From: Acidobacteriota bacterium
GTDB lineage: Bacteria; Acidobacteriota; Thermoanaerobaculia; Multivoradales; Multivoraceae
Assembly: GCA_029263415.1 (NCBI GenBank)
Contig: JAJCXN010000056.1
Location: forward strand, 248,001 to 312,000
Direction of reading: 5' to 3'
DNA length: 64,000 nt
The notes under the pieces were generated by a model. The model was not told the origin of the DNA. It did not search any database and worked only from the letters and a program-made list of their open reading frames with translations. Of this stretch, positions 1-64,000 are shown one piece after another; the first letter of the stretch is position 1; each line of letters begins with the position of its first letter. The position numbers and the translations under genes are program-made.

Positions 1-611
1 TCGACGATGAAGGCGGGCAAGCCGGCAACGACCAGCAGAGCAACTGCCCACGGTGAGAATCCAAGCAGCAACACAGCGAAGGTTGCGATCGAAATCAAGT
101 TCTGCATTAAGCCGAAGGTCTTGGTAACCAAGCTGACCGGGCGAGTTGAAGCTTGGCGCCGAGCGCGGGTGAGCTTGTCGTAGAACTCCGAATCCTCGAA
201 CTGCGCAAGTTCGAGGGTGACCGCCTTCTCCAAGATCATCTCGTTGACACGAAAGCCAAGCTGGGCCTGGAGCAACGACTGACAGACCGCGATCGCTCGC
301 TGGGATGCGGCAAGCGCGGCCATCACCACCCCTTCGACACCAATCCAATAAAGCACTGGTTGCCCCACGTCCCGCCAGCTGGCCCCCTCTTGAGCCGCAG
401 CAGACGCTGCGACGACGGCGTCAACGATATGCCGACCGACCCAGGCTGCGGCCGCTGGCAGCACCGCTGCGACCAAGGTCGCCAACCCGAAACCGAGAGT
501 CAGCCGACGGTTGGTCGTCCATACCAGTTCGATGGCCCGCTTGGAGTAGCGAAAGACCCCAAGGAACTGAGTGGGGCGCAGAGTGGTCGATTCGTCAGGA
601 GGGGGCACCAT
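1..611 (-). CDS. ABC exporter, N-terminal transmembrane part (cut by window edge)
   Basis: The reverse strand reads open from an ATG at 611 to the window edge, giving about 203 residues without a stop. The protein begins with a short hydrophilic stretch (MVPPPDESTT), then a first membrane segment around residues 35-55 and a second around 85-105. It contains the motif LAQFEDSEFYDKLTRARRQ, typical of the intracellular loop of ABC exporters that carry membrane and ATPase domains in one chain, followed by a further hydrophobic hairpin. The ATP-binding half should lie to the left of the window. The substrate cannot be told. Alternative starts upstream of 611 are possible, because no strong ribosome-binding site precedes this ATG. 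Confidence 0.8.
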   Translation of the reverse strand, partial: MVPPPDESTTLRPTQFLGVFRYSKRAIELVWTTNRRLTLGFGLATLVAAVLPAAAAWVGRHIVDAVVAASAAAQEGASWRDVGQPVLYWIGVEGVVMAALAASQRAIAVCQSLLQAQLGFRVNEMILEKAVTLELAQFEDSEFYDKLTRARRQASTRPVSLVTKTFGLMQNLISIATFAVLLLGFSPWAVALLVVAGLPAFIV

Positions 612-700
612 GGAGGTGCTGAGACTACTAGCACTCAGCTGCACTGAAGCGAAGGATCGTCTCGGGTGCCCGCGCCCGCAATCGAAGCGAGTTCCTCGCC

Positions 701-1990
701 CTACTCGTAGAGCAGGGCTCCCAACCGTCGAGAACGCCATGTCTTAGCGTCAGCAGCGACCACGGCTAGATGTTGGTCGAGCGGCTCTCCCCCGACCAGT
801 TGATCGCGGGCTACGGGGGTACCCAGCAGCCAGGTCAAGGCCTCGCCACCGCGACGCAGTTCGAACTCGGGGTGCCGGGCCAACCGACTGAGCAACGTGA
901 GACCCAGCGCGTACTGATCGATGCTGCCTGGGCCCGGCTCTAGGCGTAGGCCGTGACATTGCTCACCGAGGAACTTCGGAGCAGCAGCTGCCGCTGATGC
1001 CAAGGGCTTGAACTCGGTCGCGACTGCAACGACATTGAACTCAGCAAACAGCTGAATGAGGTCGGCACGCAGCGCTGGATCGAACCATGGTGCCCCGATC
1101 ATAAGGAAAGGTGCCTCGGTGCCGCGGCCTTCGGAGACATTGGTCGCCTCCAGCATGGCGGTGGCTGGATAAAGCAGAGCCGCGGATGGGCTGCGCAAGT
1201 TGGGCGACGGGTTGCGCCAATTGAGGCCGGTATCAGCCCAGGTTTGCGATCGACGCCAGCCTTCGAGCGGAATCACATACAGCCGACCGGCCGAAAGAAC
1301 GCTATATGAACGCGCCTCTTGGAAAGAGTGCATCGCCATTTCACCGACGGTCAAGCCCGAAACGAGTGTGCCCGGCGCCCGACTAACCAGGCTCAAGGCG
1401 ACCGAAGGATCACGCACAGGGCCCGAAACGTGCTGGCCTCCGAGTGGGTTCGGTCGATCGAGAACCACCACATCAAGGCCGGCGTCCAGTGCCGCTTGAA
1501 CGCTGAGCAACATGGTACTCGCGTAGGTATAGAAGCGAACCCCTGCGCCTTGCAAGTCGACAACCAGTACATCAAGGTCTGCGAGCTGCTCAGCGCTTGG
1601 GCTGGTGCGGGCACCGTAGAGGGAAACCACCTCAAGACCGCTATAAGCGTCCACTCCATCGACGACTGTTTCGCCGGCGGCAGCTGTTCCCCGCAAACCA
1701 TGCTCTGGAGAGAACAGCCGGCGAACGTCGTAGTCATGTCCAAGGAACACGTCAATCGCGTGCCGCCCAGTTCGGGTCATCGAAGCGCCGTGCACAACTA
1801 ACCCGATGCGTTGACTCTCAAACAACGGGTCTCCGTCGCGCTCGAGCACATCGAGGCCAGTCAGTACCACCGAAGGCTGTAGCGGCGCTGTGTCGGTCGA
1901 ATCAGGATTGGTGCGCTCGCCAGGGCCACATGAATAGAGGATCACCGCGCCAAGACAAACAACGATGACTCCGACCTGTCGTTTTCTCAT
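701..1990 (-). CDS. namZ: DUF1343 / NamZ-like exo-beta-N-acetylmuramidase lipoprotein
   Basis: This 429-residue protein starts with a lipoprotein signal whose lipobox is LYSC (lipidated Cys about residue 21). The rest matches the DUF1343 family along its length. It has the conserved SPEHGLRG block (about 94-101), LVVDLQGAGVRFYTY (about 142-156) and the LDRPNPLGG block. Characterised members (NamZ) remove terminal N-acetylmuramic acid from peptidoglycan chains, and the conserved acidic residues in these blocks are presumed catalytic. Its ATG overlaps the stop of the upstream M14 peptidase gene by 4 bp (ATGA), so the two are translationally coupled. Both could work on cell-wall fragments in the periplasm or at the outer membrane. 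The family assignment is firm; activity on MurNAc is inferred from it. Confidence 0.85.
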   Translation of the reverse strand: MRKRQVGVIVVCLGAVILYSCGPGERTNPDSTDTAPLQPSVVLTGLDVLERDGDPLFESQRIGLVVHGASMTRTGRHAIDVFLGHDYDVRRLFSPEHGLRGTAAAGETVVDGVDAYSGLEVVSLYGARTSPSAEQLADLDVLVVDLQGAGVRFYTYASTMLLSVQAALDAGLDVVVLDRPNPLGGQHVSGPVRDPSVALSLVSRAPGTLVSGLTVGEMAMHSFQEARSYSVLSAGRLYVIPLEGWRRSQTWADTGLNWRNPSPNLRSPSAALLYPATAMLEATNVSEGRGTEAPFLMIGAPWFDPALRADLIQLFAEFNVVAVATEFKPLASAAAAAPKFLGEQCHGLRLEPGPGSIDQYALGLTLLSRLARHPEFELRRGGEALTWLLGTPVARDQLVGGEPLDQHLAVVAADAKTWRSRRLGALLYE

Positions 1991-3738
1991 TCCCTATCGC
2001 CCGGTTGGGGGTCAACCTGCGAAACCTGCCGACCATCGAGCCAAACACCCTGAATTGCAAGCCGACCGACACGCGCTGCATGTAGAGGTGACTCGAGCGG
2101 GACTTGGCCTCGGTTCTCGGACCGATTCAGTACCAGGAAGGACGCTGCACCGAAACGACTGAGGTTACGCGCTTCTAACAGCGCCTTAGCAAGAGCCCCC
2201 TCATCAACCGGCTCGCCCAAGATCTCTTCTAAGGCGTCGCTGAAAACAGGAGAGGTCGTCCGTCCATCGTCGACACGATTCAACCCAGACTTTGCTACCA
2301 GCGTCGGAAAGGCTGCTTCTAAGACAATACGAACGGACGCGAGATCGATCCCTGCGAGCGCCCGAGCATGGTCGCTAGCGGCGCTCCAGTCCCGCGGCTT
2401 CACCCGCCACACCACTTCTCCTACACCCAGCGATGTCCATCGTCCAAGAGTCCAAGCGCTCAATAGGTCGTCGGCCCGATATCCGTCGATTCCGATTCGC
2501 AGCAACGGTAGAAGTATGGATGCCTCGGCGGCATCAGTACGGGCGGCAAACAGCAGCCTCGCGTCGCCGAGCTCTTGAATCGAGGATCCCTGATGTCCGA
2601 CCCCACGTTGACGGAGCGATACCAGCGACTCAGACTCATCCGGCGACGCGCAAGCGAGCGCGCGTTCGGCAACTTGCACGTCGAAGGCAACATCGCTCCG
2701 CGAGGCCCGTAGCTCCTTGCCATTGCTGCGCAGCACAGCGGCACCTCGCATGATCACGTCGACCAGACCATCGCTGCGATTAGATGGAATCGAGCGGTAG
2801 CCATCGACCGTGAAGTCGGCCGCATCGTTACGCGCCAGCTCATCCAAGGCGCGCACGAGGCCAGCGAAGGTGAGGGCGCTCAAGAAGGAAAAATGCTCAC
2901 CCTCCGGCATGCCTCCGCTCTCCATCAAGACGATCGGTGTACCCCAGGCGGTCAGATTGTCGCCGAACGATCTCTCACTCCAATCCTCGTCATAGCGGCC
3001 AACGCCACCAGGGATGACCGAGCGAAACGTGTCAGCTAAAGCCGCAGCCACGCGCATCGCGCGGCGCCGACCGTCGGTAACCGTCTGGGCGGCATCACCG
3101 GCAACTGCCAGCACAGATTGAGTCGCCAAGACATCGGTGTCGCCCACCAGCTTGCTGCGATCTTGATCGTGCAGGTTGAAGCCAAGAAACGGCTGGTGTT
3201 GATCACGCAGCTGTTTGAGCAAGCGTCCCTCGGGCGTTGCGAGCTGTCGCGCGTCTCGATTGATGTCAATCCCCTGCGCGCTGCGACGCGTGGCCCGCTC
3301 AGTGCCGTCCGGATTGAGCATCGGCACAATGAGCAAAGTGAACTCGTCGAGTATTCGACGCGCAACCGCGGCGCCCGACTCGCTCGACCGCAAAAGGTAG
3401 TTGACCAGGTCAAGCACCGCAGGTGTCGCCGAAGCCTCGTCCCCGTGCATCTGCGACCAAAGCAGAATCTTGCGCTCTCCCCTACCGAGCGTCAGCAGAC
3501 GGATAGATCGTCCTTCAAACGAGGAACCGACTTGTTCTACCTGCAACTGCTGGCCAAACTGCTCGGCGAGGAGGTCGATCGCCGCTTGCACATCCTGGTG
3601 CTTCAAGCAGGGTGGCGACACAGCGGTCACGCGGTGAGCCCGCCAAACGGCAAGAAGGTCTTCAGTTGTTGTCGGCGGAACGGTCGCGATCATGGCGGCG
3701 AGCAGGGTGGCCTTGAGGGCTACGGTGGTGAGAAGCAC
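1987..3738 (-). CDS. M14 family zinc carboxypeptidase, exported
   Basis: This 583-residue protein has an N-terminal signal sequence (hydrophobic residues about 4-20). An M14 metallopeptidase domain follows. Zinc ligands are visible as H98 and E101 in the motif MHGDEASATP and as H190 in NLHDQ. The substrate carboxylate-binding pair is N160-R161 in GIDINRD, and a likely catalytic Glu lies in LMESGG (about 270). The C-terminal 280 residues are outside the recognised catalytic domain and I do not identify them. The gene is the first of a two-gene operon with the NamZ-like lipoprotein. The pairing suggests processing of peptides, possibly muropeptides, outside the cytoplasm. The exact substrate cannot be read from the sequence. 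Confidence 0.85.
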   Translation of the reverse strand: MLLTTVALKATLLAAMIATVPPTTTEDLLAVWRAHRVTAVSPPCLKHQDVQAAIDLLAEQFGQQLQVEQVGSSFEGRSIRLLTLGRGERKILLWSQMHGDEASATPAVLDLVNYLLRSSESGAAVARRILDEFTLLIVPMLNPDGTERATRRSAQGIDINRDARQLATPEGRLLKQLRDQHQPFLGFNLHDQDRSKLVGDTDVLATQSVLAVAGDAAQTVTDGRRRAMRVAAALADTFRSVIPGGVGRYDEDWSERSFGDNLTAWGTPIVLMESGGMPEGEHFSFLSALTFAGLVRALDELARNDAADFTVDGYRSIPSNRSDGLVDVIMRGAAVLRSNGKELRASRSDVAFDVQVAERALACASPDESESLVSLRQRGVGHQGSSIQELGDARLLFAARTDAAEASILLPLLRIGIDGYRADDLLSAWTLGRWTSLGVGEVVWRVKPRDWSAASDHARALAGIDLASVRIVLEAAFPTLVAKSGLNRVDDGRTTSPVFSDALEEILGEPVDEGALAKALLEARNLSRFGAASFLVLNRSENRGQVPLESPLHAARVGRLAIQGVWLDGRQVSQVDPQPGDRE

Positions 3739-3821
3739 GTAGTGGCTCCGAAGTCAGGAGGGACTCGTGTGTCTATTGAACCCTAGCCGACGTCGAAGTG
3801 TTTCAACCTCTCAGAGTCCAA

Positions 3822-5213
3822 TCAACCCAAAGCGATGGTGGCGTATGACCGACCCTCCCGCTCCTGCCCCTCTTCCCAACTCTCGAGAAAGTGCGGGATG
3901 CAGCCGGCAACGCCCTCTACAAGCTCGGCGATCATTTTCATATGGGTCTTGCGACTGGTCGTGTTGGCAGCATCCTCACTGCTCGAAAACCACAGGTGGT
4001 AAGTGCCCAGTTCGCCGACCAGCGCGCCACGAACGTCCATGACTAGCTCCACCACGTCCTTTTCTGGATTGTGGTGCGAGCCGTTGCCGCAGAACAGGTA
4101 GTGGTCAGCGGTGATCAAAGAGAAGAAACCGTCTGCATCAATGTTGTCGCTGGCACCGTGGTGAGGAATCTTCAGAACATCCACGTGCAGGCTCGCTGTA
4201 TCGTCATCGTCTTCGGGAAGCAAACCGTGCATTCTCGAGCCCCGCAGAATCTCACTCGCGGTGCCATCACCGGTCAGCAGTAGGCTCTTGCCATCGGATT
4301 CCACCAGCATCAGAAGCGACGCAAGGTTGGGCGGAGTGATGGTAGACCCATCGCCTAACCGATCGGCTAGGTTGGCGAGCACTGCGCCGAAGACCACCGG
4401 GTGGCCAGCGTCCAGGCGCTCACTCTCGATCTGAGCCTCCCGGCGCAACTCCTCTGCCAAGGCGGCGTTGTTGTTGACCCACTTGCGCCACTCCTGTTCA
4501 AGCCTAACCAGATCCCCTCGGCTTGGCCCAAGGATCCTGACCTCGAAGTCGCCAACTGCAAGCTGTCCGTTGCCAACTGAGCCCGCGCCCGTTTCGTCAC
4601 CTAAGAACATCAGGGTCTCAGGAGCCGAGGGACCGTTAACCGTTAGGCCTAGCTGATCTTCGCTCAGCCGGTTGCGCAAGATCACCGCCTCCTTGACCCC
4701 TTGAGCGATGTTGGCTGTGTCTTCCAGGTCCTCTTCGAAACCGCTGTCTAAGAGCTGCATGCGCATCGCACTCACCAGAAAATCATCGATTTGACTCTGG
4801 GCGAACGGCACTTCGCTGTCGTGGTTGACCTGTTCCTTGAACCCGTTGTGCCACACCGCACCCACATCGGGCGGCTCAGGCGCCTTGGGCTCAAGGCGAC
4901 GCAGAGCACGCTCCCGATTTTTGACCTCGTCTGGGCTCAGCCCAGGACGCTCCTCTTCGAGTCGGGCCTCGTGGATCCGGTAGACCCGCCAAGCCACCTT
5001 CTCGTCGAACAGGTCGACAATGCCCGAAATGTGGTCGTTGTCGATGTGGGAGACCACCACTAGGTCGAGGTCGCGACCTACAAGGTCAGGCGCGGTGTGG
5101 TCTCTGAACGACGTCTTGCGACCGCCATCGACCAGCATTCTTGAGCCGTCGACGTCATTCGATTCCACCAGTAGACAGTCGCCGTCCGTCGCTTGGTACA
5201 TCCTGATTCGCAT
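3822..5213 (-). CDS. ComEC-like metallo-beta-lactamase-fold hydrolase, partner of S8 protease
   Basis: The protein carries a metallo-beta-lactamase fold like the one attached to ComEC/Rec2. It has an N-terminal GDCLLVE strand, MLVDGG, and the metal-binding motif SHIDNDH (H56, D58, D60, H61 counted from the ATG at 5213). Further signatures are a C-terminal LLTGD and a KIPHHGASDN motif. No signal peptide or membrane segment is seen, so it should be cytoplasmic. I chose the ATG at 5213 because it lies 4 bp after the TAG of the protease gene and a GGGGAGG sits just upstream inside that gene; an in-frame TTG at 5243 would overlap the protease gene. The middle (about residues 90-190) is an acidic, charged insertion. 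Genes of this type pair with proteases or NTPases in several conflict systems, but here the substrate is unknown. Confidence 0.8.
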   Translation of the reverse strand: MRIRMYQATDGDCLLVESNDVDGSRMLVDGGRKTSFRDHTAPDLVGRDLDLVVVSHIDNDHISGIVDLFDEKVAWRVYRIHEARLEEERPGLSPDEVKNRERALRRLEPKAPEPPDVGAVWHNGFKEQVNHDSEVPFAQSQIDDFLVSAMRMQLLDSGFEEDLEDTANIAQGVKEAVILRNRLSEDQLGLTVNGPSAPETLMFLGDETGAGSVGNGQLAVGDFEVRILGPSRGDLVRLEQEWRKWVNNNAALAEELRREAQIESERLDAGHPVVFGAVLANLADRLGDGSTITPPNLASLLMLVESDGKSLLLTGDGTASEILRGSRMHGLLPEDDDDTASLHVDVLKIPHHGASDNIDADGFFSLITADHYLFCGNGSHHNPEKDVVELVMDVRGALVGELGTYHLWFSSSEDAANTTSRKTHMKMIAELVEGVAGCIPHFLESWEEGQEREGRSYATIALG

Positions 5214-5217
5214 TTGC

Positions 5218-7515
5218 CTAGCCCTCCCCTGTGTGCTGGCCAAGTGGTTGCGAACCAGGAGGACCAGTGCGTGGAAAGAGGTCTTCCATGCGGTTCAGCG
5301 CAAGGACCTCCGCACGGATGCGATCGAAGGCAAGCGGCCCGAACCCGGCGTCGTTGCGCCATTGGAAGTCGCTACCAGGCAACGGCTCGGCGCACCGGCG
5401 CAAAATCCCTTGAACCTGCGGTGCGGTGAGGTCCGGTTGTTCACTCAGCATCTGCGCGGTGAGCCCGCACACCAACGGCGACGCCATCGACGTACCCGAC
5501 ATCGCAACCCACTGCTTGTCTGCGTCAAACCCACTGGCGGCGAGGATGTCGGTGCCGGCAGCGCACACTTCCGGTTTCTGACGGCCATCACGGGTCGGGC
5601 CCTGCGAGCTGGTGATACTGATCTTGGATCGCTCTTCGTCAAGATTTGCAACCGCGATCACGTTGTGGCCGCACGCTAAAGAACTCACCGAAGACTCGTC
5701 GACATTGGTCCCCGCAGAAAAGAATGAGGGCAACGCCCACAGCTCGCGTCGGCCAGCTCGGCCGAGAGGCCTAGGATCGTCGCGTTCGATCCAACCGTGG
5801 TAGCGACCGTCCCGTACTTCGAGTCCCTTGAGTCGCACGGTCCAGGTACCAGCCGCAACCCCGGTCGGGCGAGTGGCCGAAAAGAACGGGCTCAAAAAAA
5901 TCGCGATGCGATTAGCTCCATTCGAAACGGCAAAACGGTCGGAGTAGACACTCACGAACATCGAGCCGTTGATCATCTTGTTCTCAATGAACTGGCCTGG
6001 CCCGACCTCGGGCAGCCAGGTCCCATCTGGAGTCCGAATACGAACCGAGAACAGATCTTGGGCCTCATACCAAATCTCGAGCTCGTTCTCTGAGAAGTCG
6101 CCCTGGCCATCTCCCGGCACCACCCACTGCAAGTCGCGAGTCAGCCCCTCAGCTTGGATCCTGCCACCGGTGTGAATCCGGCCCACCATGTAGCCGAGAT
6201 CGCCGGGCTCGGTCGGGCCCTGCTGACCTGCATTGCCCGCGGCCACGGTCACCGATAGACCGGGCTCTGAGAGCACGTGATCCAGCCAACGATTAACACC
6301 GCTCGATCCGTCATGTGCGTGCCCGTTGGTGCCCAGCGAGATATTGATGGCCAAAGGCAAGTCTGCAAGCGCAACGTCCAACTCTTGCGCCCGACGCTCG
6401 CGCACCTTCAAGAGGTACTCCACTGCGTCGGCGATACGGGTCGAGTCATAGAACGAACGGCGGCGATCCTCATCCTCGGTTGGCAGATGAATCGACACGC
6501 CGACCAACTCGGCATGAGGACAAACCCCGCTCAAGCCACCGGCGATACTGGCCACGTGCGTCGCATGCGACTCGACCATCATTAGACTCTGAGGTTCGAT
6601 TTCGGTGGCGCGTAGCCCGACCCGTTGCGCGTCCTCGACCGCCTGAAGCATGTGCTCCTTGCGAATCTCCGAGCCGTAGCTGAAGCCCTCAGGCGGATCG
6701 CGAAAGACGCCCTGCTGATCCCAGATGGATGAAAAGCGCGTACGCCGGGTCGACTCGGAGCGCCAGAAGTCGCGGTGGGCAAAGTCGAAACCTCCAACGT
6801 CGATAATGCCGACGAGGACCTTGGGTTTGCGGCGGCGACGATGCTCCGGCCATCCGGCCCTAGCCCGCTGACGTTGTCCGTTTGCGCGAGCGGCCAAGTC
6901 TGCGTTGCTCTCGCCGGTGCGGAGCTGGCCGCGCAACGGTTGGTGAAAGGTGACCCGTTCACTCGCTTCGACTCCGGCAACTTCAGGGCACGCCAACACT
7001 CGGCTGACGTCATCCAGTGACAATTCCGCTGTCACCACGTCTTCGCGACGAAACACGTTTTTACCGTCTTGCTGCGCTTCGCTGAGGATCTTTGCAAGCG
7101 TCGGTTCAATCTCGACCTTGGCTGATCGTAAGCGGACGAAGACGTTGGTCCGAATTCCGGTCGCAAAGCTCGACAGCTGACCGCGTTCCTTCACCCGATC
7201 CAACGCCACGTCAACCTCGGCCGCCTCTGACACACTTTCAACTTGCGCATACCCGGTGCTGCGCGACTCCTCAGTGATCAGTACGAAGTCGCGCTCATCG
7301 TCGTCAGTGACCACCATGGTGGCATCGCGCACGCAGCGCAACCCGTTGACGGTGCGCGAGCCATTCGCCACCAGCCGCAACTTGGGTGAAGCACTGAGTT
7401 CGTTGTCGAGTCGCGGCGTCGGTGCCGATGTCTTATCTGCCTTGAGTTTCCCCTCGGCGCCTTGCTGAGCCTTTCCCTGCTTCTTGACCGGTTGGTTTGC
7501 CACGTATCCCTCCAT
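5218..7515 (-). CDS. Subtilisin-like (S8) serine protease without signal peptide
   Basis: This 765-residue subtilase shows a complete catalytic set: D239 in VGIIDVGG, H317 in ESHATHVASIAGG, oxyanion N428 in VAAGNAG and nucleophile S676 in SGTSMASP. Residues 1-40 are Lys/Ala/Gln-rich and hydrophilic, with no signal peptide, so a cytoplasmic location is likely. Residues about 120-190 end in CPEVAGVEASE, which resembles an I9-type inhibitory prodomain. Between N428 and S676 lies a long beta-rich insertion (about 440-600). The start may be the ATG at 7515, or a GTG at 7503 that has GGAGGG just upstream. It is the first gene of a two-gene operon with the MBL-fold protein. Which protein it cleaves, and what activates it, are unknown. 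Confidence 0.88.
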   Translation of the reverse strand: MEGYVANQPVKKQGKAQQGAEGKLKADKTSAPTPRLDNELSASPKLRLVANGSRTVNGLRCVRDATMVVTDDDERDFVLITEESRSTGYAQVESVSEAAEVDVALDRVKERGQLSSFATGIRTNVFVRLRSAKVEIEPTLAKILSEAQQDGKNVFRREDVVTAELSLDDVSRVLACPEVAGVEASERVTFHQPLRGQLRTGESNADLAARANGQRQRARAGWPEHRRRRKPKVLVGIIDVGGFDFAHRDFWRSESTRRTRFSSIWDQQGVFRDPPEGFSYGSEIRKEHMLQAVEDAQRVGLRATEIEPQSLMMVESHATHVASIAGGLSGVCPHAELVGVSIHLPTEDEDRRRSFYDSTRIADAVEYLLKVRERRAQELDVALADLPLAINISLGTNGHAHDGSSGVNRWLDHVLSEPGLSVTVAAGNAGQQGPTEPGDLGYMVGRIHTGGRIQAEGLTRDLQWVVPGDGQGDFSENELEIWYEAQDLFSVRIRTPDGTWLPEVGPGQFIENKMINGSMFVSVYSDRFAVSNGANRIAIFLSPFFSATRPTGVAAGTWTVRLKGLEVRDGRYHGWIERDDPRPLGRAGRRELWALPSFFSAGTNVDESSVSSLACGHNVIAVANLDEERSKISITSSQGPTRDGRQKPEVCAAGTDILAASGFDADKQWVAMSGTSMASPLVCGLTAQMLSEQPDLTAPQVQGILRRCAEPLPGSDFQWRNDAGFGPLAFDRIRAEVLALNRMEDLFPRTGPPGSQPLGQHTGEG

Positions 7516-7643
7516 CGGGCGTTCTGATGTCGCGCGGGTAACTGTTGTGATTCGAGAACAGCTCTATCAACGATCTATTGTCTAGTAACGCACATTCTGA
7601 CTGTTTGAGGACGCTCGGCTCGAATGGTGTCTAGCCAGCAAAC

Positions 7644-7671
7644 GCAAAAAGCCGGCGACATGGTCGCCGGC
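7644..7671 (-). terminator. Rho-independent terminator of the Oar-like receptor gene
   Basis: A perfect 9-bp stem (GCCGGCGAC / GTCGCCGGC) with a 3-nt loop at 7651-7671 is followed, on the minus strand, by five T residues (7650-7646). It lies about 140 bp past the stop of the TonB receptor gene and before the protease gene, so it should separate the two transcripts. Confidence 0.8.
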
Positions 7672-7702
7672 CGCTCTCGGTCGTCTTTGGCCGTCGGTGG
7701 AA

Positions 7703-7722
7703 CCAGTGATACGTATCACTGG
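7703..7722. repeat. Perfect 20-bp palindrome
   Basis: CCAGTGATACGTATCACTGG is its own reverse complement over all 20 bases. It lies in the 3' region between the receptor stop (7814) and its terminator (7651). The length and lack of a loop fit a dimeric protein-binding site better than an RNA hairpin, but the position downstream of a gene is unusual for an operator. The rest of 7516-7813 holds no gene that I can support; the A/T-rich part near 7570-7600 is the likely promoter region of the protease operon. Confidence 0.5.
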
Positions 7723-7813
7723 CCTCACCAACATCACTTGCTAGCTCCAAGCGCCTCCGGCGCGTCGCAAGGTGAGCTGACCTCAGCGGACGGTCAGAAA
7801 CCGTCTCGATTGA

Positions 7814-10741
7814 CTAGAAGAGGAACTTGGCTGCTAACTGCACTCGCCTCGGGTTATAGAACGAGCGTGGGTTTCCGAAGTTCGCACTGTTGACCTTATT
7901 CTGGATGTTGTACCCAGTCTGATTGTCAAACAGGTTGAACGCATCCACTCTCAGCTGCACTGTGTACTTATCCACAAACACAAAATTGTGCGTGTAGTTC
8001 AAGTCCAACTGATAGTGATCACTCGTGGTTCGACTACCCGCCGGTTCGGCGAAACGACTGGTATCGCTGGAGGAACCGGTGAGCGATCGGTAAACCTCGA
8101 CGTCCCAAGCCTCCCAAGGTTGGCCCGACTGGAAGATCGCATAGAACCCAGCACTGGCGTTCCAGGGCAGCTGATGTGATCCGTACACCTTGAGTTGATG
8201 ACGACGGTCGCCCCTCAAGTCTCCAGTGCGGAAATCCCACAGCTGCCGACCGGCACCATCTGCAATGAAGGACGAACCAATGAAGGTCGCCGCATCATTG
8301 CTGGTCGTGGTGTTGTCCTGATCGAAGTTGCCATAGTAGTGACTCCACACGTACGAGCCCTTGATCGCGGTGCCGCCCTTGCGCCAGTCCGCTTCCAAAC
8401 CAGCTTCCCAGTACTTGGTGTAGGCACCATCGAGCTCAGCAATGACGTAGGAAGAACCACCCACCTCAGCGCGATAGTCGCCGAGTTCAGGAATGTAGTC
8501 CGTGGTTGGGATACCTGCTGGCGGATTGAACCGCGAACGGGCATTGTTGTTGGTGTCTTCCCAGTAGTTGTGCCCATAGCGATAACGCACGTGAGCCTTC
8601 ATCGTCCACTCACTGTTCAGCTGTTGCGATGACCCAATGATGTACTCCTCGACACTACGCGGAGTCATGTCAGGCTGGAAGAACTTGCCCGACGAGGACC
8701 CGACCGGATCGGTGCCGATCAGGTTGCCTGCGGCATCAAAGTAGCCTCGAATCGAGCGGCGCAGGTTGCGGGCCCAAGACGCTGCACGGGGCAACGAGCC
8801 GGCTGCGGGGAAATACTTCGCGTAGCTCCCGTAGACCGTGTTGGAGCCGCCGTAGTTCCAGACTGCACCAAGCCGCGGTGAAAGCGTGTCGCTCCAGTCG
8901 ATCTCGTACATCTCGTATTTGTTGCCGGGGGCTAGCTCGAAGCCAGACACATTACTCGAGTTGGCACGTAGGCCTTCCCCAAACAAAGTGTCGTTGCTCA
9001 CCATCAAACCGATGTTGAACGACCAGTTCCCGATGCTGAAGTTGTCGTTCAACTCGATGTTCTGCGTCTCAAACTCGGAGTTAATGGCACCCTGACCAGA
9101 CGACGAGAGCAACCCCTGCTGCTCAAAACGCCCTTCGAAAAAGACCGCTTGCCCGTTGAAGGTTGTGCGGCCGCCGGGAACGGTGATTACACCCCAGCCG
9201 TTCGACAGTCGGGAGAGTTCTTCCTCTTCGCTCGCAAACTGGTAGCCGAAGTGCAGATCGTGCACCACGTTGCCGGTTTCGAGCTGATAGTCGTAACCGC
9301 CTTCGTAGCCTTCGCGAAAGAAGTTCTGATCGTTGATGGTGCTGGCACCACCCACCAAACCGCCGCCTTCGCGAACCCCGTTCCGAACAAAGCCGTAACG
9401 ATCAATCAAGGGTTGAACGAACGCGTTGTAAGCATCTTCGCCAGCCCGCAGCGTGGGCACGCTAAACAGGCCTTGGGTGTCGAGGGCGCCCACATTAAGC
9501 CCAACCGAGCCATCGTCAGCGATCTGAAGACCGAAGCGGTTGTCAGGGCCTGCGGAGGTCTCGTTGTCGAAGTCTTGAAAGCGAAAGCTGGCAAAGCTTC
9601 GATCATTGATGACCCACGACACCTCGCCGATGGCGATGCCAAGTGTGGATGTTGAACCACTCGTTGCAGTTCCCGCCGTAGCGTCGCCGCCAACGCCAGA
9701 ACCGACGGTCTCACGATCGGAATCGCGATAGCTCAGATTGAAGAGCAGATTATCGGCCGGGGTGATCGTCAACTTGCCGTAGAACTCGTCCCGTTCCGAG
9801 TCGAAGTCCGGCACATCGCCATAGAGGTTCGCGCGATTGTCGCGGGACAGGGTCGGACGATAGTAGGAAGTGTAGAAGGAAACGGTGTCTCGAACCAACG
9901 GGCCACCGAGGGCGAACGTTGCCCAATCCTGGTCGTTCTCGAAGGTTGAATCACTACCGTTGTCCAGATCACCGGTGGTGTCGTCGTTTTGAATCTGGTA
10001 GCTGACCAGACCATGGAAGGCGTTCGTTCCCGACTTGGAAATCGTGTTGATACTGAAGCCGCCGGAGCGATTGAAGTCGACCGCCTTAGCGCCACCCTTG
10101 ACGATCGTCACCTGGTCAATGTCGTGAGAAGATGGGTCTGCTGACAACACACCGAACAGGGGCAAACCGACGTTGACACCGTCGAACTGATAGACGTTGT
10201 CCTGACCACTGCCGCCAGCGCTCGGGCCGCGAACACTGTCCTCGCTGTACTGGACGCCCGGAATCAGCTTGATGACATCGCGATACTCCTGACCGACCGG
10301 CAAGCGATCGATGGTCTCATTATCGAGTGAGACCTTAATCTCGGTCGAAGTGGTATCGATCAACGCTGCCGAGGCAATGACCGTCACCTCTTCTGAAACT
10401 GCTTCAGCACTCAGGGCCACGTCGACCTGCGAGTCGACCTGCAGTAAGACGGTGAGCGAGCGTTTGGCCGTCGCCATACCGTCTAGGGAGTACGAGATCT
10501 CGTAGGCACCTGGAGGTAACTGAACCAGGTTGTAAGCACCGCGTGCGTTGGTCGTGCTGGTCCGCGACCTTGGCAAGGTGTCGCCGCTCGCAGTCACCAT
10601 CACCCCAGGAAGCGCTTCTCCACTACTCGAGGACACCGTCCCCGAGACCGACCCAAACGACTGCGCCGCCGCCGGCGTGCACAGTACAAATACCAGCAAA
10701 CAGCAAACCGCCGCTGCACCAATTGCTCCAATCCGTCTCAT
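7814..10741 (-). CDS. TonB-dependent receptor, Oar-like, with carboxypeptidase-regulatory-like domain
   Basis: This is a large outer-membrane receptor of about 975 residues. The start is taken at the ATG at 10741 because GGGGAGG stands 7 bp upstream; an in-frame ATG at 10762 lacks such a site. A signal peptide ends at about TPAAAQ. Next comes a carboxypeptidase-regulatory-like domain (GSVSGTVSSSSGEALPGVMV...), then a plug domain (LPVGQEYRDVIKLIPGVQYSEDSVRGPSAGG split over two blocks). A long beta-barrel ends in an aromatic residue (VQLAAKFLF), as expected for outer-membrane insertion. Receptors of this shape import large or complex substrates using TonB energy. The ligand is unknown. It is transcribed alone and closed by the terminator at 7644-7671. 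Confidence 0.88.
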   Translation of the reverse strand: MRRIGAIGAAAVCCLLVFVLCTPAAAQSFGSVSGTVSSSSGEALPGVMVTASGDTLPRSRTSTTNARGAYNLVQLPPGAYEISYSLDGMATAKRSLTVLLQVDSQVDVALSAEAVSEEVTVIASAALIDTTSTEIKVSLDNETIDRLPVGQEYRDVIKLIPGVQYSEDSVRGPSAGGSGQDNVYQFDGVNVGLPLFGVLSADPSSHDIDQVTIVKGGAKAVDFNRSGGFSINTISKSGTNAFHGLVSYQIQNDDTTGDLDNGSDSTFENDQDWATFALGGPLVRDTVSFYTSYYRPTLSRDNRANLYGDVPDFDSERDEFYGKLTITPADNLLFNLSYRDSDRETVGSGVGGDATAGTATSGSTSTLGIAIGEVSWVINDRSFASFRFQDFDNETSAGPDNRFGLQIADDGSVGLNVGALDTQGLFSVPTLRAGEDAYNAFVQPLIDRYGFVRNGVREGGGLVGGASTINDQNFFREGYEGGYDYQLETGNVVHDLHFGYQFASEEEELSRLSNGWGVITVPGGRTTFNGQAVFFEGRFEQQGLLSSSGQGAINSEFETQNIELNDNFSIGNWSFNIGLMVSNDTLFGEGLRANSSNVSGFELAPGNKYEMYEIDWSDTLSPRLGAVWNYGGSNTVYGSYAKYFPAAGSLPRAASWARNLRRSIRGYFDAAGNLIGTDPVGSSSGKFFQPDMTPRSVEEYIIGSSQQLNSEWTMKAHVRYRYGHNYWEDTNNNARSRFNPPAGIPTTDYIPELGDYRAEVGGSSYVIAELDGAYTKYWEAGLEADWRKGGTAIKGSYVWSHYYGNFDQDNTTTSNDAATFIGSSFIADGAGRQLWDFRTGDLRGDRRHQLKVYGSHQLPWNASAGFYAIFQSGQPWEAWDVEVYRSLTGSSSDTSRFAEPAGSRTTSDHYQLDLNYTHNFVFVDKYTVQLRVDAFNLFDNQTGYNIQNKVNSANFGNPRSFYNPRRVQLAAKFLF

Positions 10742-10956
10742 TCGTTGTCCTCCCCGTTTCATTGGTAGTTCACGGCGCCCTCATCTAGAGGGCCGCCTGC
10801 AAGGCCTATGGTACCGATTCAAGTGTACCTCAGCGTTTGTGGCCTTCGTCGGTCGGTATTCATCGCCACCTCATGCGGCGAAAACTTTCGTAGAGTTCGG
10901 GCGTGTTCATCAACCGTTTCAGCAAAGCCATAGCCCTACCATCACCGTGCCCACGC

Positions 10957-13218
10957 ATGTCACTCGAATCGACCGATGAAAGGTCTTCCTGTACCGATGA
11001 GACGCTACGCCGACGGCAATGTTTCACCGCGGCAGGGCCACAAGTTGGGCGGATTCCTTGGTTCTTGGCCATCCTCTGGATAGCCGCTGCAGGTTGCAGT
11101 GACCGTTCGCACCAAGAACGCGTCTCGAACGCGACCACTAGCAACGCACCCAGCATCTTACTGATCACGCTGGACACCGCCCGAGCGGATGCCTTTGGGT
11201 TCGATCGACCATTCGATGACACCTCGGAAGGCGGATCCCAGGGTCGACCAACGGTGACTCCTGTGCTCGATGCACTGGCTATTCAGAGCGTGCGCTTCTC
11301 CGCTGCGTACGCCACCGCGCCGATGACCCTGCCATCGCACACATCGCTCTTTACCGGTCAGTACCCCGCACGTCACGGGATTCATGAGAACGCACGCAAC
11401 GTCGATGGCGCGCAGGTCCTAGTTGCCGAGCACCTCCAGAGCGCAGGCTATGAGACAGCTGCGGTCATCTCAGCGCTTCCACTGGCCGGTCGTTTTGGCA
11501 TCGGCGCAGGCTTCAACTACTACGACGATGAACTCGATGGACGCGTAGAACGCTCAGGGGTCGAGACGACTGATGTGGCCCTCTCGGTTCTGCGTCGGCG
11601 CGCTCAGGGCGGAAGCCAGAGCCCGCTGTTCTTGTGGGTTCACTACTTCGATCCCCATGCGCCCTACTCTCCCAGCACTCCACTGCTTGCCGACGCAAAC
11701 GACACCCGGGTCCTCGGACAGCTAGGCCCTGACGTAAGTTCCAGGTACCTGGGAGAGATCGCATTGGTCGATCGCGAAGTCGGCCGACTGCTCGATGAGT
11801 TCGATCGAACCGTTTCTAATGCGCGAGTCATCGTTGTCGGTGATCATGGCGAGAGTCTCGGCGAGTACGGAGAACGTACCCACGGCAACCTGCTACACCC
11901 GGCGGTACTCCGGGTGCCTCTGTTGGTCCGCGGTGACCCTGAGCATCCACCAGGTTCCACGTCCGCTACGCCCACCAGCATTCGACGCGTCTTCGGCACC
12001 ATCCTGACATGGGCAGGCGTTCGCCCACGCGGGCTCACCCCGCAGGACCAAGCAACCCTGTTCGATGCGCCCGAACCGGTGGTGATGGCAGAGGCGATGC
12101 AGCCGTATCTGCAATATGGTTGGCGACCACAGATCGCAGGTCTGGACACAACCACGGACCAAGCTGGACTGTTCACGGTCCTCGAAGGCAGTCCCGAATC
12201 AGGCGCAACACTGACCACGATCGATCTTGCAGAGCGAGCGATCGACCCCGAGGCGCACCCCAGTCCAACCCTTCGCGAGGCCTTGAGGGCCTACCTGCTC
12301 CCGGTTCGCAACGGCAGCAGCGACTCCTCGCCGCAACTCAGTCAAGAGACACGGACTCAACTCGCGAGCCTCGGCTACGTCACCGGCACCTCGGCTCCGC
12401 GGCGTTCTCAGGCTCCCCGACCATTCCTCATGACTCACCTGTTCGATCACCTCGATCGAGCCTCGGTAGCCTTCGAGAACGCTGACTATCGCTCTGCAAT
12501 TTCCGAGCTCGAGGCAATACTCGCGGCCGATCCCGAGAATTTCGCAGCTGCACTCCGACTAGCAGTCGCGCACTCAGCGATCGGGAATGGCAGCGCTGAA
12601 CACTACTTTGATCTGGCACGAGCACTCGCACCCGACTCCACCGACCTGCGGCACTTCGAAGGCATGCACCTACTCCAAGCGAGCAGATTCAATGAAGCCG
12701 CGGCTCTCTTCGACTCAGTATTAGCGATTGAGCCGCAGCGCGCAGTGTCTCTCAACGGGCTCTACCACGCCCGATCCCGAGCGGGCCAGCTGCCACAAGC
12801 AGCAGCAGCGCTGCGCGCTCTGGTCGTCATCGCCCCAACGCCTCAGCGGCTCACCGAGCTCGGCCGGATGCACATGGCACAAGGCGAGACCATCGAGGCC
12901 ATCGAGGCGTTCGAACGGTCGCAGGCGAGCGACCCCGATGGCTTCGACGCGCACCTCGACCTCGGCGTCCTCTACCTGGCTACGCGCCGTTTCCAAGAAG
13001 CGCGCACGGCCCTAGATTCCGCCATCGAAATCTCGAGCGCAGCAACCGACGAACGACGCGGTGCGCTTCCCATGGCCTTGTTCAAGCGCGCGCAGGTAAG
13101 CGTGCTATTGAACGAGCCCAACGCTCCGCAAAGGGTGCACGATGCCGTACAGTCGGCCGACCCCACAACCCGACGATTGATTCAAAGCGAACGCCTGTTC
13201 GAAGGACACCTCCGTTGA
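10957..13218 (+). CDS. Sulfatase/alkaline-phosphatase-superfamily lipoprotein with TPR repeats
   Basis: The N-terminus has a lipoprotein-like signal ending AAAGC. The first two thirds form an alkaline-phosphatase-superfamily (sulfatase-like) domain: LITLDTARAD with metal-binding Asp, the nucleophile region APMTLPSHTSLFTGQYP, HYFDPHAPY and VVGDHGESLGEYGERTHG. The formylglycine Cys/Ser of true sulfatases (C/S-x-P-S-R) is replaced by Thr (T-L-P-S-H). A phosphatase- or transferase-like reaction is therefore more likely than sulfatase chemistry. The C-terminal third, from about FLMTHLFDHLDRASVAF on, is a series of tetratricopeptide repeats. I use the ATG at 10957; a GTG at 10903 would extend it. 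The end overlaps the next gene by 4 bp. Confidence 0.8.
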   Translation: MSLESTDERSSCTDETLRRRQCFTAAGPQVGRIPWFLAILWIAAAGCSDRSHQERVSNATTSNAPSILLITLDTARADAFGFDRPFDDTSEGGSQGRPTVTPVLDALAIQSVRFSAAYATAPMTLPSHTSLFTGQYPARHGIHENARNVDGAQVLVAEHLQSAGYETAAVISALPLAGRFGIGAGFNYYDDELDGRVERSGVETTDVALSVLRRRAQGGSQSPLFLWVHYFDPHAPYSPSTPLLADANDTRVLGQLGPDVSSRYLGEIALVDREVGRLLDEFDRTVSNARVIVVGDHGESLGEYGERTHGNLLHPAVLRVPLLVRGDPEHPPGSTSATPTSIRRVFGTILTWAGVRPRGLTPQDQATLFDAPEPVVMAEAMQPYLQYGWRPQIAGLDTTTDQAGLFTVLEGSPESGATLTTIDLAERAIDPEAHPSPTLREALRAYLLPVRNGSSDSSPQLSQETRTQLASLGYVTGTSAPRRSQAPRPFLMTHLFDHLDRASVAFENADYRSAISELEAILAADPENFAAALRLAVAHSAIGNGSAEHYFDLARALAPDSTDLRHFEGMHLLQASRFNEAAALFDSVLAIEPQRAVSLNGLYHARSRAGQLPQAAAALRALVVIAPTPQRLTELGRMHMAQGETIEAIEAFERSQASDPDGFDAHLDLGVLYLATRRFQEARTALDSAIEISSAATDERRGALPMALFKRAQVSVLLNEPNAPQRVHDAVQSADPTTRRLIQSERLFEGHLR

Positions 13219-14090
13219 CTGCTCAAACCCCCAACAGTTCATCGCTCAACCGCTCCTCGTGGCGACTCACAGTGCTCTTCTTGGTCCTAGGCGGCAGTGG
13301 CTTCCTGATCGAACACTGTACTCGAGAGGACCCTCGCAACGTCGTCATCGTGGACCAGGCAGAAGCCAGTCGCTTGTCCGAACTCTGGGAAAGCCAGGCC
13401 CAGCGGCTACCGACCGACAACGAACTGAACGGTCTAGTTCAGGAGTTCGTGCGCGAAGAGATCCTGGTCCGCGAGGCGGCACGCCTCGGTTTAGAGCAGG
13501 ACGACATCATCATCCGCCGTCGCCTTGCGCAGAAGATGTCCTTCCTACTTGACGACACCTCGGAGCCAGAAGCACCAACACTGAAGGCACTTCAATCCTT
13601 CTTCGAAGACAACCCCGACCTGTTCGCTGAACCGCGACGCACGTCTTTTCAACACATTTTCGAGGCTGAGGCCCCACCGCAAGAACAGGTCAATGCGCTG
13701 CTTGCAGAGCTCGAGGCTGGCGTTGCCTGGCGTGGGCTCGGCGACCCCTTCATGTTGCGGCGTGAGTATGCAGAACGCTCCGATATCGAGATCGACGAGT
13801 TGTTCGGACAAGGTTTTGCCGGCAGGCTACTTGCGCTCCCGACCGGTGCCTGGCAGCAGCCCATTCAGTCGGCCCTGGGCTTCCACCTCGTGCGTGTGTC
13901 AAAGCGCCAAGAAAAGACCCAGCTTGCCTTCGATCAAGTGCGTTCAAGGGTGTCCGATCTCTACATGGATCGAGAACGGCGGGCTGCCAATCGGAAGGCG
14001 TACGACGCAGTGGCGGCTAAGTATCGCGTCGAACTGCCTACCAGCTTGAAGGACGACTTGAGCGACGCGTCTGCTGAGGATCAGAACTGA
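13215..14090 (+). CDS. Parvulin-type peptidyl-prolyl isomerase, membrane-anchored
   Basis: This 291-residue protein begins with a single hydrophobic anchor (LTVLFLVLGGSGFLI). A SurA/PpiC-like N-terminal helical region follows (NGLVQEFVREEILVREAARLGL...DDIIIRRRLAQKM). Next is a parvulin rotamase domain: RTSFQHIFEA..., then the C-terminal block IQSALGFHLVRVSKRQE. Its TTG start overlaps the TGA of the sulfatase-TPR gene (TTGA), and its stop overlaps the start of the HupE-like gene by one base. The three genes must therefore be cotranslated. It probably helps fold exported proteins in the periplasm. Confidence 0.82.
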   Translation: MTAQTPNSSSLNRSSWRLTVLFLVLGGSGFLIEHCTREDPRNVVIVDQAEASRLSELWESQAQRLPTDNELNGLVQEFVREEILVREAARLGLEQDDIIIRRRLAQKMSFLLDDTSEPEAPTLKALQSFFEDNPDLFAEPRRTSFQHIFEAEAPPQEQVNALLAELEAGVAWRGLGDPFMLRREYAERSDIEIDELFGQGFAGRLLALPTGAWQQPIQSALGFHLVRVSKRQEKTQLAFDQVRSRVSDLYMDRERRAANRKAYDAVAAKYRVELPTSLKDDLSDASAEDQN

Positions 14091-15127
14091 TGAGCCCGTC
14101 GACCACCACCCGAATGGCCGCAGTAGGACTACTGGGGCTGCTGGCAATCCTCGGTGCAACACCCGCCGCTGCGCACGAGGTCCGCCCCGCCTACTGGGAG
14201 ATCCAGGAGACCGAGCCGGGCCTGTTCAACCTCATTTGGAAGCAGCCAGTGTTCGCTGACGAGGCGCCGGGAATCGCTCGCCGCCTACCGATCGATCCGG
14301 TGGTCCCCAGCGAATGTGAAATCGTTGACGCCGGTCTCGCCACACGAACGACAGGGGCGATCGTGCAACGCAGCGTCGCTCGCTGTCCGGAAGGAATCGT
14401 GGGTCTTGAGCTGCGCGTCGCAGGCCTGCAACGCACACTGATGGATGTCCTACTGAGGATCCAGCTGCTCGACGGCAGCACCCACACGGCACTGCTCAAG
14501 CCTTCAGCCCCCACCTACGTTCTGGGAACTACCGAAACCACGAGCGTCCCGGCCTACCTGAGGCTGGGTGTTGAACACATGCTCCAGGGGTTTGACCATT
14601 TGCTTTTTGTGCTTGGCTTGGTTCTTCTTTCGAGAAAGACCTGGGAAGTGATTCGCCTCATCACTGCCTTTACTGTGGCCCACAGCATCACCCTGGGCTT
14701 GGTGGCTACCGGCTACCTGGCACTGCCCCAAGGTCCAGTTGAAGCGGCGATCGCGCTCAGTATCCTGTTCCTCGCAGTAGAGACTCTGCAACCACCTGAA
14801 CAACGTTCGTTTCTGGCGCAGAACTCGTGGACCGTCGCCTTCGGTTTTGGCCTGTTGCACGGCTTCGGCTTTGCGGGCGCACTGGCCGAAATCGGGTTGC
14901 CCCAGAACGCTGCGATCCCCGCGCTGTTCTTGTTCAACGTGGGAGTAGAGATCGGCCAGCTGGTCACGGTCCTGGTCTTCCTTCTCATCACCTCGATCGC
15001 CTCGGCAATGCTCCGCAAGCGCGAACAGTCTCTGTTTGCGGCAGCCAAGCCCACCGCCATCGCTGCAACGCTGGTTGGCACCATTAGCGCATACTGGTTT
15101 GTGCAAAGGTTCTTGGGCCTTTGGTGA
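14090..15127 (+). CDS. HupE/UreJ-like membrane protein, possible metal transporter
   Basis: This 345-residue protein has a signal peptide ending TPAAAH and a periplasmic N-terminal domain of about 140 residues starting HEVRPAYWEI. A HupE/UreJ-type membrane domain with about six to seven helices follows. The first membrane helix carries the conserved metal-ligand pattern EHMLQGFDHLLF, and later helices carry VAHSITL and LLHGFGFAGAL. HupE/UreJ proteins are secondary Ni or Co permeases. This periplasmic-domain subfamily is widespread but its cargo is not established. It is the last gene of a tightly overlapping three-gene operon with the parvulin and the sulfatase-TPR protein. Confidence 0.78.
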   Translation: MSPSTTTRMAAVGLLGLLAILGATPAAAHEVRPAYWEIQETEPGLFNLIWKQPVFADEAPGIARRLPIDPVVPSECEIVDAGLATRTTGAIVQRSVARCPEGIVGLELRVAGLQRTLMDVLLRIQLLDGSTHTALLKPSAPTYVLGTTETTSVPAYLRLGVEHMLQGFDHLLFVLGLVLLSRKTWEVIRLITAFTVAHSITLGLVATGYLALPQGPVEAAIALSILFLAVETLQPPEQRSFLAQNSWTVAFGFGLLHGFGFAGALAEIGLPQNAAIPALFLFNVGVEIGQLVTVLVFLLITSIASAMLRKREQSLFAAAKPTAIAATLVGTISAYWFVQRFLGLW

Positions 15128-15166
15128 TCGTCTCGACCGATCAGCCATAACCACAATCGCACACAC

Positions 15167-15208
15167 CGGATCGGGCACAACGGATCAGGCACAACGGATC
15201 AGGCACAC
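15167..15208. repeat. Three tandem 14-bp repeats
   Basis: Three head-to-tail copies of CGGATCAGGCACAA (first copy with G for A at position 7, last copy ending in C) fill the space between the convergent HupE-like and histidine-kinase genes. No hairpin or T-tract accompanies them. Function is unknown. Confidence 0.75.
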
Positions 15209-15282
15209 GGGATAGTTTTCGCAGGTGAGTCTCTGCTGCCGATCGCGGCCGGGCGAAACTCGTCACCTCTGATTCACTGAAT

Positions 15283-16824
15283 CTAGGCCACACCGCGTTC
15301 CAGTTCGAACCAGAACGCGGCTCCAGTCGCGCCGTCGCTCCGTACCGCCACTCGGCTCTCATGCAACTCAAGCGCCTTGCTCGCGATGGCTAGGCCTAGC
15401 CCAAGGTTCTTTCTTCGATCAGCCGCGTCCGACTTGCCTCGATAGAAGCGATCAAAGATCCGTGGCAGATCGGCGGCGGCAATACCTGAACCGGTATCTG
15501 ACACACACACCTCCACTGATTCATTGAGACTTCGTACCGCGACCGTTACGTCTCCGCCCGCGGGAGTGTGCCTAAGTGCGTTGTCGAGGAGGTTCTCGAT
15601 CGCGCGTTCGATCAGTCCGACGTCGATCCAGGCACGTGGCGCAACCGGGTCCAACTCCAAATTCAAGTTGACGCTCCGCTTCTGGGCCGGAAGTTCGAAT
15701 TTCTGCGCCACGTCTTGAACCAACTCAGCAACCGAGACCAGGTCGCGCTCGCAGCCAACTAGCCCCGCGTCGAGCTTCGCGAGTTCGAACAAATCGCTGA
15801 CCAAACGTCCCAGTCGCTCTGACTGCTTGAGTGCGATGTTGAGGATGTCATCTCGCTCCTGATCTGAGAGCGACTCTGACTTCAGTTGCAGCGTCTCGAT
15901 GTATCCCCGCAGGATGGCAACCGGTGTGCGTAGGTCATGCGAAACGTTGGCCACCAGTTCCCGCCGGTGATGGTCGAGCTGCTCGAGCTCCTCGAGCTGC
16001 GCCGTCATCTTCTGACTCATGACCAGGAACGTCCGCTCCAACCGTTGGATCTCATCGGTCGGGTGAGGAGAGTTTTCAACAGGATCCTCTGGGCTTTCCG
16101 AAAAGCCCGATTCCGCGAAGCGTTCAGACTGCTGGACCAGCCGTTCCACCGGCCCCGTGACACGGCGAATCAGAAACAGGCCAGTGCCAAAGGCGGCGAA
16201 CAGCGCGATCGCCAGCGCACAGGCAGCCAGCCGTACTGCATAGCTTGCCCACAAACCACCTACTGCCTCGCGATACTTGGTGCCCTGCAAGACCACGTAC
16301 AAGAACCCCCCAGGCTCGCCGTCGACGCCCGCGATCCGCGACGCTGAAAAGGTCGCTGCTCGGTTGGAGTCTCTCGGATCAGAACCACGAATCGGAAACA
16401 CCACATTCGATCCCTCTGTTTCCGATCGATCTACGGCATCGAGAAAGCGCAGAATCGGGTCGAGCTCCACCCGCGTCGCTTTCACTTTTCCTTCGGGCGC
16501 CTCGAACGCCAGGATGTGAGCATCGAGGTCAAGCACATAGACCTCGATCCGAGGGTTGACCGCCATCAGCGTGTGCAGAACATGGTGCAGCGCCTCGTCG
16601 TCGACACCGGTCTCGGTCAGAAGCGGAGTCTCTTCGATGAGGTGTGCTGCCAGTCCACTGTTCAAGCGTTGCTCGACTTCATCCATGTGGGTTCTGGTCA
16701 AGGCATAGAGCGCCACTCCAAAACCGACCATCAACAGCCCGACGACCGCAAACAGCAGCAGCGCCATGCGGCCATACAACGAGTGCAGAGGATTCGATGA
16801 ACGTTTCAGATCGGCAGACGACAT
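15283..16824 (-). CDS. Sensor histidine kinase
   Basis: This 513-residue kinase has membrane segments at about 21-43 and 197-219, which enclose a periplasmic sensor region of about 150 residues. A HAMP linker (about 220-275) follows. The phospho-acceptor H296 lies in VANVSHDLRTP, and the ATPase domain has its N box in ENLLDNALRH, then DTGSGI and GLGLAIA. The ATG at 16824 is preceded by AAGGAG at a good distance. It follows the response-regulator gene by 94 bp and is its cognate partner. The sensor region shows no recognised fold, so the signal is unknown. Confidence 0.92.
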   Translation of the reverse strand: MSSADLKRSSNPLHSLYGRMALLLFAVVGLLMVGFGVALYALTRTHMDEVEQRLNSGLAAHLIEETPLLTETGVDDEALHHVLHTLMAVNPRIEVYVLDLDAHILAFEAPEGKVKATRVELDPILRFLDAVDRSETEGSNVVFPIRGSDPRDSNRAATFSASRIAGVDGEPGGFLYVVLQGTKYREAVGGLWASYAVRLAACALAIALFAAFGTGLFLIRRVTGPVERLVQQSERFAESGFSESPEDPVENSPHPTDEIQRLERTFLVMSQKMTAQLEELEQLDHHRRELVANVSHDLRTPVAILRGYIETLQLKSESLSDQERDDILNIALKQSERLGRLVSDLFELAKLDAGLVGCERDLVSVAELVQDVAQKFELPAQKRSVNLNLELDPVAPRAWIDVGLIERAIENLLDNALRHTPAGGDVTVAVRSLNESVEVCVSDTGSGIAAADLPRIFDRFYRGKSDAADRRKNLGLGLAIASKALELHESRVAVRSDGATGAAFWFELERGVA

Positions 16825-16918
16825 GGACAGCTCCTTAGCTGCGGTGGACTCTGTTCAGAACCAAAGAGTTTGAGCCCGCCCTTAGATGACTGGGCGCGCA
16901 CAAAGAATGTGCAGCTGT

Positions 16919-17695
16919 TCAGGACTCGGTTCGAGAAGGATCGAACTTGTAGCCAACACCCCAGACAGTGAGGATCAAGGAAGGCTCGTTCGGATCGGCC
17001 TCGATCTTTGCCCTCAGGCGATTGATGTGTGAGTTGACGGTGTGCTCGTAGCCTTCATAGGCGTATCCCCAAACATCTTTTAGAAGTTCAAGGCGACGGA
17101 AGACTCGCCCGGGGTTTCGACAGAAGAACAACAACAAGTCGAACTCTCTTGCAGTCAACTGGATCGCGCCGCCGCGAACCGACACCTCCCGAGATCGAGG
17201 CTCGATCACGATCTCTCCAATCGCGACGGTGTCCAGGTCCTCGCGCGGCTGAGGCAGCACCTCGAAGGCCTCGATGCGCCTGAAGATTGCTCTCACTCGG
17301 GCAACCAACTCACGCACGCTAAAGGGTTTGGTGAGGTAGTCATCGGCACCGATTTCAAGCCCGAGAATCCGATCCAACTCGGTGTCGCGCGATGTGACCA
17401 TCAGAATCGGAACCTGCAATCGTTCCCCCCGCAGTTTGCGACAGAGTTCGAGGCCATCGATCACTGGTAGCAACAGGTCAAGAACCAACAAATCGAACCC
17501 GCCAGAGAGGGCCGCAGCCAGCCCTTGGGCTCCGTCGGACGCGATCTCCACCGCATAGCCCGCGTCCCGCAAGTGCAGTGCAACCAGGGTTGCGATGTCG
17601 TACTCATCTTCGACCACCAAGATTCGACGCTGCGCAGTTTGGGGCGGCGGCACCAAGGCCCGCCCGTCTCCGGTCGTTTCTTGCTGCGCGGTCAT
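16919..17695 (-). CDS. OmpR/PhoB-family response regulator
   Basis: A receiver domain at about residues 24-138 shows the acidic pair in VVEDEYD (E29, D30), the phosphorylated D73 in LLVLDLLLP and the conserved Lys in LTKPF. A winged-helix DNA-binding domain follows (LTAREFDLLLFFCRNPGRV, HTVNSHINRLRAKIE, VWGVGYKF). It is the first gene of a two-component pair with the histidine kinase. A 20-residue polar extension precedes the receiver domain. Target genes cannot be read directly; the adjacent CHRD/spondin and HupE-like genes are the nearest candidates. Confidence 0.93.
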   Translation of the reverse strand: MTAQQETTGDGRALVPPPQTAQRRILVVEDEYDIATLVALHLRDAGYAVEIASDGAQGLAAALSGGFDLLVLDLLLPVIDGLELCRKLRGERLQVPILMVTSRDTELDRILGLEIGADDYLTKPFSVRELVARVRAIFRRIEAFEVLPQPREDLDTVAIGEIVIEPRSREVSVRGGAIQLTAREFDLLLFFCRNPGRVFRRLELLKDVWGYAYEGYEHTVNSHINRLRAKIEADPNEPSLILTVWGVGYKFDPSRTES

Positions 17696-17855
17696 AAGGT
17701 TGGTTGGCTTTGGAGGGTCATCGCTTCTAGATAGGGCCAGTCACCGGTCATCTCCGCTCTTACGACCGGCAACTGCGGCGAGGTGCAGCGCTCGGATCCG
17801 CCGTTGGGTACGCACCACGGATACTCTCGGTCGTGTCAAGTGAGCCAGATCGAAC

Positions 17856-17892
17856 AAAAAGTGACCGGTGCAACTCCAGAGCTGCACCGGTC
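17856..17892 (-). terminator. Rho-independent terminator of the spondin/CHRD gene
   Basis: A 10-bp stem (GACCGGTGCA at 17863-17872, TGCACCGGTC at 17883-17892) is followed on the minus strand by a run of five T residues (17860-17856), about 40 bp after the CHRD gene stop. Confidence 0.8.
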
Positions 17893-17906
17893 CAGGGGAC
17901 AACAAG

Positions 17907-17924
17907 GCCGGCGTTTTCGCCGGT
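17907..17924 (-). terminator. Second hairpin after the spondin/CHRD gene
   Basis: A 7-bp stem closed by a four-base loop (AAAA on the minus strand) starts 7 bp after the CHRD gene stop and is followed by CTTGTTGT. The T-tract is weak, so it may be an auxiliary hairpin or protect the mRNA end ahead of the stronger terminator next to it. Confidence 0.5.
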
Positions 17925-17930
17925 CGACTT

Positions 17931-19316
17931 CTAGCTGCAGGTGGCGAACGCCTCGACATCTCGGATCAGCTCGAACGGCGTACCATCTTCGCTAGCGTAG
18001 CTCCGAACCGCCCCGGTGATCGTGTCTGTGACGGTGATCTCCACCCCGACATCGGTGAGGCCAGCGATGAACACCCAGACGTAGTTGGTGATCGCGCAAC
18101 CATCCAACACCTTGATATCGAGCTCAACATTGGCTTCATCGAAGAAGGTGAACTGACCGGCGTCGGTGGTTGCAGGAAGAGCCTGAGCCTGACCACCATC
18201 GCCATCAACAGAGTAGGTCGCCGAAACCTGGAACCGACCGCCCATGAGACAAAGGCTCTCGGGACCCGCGAAACAACCCGCTACCTGAGCGCGAACCTCG
18301 CCGCTGGGGTTGTCAGTGCTGTGCACGTTGACATAGAGGTCGCCCGCCAGAAACGCGGCAACGTCATCCGCGGTGACGTCGAAAGTCTGAGAAATCGGCG
18401 ACTCAGCGGAGTCGAACGGGAACAACACGGCACCGTTCGAGCCAACGGCAGCCATATGCACGTGAGCAGCCTGGACATCCTCAACGTTGTGCTCGCAGTT
18501 GAAGGTCACCTGCGTCGCAGTGGAGTTGAGCACGGCGCCACAAGCAGCCGTCGCGTCTGAGCTGACCGGCGGATTCTCCTGAGCCCCTGAACCTGAAAAT
18601 CGAATCGTGGTCCTGGCCGGACGATCGATCGTCACCTTGGCCAAGACGTAGCCCGGATCGATGAACTGACCGCCTGCGCGAAGACCAAGAATCCGACCGC
18701 TAGGAATGTGCCCAGGGTGCACCGTCACAACGCCATTCTCGTCGGTGCCAGTGTTCGCTGCCGACTGTCCCGCAGCGGCAGTGCTGGTTTCGAGTTCGTC
18801 GTTGACTTCGGTGCCTGCGTCGAGGGCCTGGTTACCGAGAATGTAGAAGGTAGTCGGGGTGAAGTTTCCATTGGTATCGAAGACCCGGTGAGCCACCGGA
18901 TTGCCATTAGACACGAACGCGTCGTTCGAAGGAATCACCATGGAGGCGTATGAAAAGTACCGGTGGTAGCTGGGCACCAAGTCAAAGACCTGGGACACAG
19001 TGACTCCAGGAAACAATGGCCCATCTGGTCCGGCCAGAACACCTTGAACCCCCAGCGGTTCTGCAGCGGCGAACTCATCCGAGATGAAGTTTGCCGCGCC
19101 GTCTTCGGCCAAGCGCTCCAGACCATCGGTGACGGCTTCGTTGCGATTGTAGGTATCAAACGCTCCGTCGTGAAATCCGACCCACGGCGGCGTGAGGAAA
19201 ACGCCGTCAGCGGGAGTGGTGGTGGTAATGGTGACGCGCACCTCTTCGGCACCGACCGGCAGAGCCAGCAGCGCGACGACGGCCAATAGTAGGCCAGCGC
19301 GGATTGAAATCTTCAT
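17931..19316 (-). CDS. Secreted protein with spondin-N-like and CHRD domains
   Basis: The start is the ATG at 19316, which has AGAGG upstream and gives a clean signal peptide (MKISIRAGLLLAVVALLALPVGA). The first 200 residues resemble a spondin N-terminal domain (VTITTTTPADGVFLTPPWVGFHDG, then SYASMVIPSNDAFVSN, a pattern common in bacterial spondin-like proteins). A CHRD domain follows (RFSGSGAQENPPVSSDATAACGAV..., AHVHMAAVGSNG, DLYVNVHSTDNPSGEVRAQV). The last 100 residues are an unidentified beta-rich tail. These are extracellular domains usually involved in binding; no catalytic motif is visible. It is transcribed alone, with two hairpins after the stop. Confidence 0.85.
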   Translation of the reverse strand: MKISIRAGLLLAVVALLALPVGAEEVRVTITTTTPADGVFLTPPWVGFHDGAFDTYNRNEAVTDGLERLAEDGAANFISDEFAAAEPLGVQGVLAGPDGPLFPGVTVSQVFDLVPSYHRYFSYASMVIPSNDAFVSNGNPVAHRVFDTNGNFTPTTFYILGNQALDAGTEVNDELETSTAAAGQSAANTGTDENGVVTVHPGHIPSGRILGLRAGGQFIDPGYVLAKVTIDRPARTTIRFSGSGAQENPPVSSDATAACGAVLNSTATQVTFNCEHNVEDVQAAHVHMAAVGSNGAVLFPFDSAESPISQTFDVTADDVAAFLAGDLYVNVHSTDNPSGEVRAQVAGCFAGPESLCLMGGRFQVSATYSVDGDGGQAQALPATTDAGQFTFFDEANVELDIKVLDGCAITNYVWVFIAGLTDVGVEITVTDTITGAVRSYASEDGTPFELIRDVEAFATCS

Positions 19317-19530
19317 GTGAATGCCCTCTTGCAAGAAGTTGGTGGGAGCCCCACGATTGCCACTCACCGAATGAGTTGGCGCGGAACTGCACAACATTCC
19401 GGTTCTCCCTACGAGGGAGATTTCACAGAAGGATCACGAAACCATCACACTTCAGATCGGAGCAAACCAATTCGCTGTTCGAGCAAACCGAGATCTGCCT
19501 ACCCTGCCGTCCTGTCCGCCATGCTCACTT

Positions 19531-19560
19531 CCTTGTGAGCCTCGATCGCAGCTCACAAGG
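19531..19560 (-). terminator. Possible terminator hairpin after pbpC
   Basis: A perfect 10-bp inverted repeat (CCTTGTGAGC / GCTCACAAGG) with a 10-nt spacer lies 20 bp beyond the pbpC stop on the minus strand. No T-tract follows, so this may stabilise the transcript end or need Rho. The rest of 19317-19579 holds nothing else that I recognise. Confidence 0.45.
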
Positions 19561-19579
19561 CCTCGCGTTTCGCAGTTCG

Positions 19580-22006
19580 TTAGGGCGCACGAACGGAAGA
19601 TCGAGTGACTGATCTTGACGGTCCCCGAGACGAGGACCGACCCGACAGCACGTCAAACTCGCGCCGAACCTCGCCGCCGCTCTGGGTGACCGCATAGACC
19701 TCGTGGTGTCCTAGGACGGGACGCCACCAGACCTCTTGCCCTGCATCTGCTCGTGTCAGCAGGCGCCCGTCCATGAACCAAGTCACCTCGCCAGAGCCGC
19801 CCGCCAGGCGCAGCGGCAGTTCCTGTTCCGAGGCAGAGATGCCGGGGATCAGCACCACCGCAGCATCTGGTGACGGTGATAAGAGCCTCAGTCGAGAAGC
19901 AGCAAGACGCGCAGGCCTACTACGGCACTCTGGAGCGACCGGCGGCAGCTCAGGAAGCCGAGCGCCACGCTGTTCATAGAGGCGTCTTACGGCGTCGGGC
20001 CAGACCCTGAAGACGCGCTGCTCAACCTGTCGACCAGTTCGACACCCAGGCAGAACCGCGTGCCCGGTGGCACGGTCGATGTCCCGCCTGGTGTGCAGCG
20101 GACAACGGCGGGTAGCTACCGAGGTCCGCGGCGCAAGCGCCTGCTTCTTGAGCGGGCAGAAAGTATTCGGCAGGTGACCGGACCAGGCGCAGACTTCGAC
20201 AGTATTCAGTTCTTGTGGCCACTCTTGACGGCTCTGAGCGGTGGGGGTTCGCCCTTCCGCCGCCTCGAGGACATCGAAGAGAATCGGGCCAGCTGCCTGC
20301 GCTCCAACCAGATCAAAGGCAGAAGTTGCATCGAGATTGCCAAGCCAAACCACCGCGGTGTAGTTCGGGCCTGAGCCAACCGCCCAGGCATCCCGATGGC
20401 CGTAGCTGGTGCCTGTCTTCCAATGGATCGGGAAGCCAGTGTGAGTGGTCGCACCATAACGATCTGGAAAATCCGGCCGGTCGCGTTTGCTCAGGGCCTT
20501 GCGGGTCAGAAATGCGGCCGCAGGACCATACAACTCCTGCTCGGGCATGGTGCCACCGCTCGGATCGCGGACGATGTGCAGTGGCGCATCACGACCGTCG
20601 TTGGCCAAGGAGACGTAGAGCCTCGCCATCTCAAGGGGAGTCATCTCCAGCGCGCCGATTGCGGCAGACAATCCATAGTGCCCCTCTCTGTCTACTAGAG
20701 ACCGCACCCCAGCGCTGCTGAGGGCTTCGAGAAAAGGAGCCATGCCGACTTGCGACAACAACCGAACAAACGGGATATTGAGCGACAGCGACAACGCTTC
20801 TTCGAGCCGAATCAAACCAACAAAAGAGCCGTCGTAGTTGTCGGGCGAATAGTCGCCATAGTAGACGGGAGCATCGACCACCAGATGGTCGGGCAATGCA
20901 ACACCGCGATCAATGCCGAGCGCGTAGATCAAGGGTTTGAGTGCCGAACCCGTCGAACGCGCTACGTTGAAACCAGCAAGCTGGCCTCCGTGCTCGCGGT
21001 CCCAGAAGTCGAAGTTGCCCACCAGCGCTTGAACAGCGCGGTTCTGATGGTCGACTAATACTACCGACGCATTGTGAATGCCTACCTGTCGTAGCGGATC
21101 ACGCGCCGACGCGAGGATGTCCTCGGCGGTCTCTTGAAGGCCTCGGTTGAGCGTCGTTGAGATGGTGGACCGTTCACCACTGGAGGATTGGTCGCGCAAC
21201 CAGAAGGCGGCATGAGCGGCCGATCTCGGCAGGGTCCGCAAGCGGGCTGGAACGGCGGCCGTATCGGCGAAGCTGGCCTCGTTCGAGGCAAACACGCCTT
21301 CGCGCTCCAACCAAGAACCGATCCGCTGACGAGCCTCGCGTAGGCGTTGTGTATTGCGGACACTCGGGTACCGTCTCGAAGGACTCTGTGGCACTGCTAA
21401 TAGCGTAGCGATCTCCGCTGGCGAAAGCGCCTCAGGACCGTGCCCAAAATAGCTCCAACTGGCTGCAACCACACCTTCGACGTTGCGACCATACGGCGCA
21501 AAGGTCAGATAAGCCTCGAGGATCTCTTGCTTGCTGAGTCGGGCCTCGATCTGAAGGGCACGCAGCACTTCGAGCAGTTTGGAACGCACCGTCCTCGGTC
21601 TTGGTTCGAGAACGCGCACCAACTGTAGAGTCAGCGTCGACGCACCTGAGACCACCTCACCCTGCCGTGCGTTGAGCACCAGCGCCCGCGCGATCGCCAG
21701 CGGGTCGATGCCGGGGTGCCAGCGAAAGCGCTTGTCTTCAAAGCGCACCAACGCGTCGACGTAGTGCCCTGACACTGCGTCAGTGGTGGCAGGAACACGG
21801 AACTTGTCGTCTGCTGAAAGAAACACAAAGGCAGGTGTCTGATCGGCGAACAACACCTCAAGCGAACCGGACTCCTTGAGCCGCTGCGGAAGAGCTGGCA
21901 CAAACAAGACCACCAGCCAAGTAGCTTCTACCAGCAACAGAGCTAGTGCGGCCCACCGAAGGCCGCGCCAGGACGCTCCGGGCGCTGGTAGCAAACGTTT
22001 CGTCAT
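19580..22006 (-). CDS. pbpC: Penicillin-binding protein 1C (bifunctional)
   Basis: This 808-residue protein has an N-terminal membrane anchor (LALLLVEATWLVVLFVPAL). A GT51 glycosyltransferase domain follows (RFEDKRFRWHPGIDPLAIARA, SGASTLTLQLVR). A transpeptidase domain comes next: the serine nucleophile and lysine are in STGSALKP, then SLN in LSLSLNIP, and KTGTS. The C-terminus (about 690-800) is the beta-sandwich typical of PBP1C. The gene starts 7 bp after the alpha-2-macroglobulin stop, the standard bacterial pairing. The macroglobulin is thought to trap proteases while PBP1C repairs the wall. The order and domain set are complete. Confidence 0.93.
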   Translation of the reverse strand: MTKRLLPAPGASWRGLRWAALALLLVEATWLVVLFVPALPQRLKESGSLEVLFADQTPAFVFLSADDKFRVPATTDAVSGHYVDALVRFEDKRFRWHPGIDPLAIARALVLNARQGEVVSGASTLTLQLVRVLEPRPRTVRSKLLEVLRALQIEARLSKQEILEAYLTFAPYGRNVEGVVAASWSYFGHGPEALSPAEIATLLAVPQSPSRRYPSVRNTQRLREARQRIGSWLEREGVFASNEASFADTAAVPARLRTLPRSAAHAAFWLRDQSSSGERSTISTTLNRGLQETAEDILASARDPLRQVGIHNASVVLVDHQNRAVQALVGNFDFWDREHGGQLAGFNVARSTGSALKPLIYALGIDRGVALPDHLVVDAPVYYGDYSPDNYDGSFVGLIRLEEALSLSLNIPFVRLLSQVGMAPFLEALSSAGVRSLVDREGHYGLSAAIGALEMTPLEMARLYVSLANDGRDAPLHIVRDPSGGTMPEQELYGPAAAFLTRKALSKRDRPDFPDRYGATTHTGFPIHWKTGTSYGHRDAWAVGSGPNYTAVVWLGNLDATSAFDLVGAQAAGPILFDVLEAAEGRTPTAQSRQEWPQELNTVEVCAWSGHLPNTFCPLKKQALAPRTSVATRRCPLHTRRDIDRATGHAVLPGCRTGRQVEQRVFRVWPDAVRRLYEQRGARLPELPPVAPECRSRPARLAASRLRLLSPSPDAAVVLIPGISASEQELPLRLAGGSGEVTWFMDGRLLTRADAGQEVWWRPVLGHHEVYAVTQSGGEVRREFDVLSGRSSSRGPSRSVTRSSVRAP

Positions 22007-22013
22007 GGCGCGC

Positions 22014-25000
22014 CTAGCGTCCAGCAGGGGCCGCCGGGGCGCGCGTTACCGTCATGCTTGAAGCAGCCGCTCGCGACCACACGTCTGGGTTGTACATCGC
22101 CTCCACAGAGGGCATCGGAATGGTGAACTGGCCAGCCGCGGTGGCTCGAGCTGCGTAGACGATCAGCACGGTTTGGCGGCGCTCCAATGGACCGAATGCC
22201 TCGATGCGATCGTCGCGGATCTCGAGGTGATCCACAGCCCACAGTCGATCCTGATCGAGCCAGGGCACGCCGCTGCCATCACCGCCGCGGCCAAGTCGCG
22301 GGTTTTCAATCTCGAGCCCAGCAGGAACCCGATCAGTCAACGCCAGGTTGGTCACTGTCTCGCCAGTGCGATTGCGGATTTCGAGTTCCACCGTCACCAC
22401 CTCACCGAGGGCGACGGTTTCGGAGGAAGGATCGAACAGGGCCCCGCTGGCTCGTCTGAAACGTCGTTCCAGAGTTAGGCCGGAACTGCCCGGCCCAGGC
22501 TGGTCGGCACCAGAGCGCACCCCAAAGCTCGAGACTTGCAAGTACAGCTGGGTTTCTGCGAGCCCATTCGAACCAAGGCCCGGAACCCGAACCTCGACGT
22601 TTCGACGTTGGCTCGCACGGGGCACCGTCCACGACCAGTTGTTGGCAGCTGCCTGGCCCGCGCCACCCGCTGACTCGGTCCCCTCGCTTGACACGTTCGC
22701 CACGCTGCTCACTGCTGCCGCTACCTGCTCCTGACGAACACCGTCCACCCAGAGTTCAGGAGCAACCGCGGCGCCTGTCGTTGCAGTCTGCGAGCCACGG
22801 GAGTACTTGGCCAATCCAGTGAGGCCCCACACCAGGTCTTGGGTGGTATAGCTGCGACTCTGCCCGCGCAACGCCGACGCAATGGTCTGCGCCAGGGATT
22901 CAAACGGGCTGGTTCCGATTGCTGCACCTTCGTTGCCAAAGAGATCGACAGCCACTGAGAGCATCAAGCCGCGGCGACGACGATCTGAGTAGAAACTCCA
23001 ACCATAGTTGCGCGAGGTAGCCAGCTCAGGGTTCGAAGGCCGACGCAGGTCGGCTTCGAACCGATGGTCGCCCGCCAGGTACAGCGCCGCTTGCAGAAGG
23101 TACCGCTCCTCAAGGTACTGACCTTCGCCGAACTCTCGGTAGCGGTCCTCTTGACTGGAACGGTTCTGGTGCATGGTCCAGCGTCGTTCGAGCGCCTCGA
23201 TCTCCTTAAGCACTAAGCCTTGCTTGCCACGCTCCGCCTTAGCCAGTACGTAGTGCATGAAGGCTACGCCGTTGTCGCTATAGCCGTCTCGCAGACGATT
23301 TCCAGAGGATGCCGCCTCGCGCTCCATCCAAGCTAACACCTGGTCGAGGCGTTCCTGCGGCACGTCAAATCGCTGGGCAGCTGCATCGAGTAGAAAGTCA
23401 GTCGCGTAGGCAGAAGCCCAATAGGCCGGCCGAGATGAACCGGGCCAGTAGCCAAAGCCGCCCTCCGGGGTCTGCATGCTGAACAGCCGATCGACCCCTT
23501 GCTGAACCAAACCGTCTACGTCGGGACCGGTGCTCTGCCCCGCCCGAGCAGAGCCCGCACCAGCAGTACCAGCCCGCACTAAGGCTCCGGCTTCTCCTAC
23601 GAAGGGCAGCAACTCGCGCAAAGACAGCAGCGGTCGCGTGGAGGACGTGGTCTGCTCCAAGCACCCGTACGGGTAACGGATCAGGTAGCCCATGTGCTCA
23701 TACACATCGGCGAAGCGATTAAGCCCTAGCCAGAACGTGGTGGTTTCAGAACCCGGCTCCCAGCCACTGAGCCCCTCTGTGACCTCAGTCCGGGCTGACC
23801 CGATTCCGGCGAGCACCAGTCGCTCTGTGCGCCGCACTCGAGGACCGGCCGGTTGCAACGGCACGTCCAACGTCTCGGTGGAAACTAGATCCCCCGCGAC
23901 CGCACGTACGCGCAACCGCACCGCACCCGAACTCGAAGAACTGCGCAGGAGAAAGCGAACCGGAACTCCTGCATCTGGATCAATGGTCACTGTCATGGTG
24001 CTGTCGCTGAGTATCTCGACGGCGTCACTCGGACTCGAATCCAAACCGTCAACGCCGATCTCGACCGTCACCTGCTGCTTGCTGCCAGACAGGTTGGTGA
24101 CAAACGCAGGAACTTCGACGGCATCGCCCTTGATCAGGAATCGCGGCAAGGTCGTCTGGAGCACCAGCGGATCGCGCACCAAGACGCGGCCCAAGGCACG
24201 GCCCACCCGCTCATCACCGGCGCTGACCACCATCACCCGTAAGGCACCACGGTACTCAGGAACGTTGAAGGTCACCTCCAGCTTGCCGTCAGCCGGCACC
24301 TCCCGAACGCCAGACCACAGAGCGACCGGCCGCACCGGCGCCACTCGTCCGGCTCCGTTCGCCTGCTGATCGCCGCCAGTTGCCGACGCCGGATCCTCAA
24401 GTTGGGCCATGGTCCAGCCAACGGTCTCGAAAGTCTCGACACCCAAAGCGCGTCTCGGAAAGATCTCGGCCAATGGATCGGGGGCCTTGTACTGGGTCAA
24501 CGAGAGGATGCCTTCATCGACTGCCGCCACGCTGACAAAGCGTGCCTTCTCTCGACGACCTTGTCGTCCAAGATCAACCGTCACTCGTAGCGGAGAATTC
24601 GAGCGCACCTCCGAGGGCACCTCGATCGCAGTGGCCAACTCGTACTGCTCAGCGGCAACTCGAACTGTGCTCACCCCTAGGGCTCGATCGGGCAGGAAAG
24701 CCTCTTCCGATTCGAGATGAGGGTCCTTGACCACAAACGCATTGACGTAGACGTTTGGAACATAACCACTCGGGTGATGGGTAGTCAACGATCGTCGCTC
24801 AAGCCGGGTACGCCAGACGTTCTTGCCCGCATCGACATCGATCCACTCGCTCGCCAAGACCTCATTCGTCTCGATGGAGAGCAGCGCACGTCCCTTGAAT
24901 GGCGCCGTGAACGCAACCTCGAACCGTTTACCGGCTCGGATTTCTTCCGGTACCTCGAGGGCAATCCAGCGAGCTCGACCCGGCCGCGGTGTGACGTCTT

Positions 25001-28000
25001 GCTGCGACTCACGCGGCGCCCAATAGTAGTAGCGCTGCTTGCTTTCGACGAACAACTCTGTAGCGGCAAACGCCGAGCTCTGCTGCGTGTCGCCCTTTGC
25101 CCGAATCAAGTACCCGGACGCGGCGCGTCCGACGGTGAACTCGGCCTGGAATCGACCGTCCTCGATTGACACCTCACGCTCTTCTTCAACCACGGGTCGT
25201 CGGTAGGACCGGTAGACGTCGTGCCCAACATCGGGATCGTAGAAGCGGCCCCACTGCCGCTCCAACCGAACGAACTCGAGCGCGAGCTGGGGAACGCTGG
25301 TCACGGTCTGACCTTCCCAGTCCACCACCGCTCCCTCGATTGCCACCGTGTCGCCAACCCCTGCCTTGGCCGTCCCGGTCTTAAGGCCCACATAGAGGAG
25401 CGCAGGGTGCACCAAGACTTCGGCACGCCCGACGGTTGCTCGTCCGCTGCCTGCCTCACTCACAGCAGCGCGCAAAACAGCCTTGGCCGTGCCCTCCATT
25501 TGACCCGCAGCTGCACCGGTTGGGCACGTCAGCTGAACCACACCATCACGATCCAGCTGCCCGTTCACCTCACCGAGCTGTAGCGGACGGGCCGAATCGG
25601 TGTCGTCTTGCCAGGGTCCGTAGGTGAACTCGGCGTTGTTACTGGGCGTGAAGGTGACCGGTTGCAACTCGCATCCCAGCTGTACGCTGGCTCCAACAGG
25701 AGTCCCACCGAACAAGTAGCGCGCATCGACCTGCGCGCTGACCGCATCCTTGGCAAGAGAGTTCGCATCGGAGGCCGACACAGTTACCTCTAAGCGCTCC
25801 GGTACAAACTCCTCAACCTGGAAGCGTTCGCGCGCCACCACCTTCTTGGCGACCTCGATCACTGCGTCGTAGCGACCGGTGGTGGCGAAGTCAGCGAAGC
25901 CAACGTCGTCGGTGATGAAGCCCGCACTGTTGGTGTTCAACAGCCGTTCGCGCATCAACTTGCCACGCGGATCAAACACCTTGAGCGCAACCGGAACCGA
26001 CTCGGCCAAACCACTGCCGTCACGATTGCGGAGGATGGCTGCGATGTGTGCGGTCTCGCCTGGCCGGTAGACCCCGCGTTCGGTGTAGAGAGCGGCTGCG
26101 TAGCCGGCGCCACCTGCTGTTTGCTGGTACGGCAGGCCCGCGACACGCGCCTCTTGAACCTCAGCGCGCAGCTCGTCAAACGCGAGATAGGTGAAGTCGT
26201 CATCCTTGGTTGCGGTGACAACGAAGGGCGGGGCTGGATCAACAGCCTGTTCGATGGCCATGGTGCAACCACCGTCGCGATCGGTCAGACAACTTGCGAG
26301 CACCTGCCCGTTGCGCCTGAGAACCCGAACATCCACACCGAGCAGCCCGTCAAGCGAGTCCGCATCGAGCGCCCACACCGCTACTCCCGAGCCCCATTCC
26401 CGTTGGTCACCGGAGGCTGCTGCGGCTAAGCCGGTGCGCTTCGCGACCAGCACCATGTCGGTCAGCAGAACCCTCGAGGTCGCGCTGACATTCGCCCCGC
26501 TCACACTCACCTGCAGTAGCCCCCTACCGTCGGCAGGCACCAGCTGAGCAGCATCCAACGGCGTCGAGGCAAAACTATCGAGCGCGCCATCCAGGTTCAA
26601 GGTTGACTGACTCACCAGCCGACTATTGCTTTCATCGGTGCGTTCGTTGTTTGTGCCCAACCAAAAGGCCAGGTTCTCCACCGGAACCTGCCGAACCTCG
26701 AGGTTCGCGCGCGCCAGGTTCAAGTGGCGCAGGCTCAATGCCTGCCAAGCGCTCTTGGTCAGGTATCGACCCTGCCCCGAGAACTGGAGCTGCGGGGATC
26801 GAGCGGGAACGCTTAGATCGAGCTCGGTGGTCGTGCGTGAAACGCCTCCGTCGATCGAGCGAAGTCCGGCCTCGAAGCGAACGCGATAGGTCCCGCGCTC
26901 GAAGTCGCCAAGTAATCGGAAGCCACCGCTGGAAGCGACGATCTGAACATCCACGGGCGGGTCGATGTTGACGCTCACACTTGAAGGTTTAGCGAGCTCG
27001 CAGCGGGACGAAACCCGCCAACTCTGTGACGTCTTTGGGTCCCAATGCCAGCGGCGACCTCCAGCTGCGCTGTCGTCACAGACCACTTCAATGTGAAACC
27101 CGGACGGTCCCTCATCGAGGTAGACACTCTTGATCTCGAATGGCTCCTCTCCAGGAAACGCGATCTCGACAGCCGGAGCGCCAGCGTCAGCGCCACCGCG
27201 CTCGAGCACTAGCCGTTGACCGCCCACCACACCTTCTCCGGTGATCCGGAGCAATACTTCATTGGTCGGATCCTCAGACATCACCGTCACTCTAGGGCGA
27301 CTTGTGGCGTGCCCTTTGCTATTGAGAAGTGACCATCGCAAGCTCCTCGCGGCTGCCCGCGGCTCGACCGCGCCCGTATACAGCAATGCCACTTCAGCGC
27401 TCTTGCGATCGGGGTCGAAGCGGCGCAAGACCACGCGACTGAACCCGGCAGCCGGGGTCTGGAAACTGAAGGCCCAGTCTCCCCGCTCGATCTCACCAGT
27501 GTCCGCACTCAGGGTGCCAGCCACAGTGTCGATCGACGTCAACTGCACCTGGTAACGGGTCGCCGAGGCGAAGGCTGCGGACGGCGTGAAGACCAAACTG
27601 GCCGCATCAACGAAGCGTATTCGACCCGGCACTTCGGGCTGCCAGGTGAGTTCGACCAAGCCCGCGGCATCTGCGCCAACGCGACTCGCGGTCACTACTG
27701 CCCGCGAGAAGCTAATCGCCACTTCACTCACTGCGCCGTCGATGCCGAGCGCCGTAAAGCGCGGCTCAAGATTACTCGCCGTCAACCGCTCAGCAACCAG
27801 AGAGTCGGCGCTAGGCGCCGCCACATCGACCGCGGTCTCAGTTTGATTCGAAGTGGAATCAGCACACCCGACGCCCAGTAGAACAACAGCGAGAACGAAA
27901 TAGCGAATCCGAAGCGAAAGCTTGGGGCCGGAAGAACGTCCTATGAGTAGGGGCCATGATCTGCGTCTTAGATTTGCCTGGTCCAGCTCCTTGGATCTTG

Positions 28001-28034
28001 CTCTTCCGCTTGTCTTTCGGCTCCGTCGCTCCAT
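22014..28034 (-). CDS. Bacterial alpha-2-macroglobulin (lipoprotein protease inhibitor)
   Basis: This 2006-residue protein contains macroglobulin domains, a central ANATO-less alpha-2-macroglobulin core and the thioester motif CLEQ, with the reactive Cys at residue 1458. A helical thioester-domain region follows. The N-terminus is unusual: about 45 polar, basic residues (MERRSRKTSGRARS...) precede the hydrophobic stretch and the lipobox LLGVGC. The ATG at 28034 is supported by AAGGAG 6 bp upstream, so the long n-region is probably real. Such proteins sit in the periplasm at the inner membrane and trap attacking proteases. The gene is followed 7 bp later by pbpC, the usual partner. TTGACA at 28145-28140 on the minus strand is a possible -35 element, but no good -10 follows. 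Confidence 0.93.
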   Translation of the reverse strand: MERRSRKTSGRARSKELDQANLRRRSWPLLIGRSSGPKLSLRIRYFVLAVVLLGVGCADSTSNQTETAVDVAAPSADSLVAERLTASNLEPRFTALGIDGAVSEVAISFSRAVVTASRVGADAAGLVELTWQPEVPGRIRFVDAASLVFTPSAAFASATRYQVQLTSIDTVAGTLSADTGEIERGDWAFSFQTPAAGFSRVVLRRFDPDRKSAEVALLYTGAVEPRAAARSLRWSLLNSKGHATSRPRVTVMSEDPTNEVLLRITGEGVVGGQRLVLERGGADAGAPAVEIAFPGEEPFEIKSVYLDEGPSGFHIEVVCDDSAAGGRRWHWDPKTSQSWRVSSRCELAKPSSVSVNIDPPVDVQIVASSGGFRLLGDFERGTYRVRFEAGLRSIDGGVSRTTTELDLSVPARSPQLQFSGQGRYLTKSAWQALSLRHLNLARANLEVRQVPVENLAFWLGTNNERTDESNSRLVSQSTLNLDGALDSFASTPLDAAQLVPADGRGLLQVSVSGANVSATSRVLLTDMVLVAKRTGLAAAASGDQREWGSGVAVWALDADSLDGLLGVDVRVLRRNGQVLASCLTDRDGGCTMAIEQAVDPAPPFVVTATKDDDFTYLAFDELRAEVQEARVAGLPYQQTAGGAGYAAALYTERGVYRPGETAHIAAILRNRDGSGLAESVPVALKVFDPRGKLMRERLLNTNSAGFITDDVGFADFATTGRYDAVIEVAKKVVARERFQVEEFVPERLEVTVSASDANSLAKDAVSAQVDARYLFGGTPVGASVQLGCELQPVTFTPSNNAEFTYGPWQDDTDSARPLQLGEVNGQLDRDGVVQLTCPTGAAAGQMEGTAKAVLRAAVSEAGSGRATVGRAEVLVHPALLYVGLKTGTAKAGVGDTVAIEGAVVDWEGQTVTSVPQLALEFVRLERQWGRFYDPDVGHDVYRSYRRPVVEEEREVSIEDGRFQAEFTVGRAASGYLIRAKGDTQQSSAFAATELFVESKQRYYYWAPRESQQDVTPRPGRARWIALEVPEEIRAGKRFEVAFTAPFKGRALLSIETNEVLASEWIDVDAGKNVWRTRLERRSLTTHHPSGYVPNVYVNAFVVKDPHLESEEAFLPDRALGVSTVRVAAEQYELATAIEVPSEVRSNSPLRVTVDLGRQGRREKARFVSVAAVDEGILSLTQYKAPDPLAEIFPRRALGVETFETVGWTMAQLEDPASATGGDQQANGAGRVAPVRPVALWSGVREVPADGKLEVTFNVPEYRGALRVMVVSAGDERVGRALGRVLVRDPLVLQTTLPRFLIKGDAVEVPAFVTNLSGSKQQVTVEIGVDGLDSSPSDAVEILSDSTMTVTIDPDAGVPVRFLLRSSSSSGAVRLRVRAVAGDLVSTETLDVPLQPAGPRVRRTERLVLAGIGSARTEVTEGLSGWEPGSETTTFWLGLNRFADVYEHMGYLIRYPYGCLEQTTSSTRPLLSLRELLPFVGEAGALVRAGTAGAGSARAGQSTGPDVDGLVQQGVDRLFSMQTPEGGFGYWPGSSRPAYWASAYATDFLLDAAAQRFDVPQERLDQVLAWMEREAASSGNRLRDGYSDNGVAFMHYVLAKAERGKQGLVLKEIEALERRWTMHQNRSSQEDRYREFGEGQYLEERYLLQAALYLAGDHRFEADLRRPSNPELATSRNYGWSFYSDRRRRGLMLSVAVDLFGNEGAAIGTSPFESLAQTIASALRGQSRSYTTQDLVWGLTGLAKYSRGSQTATTGAAVAPELWVDGVRQEQVAAAVSSVANVSSEGTESAGGAGQAAANNWSWTVPRASQRRNVEVRVPGLGSNGLAETQLYLQVSSFGVRSGADQPGPGSSGLTLERRFRRASGALFDPSSETVALGEVVTVELEIRNRTGETVTNLALTDRVPAGLEIENPRLGRGGDGSGVPWLDQDRLWAVDHLEIRDDRIEAFGPLERRQTVLIVYAARATAAGQFTIPMPSVEAMYNPDVWSRAAASSMTVTRAPAAPAGR

Positions 28035-28040
28035 TCAGTT

Positions 28041-28046
28041 CTCCTT
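28041..28046 (-). promoter_or_regulatory. Ribosome-binding site of the alpha-2-macroglobulin gene
   Basis: AAGGAG on the minus strand, 6 bp before the ATG at 28034. It decides the start codon and hence the long basic n-region of the signal peptide. Confidence 0.8.
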
Positions 28047-28432
28047 GATCTGTTCTCTGCCCGCAATGGGCGTTTGTGCTGACCTTTGCAACTCAAGCCG
28101 CCGCGACGACCAAGTTGTACTCATTAGTTGTACCACGCGTGTCAAGCCCTTGCCTGTCAAGCACTTGCACCGAACCCCCATAGACCAGCCCCAGGCCACC
28201 TGTATCTCGCCACACCAGCAGAAACATTTCCGGGGCTCACGAGTAGAACAGACCTGTTGAGAGCCAACACTGGCGACTAGTTCAACCGTCTGAATTTCGA
28301 TAGAACTCCAAGAATCCCAATTCCAATTCATTGAAGCGACGCAGCTGTCTTACTCGGTCTCCAAAGGCTTTGCCAGAACTCCTGGTGCGAGCCACTCCCC
28401 AACTCACCACAGCGCCCAAGCTGGAGCCACCG
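28047..28432. other. Intergenic region between divergent genes
   Basis: About 390 bp between the macroglobulin start (minus) and the kinase-like gene (plus). It should hold both promoters. GTACAACT occurs twice, 13 bp apart, near 28115-28133 on the minus strand, close to a TTGACA at 28145-28140. I see no RNA gene or further coding region. Confidence 0.5.
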
Positions 28433-29425
28433 ATGATCGATTCTTTCCGCACGCAGACCAAGTATCGCTGGCCCATCTCCTTCGGACTTCTGGTCATACT
28501 CTCTCTTTGGACATTGCCAGCACTGGCAACGGACTCGAGCCCTCCAGCTCTTCCAGAATCCGGACTCACCTTTTACGGAGCCGACGATCGCCCCTTGTCA
28601 CTGAGTGAGGACGAGCTACTCCGCTTCCTTGAAGAGGCTCCGATCACCAAGACCAAAGTTCTTTCTTCTGGTATCAATCGTACAAGAAAACTAACACTTG
28701 AAGATCACGGCATCAGCGTCAACGCAGTCTTCCGAACGGTCGACAAGAGCGTCGCCGACACTGTCGGCTCGACTCGCCCGAATCGGTTCGGATTCAAAGA
28801 TTGCTACCTCTACGAAGTGGCAGCCTATCGACTGAGCCGCATGCTCGGCATCCATCGTGTACCACCCGCCGTCCTGCGAGAGATCGACGGAGAGCGCGGA
28901 TCGGTTCAGCTCTGGATCGAGAACTCGACTACCGCGGCAGAAGCCGTCAAGTCAGGACTTGCCTACCGCCACCCGGCGAAACGGCACCTTCAGCGCCAAC
29001 TTATGTACGGCTTCGATCAACTGGTCTACAACTTCGATCGCAACATGGGCAACATCCTGTACGACCAACGAGACCGGCTCTGGTTCATCGATCACACTCG
29101 AGCTTTCAAACGGCTACCGACCCTGACTCGAGACCAGCTTCCTACCCTCAGCGACCGCACCTTCTATGCGGCACTCACTGGCCTCGATCCAACAGACCTC
29201 AGGGCTCAGATGAAGGGGGTCCTATCCAAAATCGAACTCGATGCCCTTCTGCGCCGAAGGACACGACTGCTGCGCCACTTTGACAACCTCATCCAAGAGC
29301 ACGGGACTGAAGCGGTAATCGTCGATGTCAGTCCCACTGTGCCAGCCTCCGCTCCCAGCCCGTTCAGTCCGACAGCGTTCGGCATGCCGTCGGCTATGGA
29401 CGCCGAACTACTTCTCCATCCTTGA
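28433..29425 (+). CDS. Predicted exported kinase-like protein
   Basis: I take the ATG at 28433 (GGAG upstream), which leaves a signal peptide (ISFGLLVILSLWTLPALA). An in-frame ATG at 28331 would add 34 residues. The mature part resembles the atypical kinase superfamily that includes FAM20/HipA/PI3K-like proteins. VYNFDRNMGNILYD carries the catalytic-loop DRNxxN pattern, and LWFIDHTRAF carries a metal-binding Asp-His corresponding to the DFG position. An upstream Lys (RFGFKDC) and E (YLYEVAAYRL) could be the ATP-binding pair. Assignment rests on motifs only. The 3' end overlaps the convergent amidohydrolase gene by 32 bp. The substrate would lie outside the cytoplasm. Confidence 0.6.
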   Translation: MIDSFRTQTKYRWPISFGLLVILSLWTLPALATDSSPPALPESGLTFYGADDRPLSLSEDELLRFLEEAPITKTKVLSSGINRTRKLTLEDHGISVNAVFRTVDKSVADTVGSTRPNRFGFKDCYLYEVAAYRLSRMLGIHRVPPAVLREIDGERGSVQLWIENSTTAAEAVKSGLAYRHPAKRHLQRQLMYGFDQLVYNFDRNMGNILYDQRDRLWFIDHTRAFKRLPTLTRDQLPTLSDRTFYAALTGLDPTDLRAQMKGVLSKIELDALLRRRTRLLRHFDNLIQEHGTEAVIVDVSPTVPASAPSPFSPTAFGMPSAMDAELLLHP

Positions 29426-30737
29426 CCACCAAGTCGACGTTGCCAAGAAGGTTGATGTAGCGCAGCACGTCACCGCGCACCGCAATCAGGTCCGCACGTT
29501 TGCCTTCTGAGACAGTGCCCACATCCTCGATCACGCCCTGGGCCACCGCCGGCCAGTAGGTGGCGGCCTGAATGACCTGCATAACAGGCACATCGAAGTC
29601 TCGCACCCAGTGGTCCATTTCGCGCCACGTGGAGTCCGAATGAAAGTTGAGCGGCACGCCACTGTCGGTGCCAATGAGCATGACGATACCGGCGTCGCGG
29701 ATCTGCGAGAACTTGCGTTGCAGCGTTGGCCTGCGCCTCGGCATGAGTTGGTAATAGTCCAGTCGCTCCAGATTGTCGAGCGACTGGCGCACGTCCTCTT
29801 GCACGTCTGACGGAAGTCCCTCCCGCCAGCGCGGATCGTCGATCCGTTCTGGGTTGTCACGGGTGTACTCATACAGCAACAGAGGCGCAATGGTAGGCGT
29901 CCAATAGAGGTTGCTTGCTTCGTTCTTCATCACCTCGAAGACGTCGGCTGGATACTCTGGCATCGTGCTGAGACCGGTGTGTTCAAAGTTGTCGATGCCG
30001 GCCTTGATACCGCGCCGAATCTCTTCAGGTCGATGCGAGTGGGCGATGACCAGAAGATTTCGTTCATGCGCGCGGTCGACGATCGCATGGACCTCCTCCA
30101 TGGACATCTGGTCTTGATCAATCAGCTTGATCAGATCCACCCCGGCGTCGGCTAACTGGTCGACCTTCTTCCGTGCATCATCGACGCCATAAACCCCCCA
30201 TCGTGAGGGATCGTTGTCCTTGTAGGGCCTATGCTGCAGAAACGGGCCGGTGATGTAGAGCGTTGGGCCCGGGATCTCACCCTGCCGAATACGCTCCCGC
30301 ACATTGAGGATCGGCTCCAACGGAGCTCCAAGCTCTCGAGCACTGGTTACTCCCGCCATCAACAACTGCGCGGCGGCGGCGGGCATGATCTCCTCCTCCC
30401 ACCGATCCACGTAGGCCTCGTCCCAATGGTCATAGTCGCTGTGCCCGACGATCTGCAGATGCACATGCATGTCCCACAGACCGGGTAGCACACTCATGCC
30501 CTCGGTCGAGATCACCTCATAGCCCCGCGGCACCTTCAGCATTCCTTCCTGCCCGACAGCCTCAATCAATCCGTTTTTAACCAGGACGATGCTGTTCTCC
30601 AGCGGCTGTCCCCCAAACCCGTCGATCAAGCGGCCACCAACGAACGCTTTGTTCGATTGAGCCGCAGCTGGTGGTGAGACCGTGAGGCAAAGCAAGGTAG
30701 CTAGGAGTGTGACCAGGAGCGTGGGATTTTGCTTCAT
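29394..30737 (-). CDS. Amidohydrolase (imidazolonepropionase-like metal-dependent hydrolase), exported
   Basis: The start is placed at the ATG at 30737 with GGAAGGGAA upstream. It gives a signal peptide ending SPPAAAQ. An amidohydrolase-superfamily barrel follows: metal ligands HVH in LWDMHVHL, a Lys in LIKLIDQD, His in VIAHSHRPEE, His in DNFEHTGLS and the catalytic Asp in IGTDSGVPL. The closest class is the prolidase/imidazolonepropionase-like group that cleaves peptides or cyclic amides. The exact substrate is not determined. It is transcribed divergently from the cytochrome-monooxygenase gene, and its stop lies inside the 3' end of the kinase-like gene. Confidence 0.85.
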   Translation of the reverse strand: MKQNPTLLVTLLATLLCLTVSPPAAAQSNKAFVGGRLIDGFGGQPLENSIVLVKNGLIEAVGQEGMLKVPRGYEVISTEGMSVLPGLWDMHVHLQIVGHSDYDHWDEAYVDRWEEEIMPAAAAQLLMAGVTSARELGAPLEPILNVRERIRQGEIPGPTLYITGPFLQHRPYKDNDPSRWGVYGVDDARKKVDQLADAGVDLIKLIDQDQMSMEEVHAIVDRAHERNLLVIAHSHRPEEIRRGIKAGIDNFEHTGLSTMPEYPADVFEVMKNEASNLYWTPTIAPLLLYEYTRDNPERIDDPRWREGLPSDVQEDVRQSLDNLERLDYYQLMPRRRPTLQRKFSQIRDAGIVMLIGTDSGVPLNFHSDSTWREMDHWVRDFDVPVMQVIQAATYWPAVAQGVIEDVGTVSEGKRADLIAVRGDVLRYINLLGNVDLVVKDGEVVRRP

Positions 30738-30817
30738 TGGTTTCTGATTCCCTTCCGGAAAATTAGTGCACCCAATCCTACATTCGCGGCGAGGGCCGCG
30801 CGTTGCACCGCCGCCCA

Positions 30818-30870
30818 GGGCACTGCCGGCTCGGGCACTGGCAGCTCTTGCAATCTCGCTTCGGGCACTG
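30818..30870. repeat. Three direct GGGCACTG repeats in a divergent promoter region
   Basis: GGGCACTG occurs at 30818, 30833 and 30863, spaced by 15 and 30 bp, between the divergent amidohydrolase and cytochrome-monooxygenase genes. The spacing could fit an operator array, but the region also looks like a small degenerate tandem repeat. No more can be said from sequence. Confidence 0.4.
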
Positions 30871-31022
30871 GCGTCAAGCAATCATCTTCCGGCAGTCTCC
30901 CGCAAGCGTGTTTTGAGCCAGAGACGCGCCCGCAAACGCTGAAACCTTGACCGCCCAATCAACGTCTTTGCTGGTAGCGAGCCTTCACCACTCCAGACCT
31001 CTTCCACACCAACGGAGCCACC

Positions 31023-32618
31023 ATGCAGCAAGCCAGCCGACTCCTACTGCCGATCATTCTCCTAGCCGGACCTGCAATTGCCGCTCCCTCCACCGCTCCT
31101 TCCACCGCTCCTTCAGCGCCGAGCACCAACGTTGATGTGCCCACTTGGTCCTCCGACGTCGCACCGCTACTGCACGCCAAGTGCACCCAGTGCCACGCCC
31201 CAAACCAGTCGGCCCCGATGTCACTGCGCACATACGCCGAGGCGCGTCCGTGGGCCAAGTCGATCGCACGCAACGTCGAAGCGCGCACCATGCCTCCCTG
31301 GCACGAGTCAGGCGGCAATCGCTCCTTCCTCAACGATCGTAGCCTGACAGACGCTCAGGTCAACACCATCGTCAGTTGGGCCAAGTCGGGCGCGCCGGCT
31401 GGTGATCTCGACACAGCCCCCGAACCGCCGCCGGTACCAACTGGCGAGTGGCGACTGGGCGAGCCAGACCTAATCGTCACCTTCGAGGAGGTCGAGATCC
31501 CTGCCGATGGGCCAGATCAGTTCCGTGACTTGGTGGCCCGGGTCGCCCTCAAGGAAGACAAGTGGATCACTGCAGTCGAGATCCTTCCGGGTGACCCAGC
31601 CGTGGTACACCACGTCATTACCTACAAGATGAAGGGTTTCGATTTCGATCCCACGCAGGGTTGGATCGGCGGCTGGGCAGCCGGGCTAGATCCAATGACC
31701 TTCCCCGAAGGCACCGGACGCCTGTTCCCACGCGGATCGAATCTGATCGCTGACATGCACTACCACCCCAGCGGCACAGCAACCAAAGACAGCACACGAA
31801 TCGGTCTCCACTTTCTCGACAAAGAGCCCGCCAAGGAGCTCACCAACATCTGGGTCATGAACGACACCTTCAAGATTCCCGCAGGTGCTGAGAATCACGA
31901 GGTCAGAGTCAGCAAGAAGTTCTGGCAGGCCGGCAAGATCATGAGCTTCACACCGCACATGCACTACCGCGGCAAGGACTTCACTTACACCGCCAAGTAC
32001 CCAGACGGCACGGAGGAGGTGCTATTTGCAGTCGACAAGTACGACTTCAACTGGCAAACCGCTTACGAGCTCAAGGAACCGATCTCGATTCCCGCCGGCA
32101 CCGTGGTCGAGTGCGTTGCGCACTACAACAACTCTGCGAGCAACGCTGCCAACCCCGACCCGACCATTGACGTCACCTTTGGCGACGAGTCGTACGATGA
32201 GATGATGATCGGTTTTCTCGACTTCATTGTCGACGAAGGCACCCGCCCGATGACGCCGTTCGAGATCCGGTCGAAGATGATCCCCGAGCTTGCATCGCTG
32301 CACCCCGGCGATGTCTACCAAATCAGTGGCCGACCGGAGGCAGAGCGCAGCAAACCCGACGCGTACGCTCCGTTGCATCTTCCCAAGAGCGGCGACGGTG
32401 TGTTCTACGTTATCTGGGGCGATCGAGGCCTGATTGCTTCCAAGGTCCACAACATCGAGTGGTCCGGAAAGAAGTTCGCAGCCAAAGTCGCCTCACCGTA
32501 CGGCGAGCTCGATTTCCTAGGGCAGTTGAACGGATTCAAGATCGACACGACCTTGATCATCCCGGGCGACGAGAAGCCCCAGGAGATCAAGTTCGACGGC
32601 GAGCGCGTCGGCTCCTAA
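31023..32618 (+). CDS. Cytochrome c fused to copper type II monooxygenase-like domain
   Basis: This 531-residue secreted protein starts with a signal peptide (LLLPIILLAGPAIAAPS); GGAG lies 5 bp before the ATG. A haem-c motif CTQCH sits at about residues 54-58, with a methionine-containing loop after it. The C-terminal two thirds resemble the copper type II ascorbate-dependent monooxygenase fold of PHM/DBH. It carries candidate copper ligands in VVHHVITY, ADMHYHPSG and TPHMHYRGKDF. The haem may feed electrons to the copper centre. The arrangement is common in environmental bacteria but its substrate is unknown. It stands alone, divergent from the amidohydrolase. Confidence 0.82.
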   Translation: MQQASRLLLPIILLAGPAIAAPSTAPSTAPSAPSTNVDVPTWSSDVAPLLHAKCTQCHAPNQSAPMSLRTYAEARPWAKSIARNVEARTMPPWHESGGNRSFLNDRSLTDAQVNTIVSWAKSGAPAGDLDTAPEPPPVPTGEWRLGEPDLIVTFEEVEIPADGPDQFRDLVARVALKEDKWITAVEILPGDPAVVHHVITYKMKGFDFDPTQGWIGGWAAGLDPMTFPEGTGRLFPRGSNLIADMHYHPSGTATKDSTRIGLHFLDKEPAKELTNIWVMNDTFKIPAGAENHEVRVSKKFWQAGKIMSFTPHMHYRGKDFTYTAKYPDGTEEVLFAVDKYDFNWQTAYELKEPISIPAGTVVECVAHYNNSASNAANPDPTIDVTFGDESYDEMMIGFLDFIVDEGTRPMTPFEIRSKMIPELASLHPGDVYQISGRPEAERSKPDAYAPLHLPKSGDGVFYVIWGDRGLIASKVHNIEWSGKKFAAKVASPYGELDFLGQLNGFKIDTTLIIPGDEKPQEIKFDGERVGS

Positions 32619-32865
32619 GACTGGACCCTGGGGCCAGTTCCTTGGCAGCGGGCCCATCACTCAGGATGGGGCTCGCTGAACAGGCGGTCTCACTGACCAG
32701 GCTTTCTCCCAGAGCAGAGAAGTCTCTGGGCAAAGGCCCAACGCTGGAGTCACCGGACGCTTCGGAACCAGAGAGGGGCCCCGCATCATGAGTGCGGCGG
32801 CTCCTCCGGTTCGGCACCGCCTTAGCAACTGGCGAAGACATGCCAATCAGGCGAGGTGGGAGAAC

Positions 32866-33624
32866 TTAGCTCCGGCGGTCCACGCCTCGCAGTTTCGCCT
32901 TCAGGTAGCCTCGATTGAGGCCGGCGATCCAACTGATGCTGATGCCCTTCGGGCAAGCCGCCTCACATTCTCGATGGTTGGTGCAGGAACCGAATCCCTC
33001 CTCCTGCATCTGTTCAACCATGTTGACCACGCGCTGATCAGCTTCAGGGTCACCCTGTGGCACGGCACCCAGGTGCCCCACCTTGGCCGCAGTGAACAGC
33101 TGCGCCGCACCGTTCGGGCACTGCGCGACGCAGGCACCGCAACCGATGCACGTGGCTGCGTCGAACGCCGCGTCGGACTTCTCCTTGGGCACCGGGATCA
33201 AATTGGCCTCGGGAGCTGATCCGGTGTTCACCGAAATGAAGCCGCCACTCTGGATGATGCGATCAAACGCCGACCGGTCGACCATCAAATCCCGCATGAC
33301 CGGGAACGACCCTGACCGCCACGGCTCAATGGTGATGGTCTCGCCATCTGAAAACTCGCGCATATGAAGCTGGCAGGCCGTGGTGCGTGCGCGGTGACCG
33401 TGTGCTTGACCGTTGATCATCAAGCCGCACGCACCGCAAATCCCCTCCCTGCAGTCGTGATCAAACACCACCGGCGACTCGCCTGCGCTCTCGAGTCGTT
33501 CGTTGAGCTGATCCAACATCTCCAAGAACGACGAATCGGCACTTACGTCCGAGAGCTGATGCTCCTCGAATCGACCTGCATCTTGGGCGTTCTCTTGTCT
33601 CCAGACCTTGAGCGTCAGGTTCAT
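32866..33624 (-). CDS. sdhB: Succinate dehydrogenase/fumarate reductase iron-sulfur subunit
   Basis: This 252-residue subunit shows all three cluster motifs: the [2Fe-2S] set in [10 protein letters not shown] plus a later Cys, the [4Fe-4S] set in [12 protein letters not shown] and the third cluster set in [12 protein letters not shown]. It is the last gene of sdhC-sdhA-sdhB. It passes electrons from the flavoprotein to the membrane cytochrome at the inner membrane. The gene faces the cytochrome-monooxygenase gene tail to tail across 247 bp with no other gene. Confidence 0.95.
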
Positions 33625-33675
33625 AGCGTGCTTTGTTCTCTTTGAAGTAGCGGATAGTCGGTCAACATTTGACGA

Positions 33676-35622
33676 CTACTTGTAGCTGCGCTGGGACGGT
33701 CTGACCACATCGAACTCCAGTGGTTCTTTGTGCAGCGTGGCAGGCTCTCCGTTGTTCCAAGCCCAAGCCGAAACGTACGAGTAGTTCTCATCATCGCGCT
33801 GAGCTTCGCCCTCTTCGGTCTGATGCTCTTCGCGAAAATGCCCCCCTGCGCTCTCATTACGATCCAATGCATCACGGCACATCAGCTCGGCCAACTCGAA
33901 GAAGTCTTCGACACGACCGGCTCGCTCAAGCGACTGATTGATGGCGTCGGCGCTGCCCACGACCTTGACATCGGAGTGATACTCCTGGTGCAGAGATCGA
34001 ATCCGTCCGATTGCCTGCTCCAGCCCAGCCGCGGTTCGTGACATGCCGCACTCATCCCAGACGATACGTCCCAGCTCGCGATGGAACGAGTCCACCGTTC
34101 GGGAGCCGCTGCATGAGAGATAGCGCTCGGAGCGATCACTCACCGCACGCTCAGTTTCAACAAACGCCTGATCCGACGTACTTGCGGTCTCACCGAGACG
34201 TCCGGCGAGGTAGTTGGCAACCGTGTAGGGCGCTATGAAGTACCCATCAGCGAGACCCTGCATGAGAGCACTCGCCCCGAGTCGGTTGGCTCCGTGATCG
34301 GAGAAATTGGCTTCACCGAGTACGAACAAACCTTCAAGGTTGCTCATCAGGTTGTAGTCGACCCACAGCCCGCCCATGGTGTAGTGCGGCGCCGGATAAA
34401 TACGCATTGGCGACTGATACGGGTTCTCACCCGTGATGCGCTCATACATCTCGAACAGGTTGCCGTAGCGAGCTTCGATGGCATCCTGTCCCAAGCGGCC
34501 AATGGCGTCGGCAAAGTCGAGGTAGACGCCATTTTTGAGCGGCCCGACTCCCTGCTCCCTATCAACCACGGTCTTGGCGTTCCGCGATGCCACATCGCGC
34601 GGCACCAAGTTGCCGAAACTCGGATACTTGCGCTCAAGATAGTAGTCGCGTTCGGCCTCAGGCACGTCGACAGGATGGCGGCCCCGTGAATCCTTGGGAA
34701 CCCAAATTCTGCCGTCGTTGCGCAGCGATTCCGACATCAAGGTCAGCTTCGACTGATGCTCTGCCGACTGCGGGATGCACGTCGGGTGGATCTGCGTATA
34801 GCAAGGGTTGGCGAAGTACGCACCCTTGCGATGCGCGCGCCAAGCGGCGGTGACATTGCAGCCCATGGCATTGGTTGAAAGGTAGTAGACATTGGAGTAG
34901 CCGCCGGTGGCCAGGACCACAGCGTGCCCAGCGTGCGAACTCACCACTCCCGTACGCAGATCACGCACGACGATGCCCGAGGCTCGACCATTCACCACCA
35001 CTACGTCTAGCATTTCGGTGCGAGTGAACATCTCCACCGTGCCCGCTGCGATCTGTCGCGCTAAGGCTTGGTACGCACCCAGCAGAAGCTGCTGCCCGGT
35101 CTGGCCCCGTGCGTAGAAGGTGCGAGACACCTGAACGCCACCGAACGAGCGATTCTCGAGCATGCCGCCGTATTCACGTGCAAAAGGAACGCCCTGGGCC
35201 ACCGCCTGGTCAATGATGTTGACGCTGGCCTCAGCCAAACGCCAGACATTGGATTCGCGCGACCTGAAGTCTCCACCTTTGATGGTGTCGTAGAACAACC
35301 GATACGCGCTGTCGCCATCGTTCTGGTAGTTCTTAGCGGCGTTGATGCCGCCTTGAGCGGCGATCGAGTGGGCCCGACGAGGGGAATCCTGAAAGCAAAA
35401 ACACTTGACGTTGTAGCCCTGCTCACCCAAGGTCGCCGCGCACGACGCGCCGGCAAGCCCGGAGCCGACAACGATCACATCGAACTTGCGCCGATTGTTG
35501 GGCGCCACCATTCTCAGCTGCCTGCGATGTTCATCCCATTGCTTCTCGATCGGGCCCGTGGGGACTGCGGGATCAAGCACCACCGAGGTTTGCGAAGAGG
35601 GGTCGAGAGAAGAGCTCATCAT
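33676..35622 (-). CDS. sdhA: Succinate dehydrogenase/fumarate reductase flavoprotein subunit
   Basis: The protein has an FAD-binding N-terminus ([17 protein letters not shown]) and the covalent-flavin segment HSIAAQGG. A further active-site region reads [16 protein letters not shown]. Two adjacent ATG codons at 35622 and 35619 overlap the sdhC stop (ATGATG over TGA), so translation is coupled to sdhC. An upstream in-frame extension to 35760 lies entirely inside sdhC and is not credible. It oxidises succinate or reduces fumarate. With about 648 residues it has the length expected for the b558-type group. Confidence 0.95.
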
Positions 35623-36338
35623 TGGATCAGTCCGGTGACAATCGAAATCGGGATTGCGATAAAGCCCAGGCAGATGACCACGGCAAACGTCGCTGCGAAT
35701 GGGCGCCGGAGACCCTTTACCGCAGGATGGTCGATCCCGAGCGACTGAAACATGCTCCATAGCCCGTGGTAAAGGTGAAACGAGAGCAGGATGTTGACCA
35801 CAACATAGATCGCCGCGACCAACGGATTCTGGAAGGCAATGATCAGATTGCTGTAGACATCACCGTGAACGAAGTCCGGATGCGCCTGTCCGCTGGTGAG
35901 GTGCAGCAGGTGGTAGACGATGTAGCCGGCGACAATGAAGCCGCTGTAACGCATGGTGCGCGAGGCATAGTCCATCTGCACCGGCCTACGCAGCTCGTAG
36001 TTCTTGGGACGCGCTCGTCGGTTGTCCAGAGTGAGTGCAATAGCCGACCAGATGTGGAGCACTGCGGCGCCAATCAACCCAAGTCGCATAATCCACAAGA
36101 AGCCCTTGTACGGCAACACGGGTTGGCCGAACTCGCGTAAGAACTCAGAGTAGTGGTTGATCTTCTCAGCGCCCTGAAAGATCTTTAGGTTACCGGTCAT
36201 GTGAGACAGCACGAAACCGAAGAGAACCATGCCGGTAATGGCCATGATTGCCTTCTTGAAGATCGCTGACCGGTACAGCGCGGCGGCTCGATTCATTGGT
36301 GCAGATTCCATCGATGGTGAAGTGATACGGGCGCCCAT
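35619..36338 (-). CDS. sdhC: Succinate dehydrogenase cytochrome b558-type membrane subunit
   Basis: This 239-residue protein has five transmembrane helices and candidate haem-ligand histidines in [21 protein letters not shown] and SFHLYHGLW. This is the single-subunit b558 type, so no sdhD is needed. GAGGGG precedes the ATG at 36338; ATGs at 36311 and 36296 are alternatives, the last giving [17 protein letters not shown]. It anchors SdhA and SdhB and passes electrons to or from quinone. It is the first gene of the operon. Confidence 0.92.
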
Positions 36339-36368
36339 CGAGCGCCCCTCACTCTCAGTATTCGCTGC

Positions 36369-38069
36369 TCACTCTTGGGCGGATTCTGGCACGTCTGAAC
36401 CCGGGTTGACGAGTTCGCCTCGGGTCTTTGGTGAGTCCACTGATGCCAGCCCGCCCGAACTCTCGTTGCCGGTGAACCAGAACAGCAGAGTGAACCGATC
36501 GCGATAGGCCATCACCAAACCTTCCGCGCCATCGATCTCTGCCGTCGGGTCCACGGCGGGGCCAGCTGCAGGGTCGCCTACAGGGTCAGGCTCGGGCACA
36601 GACTCGGCTGATCCGCTCCGCTCACTCGCCAGCGTTGGGACGACGTAGACGGATTCCTCGTGGCCCGGCAAGCGCCCGACTAGCAACTCATGGCGGCCAT
36701 GCGCCAATGTTTGCGTTGACACATAGAGCACCAGCCCCTTGAGTCCGTTGGTCGGATGCTCCGCAAACGACCAGTCACCAGCAGCATCTTCTCCATCGAT
36801 TTGTACGACATAGGCACGCGTCACGCACTCGAGAAGCCTGTTGTTGACTTGGTTGTCATCGGGCTTGAGGCGGCGCCTCAAGAAGAAGCCTTCCGTTCGC
36901 TCAGCCTCTAGATCCGGACACATTGCAAGCACTCGTCCTGGGTCGCGGCCGACATGGAACGGCACAAACAGACGCAGGAAGGGAGACGCGATCACCTCGG
37001 AGGGCAGAGTTGGCAGCCCTGAAGCTTCGGTGGGTGAACGCTGGTCCTCGTAGTGATTCGCCGTCAGCCTTGTGACGCCACCGCGCTGGGGAAAAAACAC
37101 ATAGCTATCGAACCCAAAGGAACCTGAGGTCATTGCGAAGAATCCAAGAAAGATCGCGACCGCAATGAATATCGAGGCGGTCATCCCACCGGTCACCGCC
37201 TTTAAGCTGAAGCGGCTGGACAGAGTGAGAATGACCGGGCTGCTGAGCTGCGCCATGAACAATCGCTGGATGAATCGCGAAGCGCTCAGGGCCCTCGCAA
37301 ACAAAGCTGGGTGTCGCTCCACCCGGCTCAGATCTTTCTTGAACCAGGAGTCGAGGAGGCCCACTCCGCCGGTGGGCAAAAGAACCACCAGGATCACCGC
37401 ATAGAAGGCCGCAATGGTGGGCACCTGCGGGAAGAACCGCACTCGCAGGATCTCGACCAAGACCATCGGCACCATGAGCAAGACAAACGCTCCACCGAAC
37501 GACATAAGCAATGCAAACAAGATGGCGAAGATCGAGCTTGCGATCCGATCCACCCGGTCCTCTGCTGATCGCAGGTTCGGATTCATCTCCCGATAGATCG
37601 ATCGTGCAACTGGGCCAATGTCGACCTTGTCCCACTCAATCCCCTTTGGGAACACCGACCGCAACCCGGTGAGCCCAACCCAGATACTGCGCAGCACGAA
37701 ATGTAGGGTGAAGGCAATCGCCAAACAGATGACGATCAGGGTCAAGAAGTAGAACGTCATGAACGGCAACATGCCCACATCAGTGGACGTGTGCGGCTGG
37801 ATCCCCTCAAACCAGGCGCGCAAGCGACCGGGAAGTTGAAACAGGGAAAACACCAGCGCACCAGAGATCAGAAGCTCAAGCTCCCAAGTGGGGCGTTGAA
37901 GCACCTGCATGCGCTTCAACAGCGCATCTTCTGTTTCGGCGCTCGACTCCTCTGCGGGCTGCTTCTCATCGACGTCGAGGTCGACCAGTTCCCCATCAAG
38001 GGGTTGCGGCTCGTTCTCCAAGTCGAACGAGGCCGGTGGCGTCGGATCAGGATTCTCTGCTTCGCTCAT
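36369..38069 (-). CDS. Multi-pass membrane protein of unknown function
   Basis: I do not recognise this 566-residue protein. The first 60 residues are acidic and Pro-rich. Hydrophobic segments follow at about residues 65-85, 100-130, 180-215, 222-245 and 300-320. The final 230 residues form a soluble, probably extracytoplasmic domain (from about VFFPQRGGVTRL) with a low-complexity Pro/Val/Ala/Gly stretch near 495-520 and an acidic C-terminus. It starts 140 bp beyond the neighbouring phosphodiesterase-like gene. The 30-bp gap to sdhC puts it just upstream of the sdh genes on the same strand, so it could be cotranscribed with them. Confidence 0.8.
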   Translation of the reverse strand: MSEAENPDPTPPASFDLENEPQPLDGELVDLDVDEKQPAEESSAETEDALLKRMQVLQRPTWELELLISGALVFSLFQLPGRLRAWFEGIQPHTSTDVGMLPFMTFYFLTLIVICLAIAFTLHFVLRSIWVGLTGLRSVFPKGIEWDKVDIGPVARSIYREMNPNLRSAEDRVDRIASSIFAILFALLMSFGGAFVLLMVPMVLVEILRVRFFPQVPTIAAFYAVILVVLLPTGGVGLLDSWFKKDLSRVERHPALFARALSASRFIQRLFMAQLSSPVILTLSSRFSLKAVTGGMTASIFIAVAIFLGFFAMTSGSFGFDSYVFFPQRGGVTRLTANHYEDQRSPTEASGLPTLPSEVIASPFLRLFVPFHVGRDPGRVLAMCPDLEAERTEGFFLRRRLKPDDNQVNNRLLECVTRAYVVQIDGEDAAGDWSFAEHPTNGLKGLVLYVSTQTLAHGRHELLVGRLPGHEESVYVVPTLASERSGSAESVPEPDPVGDPAAGPAVDPTAEIDGAEGLVMAYRDRFTLLFWFTGNESSGGLASVDSPKTRGELVNPGSDVPESAQE

Positions 38070-38208
38070 GTCTTAGATGCAACTTGAATGGAGTTGGAAT
38101 GGGTTTGGCCAGAATGGTGTCGTTTGAGGTGTCCGCTCAAGATGGTATCGCTCAAGAGCCATTGGACCTACAGCTATGCCGCGGATAGGCAGTTGTGCGG
38201 CGATTAGG

Positions 38209-40533
38209 TTAGTTCGGCTCGAGCAATCTCAACAGATCGGTGTCGGGCCACTCTGTCTCGACGCTGAGGACCTCGGCGACCAGTCGACTCACCCCCGCGA
38301 GCGCTGGCCTTCCTTCGAGCAGCCCGGATCTGACCCGAGGCCCGGTCATCACCAGCACGGCCACCGGATCGTGTTCCAGCGAGGATCGTGCACCATGATC
38401 CGACATGACAATGAGCGTATCGTCCTCATCAAGCTCGTCACCCAGCTGCGCGATGCGAAAGTCAAGGTACTGGTAGTACACGAGAAGCAGGGGTGTGGCA
38501 TCGAACTGACCCATCTCCGTCAACTCACCGAAAGCACTATGAGTGATCAGGTCCAAGGCCGCGACGCGTGCCGAGATGAAATCGATCTGGTTGGCTGCGA
38601 GCACCGACTGAACCGTGTCGAAGTCGCCAGCAGCCTCTTCAAAATGGACCCTAAAGTTGCCAAGCTCGCGACCCAACTGAGGAAGCGATGCCACCTCGGC
38701 GAGACTCAGTTCACGACTGCCAACGTTGCTGGAGAGGCGACTGACGCCACCTCTCGGCCCGGAGATCGTGGCATTGCGGCCGGCCCGCAACGAGCCCGTA
38801 GAACGCAAGAGGTTGACGGCACTCAAGCTGCCTGCGCCCACCGTCTCAAACAAGCCAGGCCGCTGAGGGATCACCATCTCCAAGCCCGACACGGGGTTGC
38901 GACCAACGAAGTTGAGCGCTTCGATCTCACCGCCCAGTTCATACACTAGCTGCAGTACGCCGAAGGACGCTTCCCCGGGCTGGATCAAGGACTGAAGGGC
39001 CGCGGCAGTGTAAGCAGGTTCGCTCAGCAGTGAGCCTGAAGCCCCTGTCGCCATCAGACCTTCTAGAGCAGGCATGCGCCCGCTCGCGACCATGAACTGC
39101 AAGATGCGCCAGTCGGCAGAGTCCAAAATCAGCTGGAGTACTCGGCCGCGACCATCTGCAGGCCCCGCCGCAGGCATCCGCCACGCGGCCTTCGACTCGG
39201 GCTCTCGTCTATTTACATCCACCCGGACGGGGGCTCTCGCCAGCGGCAGCGAACCCTCGGCAACTACGAGGCCTTGCTGATCAAGAACGGCCCACCACTG
39301 CGGTGGCCCCGAGCCGGGCCGTCGCAGGCCCAGAGCCTGTGCGCGCGACAATTCAACAAACGGCGCACTCGGGTCGGTCCAATCCGAGGGTGGCAACACC
39401 AACCGGTCACCAACCTCGAGGCCAGTGAACTCGATCGCCACCCTTGGAGCACTCGCGAGCCCCGACGCACTCGGACCCTCATCTGAGAACTCGCCGAGTG
39501 CGGCCCGCTCGATCTCTGACCGGCTGATCGTGAGTTCCAAGCCGTACTGCGCTTGGGTATCGTCAAACAGAGCAAGCGCTTCCTCAAAGCGTTCAGCGAT
39601 CACCAGCGAGCGAATGAGTCGCGATCGAACTGCGACCCGGAGCATCTGATCTGGAACCGCACTTTCAACGCGCAGCGCAGCTGAGAGTTGCGCAATGCCG
39701 ATCTCAAGCGTGGGAAGGAGGTTACTCCGCGAGAACTGCAACGCTCGGTGAGCTGTCAGCTCAGCAGATCCGCCTAGTGCACTCTCCCACCGGTCAAAGG
39801 CGCGGCGCAGCGCTCCGGGGTCACCAAGACCCGCAATCGCCCGAGTGAGCAAAGTGAACCACTCTTTCTGGACCGCCGCATCGCCCGGCGGCTGATCTCC
39901 AAGAACCCGGAGGGCGTCCGACCATTGGCTGCGCTCCGCGTAGCGATCCGCGAGCAGCAACGGAAGGTCAGCTGACTGATCACCAAGCCTCTGTGCTCGC
40001 GCTTCGAACTCAACTAGTAGCTCGGCCATCGGGTCGGACCTAGCCTCACCAGGGTTCGCTAGATTCCGGTTCGATCGCACGCGAAACTCACGAGAGTGAA
40101 ACAGGGTACTGCTGGGGTAAGCGCTCGCGGCTAACTGAGCTAACTCGACCGCTCGCTGGAAACGGCCGACCTGCTCGAGCTCATCGATGGCGGCTGCGGC
40201 CAGCACCGGCTGCGGCACCCAAGTGCTTAATGACTCGCGGTTGGTCCAGTCGGCGATCTCTCTGACGCAACTCCCGCCGTCGCCAGAGGCAACCAAGGCC
40301 AAGCACCGACACTCGATCGCCTCAAGTAGACCGCGGTCCTTGACGCCAACATCTAGGCCAGCGAGGTGAGCACTGCCTTCAACTGCCGCGGCTGGGTCCT
40401 GTCGTTCAAGAGCGCCACAAACGGCACCTGACACGCGCGCCTGTTGTAGGCGTGCTACTGAACCGCGCACCGTCCAAATCAGCGCCACGATCACCGCGCC
40501 CAGAACGACCCAACGCGCGCGTTGCCAGCTCAC
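38209..40533 (-). CDS. Type I phosphodiesterase-like protein with helical N-terminus, probably altered active site
   Basis: This 774-residue protein has an N-terminal anchor (WVVLGAVIVALIWTV). A helical repeat-like region of about 350 residues follows, then an alkaline-phosphatase-superfamily domain. The domain keeps metal-site motifs: LILDSADWR, ALDLITHSAFG and VMSDHGARSS. At the position where relatives have the nucleophile Thr in WTSIATG, this protein reads LQSLIQPG, so the nucleophile appears to be Gln. It may therefore bind a phospho-substrate rather than cleave it. The GTG start overlaps the stop of the upstream lipoprotein gene (GTGA). Confidence 0.65.
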   Translation of the reverse strand: MSWQRARWVVLGAVIVALIWTVRGSVARLQQARVSGAVCGALERQDPAAAVEGSAHLAGLDVGVKDRGLLEAIECRCLALVASGDGGSCVREIADWTNRESLSTWVPQPVLAAAAIDELEQVGRFQRAVELAQLAASAYPSSTLFHSREFRVRSNRNLANPGEARSDPMAELLVEFEARAQRLGDQSADLPLLLADRYAERSQWSDALRVLGDQPPGDAAVQKEWFTLLTRAIAGLGDPGALRRAFDRWESALGGSAELTAHRALQFSRSNLLPTLEIGIAQLSAALRVESAVPDQMLRVAVRSRLIRSLVIAERFEEALALFDDTQAQYGLELTISRSEIERAALGEFSDEGPSASGLASAPRVAIEFTGLEVGDRLVLPPSDWTDPSAPFVELSRAQALGLRRPGSGPPQWWAVLDQQGLVVAEGSLPLARAPVRVDVNRREPESKAAWRMPAAGPADGRGRVLQLILDSADWRILQFMVASGRMPALEGLMATGASGSLLSEPAYTAAALQSLIQPGEASFGVLQLVYELGGEIEALNFVGRNPVSGLEMVIPQRPGLFETVGAGSLSAVNLLRSTGSLRAGRNATISGPRGGVSRLSSNVGSRELSLAEVASLPQLGRELGNFRVHFEEAAGDFDTVQSVLAANQIDFISARVAALDLITHSAFGELTEMGQFDATPLLLVYYQYLDFRIAQLGDELDEDDTLIVMSDHGARSSLEHDPVAVLVMTGPRVRSGLLEGRPALAGVSRLVAEVLSVETEWPDTDLLRLLEPN

Positions 40534-41714
40534 GGTGCCACCAGCGGATGAAGGGTGAGATCGAAGAAGAACCCAGAGCCATCGCGGCGGCCGACCACGT
40601 CAAGGGACCGAAAGGGGTAGTTGAATGCAACATCGCGGCTGCGGGTTGCCGCCAACCGTCGATCGGCGAGAGCAAGGGCTGCGAAGTCCACGGTAGCCCG
40701 ACTCCCTGCGCCCTCGCCGCCTGCGACCTCAACCTGAGATCGCGAAGCCGGTGTCAGCGCCCCCTCGATTGCTGTTCGGTTCCACCCAACCACAAGAGCT
40801 GAGTCGGTGGCCAAATAGCAAGGAGCGAGCCCGGGCATCACCCGAAGGTTGTTGAGGCACGCCCCTTCAAAGCCGTTGAACGAATAGTCGTTGCGGACCA
40901 GAGGCCATTCTTTTTGAAGGTCGGCGATGTAGCTCTCCATGGCTGCGATCGCCGGCCGGCGCAAGTGGAAATCAAGTGCCGCAGCACTGCCAGGAAACCG
41001 ATCGCCAGGGTTCGGAACAAACGCCACCACCTCAACACTGCCGGTCAAGACCGTGGCCGAGAAGAGCTCAGAGCGCAGTCCGTAGAGCCGGTCTGCCAGC
41101 GAGCGCTTGCCAGTGCGTTGAGGAACCAGCCCACCGTCTGGTCGCCAGCGAGCGTGTGCAAAAGCGCCAGTATCCGACAGTTGGAACTGACCCGGGCTTT
41201 CTGCCGAAGGCAGCCAGCGCCCAAGCGGCAGCTCCTGTGAGCCGTTGAGCCGCGCCGATACTCTGATCGCGCCGTCGCTGCTGGAACGGCCTCGCAGTTC
41301 TACGGTCCCAGCGCTTGAGGTCCCAGCGCTCAAGATACCTGGTAGCGGGCCTTGGAACAGCCAATCTTCGTCTCCAAGCCCCAGCTCGGTTAGATCCTTG
41401 CGATCGACGCACTCTACGCTCTCCGCGAGCCGGCAAGGCGTGCCTCCTTCTGCCAGGTTCTCGGTCGGGCTACACACGGCGACTACAGCCGTACAGGCTC
41501 GCATGCTCTGGGCCAGCTCACCACACCATGATGCAAGCCTAGACGCTGAGATTGATTGACAATCTTCGAGGAACTCGATCAGCGGCTGCGCGGCACCGAC
41601 TAAGCGGGTCGGAGGGACGGCATCTGGTCTCGAGCGGCAGCTCAACAACAACGCCAGCAACAGCAACGAGGAGGTGACATAGACCCGCCGTCGGCGCACA
41701 CTTATTGAGCTCAT
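40530..41714 (-). CDS. Lipoprotein of unknown function
   Basis: This 394-residue protein has a basic n-region, a hydrophobic core and the lipobox LLLSC. The mature part holds several Cys (CQS, CGELA, CTAVVAVC, CRLAESVEC) that could form disulfides in the periplasm. It has no motif I recognise. It starts 10 bp after the topoisomerase VI A gene and overlaps the phosphodiesterase-like gene by 4 bp, so all could share a transcript. Its fold may resemble a periplasmic inhibitor or chaperone, but this is not supported by a named motif. Confidence 0.75.
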   Translation of the reverse strand: MSSISVRRRRVYVTSSLLLLALLLSCRSRPDAVPPTRLVGAAQPLIEFLEDCQSISASRLASWCGELAQSMRACTAVVAVCSPTENLAEGGTPCRLAESVECVDRKDLTELGLGDEDWLFQGPLPGILSAGTSSAGTVELRGRSSSDGAIRVSARLNGSQELPLGRWLPSAESPGQFQLSDTGAFAHARWRPDGGLVPQRTGKRSLADRLYGLRSELFSATVLTGSVEVVAFVPNPGDRFPGSAAALDFHLRRPAIAAMESYIADLQKEWPLVRNDYSFNGFEGACLNNLRVMPGLAPCYLATDSALVVGWNRTAIEGALTPASRSQVEVAGGEGAGSRATVDFAALALADRRLAATRSRDVAFNYPFRSLDVVGRRDGSGFFFDLTLHPLVAP

Positions 41715-41724
41715 AGCTCGAAGG

Positions 41725-42933
41725 TTACAGGAAGTCTTGGTCCGCGATCTTCTTCGGCAGGTACTCCTCGGTCACGAAAGAGATGCCCTTGTTGGACAAC
41801 GCCTCGAGCTCCCACTTCACGCCCTGCTTGAGCATGTGCTTGATCTCCCGCTGCCATCTACGATCCTGAAACCAGTCATACGCCAGAATCTCTTTGGCTC
41901 GCGCCCTATCCTGATCGTTGAGCTTGATGCTCACCCCTTCACTGATGCCATAACGCGCGGGATCGTAGGCCGAAAGACCGATGAACTGGGCGCTGGGAAT
42001 CGCCATGCGGGCGGACTCAAACGCCAGGTTGATCGAGCCCTGCTTCACCACGGAGTGAATGTAGTAACCCCACGGATCGTTGTCTACAAACACATAGAGC
42101 GGCAGCTTCATCTCTTGCACCATGCGGAAGAGCAGCCGCCTCACGCCGCGCGGAGGCTGGCCTTGCCCGGTCACCAGAATGCAGTTATGCCGCTTCCAGA
42201 ACTTGTCCTCATTGAGGCGCGCCCAAACCGCTTCCTTCTCGACCAGTAAGATGAACTTGGCCTTGTGTTTGACGAACTGCACTACGTTCGGTTCGACGAT
42301 TCCTGGCACCGACCAGCCGCCTGAACCCATGCGTGAGAGATCAATGGTGTCGCCCGCATCAACCAGCGTTAGCGGCCCCACCACTGAGCCTCGCTTGGCC
42401 GCGAACAGATGCAGCTCCTCGCGCAGCGAACCTAGCGAGACCTCAAGATCTTCAATGATCGGGTCTGACTCAACCTGATCGTCGAAGGTGTTCTCTTTGC
42501 CGTCTTTCAAAGTGTACTTGGACATGTAGTACAAGTCACGAATGCTGGTGGTCTTGCCTTCGGCCTGGAGCTGCTTGCAGCCCTTGGCAATCACGAAGGT
42601 CTGCATGAACTTACGCGCCTGGTTCATGTTGAACAGCGAGCGGCGCTGGGTTGCGTCGCCCATCTCGATGATCTTCTTACGCTTGGAAAAGTTCACGTTG
42701 GACAACGTGCGCGTCGGGATATCGACGAACGGATCGACTTTCTTGCGCGCGAGCTTGACCGCGCTATTGGCCAAGAAGTCGATCTTGGCGTTGGTATCCA
42801 GCTTCGCGGGAACCTGCACCCTCTTGTGTGCTTCGAGGGCAACATCCCTGGCGCCAGTTGTTTTGCCCGTGGACTTGCCCGTAGATTTACCCGTGGACTT
42901 GCCCGTGCTCTTCGCCTTCTTCTTAGCTGCCAT
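41725..42933 (-). CDS. top6A: DNA topoisomerase VI subunit A (Spo11-like)
   Basis: This is the catalytic subunit of type IIB topoisomerase. The ATG at 42933 is chosen because AGGAG lies 6 bp upstream. The winged-helix region has the catalytic Tyr in RDLYYM (Y135 or Y136). The Toprim domain has E232 in LLVEKEAVW and the metal-binding DNDPWG (D284, D286). The N-terminus (residues 3-26) is a run of Lys/Ser/Thr/Gly built on a four-residue GKST unit, like a DNA-binding tail, and is not part of the usual archaeal protein. The subunit cuts DNA; subunit B supplies ATP. Both are encoded together, 75 bp apart. The enzyme is typical of archaea and plants and only sporadic in bacteria. Confidence 0.93.
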   Translation of the reverse strand: MAAKKKAKSTGKSTGKSTGKSTGKTTGARDVALEAHKRVQVPAKLDTNAKIDFLANSAVKLARKKVDPFVDIPTRTLSNVNFSKRKKIIEMGDATQRRSLFNMNQARKFMQTFVIAKGCKQLQAEGKTTSIRDLYYMSKYTLKDGKENTFDDQVESDPIIEDLEVSLGSLREELHLFAAKRGSVVGPLTLVDAGDTIDLSRMGSGGWSVPGIVEPNVVQFVKHKAKFILLVEKEAVWARLNEDKFWKRHNCILVTGQGQPPRGVRRLLFRMVQEMKLPLYVFVDNDPWGYYIHSVVKQGSINLAFESARMAIPSAQFIGLSAYDPARYGISEGVSIKLNDQDRARAKEILAYDWFQDRRWQREIKHMLKQGVKWELEALSNKGISFVTEEYLPKKIADQDFL

Positions 42934-42939
42934 CTCTAA

Positions 42940-42944
42940 CTCCT
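42940..42944 (-). promoter_or_regulatory. Ribosome-binding site of top6A
   Basis: AGGAG on the minus strand, 6 bp before the ATG at 42933. It favours this start over the in-frame ATG at 42957, which would add eight residues. Confidence 0.75.
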
Positions 42945-43008
42945 GAAAACGCTCCACACGACGTCGAGCATTGGATCGCTCTACGTGAAGTCGAGCCTTT
43001 GAACCTCT

Positions 43009-44754
43009 CTAATCGAAGTCGAGTGCGGCTTGTTCTCGAGCATTGACTGCGCCTTGCAGTTCGGGGGCCGCGGACTCAACAGCAACAGCATCCGGATCGA
43101 TGATGATCACGTTTTCGGCTGCCGCCAACTCATCCGCTTCGTCCGCTGAACTACTCTGTTCTTCCAACAACTCAGCCAACTCGGTCTTAGCCTTTGAGAT
43201 TGTCATCAACTGTTTGCGGAACTTCTCATGGTCCTCGCCAGTGATGGTCTCAACGCAGGAGACGACCTCGTCGAGATACAAGTTAAACACTTCTCGCCGC
43301 TTGGCTTCGTTGCGTGCACGCGCCTTACGCTTGACGAACTGGCCCATGCGGCGGCCGCACGACTGGATCGCGAGCCGGATCTCCTTGCGGATCTCGTCAT
43401 AGTCAGCCACCGCTTCCTTGCTCTCGGAACTGAACGGCACCCACACAGAAGCAAGGTGAACCATGACTAAGAGCGGACCGGTGGGTAGTGCGCCACGCGC
43501 TTGCTGGAGGCCATAGCTTTTCCACGACACCTCAAGAGCGGCCTTGTTGATGCAACAGCCGCCCGCTTGATGCAAGAGCGGAACGCGGTTGGCAAAGCGC
43601 ATCACGCGCGCCAGGGAGTCACCCGGCAGGTCGCCGCCCCAAGCCAGGCCCACCTCCACTTGAAAGGGGTTGCCGCGGTAGACCGCCGGCTTGCGCGTCT
43701 CCACCGTAAAGAACTCAGCCTTGACCCCACGAGTGAGACCCGCGAGCAGCTCTTGCATGCCGATCGGCGACAGACAATTGGTCGGCGGTGCCATGATTTT
43801 AGTCGCAGGATCATTCAGCGACCGATAGAGCGAGTCGACCTCCTTGCGCGCGATGGTAGAGGGTCGATTGCGCGGCTTGAGCCCCGCGCGTTGGACAATC
43901 TTGCTTGCCAGTCCGGGACTGACGCGACTGAAGTCGCTCGACAAGAACGACGAGACCGTCGACTGCTTGGTCGACTGCAGCATCTTCATCAGCACGCCTA
44001 GCTCAACTCCGTGTGGATGGGGCTTGATCTCTTTAGCGGGCTCCGGGTTGTCCGGCACCGACCGCTCGAACGACACCAGCTCACCAACCGGGTTGCGGTA
44101 GTGGAAGCTGGCGTGCGGGTTAGCGACCGCGGTCTGGTAGATGAATTCATCCACCGACTGTTTACCCTTGATGTATTTCGCCTCAAGTTCGATCGAGAGT
44201 TCGGTCCCGTGCGCCAAATGCCATTCATCCAGTTCTTTCTGGTTGACGGTCTTAGGCTTGTTGGCATTGGTATCAATGATCACCTTCATCGACACTGCGG
44301 GCTTACGGGGGCCGGTCCGCGAGGTTACATCGAGCGGCTTACCCGTGGTCAACTGGCCGTACATAGCCGCCGCCGAAATACCAATGCCCTGTTGGCCTCG
44401 GCTCTGCTTCATCGAATGAAACTTAGATCCATACAACAGCTTTCCGAAGATATTGGGCATCTGCTTAGGCACGATGCCGGGGCCGTTGTCTCGCACCTGG
44501 ACGACATACCGGTTCTCCTCAGAACGGGACAGCAGCGTCACCCAGATCTCAGGAAGAATGCCTGCTTCCTCACACGCATCCAAAGAGTTGTCTACAGCCT
44601 CTTTGACCGTGGTCAAGAGCGCCTTGCGCAGCGAATCGAAACCGAGCAGGTGGCGGTTCTTTGCGAAGAACTCAGAGACCGAAATCTCACGTTGATTCTT
44701 GGAGAGCGTCTCCGCCGAGACGCGCTTGCGAGGTGTTTTCTTAGTCGTGGTCAT
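43009..44754 (-). CDS. top6B: DNA topoisomerase VI subunit B
   Basis: This 581-residue ATPase subunit has the GHKL fold: N box KEAVDNSLDACEEAG (N56), DNGPGI (D89), the glycine loop QSRGQQGIGISAA (about 117-129) and a Lys-containing transducer further on. Its layout matches archaeal Top6B, ending in an acidic C-terminal tail (EEQSSSADEADEL). ATP binding closes the dimer and drives strand passage with subunit A. The gene lies upstream of top6A in the same operon. The start ATG at 44754 has no clear ribosome-binding site. Confidence 0.95.
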   Translation of the reverse strand: MTTTKKTPRKRVSAETLSKNQREISVSEFFAKNRHLLGFDSLRKALLTTVKEAVDNSLDACEEAGILPEIWVTLLSRSEENRYVVQVRDNGPGIVPKQMPNIFGKLLYGSKFHSMKQSRGQQGIGISAAAMYGQLTTGKPLDVTSRTGPRKPAVSMKVIIDTNANKPKTVNQKELDEWHLAHGTELSIELEAKYIKGKQSVDEFIYQTAVANPHASFHYRNPVGELVSFERSVPDNPEPAKEIKPHPHGVELGVLMKMLQSTKQSTVSSFLSSDFSRVSPGLASKIVQRAGLKPRNRPSTIARKEVDSLYRSLNDPATKIMAPPTNCLSPIGMQELLAGLTRGVKAEFFTVETRKPAVYRGNPFQVEVGLAWGGDLPGDSLARVMRFANRVPLLHQAGGCCINKAALEVSWKSYGLQQARGALPTGPLLVMVHLASVWVPFSSESKEAVADYDEIRKEIRLAIQSCGRRMGQFVKRKARARNEAKRREVFNLYLDEVVSCVETITGEDHEKFRKQLMTISKAKTELAELLEEQSSSADEADELAAAENVIIIDPDAVAVESAAPELQGAVNAREQAALDFD

Positions 44755-44894
44755 CGATTCACGGAGGAGTCATCGGTGGTTCAACGCACTGCCGGCCTCA
44801 GCGGCGCTGAGACAACCGGCTGAGCTGATGGGTGGCGGGCTGTGCTGCAGAAAGCAACACGTGTCGCCCAAATTGGAATCTGAGGCTAGTCGAG

Positions 44895-47024
44895 CTAGAA
44901 GGCGAACCGTACGCCGCCGCGCACCATCCGAGGTGCGCCAATGGTGAACAAATCGCTACCGCTACGACTCACCTCGACATCTTCGTCAAACAGGTTCTCG
45001 ACCCTCACGAACACGGTCACACCGTCGTTGATTGAGAACCGGGTTCCGGCATGAAACAGCGCAAAGCTATCGAGTGGGCGCAGATTGAGGTCGTCCTCGA
45101 ACTGCTGTCCGGCGTAGCGTACCCCTACTTCAACCGACCAGCGTTGCGCAAGGGCTACGTCGGCACGAATTGATCCAGAATGTTTCGGCACCTGAGCCAA
45201 CCGAAGCCCCTCGAGAGCGGGAGCATTTGGAGCAGAATCGACCTCAGCGTCTGAGTATTGGTAGGAAACGTCAATGGTTGCTCGACCCAAACGGGCGCCT
45301 AATTCTGCTTCGGCCCCCTGAACTACTGTGCGCTCTAGATTCTGGCGCTGACGGCAGGAACCGTTGCCCGGAGTAAATCCGCAGGGCACGACGAACCCTG
45401 GACCGAAACCGATGGTCACATTGGCTACCGGGTCATCAATCTGGCTGTGAAAGAGCGTGGTGCTCCAACGCCACGGGCCAGCCACGCCGGCAAGACCAAT
45501 CTCGGCTCCGATCAACTCCTCCGGGACCAATTCAGCGTTCGCCGCGGTGATGTCGCTGCCCACACGAAACGGTCGATAAAGCTCATTGATGGTCGGCGCG
45601 CGAAAGGCGCCGTAGGCGGCACCCTTGAGCCGCAGGGTGTCGGTGAGAGCCACTGACAGGCCGACACGCGGGCTGATCGCGTCTTCACTGCGATCATTGA
45701 AGAACTGCTCAAGCCGCACCGACCCGTCGGATCGATTGCGCTCGCGTCTGAGGCCATCGCTGCTGTCCCATTGATCAAACCGAACGCCGAGTTGCAACTC
45801 AACGCGATCACCGAACGAGATCGTGTCTTGAATGAAGACGCCGAGCAACTCCTCTTCACCACCCGCTTTGCGATCGCGAATGAAGTCTCCGCCCGAGAAA
45901 AAGAACTGCTCGTTGGTCGCACCTTCGGTCATGCGTGCATCTGCGCCCGCTACCAGGGAGTGTGAGGTGGCATTGTCCGCGCCGACTCGTGTGCGCCACA
46001 AGGCGGATAGTCCCGTGCGTTCAGAGGCCACTAGGAACTGATCCAAGGCCGGGTTCTCGGTCGCTCGATCGGCCGCCTGTGCGGAAAACCGTGCCGAGAA
46101 CTCTTGGTCCTGCCAGTGAGCCCGCAACGACCAGCCCCCAGCAGACCTCGTTTCGATGTCGGCCGCGACCACGATCTGATCCATCTTGGAGGCATTGTCC
46201 GTTAGCGGTGTGCCGTTTGAGCGTTCTTCGTCAAAGCGCTCGCCACGGAAAGAAAAGTCCGTTGACTCCGACGGCGACCACCCAAGACGACCGTCGACCT
46301 GCCAGTGCTCGGATCCAGATGGGATGTCGATCGCTCCGCGCTGATCCTCGCGCACCTGGACGTAGCCGCCGTAGTCGAAGACATTGGCGTGCGCACTGGC
46401 GTCCCAAGTCTCGGAGCTGTTCGAGATGGCGAAATCACCGTGTGAGGTCGAACGCTCTCCAGCTTCGACCATCAAACGGGTCGCCAGCCCATCGGGTCGA
46501 GCGGTGAACAACTGAATCACCCCACCGAGTGCGGAGCTGCCCCAGACGTTGGAGCCTCCACCTCGCACAATCTCTACCCGTTCCAGGCTAGGTAGCGGCA
46601 CTCGGCTCCAAGTCACCCAGCCGCCGAACGGGTCGTTCAGTGGTATTCCGTCGAGCAAGACCAAGGTCCGACTGACTCCACTGGGACCGATCCCGCGCAG
46701 CGAAACACCTTGCGTGGTTGGCTGCGCCACCGCACTCGATGAGCGCCTGAAGAGCGAAAACCCGGGCGCTGTTCGCAGCAGGTCGTCCACTACCAGAACC
46801 GGCGCGTTCTCCAACTCTTCCTTACTGAAAACCGTAGCGCTAGCACTAGACGTCACCAGCGACTCAGAGCTGCGGGTCGCTGTGACCAAGATCGCTTCTT
46901 CGATGGCGACATCTGGATCGCGCTCTGAGGTTCTCTGAGCAGAAGTCGGCATAGCCAAGACCAGCCCGATCGAAAAGGCAAAGGCGAGCACAGCCCAGTG
47001 GGTTGAGAGTGTGAGTAAGCGCAA
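44895..47024 (-). CDS. TonB-dependent outer-membrane receptor (BtuB/siderophore type)
   Basis: This 709-residue receptor starts at a TTG with GAGGA upstream. A signal peptide ends SAQ. The plug domain begins EEAILVTATRSSES and contains VLLDGIPLNDPFGGWV and VEIVRGGGSNVWGSSALGGVI. A 22-strand-like barrel follows, closing in an aromatic residue (GGVRFAF). It takes up an iron complex, cobalamin or similar ligand using TonB energy. No regulator lies beside it. The LolA-like gene starts upstream on the same strand, 97 bp away, and may be cotranscribed. Confidence 0.92.
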   Translation of the reverse strand: MRLLTLSTHWAVLAFAFSIGLVLAMPTSAQRTSERDPDVAIEEAILVTATRSSESLVTSSASATVFSKEELENAPVLVVDDLLRTAPGFSLFRRSSSAVAQPTTQGVSLRGIGPSGVSRTLVLLDGIPLNDPFGGWVTWSRVPLPSLERVEIVRGGGSNVWGSSALGGVIQLFTARPDGLATRLMVEAGERSTSHGDFAISNSSETWDASAHANVFDYGGYVQVREDQRGAIDIPSGSEHWQVDGRLGWSPSESTDFSFRGERFDEERSNGTPLTDNASKMDQIVVAADIETRSAGGWSLRAHWQDQEFSARFSAQAADRATENPALDQFLVASERTGLSALWRTRVGADNATSHSLVAGADARMTEGATNEQFFFSGGDFIRDRKAGGEEELLGVFIQDTISFGDRVELQLGVRFDQWDSSDGLRRERNRSDGSVRLEQFFNDRSEDAISPRVGLSVALTDTLRLKGAAYGAFRAPTINELYRPFRVGSDITAANAELVPEELIGAEIGLAGVAGPWRWSTTLFHSQIDDPVANVTIGFGPGFVVPCGFTPGNGSCRQRQNLERTVVQGAEAELGARLGRATIDVSYQYSDAEVDSAPNAPALEGLRLAQVPKHSGSIRADVALAQRWSVEVGVRYAGQQFEDDLNLRPLDSFALFHAGTRFSINDGVTVFVRVENLFDEDVEVSRSGSDLFTIGAPRMVRGGVRFAF

Positions 47025-47121
47025 TGAGGAATCCTCGCGAGCGTACGGTACGCGTTGGTGTCTTAAAGGGGAAATGAGGTTCAGTGCTCAAGAGGCACTC
47101 GAGCTGCTGGAATCGAGACTG

Positions 47122-47970
47122 CTAGCGGAAGGGAGGTGTTTCTACCTCTTCGGCTGCAGAAGCTTCGGGCGCCGGTGGGGGCGGGGGCGGCAGGTCGAAA
47201 ATGCTGGGATCGACGGCCTCGTTGGTAGCAACCGAGGTCAGTAGCACTTGGGCCAACGGGGCTCCAGCCGAAAGTAGCTGAATGTCGTGGGGAACCATCA
47301 GTCCGTTGACGTCGCGGTAGTCACTCAGCCCCGCTTCGAGCTGTTGTTCAGTGCCCATGAACACGGCCTCGAGTTCAAGCCGATGTTCGAGGAAATCGGC
47401 CCCTCCAAGGAACAAGGTGCGCGGGCGGTCGCCACCGAGTTCGAGGGCGTAGGTTTCGTGACCGCCGACAGTCTCGATACCCCGTAGGGCGACCTCAGTC
47501 CCAGCCTTCTGAGCTCCGTCTAACAAGCCCCACAGGAAGTCTGAAAACAGAGCCACGGCCTCTTCGGCATCTTCTTCGAGCGGCTCAGGCTCTGGAATGC
47601 CCTGCAGCGGGGAGACGGTCCAGCCGCTGTCACCGTTGAAGGCGAGGATCATCGGACTGCCGGCCATATCGGCCTCCAGACGAGCCGAGCGAGGGCGCAT
47701 GATGGTCAGTTCGAGCGGCAACTGTAACCCCATGAAGACCAACTTCCCTTGAGCGACCACCGAGCTCACCGGCTGCTCGGGCAGGCGGGCATCGAGATGC
47801 CGAGCGATGATCGCAGCAACGTCAAGGCTAGGGTCAGCGACCTGGCCGGGCTCTGCTGGCGCCGCAGGCTCCTCAGAAGCTTGAGCAACGGGTTCTTGCG
47901 CCCACGCGGCAGAGGCCAGGATCAGGACGCCCAGAAAGGTCGCGACACGTTTCGATGGTGAATTGCTCAT
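47122..47970 (-). CDS. LolA-like / outer-membrane lipoprotein-sorting-like secreted protein
   Basis: This 282-residue protein has a signal peptide ending AAWAQ. An acidic Pro/Ala/Glu-rich linker follows, then a domain that resembles the LolA/LolB-type half barrel: ARLEADMAGSPMILAFNGDSGWTVSP, YALELGGDRPRTLFLGGADFLEHRLE and DYRDVNGLMVPHDIQ. Such domains carry lipids or lipoproteins across the periplasm. The C-terminus is a run of Pro. It is a neighbour of the TonB receptor on the same strand, so the two may work on the same outer-membrane process. Confidence 0.72.
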   Translation of the reverse strand: MSNSPSKRVATFLGVLILASAAWAQEPVAQASEEPAAPAEPGQVADPSLDVAAIIARHLDARLPEQPVSSVVAQGKLVFMGLQLPLELTIMRPRSARLEADMAGSPMILAFNGDSGWTVSPLQGIPEPEPLEEDAEEAVALFSDFLWGLLDGAQKAGTEVALRGIETVGGHETYALELGGDRPRTLFLGGADFLEHRLELEAVFMGTEQQLEAGLSDYRDVNGLMVPHDIQLLSAGAPLAQVLLTSVATNEAVDPSIFDLPPPPPPAPEASAAEEVETPPFR

Positions 47971-48144
47971 GGTCTGGAATGGTGTCCTTCGCGTCTCGAC
48001 GAGTATTGATGTAGAGAGGTTGTGGCACCCGTAGCTGCGACACTGGTGCCCACCGGCTGCGACGATAGTGATGGTATGCGCCCGCTGTCCAAAGATCCAA
48101 CTAAGAGAGGAGCGCTCAAGGCAGCATTGTCCGAGAGACGCACC

Positions 48145-49050
48145 CTAACCGGCGAGTAACCACCAAGCAATCGACCCAAGTTGCACCGTCATCGCTGCGA
48201 GTACAACCAAAACCCACCGGGATCCGCGGCGCCCGCGACTGAGCATCTCGACCCCTAGCCCGACCGGAACAACCAACCACAGGGTGGCTACCGTCAACCC
48301 GGCAGGGACCTTGAAGAGCAGGGCAAACAGAACGAAGACACTGGCAAGCGCGATCCACAACCCCAAGTCACGCACCACCTGCGGCAACTCCGTCCTTCGC
48401 CCGCCCGAAACTCGATCGGCCCGCCGAGTGGTCTGCAGCAACATCAGCCATCCAGCGAACACCACCGCCAGCTGTATCGGCCCGACCAACCATTGTCCCG
48501 GAGCCACCCACTCCGTTCCACTCGCGACTAACTGACTTGGGCTCGCCAGCCAGTACCAGCACGCACTCAACACAAGAGACAGACAGATCCAGGCGTCAGC
48601 GGAGCGTCCCCGAGAGAGCGCGAGCGGAACGAGTAGCGCGATCACCAGTCCAGACAAGGCCAGAAGGCTCCAGCTCCACCCTGCCTGCCACAAACCAGGT
48701 GCGGCCAAACCACCAACTGCGGTCGCCAGTCGAGCGAGAGCACCTCCACCGAGCCTCCCGCACCACAGCACAGCCACGCCCACCAGACTCGAGTTCAGCA
48801 GCGCCCGCAGGCCCGCGTCGATCCAGCTCTGCTGGGCTGGGCCAAGAGCGGATTCAGTGCCCCAAGCGAGATCTAGCGCTGCTCGAGTAGCCACCACTGC
48901 ACCGATCATCGCGATCGGTAGCCAGTCTGAACCGCTATCGTGTTGTGAACCAGGCCGCAGCTGAGCACGGCGCAGCGAATCGCCTACTCGTGAATCGCCC
49001 GCACGCGAGTCGACAGGGCTTGCCTGCTCTTCAACGACCTTCAGCGCCAC
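48145..49050 (-). CDS. Membrane protein of unknown function
   Basis: This 301-residue protein has about eight hydrophobic segments, evenly spread, separated by short Arg-containing loops, and a hydrophilic N-terminus of 45 residues. It uses a GTG start. No family motif is recognised. The 174 bp between it and the LolA-like gene contain no other coding region that I can support. Confidence 0.65.
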   Translation of the reverse strand: MALKVVEEQASPVDSRAGDSRVGDSLRRAQLRPGSQHDSGSDWLPIAMIGAVVATRAALDLAWGTESALGPAQQSWIDAGLRALLNSSLVGVAVLWCGRLGGGALARLATAVGGLAAPGLWQAGWSWSLLALSGLVIALLVPLALSRGRSADAWICLSLVLSACWYWLASPSQLVASGTEWVAPGQWLVGPIQLAVVFAGWLMLLQTTRRADRVSGGRRTELPQVVRDLGLWIALASVFVLFALLFKVPAGLTVATLWLVVPVGLGVEMLSRGRRGSRWVLVVLAAMTVQLGSIAWWLLAG

Positions 49051-49363
49051 CTACAACCATCCCGTCATCAACCAGACTTTTCTCGTTTCTTCGTGCTTGT
49101 CGCGATCGAGGCCCGCTCTTGAACGCTCCGTAATGTACACGAACGTTCGATGCCCAATGGTCATGTCCGCAGAAACGGCGTTAAGGTTGCGGTCAACCTG
49201 ATGCGCTCGCGAGTCCAATGGCCCCGCGACCTCAGCCCTTAGCGTCCATCAGCCTCTATCGACCCAGTACCGGTACGCGGTGCCGATACCGACGCAGTAC
49301 TGATATCGACCGAGTACCGATCACAGACCCATCGCCCGATTTCGGCGTTTGGAGCATCCAACT
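49051..49363. other. Intergenic region before the glutaredoxin operon, with triple repeat
   Basis: This 313-bp gap lies between the divergent membrane-protein and glutaredoxin genes. It carries the triple 14-bp repeat listed separately, and an upstream 10-bp palindrome CGAACGTTCG near 49140. No gene is supported in it. It is the probable promoter and control region of the downstream thiol genes. Confidence 0.6.
49261..49321. promoter_or_regulatory. Three copies of a 14-bp repeat, candidate operator
   Basis: GACSSAGTACYGRT occurs at 49261-49274, 49291-49304 and 49308-49321, with start-to-start spacing of 30 and 17 bp. The first copy overlaps the palindrome GTACCGGTAC. They end 42 bp before the glutaredoxin start codon, which fits a regulator-binding array. 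The regulator is unknown. Confidence 0.5.
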
Positions 49364-49609
49364 ATGTTGCAGCTATTCTTCGATCGAACGTGCCCATTCT
49401 GTCAGCGCGTTCTCCAGTTCATCGAATCGAAGGGGATTCCCTACGAAGCCAAGGAGATGTCCTTGCGGTCGGAATCACCGGAGCGCGACGAACTCATCCG
49501 TTTAAGCGGCCGCACCCAGGTGCCGTACTTGGTTGACCCCGAGCATGACGTCAAGATGCCCGAGAGCGCGGACATCATGCGCTACCTCGACAGTCACCAA
49601 GCGAGCTGA
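49364..49609 (+). CDS. Glutaredoxin-family thiol oxidoreductase
   Basis: This 81-residue protein is a single thioredoxin-fold domain. The dithiol active site is CPFC near the N-terminus, and the cis-Pro and glutathione-binding parts follow (TQVPYLVDPE, MPESADIMRYL). GGAG lies 9 bp before the ATG at 49364. It is the first gene of an operon with an ABC transporter and glutamate-cysteine ligase, in keeping with glutathione-linked chemistry in the cytoplasm. The family fit is good; the in vivo substrate is unknown. Confidence 0.87.
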   Translation: MLQLFFDRTCPFCQRVLQFIESKGIPYEAKEMSLRSESPERDELIRLSGRTQVPYLVDPEHDVKMPESADIMRYLDSHQAS

Positions 49610-49619
49610 GCATCAAAGC

Positions 49620-50597
49620 TTGAACTCAACAGCTCAAGAGGGCGAGTCCGTTGCGCTTCCAACCAATGCGGTTCCCGCCCTCCGCATTCGCAACCTACGA
49701 AAGACCTATAAGGGCGGCGTCGAGGCGCTCAAGGGCATCGACCTTGAGGTCGATCAAGGTGAGTTTTTCGGACTCCTGGGCCCGAACGGTGCAGGCAAGT
49801 CCACCACGATCGGCATCATCACTTCCTTAGTGAACAAGTCCGAAGGCTCAATCGAAGTCTTCGGGATCGACACCGAACGCGATCTTGAGAGCGCCAAGCG
49901 CTTGATCGGCGTGGTGCCTCAAGAGATCAACTTCAATCAGTTCGAGCAGCCTCTTCGCATCGTCGCCCAGCAGGCCGGCTACTACGGCATTCCTTGGGCT
50001 GAAGCGCAGGAACGAGCGGGCCAGTGCCTCGAATGGATGGGCCTTTGGGACAAGCGCAAGGTGTTATCGCGCGCCCTCTCAGGAGGAATGAAGCGCAGGC
50101 TGATGATCGCACGGGCCCTGGTGCATGGCCCCAGGCTCTTGATCCTCGACGAACCAACCGCAGGCGTCGATATCGAAATCCGCCGGGCAACCTGGGAACT
50201 GCTCGAACAGATCAACCGTCAAGGCACCACCATCATTCTGACCACCCACTACCTCGAAGAAGCTGAATCGCTGTGCAAACGCCTGGCAATTATCGACGGC
50301 GGCTGCATTGTGCAAAACAGCGATACCCGCTCGCTGCTACGCCAACTCGCCATCGAAACCTTCGTTCTTGACCCTCAAGATGCACTCGATGCGGCTCCGA
50401 AACTGGACGGTTTCCCCACCGCAATGCGCGAAGACGGCTCGATTGAGGTCGAGATCAAACAGGGTGCAAGCCTCAATCAACTGTTTGACAGCTTGAAGCA
50501 AGAAGGGATCGTGATCACCTCCATGCGCAACAAGGCCAATCGACTCGAAGAACTGTTCGTGCGACTGGTCGAGGGCGGGCAGGAGTCAAAGCTGTGA
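49620..50597 (+). CDS. ABC-2 transporter ATP-binding protein (YadG-like)
   Basis: The ATPase is complete: Walker A GPNGAGKST, Q-loop VVPQEINF, signature LSGGMKRRL, Walker B LLILDEPTAGVD and switch His in TTHYLEE. The start is uncertain. I use the TTG at 49620, ten bases after the glutaredoxin stop, because an ATG at 49533 lies inside the glutaredoxin gene and gives a non-conserved arginine-rich prefix. No strong ribosome-binding site is seen. The stop overlaps the permease start (GTGA), so the two are coupled. The closest family is YadG. Confidence 0.85.
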   Translation: MNSTAQEGESVALPTNAVPALRIRNLRKTYKGGVEALKGIDLEVDQGEFFGLLGPNGAGKSTTIGIITSLVNKSEGSIEVFGIDTERDLESAKRLIGVVPQEINFNQFEQPLRIVAQQAGYYGIPWAEAQERAGQCLEWMGLWDKRKVLSRALSGGMKRRLMIARALVHGPRLLILDEPTAGVDIEIRRATWELLEQINRQGTTIILTTHYLEEAESLCKRLAIIDGGCIVQNSDTRSLLRQLAIETFVLDPQDALDAAPKLDGFPTAMREDGSIEVEIKQGASLNQLFDSLKQEGIVITSMRNKANRLEELFVRLVEGGQESKL

Positions 50598-51436
50598 CCC
50601 AACCCCTCGCCGAATCTGGCTCTGAGTCTCGAACCCTCTCACCCATCAGCGAATCGCCACGCTCGCGCGCCACTGAAGCCTGGGTCGGCTTTGCCACCAT
50701 CGTCCGCCGCGAGGTGCACCGCATCCTGCGCATCTGGGCCCAGACCCTGCTGCCGCCAATCATCAGCACTGGGCTCTACTTCATCATCTTCGGCCCAGTC
50801 CTTGGCCAGCGCATCGGCGTGGTCGAGGGCTACAGCTACATTCAGTACGTCACCCCCGGCCTGATCATGATGTCGGTACTGCTCAACTCGTACCAAAACG
50901 TGGTCTCGTCGTTCTTCGGAGCCAAGTTCCAAAACCACGTCGAGGAGATGATGGTCTCTCCGATGTCGAGCAACGCCATCCTTCTTGGCTACTCGATCGG
51001 AGGCGTGTTCCGGGGCTTAGTGATCGGCAGCGTGGTGTCGCTGATGTCTCTGCTGTTCGCTGATCTGCCAGTAGTCCACCCCGTGCTCACCATCTCGGTG
51101 GCTGTGTTGACTGCCGTAGCATTCGCGCTCGCCGGCTTCATCAACGCCTTGATCGCGCGGAACTTCGACGAAGTGTCGATCATCCCAACCTTCGTCTTGG
51201 CGCCACTCACCATGCTGGGAGGCGTCTTCTATTCGGTCAACATGCTGCCCGACTTCTGGAAGACCATTTCCTACGCAAACCCAATCCTCTACATGGTCAA
51301 CGCCTTCCGCTACGGCATCCTCGGGCGTTCAGACATGCCCATCGAAGTTGCCTTCGGAGTCCTGGTGGTGTTCATCGTCTGCTTCTACACGCTCGCCAAC
51401 TCGATGCTCAAACGCGGCATCGGTATCAGGAGCTAA
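50594..51436 (+). CDS. ABC-2 transporter permease (YadH-like)
   Basis: This 280-residue ABC-2-type permease has six membrane helices and the conserved segments VTPGLIMMSVLLNSYQNV and PLTMLGGVFYSV. It starts with GTG overlapping the stop of the ATPase gene. The two form one exporter at the inner membrane. They lie inside the glutaredoxin/glutamate-cysteine ligase operon, so the exported substrate may be a thiol or a conjugate, but the position does not prove this. Confidence 0.88.
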   Translation: MTQPLAESGSESRTLSPISESPRSRATEAWVGFATIVRREVHRILRIWAQTLLPPIISTGLYFIIFGPVLGQRIGVVEGYSYIQYVTPGLIMMSVLLNSYQNVVSSFFGAKFQNHVEEMMVSPMSSNAILLGYSIGGVFRGLVIGSVVSLMSLLFADLPVVHPVLTISVAVLTAVAFALAGFINALIARNFDEVSIIPTFVLAPLTMLGGVFYSVNMLPDFWKTISYANPILYMVNAFRYGILGRSDMPIEVAFGVLVVFIVCFYTLANSMLKRGIGIRS

Positions 51437-51441
51437 CCGCC

Positions 51442-52674
51442 ATGAGCGACACAACACCACCGCAGGCTGCCTCAGTTGACAGAGGCCTCATCGAAACCGC
51501 CGATCAGTTGGCCCTCGCTATCGACGGCGGCGAAATGAAACTCCGGAAGGGGCTAGAAGAAGAGGTCTACACGGGCACGCTCAACGCCGATGTTGTCGGT
51601 CTGTCTCATCGAATTGCTGCAGACCTCGCGGGCTTCGTCACCGAGCCTGATTCACGCAACGTCGAGTACACCACCGCCCCCTACCGCAGTTACCAGATCC
51701 TGCTGGATCGACTCATGTCGAAACGTTGCCGACTGAGGAGGTACCTCTGCGAGATCGGTGACTACACGCTGATCCCGGGCAGCACACTGTCGCTCGAAGA
51801 GAGCGATGATTTCTTCATCTCCAACCCGAAGAACCCTTACTACCAGTACATCCGCGACACCTACGGCACCAAGGTGGTCACCGCCAGCACGCATATCAAC
51901 GTGGGCGTGCCTGACCCCGACACCCTGATCCGCGCCTATCGGCTCCTACGTGCCGAAGCCTCCATGTTTCTTGCGCTGACCGCCAATTCGCCGTTCTTTC
52001 GCGGCCGCCCAAGTGGCGATCATTCGACTCGCTGGACAATGTTCCCAGTGACGCCCAAGGGCGCTCCCTTCTTCATCTCCCACGCTCACTTCATCGAGTG
52101 GGTCAACGAGCAGCTCAAGTCAGGCGTGATGTTCAATCCGCGCCACCTGTGGCTTTCGATTCGTCCCAATGGCGAAGGCACTCCAGACGAGATTAACCGT
52201 CTCGAACTGCGCATCTGCGATCGCATTTCCCGCCCACGAGTTCTAGGTGCGGTGGTGTCGTTATTCGAAGCTCGCATTTGGCAGGCAATCGAGAACCCGA
52301 TGCTCGACCCCCTGCTCTCGATGCCTAACCACGAGCTGGTCGAGCTATGCGAAGCAAACGAGATCGCCGCAGCACGCGCGAGCCTCGACGCCGAAGTGGT
52401 CGATTGGCAAACCGGAAACACGGTCGCCATGGTCGACTGGATCCGTAGCCGCTTGACCGAGACGCTTCCGGTCGCTGAACGCCACGGTTTTCGTGATCGG
52501 CTCGAGCCGGTTGAAGAGATTCTCAGAGACGGCAACCTCGCTCAGCAGTGGCTGCGCCAGGTAGAAGCCGGTGCGACACCGCGTGAAGTGATCAGCAAGA
52601 GCATCGCCGCCCTCACCGCCATCGATCGCGAGTACGATCCCGACTGTCCGTCGCCCCTGCCCGATAGTCTCTAG
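51442..52674 (+). CDS. gshA: Glutamate-cysteine ligase, GCS2 (cyanobacterial-type) family
   Basis: This 410-residue protein has the GCS2 fold features: GLEEEVYTGTLNADVVGL, VEYTTAPYRSY, ASTHINVGVPDPD and RLELRICDR. It makes gamma-glutamylcysteine, the first step of glutathione synthesis, using ATP. AGGAG precedes the ATG by nine bases, and the gene starts 5 bp after the permease stop. It lies near glutathione synthetase and ChaC, so the pathway is close to complete in this block. The GCS2 group differs from the E. coli GshA group. Confidence 0.87.
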   Translation: MSDTTPPQAASVDRGLIETADQLALAIDGGEMKLRKGLEEEVYTGTLNADVVGLSHRIAADLAGFVTEPDSRNVEYTTAPYRSYQILLDRLMSKRCRLRRYLCEIGDYTLIPGSTLSLEESDDFFISNPKNPYYQYIRDTYGTKVVTASTHINVGVPDPDTLIRAYRLLRAEASMFLALTANSPFFRGRPSGDHSTRWTMFPVTPKGAPFFISHAHFIEWVNEQLKSGVMFNPRHLWLSIRPNGEGTPDEINRLELRICDRISRPRVLGAVVSLFEARIWQAIENPMLDPLLSMPNHELVELCEANEIAAARASLDAEVVDWQTGNTVAMVDWIRSRLTETLPVAERHGFRDRLEPVEEILRDGNLAQQWLRQVEAGATPREVISKSIAALTAIDREYDPDCPSPLPDSL

Positions 52675-52789
52675 TCCCCGTCAGCTGCCAAACAAGACGC
52701 AGCCACCGCGCTCGCTTGCGCAGGAGTACCCGATCGAGGTTCGAGGCGGGTCGAACGGCAGCCGCCCTGGATCGCTCTTAGGTGAACAC

Positions 52790-53680
52790 CTATCGCCAAG
52801 TCACCTGCATAGCGAAGAAGTGATCAAAGACCTCGCGGCCGGGATGATTCGCCGCGTTCTTCTCGGGACTCCGGATGTAGAAGTCTAGTTGCTGAGCGGC
52901 TGGGTTCACCGCACCGGCCGCCCCCGACCCAGTCTTCTCAAACACCTTCAGGGTCTCGCGATCGCGCATGCCTTGAGTGACCATGAAGTGAATCTGGTAG
53001 TCCTCATACAGGAACTCCCCGTTGAGAGTAGCTCGGCCCAGGCCCCAACCGGCGACGTAGAGCAAGCTCTTGGGCCAGTTGCTGTCGCCGCAACCAGCGT
53101 CGCCGTGCTCGTATAGATAGCTGGCAACTCCCCCGTCTTGGCAAGGATTGAACTCGACGAACTCGTCAAGCTCAACCACGTACTCCCCTTCTGGCAGCTC
53201 AAGCGACGCCTTGAAGGTGCCGGTGTTGTCGATCTCATTCACATCAAACGCGATCTCACCGGCGACCGCGCGAACCGCGGCCGCATCATTGCCCATGTGA
53301 TCCCATGGCGACCGGTCACCCAAGGTGCCGACTTGGTGCACCTGGGTGCCCGTAACGCGGAACAGGCCATCGTAAGCAGAGTGCTGCTGAGGAGCGTAGA
53401 TGCCGAGCTCAGTTCCCGGTTGCCCAGTTCCCGGTTGCCCAGTTCCAGATTGCCCAGTTCCAGATTGCCCAGCTCCAGATTGCCCAGCAGCCGTCGATTG
53501 AATCGTAGGATCTGAAGCCGTCTCGGAAGTGCAGCCGGCAACCGCCGCCAGCGTAGCCACGGCCACCAGTCCAGCCGCAAGGCTCGCCTGCACCGCCCTG
53601 ATACATCTGTGATTCAGGGCCCCTAATCTCCGCCAGCTGTCGCAGCGCTTCCGCCACTGTTCAAGTGCTTCTCGAACCAT
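52790..53680 (-). CDS. Lipoprotein of unknown function with pentapeptide repeats
   Basis: The signal is of lipoprotein type with lipobox AVAGC. A Gly/Gln/Ser/Thr repeat of five pentapeptides (GQSGA, GQSGT, GQSGT, GQPGT, GQPGT) follows, encoded by the 15-bp tandem repeat. The mature domain (about 200 residues) is unrecognised; it contains paired Cys (NPCQDGG, DAGCGDS) and ends with a beta-like MQVTWR. The ATG at 53680 overlaps the esterase gene by 58 bp; a GTG at 53593 is a possible shorter start. It is convergent with gshA. Confidence 0.65.
   Translation of the reverse strand: MVREALEQWRKRCDSWRRLGALNHRCIRAVQASLAAGLVAVATLAAVAGCTSETASDPTIQSTAAGQSGAGQSGTGQSGTGQPGTGQPGTELGIYAPQQHSAYDGLFRVTGTQVHQVGTLGDRSPWDHMGNDAAAVRAVAGEIAFDVNEIDNTGTFKASLELPEGEYVVELDEFVEFNPCQDGGVASYLYEHGDAGCGDSNWPKSLLYVAGWGLGRATLNGEFLYEDYQIHFMVTQGMRDRETLKVFEKTGSGAAGAVNPAAQQLDFYIRSPEKNAANHPGREVFDHFFAMQVTWR
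53411..53485. repeat. Five tandem 15-bp repeats inside a lipoprotein gene
   Basis: Five copies of the unit AGTTCCCGGTTGCCC or AGTTCCAGATTGCCC occur in line, keeping the reading frame. They encode the Gly/Gln/Ser/Pro linker after the lipobox. The copy number may vary between strains. Confidence 0.9.
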
Positions 53681-54489
53681 GCGATCAAAGCATCGGTGGC
53701 GATCGTCTCGTGTTCGCCGCGAAAGCCATGGCCTGCACCTTCGATGACCACGAAATCAGTTGTCACCCCAGCCTCCTTGAAGGCCGCGTGAATGGTCTCG
53801 CTGGTGGAGATCGGAACCAGACCGTCGGCAGTGCCGTGCACCAACAAGGTCGGCGGGTCGTCAGGAGAAACGTAGAGCAAAGGAGAGATGTCGTCGGCCA
53901 GTTCCTTGTCGAAATCGAGGGCCGGGAAGCGATCGTTGGGACCTGTGATCGGCTGCAGATCGACCGGAGGAAAGTAGGCCACAACCGCAGCGACGCGCGC
54001 CTTAGCAGCTCCTGTGTCTCCGATCTCCGACTCGCTCGCGTTACCCAGCATCAACGACAGATGTCCGCCCGCAGAGCCGCCGAATACACCCAGTCGCGCG
54101 GGATCAACGTTCCAGTCTCCCGCATTTGAGGAGATGTGAGCCAATGCGTTGCGCACGTCGATCACTGCGTCTGGAACCTTGAACAAGGGGCTTGAGCCAT
54201 GGCGAACCAAAAACACCGTGAAGCCGCGACTCGTCAGTTCTGCAAAGCTACCCTGACGCTGCATAGCGATTTCTGGGTCGAACCAGCGCGACACCCAGCC
54301 GCCACTGACCATGAACAAGATGCCCGCGCCATTCGGCGTCTCGGCTTCGAGCACATCGTAGGTGAGCGCCATGCCCATCTTATGACCGTAGACGACGTCA
54401 GTATGGATGGTTGGTCCCGCGACCGCGACGGTCGCTGAGACGAGCAGGATCAAGGTGGTGAGAAGCACGATGCGCCGTTTGGCTTGCAT
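53623..54489 (-). CDS. Secreted alpha/beta-hydrolase (esterase-like)
   Basis: This 288-residue protein has a signal peptide ending VAVAG. The alpha/beta-hydrolase core follows: oxyanion region MVSGGWVSR, nucleophile elbow GGSAGGH (Ser about residue 138), acid in HGTADGLVP, and a His in GAGHGFRGEH. It resembles esterases or dienelactone hydrolases. A start overlap with the lipoprotein gene suggests translational coupling. The substrate is unknown. Confidence 0.85.
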   Translation of the reverse strand: MQAKRRIVLLTTLILLVSATVAVAGPTIHTDVVYGHKMGMALTYDVLEAETPNGAGILFMVSGGWVSRWFDPEIAMQRQGSFAELTSRGFTVFLVRHGSSPLFKVPDAVIDVRNALAHISSNAGDWNVDPARLGVFGGSAGGHLSLMLGNASESEIGDTGAAKARVAAVVAYFPPVDLQPITGPNDRFPALDFDKELADDISPLLYVSPDDPPTLLVHGTADGLVPISTSETIHAAFKEAGVTTDFVVIEGAGHGFRGEHETIATDALIAWFEKHLNSGGSAATAGGD

Positions 54490-54566
54490 GGGTCTAATCC
54501 CTTTTCTGGAGTTGGTTGACGGGCCTAGTGTACCTGTATCAGCTCAGTTGCCTCACGGCTCGCGCG

Positions 54567-55184
54567 TCAGTCAGCCTCGCATGCCTTGATCGCGGCAGCG
54601 AGTTCTACCACGTGCGGATCTTCAAAACCCAGAGCTGCCAAGGCATCTGCGAGCTCCAACACGTACTCGGCATTGGCACCACTGGGACCTCGAGCGCCAC
54701 TGATCTGTTCCACCAACCGAGCGGTGGTCGCGGGGCCTAAGTAGTTCGGATTGTCTGGGGTCGCGACATAGACGTGGGCGCTGATAGTACGCCCGTCGAG
54801 GAGCTCGCAGCGCTCAGTGAGCAGCTCGTAGCCACCCTGTTCACGAATGTCCAAGCTCGAGAGGATCTCCTCAGCATCCTCCTCTGCCAAGAGATATGCC
54901 ACTCCGCCACAGTGCGCAAGCCTGTCGTGGCACCCCCCTTCGGGTGCTCGCTCGAGCGTCACCACCCGACCCGGTGCACCCGGCACACCCCGATGATCCG
55001 TCGAACCCTGCCAAAAGCGACGGCGCCAACCGTGAAGGCAGGCACCCACGCGTTCAAGATACCTGAAGTTTGGCCGCCAAACCAGCGAGCCGTAGCCAAA
55101 GACCCAAGTGACCTTTTGCACGAGGTCTCGGCTGGTGAACTGGTCGAGCGAGTCCGAAGAATCACTCACCGCTGATAGCCTCAT
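54567..55184 (-). CDS. chaC: ChaC-type glutathione-specific gamma-glutamylcyclotransferase
   Basis: This 205-residue protein matches the ChaC family: VFGYGSLVWRPNF near the N-terminus, GSTDHRGVPGAPGRVVTL, and the catalytic Glu in REQGGY. It cleaves glutathione to 5-oxoproline and Cys-Gly in the cytoplasm. The ATG at 55184 lies only 5 bp from the divergent gshB ATG; a GTG at 55121 would start just before the conserved domain and leave room for a promoter. Together with gshA and gshB it gives synthesis and degradation of glutathione in one block. Confidence 0.88.
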   Translation of the reverse strand: MRLSAVSDSSDSLDQFTSRDLVQKVTWVFGYGSLVWRPNFRYLERVGACLHGWRRRFWQGSTDHRGVPGAPGRVVTLERAPEGGCHDRLAHCGGVAYLLAEEDAEEILSSLDIREQGGYELLTERCELLDGRTISAHVYVATPDNPNYLGPATTARLVEQISGARGPSGANAEYVLELADALAALGFEDPHVVELAAAIKACEAD

Positions 55185-55189
55185 TCGCC

Positions 55190-56134
55190 ATGAAACACCT
55201 ATTCATCATCGATCCACTTGAGCGGCTCCAACCGGACGCCGACACCACTATTGCCTTCATGCGGGAGGCCGCTCGCCGCGGACATGAGGTCTACACCTGC
55301 CTGATTGAAGAGCTTGGTCAACGCGGTAGCGTACCCTTTGCCCACGCCACGCCGACTGAGATCCTGACGTCGGGAGGAGAATGGTACGAGACCGGCACCC
55401 GACGACGCCACGAGCTCAGTGCTTTCTGCTCGATTTGGATGCGCAAAGACCCGCCGTTCGACATGAACTATCTGTTCGCCACCTACCTACTTTCGATGGC
55501 AAAGGGTCCGGTGATGGTCAACAACCCTCAAGCGCTGAGGGACGAGAATGAGAAGCTCTTTGCCTTGGAGTTCGCCGATCTGTGCCCCACCACCTTCGTG
55601 AGCCGGAGCATGGATGACCTGATGGCCTTCAAAGAGGAGATGGGTGGCGAGATGATCGTCAAGCCACTCGACGGAGCTGGGGGCGAGGGGATTTTCCACA
55701 TCACCCCGGGCGACCGCAACGCACGCGCCATCCTTGAGACCGGAACCCGGCACGGCCAGCAGTACCTGTTGGCCCAACAGTATGTGCCCGAGGTGCGGCA
55801 AGGAGACAAGCGCATCATATTGATCGAGGGCGAACCCGCGGGGGCAGTGCTGCGAGTACCACCCGATGATGATGCCCGCGCCAACTTTCACGCGGGAGGG
55901 GTAGCCGAACAAACCAAACTGACCGAGCGAGAACTCGAGATCTGCGGTCGCGTCGGTCCCAAGTTGCGAGATACGGGTGTGATCTTTGCGGGTATCGATG
56001 TCTTAGGTGACTGGCTCACCGAGATCAACGTCACTAGCCCAACGGGGATTCGCGAGATCAAACGCCTCGACGGCATCGCGCTCGAGGTCAACGTGCTGGA
56101 TGCCGTCGAAGCGCGCGCTCGTGCCCGCAACTGA
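55190..56134 (+). CDS. gshB: Glutathione synthetase
   Basis: This 314-residue ATP-grasp enzyme joins gamma-glutamylcysteine and glycine. The ATP-binding segments are GGEMIVKPLDGAGGEGIF, DKRIILIEGEPAGAVLRVP and the metal-binding GDWLTEINVTSPTG. Its length and layout match proteobacterial GshB. It is divergent from chaC with only 5 bp between the ATG codons, so its promoter must overlap the chaC 5' end or lie inside it. The 3' end overlaps the membrane-protein gene. Confidence 0.94.
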   Translation: MKHLFIIDPLERLQPDADTTIAFMREAARRGHEVYTCLIEELGQRGSVPFAHATPTEILTSGGEWYETGTRRRHELSAFCSIWMRKDPPFDMNYLFATYLLSMAKGPVMVNNPQALRDENEKLFALEFADLCPTTFVSRSMDDLMAFKEEMGGEMIVKPLDGAGGEGIFHITPGDRNARAILETGTRHGQQYLLAQQYVPEVRQGDKRIILIEGEPAGAVLRVPPDDDARANFHAGGVAEQTKLTERELEICGRVGPKLRDTGVIFAGIDVLGDWLTEINVTSPTGIREIKRLDGIALEVNVLDAVEARARARN

Positions 56135-56909
56135 CACCGGTCCGGCGGAGGCCGACTCTGATCGTTCCAACTCCTTAAAGACGCGGCGCTTCCGACTTCG
56201 GATTCTTGGATTCGGCCTACTTGCCGTGAGCGTGACCGCAGCGTTTCTGGTGCTCGACGTCGACCAGGCGATACGAGCCCTCGGTGCGTGGATGGACGCC
56301 CGCGGCTGGTGGGCTGGACCGATCTTCCTCGGCCTGCACACGCTCGCGGTGGTGGCACTGGTGCCGGGGGCTGTCTTCCCGCTCATGGCCGGCTTTCTCT
56401 TTGGTCCTGCTCTCGGAGCGGCCTACGCCGCAATAGGCAAGACCGTGGGCGCACTCTGTGCTTTCTGCATCGCGCGCTATCTCATTGGTGGCCATCGCCG
56501 ATCGCGCTGGTTGGCCCAGATGCGCAGCAAGTTCACCAAGCTCGCCCTGCTCGAAGACCGGATCGTCGCGGGCGGCTGGAAGAGTCTTGCAACCGCACGA
56601 CTGATCCCAGCCATCCCCTTCAAACTATCGAGCTACTTGTTTGGCTGGACGCGGTTCACGCTGCGTGATTTCCTAGTCGGGACGTTTCTCGGCACCATTC
56701 CCTACTCCATCACCAATGCCTATCTCGGAAGCCTTGCTGCCGACTTGGGCGGTCTCGGAAAGGCGCCGATGCCGACCACCCGGTCGGGAGTTCTGCTCTA
56801 TTCGGCGGCCGCATTGATCGCGCTCCTTGCGGCGGTCGCTGCGGGTGTCAAGGCTCGCAAGTTCCTGCGCGAAGCGGAAGCACAGGAACCTGGCAGCTCC
56901 GTTCAGTGA
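56100..56909 (+). CDS. VTT-domain (TVP38/TMEM64/DedA-like) membrane protein
   Basis: The membrane part starts at about ILGFGLLAVSVTAAFLVL. The VTT motif follows: VPGAVFPLMAGFLFGPALGAAYAAIGKTVGALCAFCIARY, a central FTKLALLEDRI loop, and ARLIPAIPFKLSSYLFG...GTFLGTIPYS. This family moves or scrambles lipids, or handles undecaprenyl phosphate, in the inner membrane. The ATG at 56100 or the GTG at 56121 can be the start; both overlap the end of gshB, so translation is coupled. A longer in-frame prefix inside gshB is not credible. Its link to glutathione is only positional. Confidence 0.82.
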   Translation: MPSKRALVPATDTGPAEADSDRSNSLKTRRFRLRILGFGLLAVSVTAAFLVLDVDQAIRALGAWMDARGWWAGPIFLGLHTLAVVALVPGAVFPLMAGFLFGPALGAAYAAIGKTVGALCAFCIARYLIGGHRRSRWLAQMRSKFTKLALLEDRIVAGGWKSLATARLIPAIPFKLSSYLFGWTRFTLRDFLVGTFLGTIPYSITNAYLGSLAADLGGLGKAPMPTTRSGVLLYSAAALIALLAAVAAGVKARKFLREAEAQEPGSSVQ

Positions 56910-57834
56910 CCATTTCATGGTCGTTCATAGTCATTCGCAGCCGTCACTCACCGGATCCCGCATGATGACTCGCGGTTCGTCACACTGGTTCGACGAATTC
57001 CCTCATCGGAGAGCCCAACACTGCGGATCTCAGAATCGGAGAAGGCCGCGGTCGCCACACTGCCTTTGGTCGGGTGAACCCTTTCTGTCGGCGTACGGAG
57101 TCTGAGCGTGTCAAGTCTCGCTTCGTTCTTCGGCCCCTAATAAGCGACGCTCGATACGCGGCGATAGTGAGCGCACGGAGTAGCTCGTCGCGACCTTCGA
57201 GGAGCCTGACCCAAACCGGCACTACGGTGTCTAAGCGTCGGCTTCGCGTGGGCCGAACAGAGCGGAGTCGTTCACTCGCGCTCGAGCAGTCCTGACGGTA
57301 CTTAAGCACACGGACCGCGCCGTTGCCTATTGCCGATGAGCTCCACACACATCTGCTCGGGGTCAGAACCGACGGGCGGGTCGAAGGTATCAGCAACAAA
57401 AATTCGCATCGCTGCGCGGAGGGCCTACGGGTTTCATTCAGCTGGAGCACTCATGGCGATGGTCAGCCTCATCGCTGGTGGCGTCAAGACAAAGCCCGAA
57501 CTCCCCAAACCCTCGCTCTGTTGACCCACAGATAGGTCTCAAGATCCAAACTTTCGGCATGGCTGGCATCGCAGCATCAACACAAACCGAGACTTAAGGA
57601 CGATCCAATTTCCCGCGCTGACTACATCCCGGAAAGACGGAGTATCCGCAGAATGCACGGCACCTTCATCTACCACGTTGCGGCCCTGCTCCTCCTGTAA
57701 AGCTCCGCCCTCAGAAATCGCATGCTATGCTTCTGTAAACGATTTGTTTCTACCTTGACCCTGACCGTGTTCGACTGCGCCGTCTCTTGACAGGCCAGGT
57801 TTTAGGCATTGTCCTCTCTTGCAAAGGAGACCGT
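56910..57834. other. Gene-poor junction with possible gene remnant
   Basis: About 925 bp without a gene I can support. On the minus strand 56931-57003 reads VIMRDPVSDG then a stop, which resembles the C-terminus TMRDPVSGN at the right edge of the window. An in-frame stop (57003) and a frame change near 56990 break it. Further up, an open minus-strand stretch to about 57450 has biased Arg/Ser/Leu composition and looks like decayed coding sequence rather than a gene. The region marks the border between the thiol block and the peroxidase-P450 cluster. TTGACA at 57787-57792 is a possible -35 box without a good -10. Confidence 0.5.
57823..57829 (+). promoter_or_regulatory. Ribosome-binding site fixing the TTG start of the barrel-protein gene
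   Basis: AAAGGAG, 5 bp before TTG at 57835. It supports this start over an in-frame TTG at 57787. Confidence 0.7.
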
Positions 57835-59100
57835 TTGGCAACTGTTAATCAATTTCCATTGAGTATCATCGCCGAGATCAAAACGGGTTCGAAGGAAGCA
57901 CTCGAACACAAACTGAATGCCATCGGCAAGAATCCGGCGGGCAACCCGGATATCCCCTTCAGCGACGTACCTACTCTCCACTTCTGCAGCTTCGTGATCA
58001 TCGATCAGGAGGCAGACGAATACCCGACATATTTGGTTTTCGAGAGCAATCACGACGGGGACCTCGAGCCTCATCTCGACCAGTTGATGGCCATCGGCAA
58101 AGCGGGCTTCGACTCGCTCTTCGCTCATTGCGTCGGTTACGCACCGGGTTCTAGCGCCGACCAGATCAAGGCCTACATGCGCCAGCATTCCTTTCCTTCA
58201 GCGGCATTCTATGTCGGCTGCCGCGGACAGACTGTGCAGGACATCCAGAACGCCATCGCTGTGCGTGAGGAGATTGAGAACTATCTCGACGCCCAGCAGG
58301 CGAAGAGCAATCTCGGTGAACTTTCGCCCCAGGCGATTCTGGAAAGAATCCAGGCTCACCTCGGCAAGCCCGACGTGGTATCACCGAAGGTCTCATCCGA
58401 GACGTTGTCGCAGTTGAAATCGAAGGCCATGCGCAACATCGTCCTCATAGCCCTCATCGGCATACCGATGCTGATCCTCACTCTGCCGTTACTTCTGTTG
58501 TGGTTGGTGGTGTTCCGTTTGACCGAAATCCGTAGCAACCATCAGCCACCACTACCACCTCTGCCGGTGGATCCGCGCCCGTACGAAAACCCTGACATCT
58601 ACACCATCAGCCACCTAACCACAATGGTTGCCATCAAGCCGGGCGCCGTCCGATTGTTTACTTTGAAGGGTGTCCTGGCGATTACCAGCCTGCTGGCCAA
58701 GACGGTGTCGATCTATGGAAACTTGCTCGGTATTCCAACGATTCACTTCGCCAGATGGATCATGATGGACGGCGATAAACGACTGCTCTTCTTTAGCAAC
58801 TACGATGGCAGTTGGGCCAGCTACTTAGGGGATTTCGTCGACAAAGCGAAGTACGGACTAACGGGTATTTGGGGCAATACGACCCGCTTCCCCTCTTCCA
58901 ACTGGTTGGTGCTAGGAGGCGCGGCGAAGATCATTCCGTTCAAGGAGTGGAGCCGCGAGCACAATCTTTACGCCCCGGTCTTCTACCGGGCCTATCCGTC
59001 CGCCACCATCGCCAACCTGGTGAACGATATCGAGATCCGCGACAACGTCGGCCGGTCGATGAGCGCATCGGAAGCGGCCGCTTTTCTCCAGAGATTCTGA
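57835..59100 (+). CDS. Membrane-anchored duplicated protein, partner of the peroxidase-P450 fusion
   Basis: This 421-residue protein has no family I can name. It shows an internal duplication. Residues about 47-103 (TLHF...ESNHDGDLEPHLDQL...FDSLFAHCVGYAP) and about 302-355 (TIHF...FSNYDGSWASYLGDF...GLTGIWGNTTRFP) share order and motifs, such as a HF strand and an F-x-SN-x-DG strand. Such half units resemble the ferredoxin-like folds of Dyp/EthD-type proteins. A strong membrane helix (about 201-227) lies between them, with a Pro-rich spacer after it. The stop is 3 bp before the peroxidase-P450 gene, so both belong to one transcript. The TTG start is supported by AAAGGAG. It may hold or supply substrate to the enzyme at the membrane. 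Confidence 0.7.
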   Translation: MATVNQFPLSIIAEIKTGSKEALEHKLNAIGKNPAGNPDIPFSDVPTLHFCSFVIIDQEADEYPTYLVFESNHDGDLEPHLDQLMAIGKAGFDSLFAHCVGYAPGSSADQIKAYMRQHSFPSAAFYVGCRGQTVQDIQNAIAVREEIENYLDAQQAKSNLGELSPQAILERIQAHLGKPDVVSPKVSSETLSQLKSKAMRNIVLIALIGIPMLILTLPLLLLWLVVFRLTEIRSNHQPPLPPLPVDPRPYENPDIYTISHLTTMVAIKPGAVRLFTLKGVLAITSLLAKTVSIYGNLLGIPTIHFARWIMMDGDKRLLFFSNYDGSWASYLGDFVDKAKYGLTGIWGNTTRFPSSNWLVLGGAAKIIPFKEWSREHNLYAPVFYRAYPSATIANLVNDIEIRDNVGRSMSASEAAAFLQRF

Positions 59101-59103
59101 GCA

Positions 59104-61977
59104 ATGCTTGATTTTGAAGACATTCAGGGCTACATCATTTCCGGATACGGCCACAAGCTCTACTCGCGCTTCCTGTTCTGCGAGATCGTGGATGTTCCCA
59201 AGGCTCAAAGCTGGATGCGCAAGGTCATCCCAGAGGTCACGACCGCCCGCCAGCGCCAAACTGGAGAACCCAAGCCCGAAGTAGGGGTGAACCTTACTCT
59301 CACCGCCGGCGGGTTGCGCAGGCTCGGCCTTGACCGCAACTGCCTGGGTAGTTTCCCAAGAGAGTTCAGCGGCGGAGCCGAGTACCACGGCGAAGCGAAC
59401 CCAATGGCAACTGGTCCCAGTTCCCAGCTACTCGGCGACTATGGTGACAGTGCTCCACAGCACTGGGAGTTCGGCGGTCCCAACACTCCGCCGGTGCACC
59501 TGATGCTGCTGCTTTTCTCCAGCACTCAAGAGGCGCTCGAGGAGATGACCGAGCGAATCGGACAACCCGATTCGGACAATGGATTGAGGGAAGTCTTCCG
59601 CCAGGACTCGAATCGGCTGGGCGGTCGCGAAGCATTCGGTTTTCACGACGGTATTTCCCAGCCGGGTATCGCCGGCTCGCACATCGCTGCTAAGCCTGGC
59701 CAGGATTTGGTCAAGGCCGGCGAGTTCATCATGGGCTACACCAACGAGTACGACATGGTTTCGCCGCCGCCGACGGTCGATGCTACTGATGATCCAGAGG
59801 GGCTCTTGCCGGAGGTGACGAATAGCTCAAGCCATCACGACCTCGGCCGCAACGGTACCTATCTATCGATTCGTAAGCTGTATCAGGATGTCGACAGCTT
59901 CTGGGATTTCTGTGCCGAGAGCACCAAGAACGCTGACGGAACGCCCAACGACGAACGCAAGACTTGGCTCGCCTCGAAGATGATCGGTCGTTGGCCAAGC
60001 GGCGCCCCGATGGCACTGACCAGCGACAAGGACGACCCGGCCCTGGGTCAGGACCCGAATCGCAACAACGATTTCCTCTATTCAGACGATCCTAAGGGGC
60101 TCAAATGCCCGATGGGTTCACACCTAAGGCGAGGAAATCCTCGAGACGACCTACCACCGGATAGCCCGAAGAAGTCAGTGGAGGTGACCAAGCGTCACCG
60201 CATCATTCGTCGAGGTCGACCCTTCAACAACGGTCAAGGCAAGGAACAGGGTTTGATGTTTATGGCGATCAACGCCGACATTCAACGTCAGTTCCAGTTC
60301 GTCCAACAAACCTGGATCAACAGTCCAAAATTCGGCCATATGTACGACAACAAGGACCCGATCCTCTCTGATCCGGAACTTCTGGACCCAATCCCTGGCG
60401 GCTCTGGAAAGAGCGTTATGACCATTCCATCCGAACCGGTGCGTCTCCGCGTCCACGGTCTCAAACGATTCGTCATGGTGAAGGGTGGCGGTTACTACTT
60501 TATGCCGAGTATGCGAGCCCTCAACTTTCTGGCGAGCTTCAAGGCAGACACAGCATCAGACGACAACAGAGCGTCCAGAGAAGCCGCGACAGCCAGCGGA
60601 GGATCCTCGACGGAGGCTGCCTTCGATGCTGATACCAACGAGACTGCAGGGAGATCAAATCGAATGTCACTACTCAAGAACGCCTGGCAAGATGTCCTGT
60701 CGGTGGGAGGAAAACTCGAGGACGAACTGCACGACGACTTCCTCAACCTAAGGGAAAAGCTCGATACTCGGCTGGAACACTTGATGGGGAATCCTGGCCT
60801 GGTGAGACCCCTGTTCAAGTTCTTGCGCCATCACGAACCTATCTTCGCTACCAAGAAAGTCGGAGCGGTATCTCTATACGACGACACCTTGGAGGTTTTG
60901 GGCAACTCCGAGTGTTTCAGCGTGGTTGACATTTACGCCAAGAAGATGCGCCTGACGACGGGTGACTTCGTCCTTGGCATGGACGACACCGAGCGCTACC
61001 AGCGCTGGATTGGCTGGATGCGTCAGGCAGTCCATCCTTCGGACATCGATCGGATCCGTCAGTTGGGCCAAGACGTAGCCGAGAAGGAGGTGGCGGCCAC
61101 CGCACCGACGGGCCGGATCGATTTTGTCGGTCAGCTTGGGCGCCATATCCCAACTCAAGTGGTCGGCGACTACTATGGTGCCCCGGGGCCGGACGAAGCC
61201 ACCAATCAAGGATGGATGCGGGCGATATTCCGCGAGATCTTCCTCAACCTAGGAAACGATCCCAACTTCGAGAAGGAAGCGGTCAACGCGAGCAAGCAAC
61301 TGAACGCGTACCTAGACGGCGTCGTCGCTCAGCGCAAGGAGCAATTGGCCGCTGGAGAAGAGATACCGGACGACTTCCTATGCCGCTTGGTCAAGCTCCA
61401 AACCAACGACTCCGAGCTCACTGACGAAATCATCCGGGAGCTGGTGGGTGGCACTATCGTCGGCACTACCCCCACCAACAACAAAGCCACTACCCAGGCT
61501 CTTGAGCAACTCATCGAGCGTCCTGATGCACTGGCTATGGCGCAAGAAGCCGCCCGCAACGATGACGACGACCTGCTGACTCGCTACATCTTCGAAGCTC
61601 AACGCTTCAATCCGCAGAATCCGATGCTGCTGCGTCATTGCGTCAAAGATTGTGTCGTGGCAGCCGGTACGGAGCGGGAGACAGAGTTCAAGGCTGGCTG
61701 TTTGGTGGTCGTTGGAACCGAGTCCGCCATGTTGGACGAACGCAAGTTCACCAATGCCGAAGAGTTCCTGGTCACCCGGGACCTCAAAGACTACATCCTC
61801 TTCGGGTACGGCCAGCACACCTGCTTCGGCCATCTCATTGCCACAGCGCTTTGGCCGGCGATGCTCAAGCCGTTGCTGCGGCGAAAGAACCTGGCACGGG
61901 CCCACGGTGACGACGGCAAGATCAAGTACGACGGCGCCTTCCCAGACCGTTGGATACTTACTTTCGACGCAGACTGA
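59104..61977 (+). CDS. Dyp-type peroxidase-cytochrome P450 fusion
   Basis: One continuous 957-residue frame joins two haem enzymes. Residues about 1-475 are a Dyp-type peroxidase: distal motif GFHDGISQPG (D182), proximal His in CPMGSH (H340), distal Arg in IIRRGRPF and the C-terminal EQGLMFMAINADIQRQF. Residues about 480-525 are a polar linker. Residues about 575-957 are a P450: I-helix VGGTIVGTTPTNNKA (about 781-795), K-helix ExxR as EAQR (831-834), and haem ligand Cys907 in FGYGQHTCFG. The I-helix lacks the usual acid-alcohol pair. No signal peptide is visible. The first domain could make or use peroxides, and the second could isomerise them, as in fungal Ppo enzymes. That function is inferred. 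The partner gene ends 3 bp upstream. Confidence 0.9.
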   Translation: MLDFEDIQGYIISGYGHKLYSRFLFCEIVDVPKAQSWMRKVIPEVTTARQRQTGEPKPEVGVNLTLTAGGLRRLGLDRNCLGSFPREFSGGAEYHGEANPMATGPSSQLLGDYGDSAPQHWEFGGPNTPPVHLMLLLFSSTQEALEEMTERIGQPDSDNGLREVFRQDSNRLGGREAFGFHDGISQPGIAGSHIAAKPGQDLVKAGEFIMGYTNEYDMVSPPPTVDATDDPEGLLPEVTNSSSHHDLGRNGTYLSIRKLYQDVDSFWDFCAESTKNADGTPNDERKTWLASKMIGRWPSGAPMALTSDKDDPALGQDPNRNNDFLYSDDPKGLKCPMGSHLRRGNPRDDLPPDSPKKSVEVTKRHRIIRRGRPFNNGQGKEQGLMFMAINADIQRQFQFVQQTWINSPKFGHMYDNKDPILSDPELLDPIPGGSGKSVMTIPSEPVRLRVHGLKRFVMVKGGGYYFMPSMRALNFLASFKADTASDDNRASREAATASGGSSTEAAFDADTNETAGRSNRMSLLKNAWQDVLSVGGKLEDELHDDFLNLREKLDTRLEHLMGNPGLVRPLFKFLRHHEPIFATKKVGAVSLYDDTLEVLGNSECFSVVDIYAKKMRLTTGDFVLGMDDTERYQRWIGWMRQAVHPSDIDRIRQLGQDVAEKEVAATAPTGRIDFVGQLGRHIPTQVVGDYYGAPGPDEATNQGWMRAIFREIFLNLGNDPNFEKEAVNASKQLNAYLDGVVAQRKEQLAAGEEIPDDFLCRLVKLQTNDSELTDEIIRELVGGTIVGTTPTNNKATTQALEQLIERPDALAMAQEAARNDDDDLLTRYIFEAQRFNPQNPMLLRHCVKDCVVAAGTERETEFKAGCLVVVGTESAMLDERKFTNAEEFLVTRDLKDYILFGYGQHTCFGHLIATALWPAMLKPLLRRKNLARAHGDDGKIKYDGAFPDRWILTFDAD

Positions 61978-62046
61978 CGCACCGTGGTGTTGGCGACTTG
62001 GCTCCTTCGCGACTTGGCGACTCTAAAGCCCGTCTCTTCCGGCTCC

Positions 62047-62523
62047 TCAGAGCTCGGAACCTGCATTCGCGGTCACGGAGGGTTCGGGTTGGCCCTCGCT
62101 CTGCCTTTTTGAGTTGATGAAACGGAAGATGAAATAGAGCACGAACCCCAAAGGTGGAAGCAGCAGGCAGAGCGACAGGATTGGCACCATGGCGAAGACG
62201 TTGAAGTTCTTTTGACGGCTGTCGAGGTAGATCCATCGTCCGGCAAACAGGTCCAAGGGAATGAAATGCAACCAGGCCAAAACGTCCGAATACGGGTGGG
62301 TTAGCAGTTCCTCGATCTTGGAAGGAGTGGGAGCCAAGAAAAGCAAGATGTCTTGGAAATGCGCCAGGACAAGCACAGCGTAGGGAACCGCAAACGGAAC
62401 CACGATGTAAACCGAACCCATGATCCTTTTGGTGAGGGAATGCTTGGGCAACAGAATCATCATCAACCACAAGGGAACGGCGAGGAAGCTGACGGCGTAG
62501 AAGGCGAAATCGTAAACGTTCAA
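62047..62523 (-). CDS. ABA4-like (DUF4281) membrane protein
   Basis: This 158-residue protein has four hydrophobic segments. The central motif LDLFAGRWIYLDSRQKNF and the following MVPILSLCLLLPPLGFVLYF match the ABA4-like family, named for a plant protein needed for neoxanthin formation. It starts at TTG with GGGAG 6 bp upstream. It faces the fusion gene tail to tail and the lipase gene head to head. The family suggests a role with isoprenoid or other lipophilic compounds, but bacterial members have no settled activity. Confidence 0.75.
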   Translation of the reverse strand: MNVYDFAFYAVSFLAVPLWLMMILLPKHSLTKRIMGSVYIVVPFAVPYAVLVLAHFQDILLFLAPTPSKIEELLTHPYSDVLAWLHFIPLDLFAGRWIYLDSRQKNFNVFAMVPILSLCLLLPPLGFVLYFIFRFINSKRQSEGQPEPSVTANAGSEL

Positions 62524-62705
62524 GGATGACTCCCTATTGGGCGTTCGCTGAAAGAGGGTCCAAGATGGTCGCTTTAGGAAGAGACCAGTTGAGGGGCTAT
62601 TTACAGTGAATCAATTCCAACGGATAAATGCAATAGGAGAGGATGCTTGCAGAGTCGTGCTGCACAAACTACAAGCTCGCCTCTCGGTCATGTCGCCGCG
62701 AGCCA

Positions 62706-62731
62706 GACGGGAGACGGGAGACGGGAGACGG
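62706..62731. repeat. 7-bp tandem repeat upstream of the lipase gene
   Basis: GACGGGA occurs three times in a row plus a partial GACGG. It lies about 60 bp before the lipase start, in the 268-bp region between the divergent ABA4-like and lipase genes. It could change promoter spacing if copy number varies. Confidence 0.75.
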
Positions 62732-62791
62732 TATGCACCCTCGAGTCCCTCTAGTCTTGGTCCTGCGTCGCCCTAAAAGGAAAGAACATCA

Positions 62792-63841
62792 ATGACCCAA
62801 AGCGGATTTCAACCAACTTTGAAAGAAAAGACCGCCGTCGCTTTAGCGTACCTCGCCTACACGGGAGAGGAGCTAATTGGCAAGTTTGACAAGGAGGGCG
62901 TCGAAGAAGAAATCTTGACTCTCGTTCAAGAAACTCTGCCAAAGCTTGCGGTACTTTGCGAAGCTGGCGAGCCCGATTGGAAAGTAGTCTGGGGCCCGGC
63001 CATCTACACGTTCCCTCTAGCGGCTCATCAGGACAACGGCATGTTCGTCGTTCAACGCATCAGTCGGCCGCACGAGTACACGATCGCCATTCGCGGCACC
63101 AACGGAGTTGCAATCATGGATTGGTTGCGGGAGGACCTTTCGGTTTGGCGCAAGGTCGACTGGCAGTTGCCAGCTGGGGTCGTCGCATCGGGGAATCCAA
63201 AAGTCTCGAAAGCGACCAGTACCGGGGTCGACGCCCTTCTCAACAGAATGTCCCCCAAGGAAGGCTTGCCGGGAGCTAGCATGACCATCGCGTCGTTCCT
63301 GACTGACGTTGCGTCCTCAGGGCGGTGCGAACTCCTGTTCACAGGGCACAGTTTGGCCGGCTGCCTGGCACCGACCCTGGCTCTCCATTTCTGCCAATCT
63401 CAGGGCCTCGAAGACAGTTGGGATCCAGCGAGCAACGCCACCGTATCGACCATTTCTTTCGCCGGTCCTAGTGCTGGAAATTCCGACTTCGCAGCATTTT
63501 CTGACGCTCAGCTCGGCCCACGCTGCGACCGCATCTTCAACACTCTCGACATTGTTCCTGCAGGTTGGGCAAGTGCGACATTGAAACCCTTGCCTCACCT
63601 TTACGTGAGTGGCGGCATCAAAATGGGCTTCGTTCTCAAACTCTTCTACCGGCTGCTCTACCTCACTCTTCGCAACTATCGACAGATCTCCAAAGGTAAT
63701 CCCTTTACCTGGGAGATCCAGCCCGAGAAAGACAGCTATCTGGCGCAAGCCGCGGTGCAGCACTTCGACTCATATCCCAACGCTCTAGGAGAGCCGGAGA
63801 TCCTAGAGGTACTGCGCAAGAAGGCGTCTCCTTCAGTTTGA
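62792..63841 (+). CDS. Class 3 lipase (alpha/beta hydrolase)
   Basis: This 349-residue protein has the lipase class 3 pattern: oxyanion region AIRGTN (about 99-104), nucleophile elbow FTGHSLAG (S187), Asp in LDIVP (D253) and a candidate His in AVQHFDSYP (H324). No signal peptide is seen; AAAGGAAAG precedes the ATG. It probably cleaves acyl esters in the cytoplasm or at the membrane. Its position beside the peroxidase-P450 fusion suggests that it releases the fatty acid substrate, but this is inferred from context. Confidence 0.85.
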   Translation: MTQSGFQPTLKEKTAVALAYLAYTGEELIGKFDKEGVEEEILTLVQETLPKLAVLCEAGEPDWKVVWGPAIYTFPLAAHQDNGMFVVQRISRPHEYTIAIRGTNGVAIMDWLREDLSVWRKVDWQLPAGVVASGNPKVSKATSTGVDALLNRMSPKEGLPGASMTIASFLTDVASSGRCELLFTGHSLAGCLAPTLALHFCQSQGLEDSWDPASNATVSTISFAGPSAGNSDFAAFSDAQLGPRCDRIFNTLDIVPAGWASATLKPLPHLYVSGGIKMGFVLKLFYRLLYLTLRNYRQISKGNPFTWEIQPEKDSYLAQAAVQHFDSYPNALGEPEILEVLRKKASPSV

Positions 63842-63949
63842 GTGTCGCGCCACCTGCTCTCCTCGAGCCGCACCCCGTACCACGGCTCGTTTTCGGATCC
63901 CGTCCACACCATCCCAGCTCAAAGTTGGGATACTCCTACCGCCGACAGA

Positions 63950-64000
63950 TCAGTTCCCGCTCACCGGATCGCGCATGGTCACAAGCTCCTCACCACTGGT
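63950..64000 (-). CDS. C-terminus of a gene cut by the right window edge
   Basis: The minus strand reads TSGEELVTMRDPVSGN and stops at 63950. Only 16 residues are inside the window. The ending resembles the broken remnant at 56931-57003, so the full gene should lie just to the right. The product cannot be named. Confidence 0.4.
   Translation of the reverse strand, partial: TSGEELVTMRDPVSGN

Follow-up and report, generated by a model that had tools for sequence, protein, structure and literature searches.

Within the window, the whole 64,000-nucleotide stretch of acidobacterial DNA analysed here, a single open reading frame of 957 residues (59104..61977, + strand) naturally fuses a Dyp-type peroxidase to a cytochrome P450, haem enzymes that are unrelated to each other, and this fusion represents a real family present in more than one phylum. 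It is one form of a wider module, not found described, that combines a Dyp, a P450 and a protein with a membrane-like segment, here called X. The X/Dyp/P450 set has the look of a two-step oxidation system that has escaped notice, with lipids as its probable substrates. We assign a probability of about 0.5 to the reading that it is a membrane-tethered two-haem oxidase in which the P450 would be driven by peroxide oxygen and lipid would be the most likely substrate.

The fusion frame starts with an ATG at 59104, three bases past the stop codon of X, and continues with no internal stops to its own stop codon at 61975-61977. The original prediction placed a Dyp set and a P450 set in this one frame; both domains proved complete, with profile matches in one chain, and the motifs were correctly located (GFHDG with D182, H340, RRG, EAQR, and C907 in FGYGQHTCFG). 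A full-length counterpart with 78% identity, in one 963-aa frame, was found in SZUA-115, a MAG titled Acidobacteria that belongs to another family of the same order. Loci L001, L003 and L037 of SZUA-115 are all one contig of 23,187 bases, so they provide one independent confirmation rather than three. Both domains are under strong purifying selection: measured against SZUA-115 by a counting method, with dS nearly saturated, dN/dS is 0.135/1.28 in the Dyp portion and 0.091/1.46 in the P450 portion. An assembly join or frameshift of two genes near 60540-60660, which had been named as the outcome that would undo the prediction, was not borne out: SZUA-115, in a different family, shares the unbroken frame, indels in the linker come in threes and selection acts on both sides of it. 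Two-gene versions do exist in other genomes and nothing else was found in favour of an artefact, which we consider ruled out barring an identical error in both assemblies. The fusion is rare and patchy: of the 72 genomes examined from the order and the 149 from the class, none but the window genome and SZUA-115 carries it.

The Dyp-type peroxidase domain comprises residues 1-481 (59104..60546, +), as assigned from profiles, solved relatives and an alignment of nine Dyp rows (A3). PF20628 (Dyp_perox_C) matched the fusion above its cut-off (E 3e-5), and two further profiles scored just under theirs: PF21105 (DyP_N) with 24.7 bits against 27.5, and TIGR01413 with 99.3 bits (E 2.5e-28) against 100.5. 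PF04261, which models another part or class of Dyp, had no match in the window genome. The best solved relatives are 8re3/8re2 (E 5.6e-59, residues 2-480), and the 8re2 sequence agrees, over the extent aligned, with the Deinococcus radiodurans DyP encoded in L093. The distal acid D182 of GFHDG (59647..59649, +) and the proximal haem ligand H340 (60121..60123, +) are invariant in A3, as are R366 and R369 of the distal arginine motif HRIIRRG (R366/R369/R370; R366 to R370 at 60199..60213, +). The window Dyp thus has the GXXDG distal Asp, the proximal His, the distal Arg and the whole-domain profile match. The Asp, His and Arg columns were retained in 30/30 Dyps compared.

The P450 domain spans residues 565-957 (60796..61974, +) and was assigned by PF00067 (E 1.7e-17, over cut-off, from about residue 565), by phmmer comparison with solved bacterial P450s, where it matches ordinary class I enzymes, and by its place in a clade tree. 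In alignments it has the FxxGxxxCxG Cys-loop with the thiolate haem ligand C907 (61822..61824, +) and the ExxR motif E831-A-Q-R834 (61594..61605, +). The acid-alcohol pair of the I-helix, which is typical of O2-activating P450s and not of all P450s, is replaced in the window by P790-T791 (61471..61476, +) where Asp/Glu-Thr is canonical; the role of this pair has been reviewed (PMC9112060). Losing the acid should make it harder to activate O2 with electrons supplied from outside; this is consistent with, but no proof of, the use of peroxide or hydroperoxide. The same Pro is present in the P450s of Skermanella and of all three P450-X-Dyp chains described below. It first appeared, in alignment A2, to be a signature of every Dyp-linked P450, and this idea was contradicted by the P450s of L065 and L066, which are Dyp-linked too and keep Asp-Thr in a canonical GTVDTT helix, so that reductase-driven chemistry is possible for them. 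P450 relatives linked to An_peroxidase or RoxA-like genes keep Glu-Thr. In CYP152 peroxygenases Arg-Pro replaces the acid-alcohol pair; the window has Pro-Thr and does not belong to that family, whose Arg is named in PMC9112060. No ferredoxin or reductase genes were noted in the P450 clusters read.

Between the two domains lies a linker (residues 482-564; 60547..60795, +) whose frame is kept relative to SZUA-115. Its first part is fast-evolving (residues 481-530: 32% identity, dN 0.67), with indels only in threes and no stops. Here AGGGAG is followed after 10 bases by an in-frame ATG for M521 (60648..60666, +), a possible vestigial P450 start or internal initiation site, and the SZUA-115 linker has AAGGAG, 6 bases and an ATG at the Met aligned with M521. 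This site may be read as the former start of a P450 gene that used to stand alone, and some free P450 may still be made from it. That the cell produces both the fusion and free P450 from M521, or mainly separate proteins after cleavage of the linker, seems improbable to us: a Shine-Dalgarno-like sequence and a conserved Met521 within a poorly conserved linker in both genomes speak for it, but the site may be a mere relic, and no interdomain stop is present in either genome, so ribosomes that complete the Dyp must make the fusion.

Directly upstream of the fusion lies X (57787..59100, +; about 424-437 aa, with the true start probably near 57835). The original prediction found the fusion and missed this gene. 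A homologue with 80% identity occupies the same position in SZUA-115, and X homologues adjoin or are fused to Dyps in other genomes. X consists of two copies of one domain of about 200 residues (repeat 1 against repeat 2: hhalign probability 99.5, E 1e-22), separated by a hydrophobic, membrane-like segment at residues 212-248 of the 437-aa frame (58420..58530, +; Kyte-Doolittle peak 2.77). The segment is present in other double-domain X proteins and absent from the single-domain X proteins checked, the small homologues having one domain and no hydrophobic segment. X matched no Pfam or NCBIfam family and no solved (PDB) relative, and an AlphaFold model based on an alignment of the window and L001 sequences reached a pLDDT of 36 and a pTM of 0.20, too low to be of use. 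Kinship of X with the Dyp barrel was also considered, but hhalign gave no sign of it, and haem binding by X is therefore not claimed. In a sample of the phylum X was found in 15/396 genomes, which is a lower bound because the first filter of the search scores few candidates per genome.

The same modules recur in other ARRANGEMENTS, as separate X, Dyp and P450 genes, as X next to a Dyp-P450 fusion, or as a single P450-X-Dyp chain. On plasmids of Skermanella rosea and S. mucosa the three are consecutive overlapping genes. L065 and L066, each from another genome of the window's phylum, have X, Dyp and P450 followed by a Lipase_3 gene. X with a Dyp-P450 fusion is the arrangement of the window genome and SZUA-115. 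All three modules are joined in one chain in Novosphingobium aromaticivorans (pNL2, SARO_RS19865, 1443 aa), Pararhizobium qamdonense (1423 aa) and Sulfitobacter pontiacus (1620 aa); the Sulfitobacter chain (L031:4700-9562) has extra stretches inside its Dyp, between the GXXDG and proximal His motifs. Alphaproteobacteria were sampled via plasmids. As the original prediction asked of a real family, chains that contain both Dyp and P450 occur in more than one phylum. The proteins themselves are already in public databases under single-domain names, the P450-X-Dyp chains as 'Dyp-type peroxidase domain-containing protein' or 'cytochrome P450'.

X-Dyp pairs without a P450 are commoner, being fused in Rhizobium leguminosarum (976 aa) and separate in Granulicella. 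X and Dyp accompanied by a catalase-like gene were found in Agrobacterium, Ketogulonicigenium, Microvirga, Sphingomonas, Acinetobacter, Rhodococcus, Deinococcus and several genomes of the window's phylum. This conserved trio, in varying gene order, occurs in several phyla (L035, L063, L064, L071, L089-L094) and includes the D. radiodurans DyP locus. We found no description of the set, whose small X protein is without a family name. Near the catalase-like X-Dyp loci are 3-hydroxyacyl-CoA dehydrogenase genes in Acinetobacter and Deinococcus and a thioesterase gene in Sphingomonas. The catalase-like partner was considered as a coral-type allene oxide synthase and this was rejected, its profile matching nothing but ordinary catalases apart from a weak hit to the mini-catalase 3e4w. 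In L083 a weakly matching RoxA-like dihaem c-type protein (1478-3757) lies upstream of an X-Dyp pair (6046-8867), and that genome carries a P450 of the same clade as the fusion on another contig.

A P450 tree separated the fusion-type P450 domains from other P450s of the order as a 100/100 clade. The window and SZUA-115 P450s grouped with those of the L065/L066 operons at moderate support (87/93), where two partnerless P450s also fall, and the P450s of the P450-X-Dyp fusions grouped with the Skermanella operon (95/95). Because these groupings differ, at least two independent fusions, with opposite domain order, must be assumed for Dyp-P450 and P450-X-Dyp. On a Dyp tree built by a quick method the P450-linked Dyps require two or more label changes; the two enzymes have thus come together, or separated, more than once. 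Some branches are long and bootstrapping had not converged, which leaves the fine branching order uncertain.

The surroundings of the fusion and of its P450 relatives point to lipids. A Lipase_3 gene (PF01764; 62792..63841, +) lies 815 bases past the fusion, and in L065 and L066 a homologue comes immediately after the P450 gene, so that Lipase_3 accompanies the Dyp-P450 pair in three loci. Since the 6.9 Mb window genome has only two Lipase_3 genes, the second not near these modules, we estimate the chance of one being placed so near the fusion at roughly one in a thousand. Close as it is, the window lipase stands outside the operon of the fusion, since a gene for an ABA4-like membrane protein (PF14108; 62047..62523, -), likely a neighbour only, intervenes on the other strand. 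A similar ABA4-like gene, cut by the contig end, seems by eye to follow the SZUA-115 fusion (L001). In Rhizobium etli, R. gallicum and Sinorhizobium medicae, P450s of the same clade adjoin genes for COX-like An_peroxidases (PF03098, E about 1e-44). In Methylobacterium, and in Bradyrhizobium, where an oleate hydratase is close by, they lie downstream of RoxA-like dihaem genes (PF21419). The COX-like peroxidase family includes fatty-acid dioxygenases (PMC13049297), and the wider RoxA-like family holds one in the 10S-DOX of Pseudomonas aeruginosa (PMC4496055).

In the mechanism that we favour, X, translated just upstream, would hold the fusion at the membrane, and the neighbouring lipase would free an acyl substrate. 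The Dyp and P450 haems would then catalyse linked peroxide-based steps on a lipid or a peroxide derived from lipid: one haem would form or activate a (hydro)peroxide and the P450 would spend it to rearrange or hydroxylate the substrate, with no need of a partner for electron transfer. What has been observed is the fusion, the intact ligands in both domains, the selection on both, the repeated X/Dyp/P450 association, the lipase link and the replaced I-helix acid; the membrane tethering, the lipid substrate, a P450 driven by peroxide and the sequence of the steps are what we propose. Against it, the acid loss is not general, many bacterial P450s take electrons from ferredoxins encoded elsewhere, the lipase lies outside the window operon and Dyps normally consume H2O2. 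The Dyp could make peroxide, activate the substrate by radical chemistry or only control H2O2. Sequential, Ppo-like action of the two haems on one substrate, which the original prediction put forward, is a hypothesis that the gene context motivates well. A full tandem oxylipin synthase, built independently of the fungal Ppo enzymes, with the Dyp haem oxygenating a lipid to a hydroperoxide or equivalent, the fused P450 rearranging it and X at the membrane, is possible, and we advance it tentatively. Its weakest step is the Dyp itself making the hydroperoxide; we know of no Dyp that dioxygenates fatty acids.

Dyps are consumers of H2O2 and act on aromatics. The Dyp might burn H2O2 or lipid hydroperoxides while a peroxide-using P450 performs the productive oxidation, the fusion serving to protect the P450 or limit peroxide and not to hand on a substrate. 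The consumption of H2O2, the many P450-less X-Dyp pairs beside a catalase-like gene and the window P450 without its I-helix acid agree with such housekeeping. We nevertheless regard it as rather unlikely, because it leaves unexplained both the lipase link and the pairing of the same P450 clade with COX-like and RoxA-like proteins, and because the nearest solved Dyp, that of D. radiodurans, is inactive at pH 7.5 (PMC10820274), which speaks against a simple peroxidase role. Alternatively, the fusion could merely fix the stoichiometry of two ordinary oxidases in one catabolic or secondary pathway, a ferredoxin-driven P450 and a Dyp working on a different, perhaps aromatic, intermediate. The window domain resembles ordinary class I enzymes, two Dyp-linked relatives retain the acid-alcohol pair and aromatics are Dyp substrates. 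This account is unlikely in our view, given that no redox-partner gene was noted in the clusters read, that the neighbours are lipase and fatty-acid genes rather than aromatic genes, and that fusion took place twice independently, with the domains in opposite order, which hints at a tighter coupling.

So far as can be judged, the fusion operates in the manner of a known kind of enzyme, the haem peroxidase-P450 tandem. Fungal Ppo or linoleate DOX-CYP enzymes (LDS, EAS, AOS) likewise have an N-terminal haem peroxidase-type domain and a C-terminal thiolate P450, with its Cys intact, in one chain, and their P450s are self-sufficient hydroperoxide isomerases (PMC13049297). The window protein differs in being bacterial, in having X alongside and in its N-terminal domain, a Dyp of unrelated fold rather than an An_peroxidase/COX-like domain; PF03098 had no match in the fusion, which is therefore not a Ppo family member. 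The comparison with Ppo made in the original prediction is strengthened by the same-clade P450s beside COX-like genes and by Lipase_3 in three loci. That prediction also knew of no described enzyme joining Dyp to P450, and we too found none among 5.39 million open papers, where the described Dyp fusion is Dyp-PFL of fungi and bacteria, in which a type B Dyp is fused to a pyruvate formate-lyase-like domain (PMC5041501). The D. radiodurans DyP locus shares Dyp and X homologues with the window but has a catalase-like gene in place of the P450, a single-domain X and Met for Gly in the GXXDG of DrDyP.

Which substrates Dyp peroxidases use physiologically is an acknowledged open problem (PMC10820274); a chain of Dyp and P450 that arose in evolution at least twice and occurs near a lipase makes it accessible to direct assay. 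If the Ppo-like reading is true, the peroxidase-P450 tandem would have a second origin, unrelated to the first, these Dyps would take part in the chemistry of lipid mediators or lipid damage, and the fusion would point to unannotated genes (X, the catalase-like partner) in the well-known D. radiodurans and N. aromaticivorans.

Two further kinds of gene pair bear the same P450. The An_peroxidase-P450 pairs of R. etli, R. gallicum and S. medicae share the 100/100 P450 clade and an adjacent haem peroxidase with the fusion, and differ from it in being two genes, in their COX-like partner and in their canonical Glu-Thr I-helix. On the Rhizobium and Sinorhizobium plasmids (L028, L029, L034) the COX-like gene stands right behind the P450, a two-gene bacterial counterpart of fungal Ppo. 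In the Bradyrhizobium and Methylobacterium pairs the P450 clade is again the same and the partner is a RoxA-like c-type dihaem protein. At L088:7635-8468 (-) one frame begins as a RoxA-like gene and ends as a same-clade P450; it looks like a deletion remnant of such a pair.
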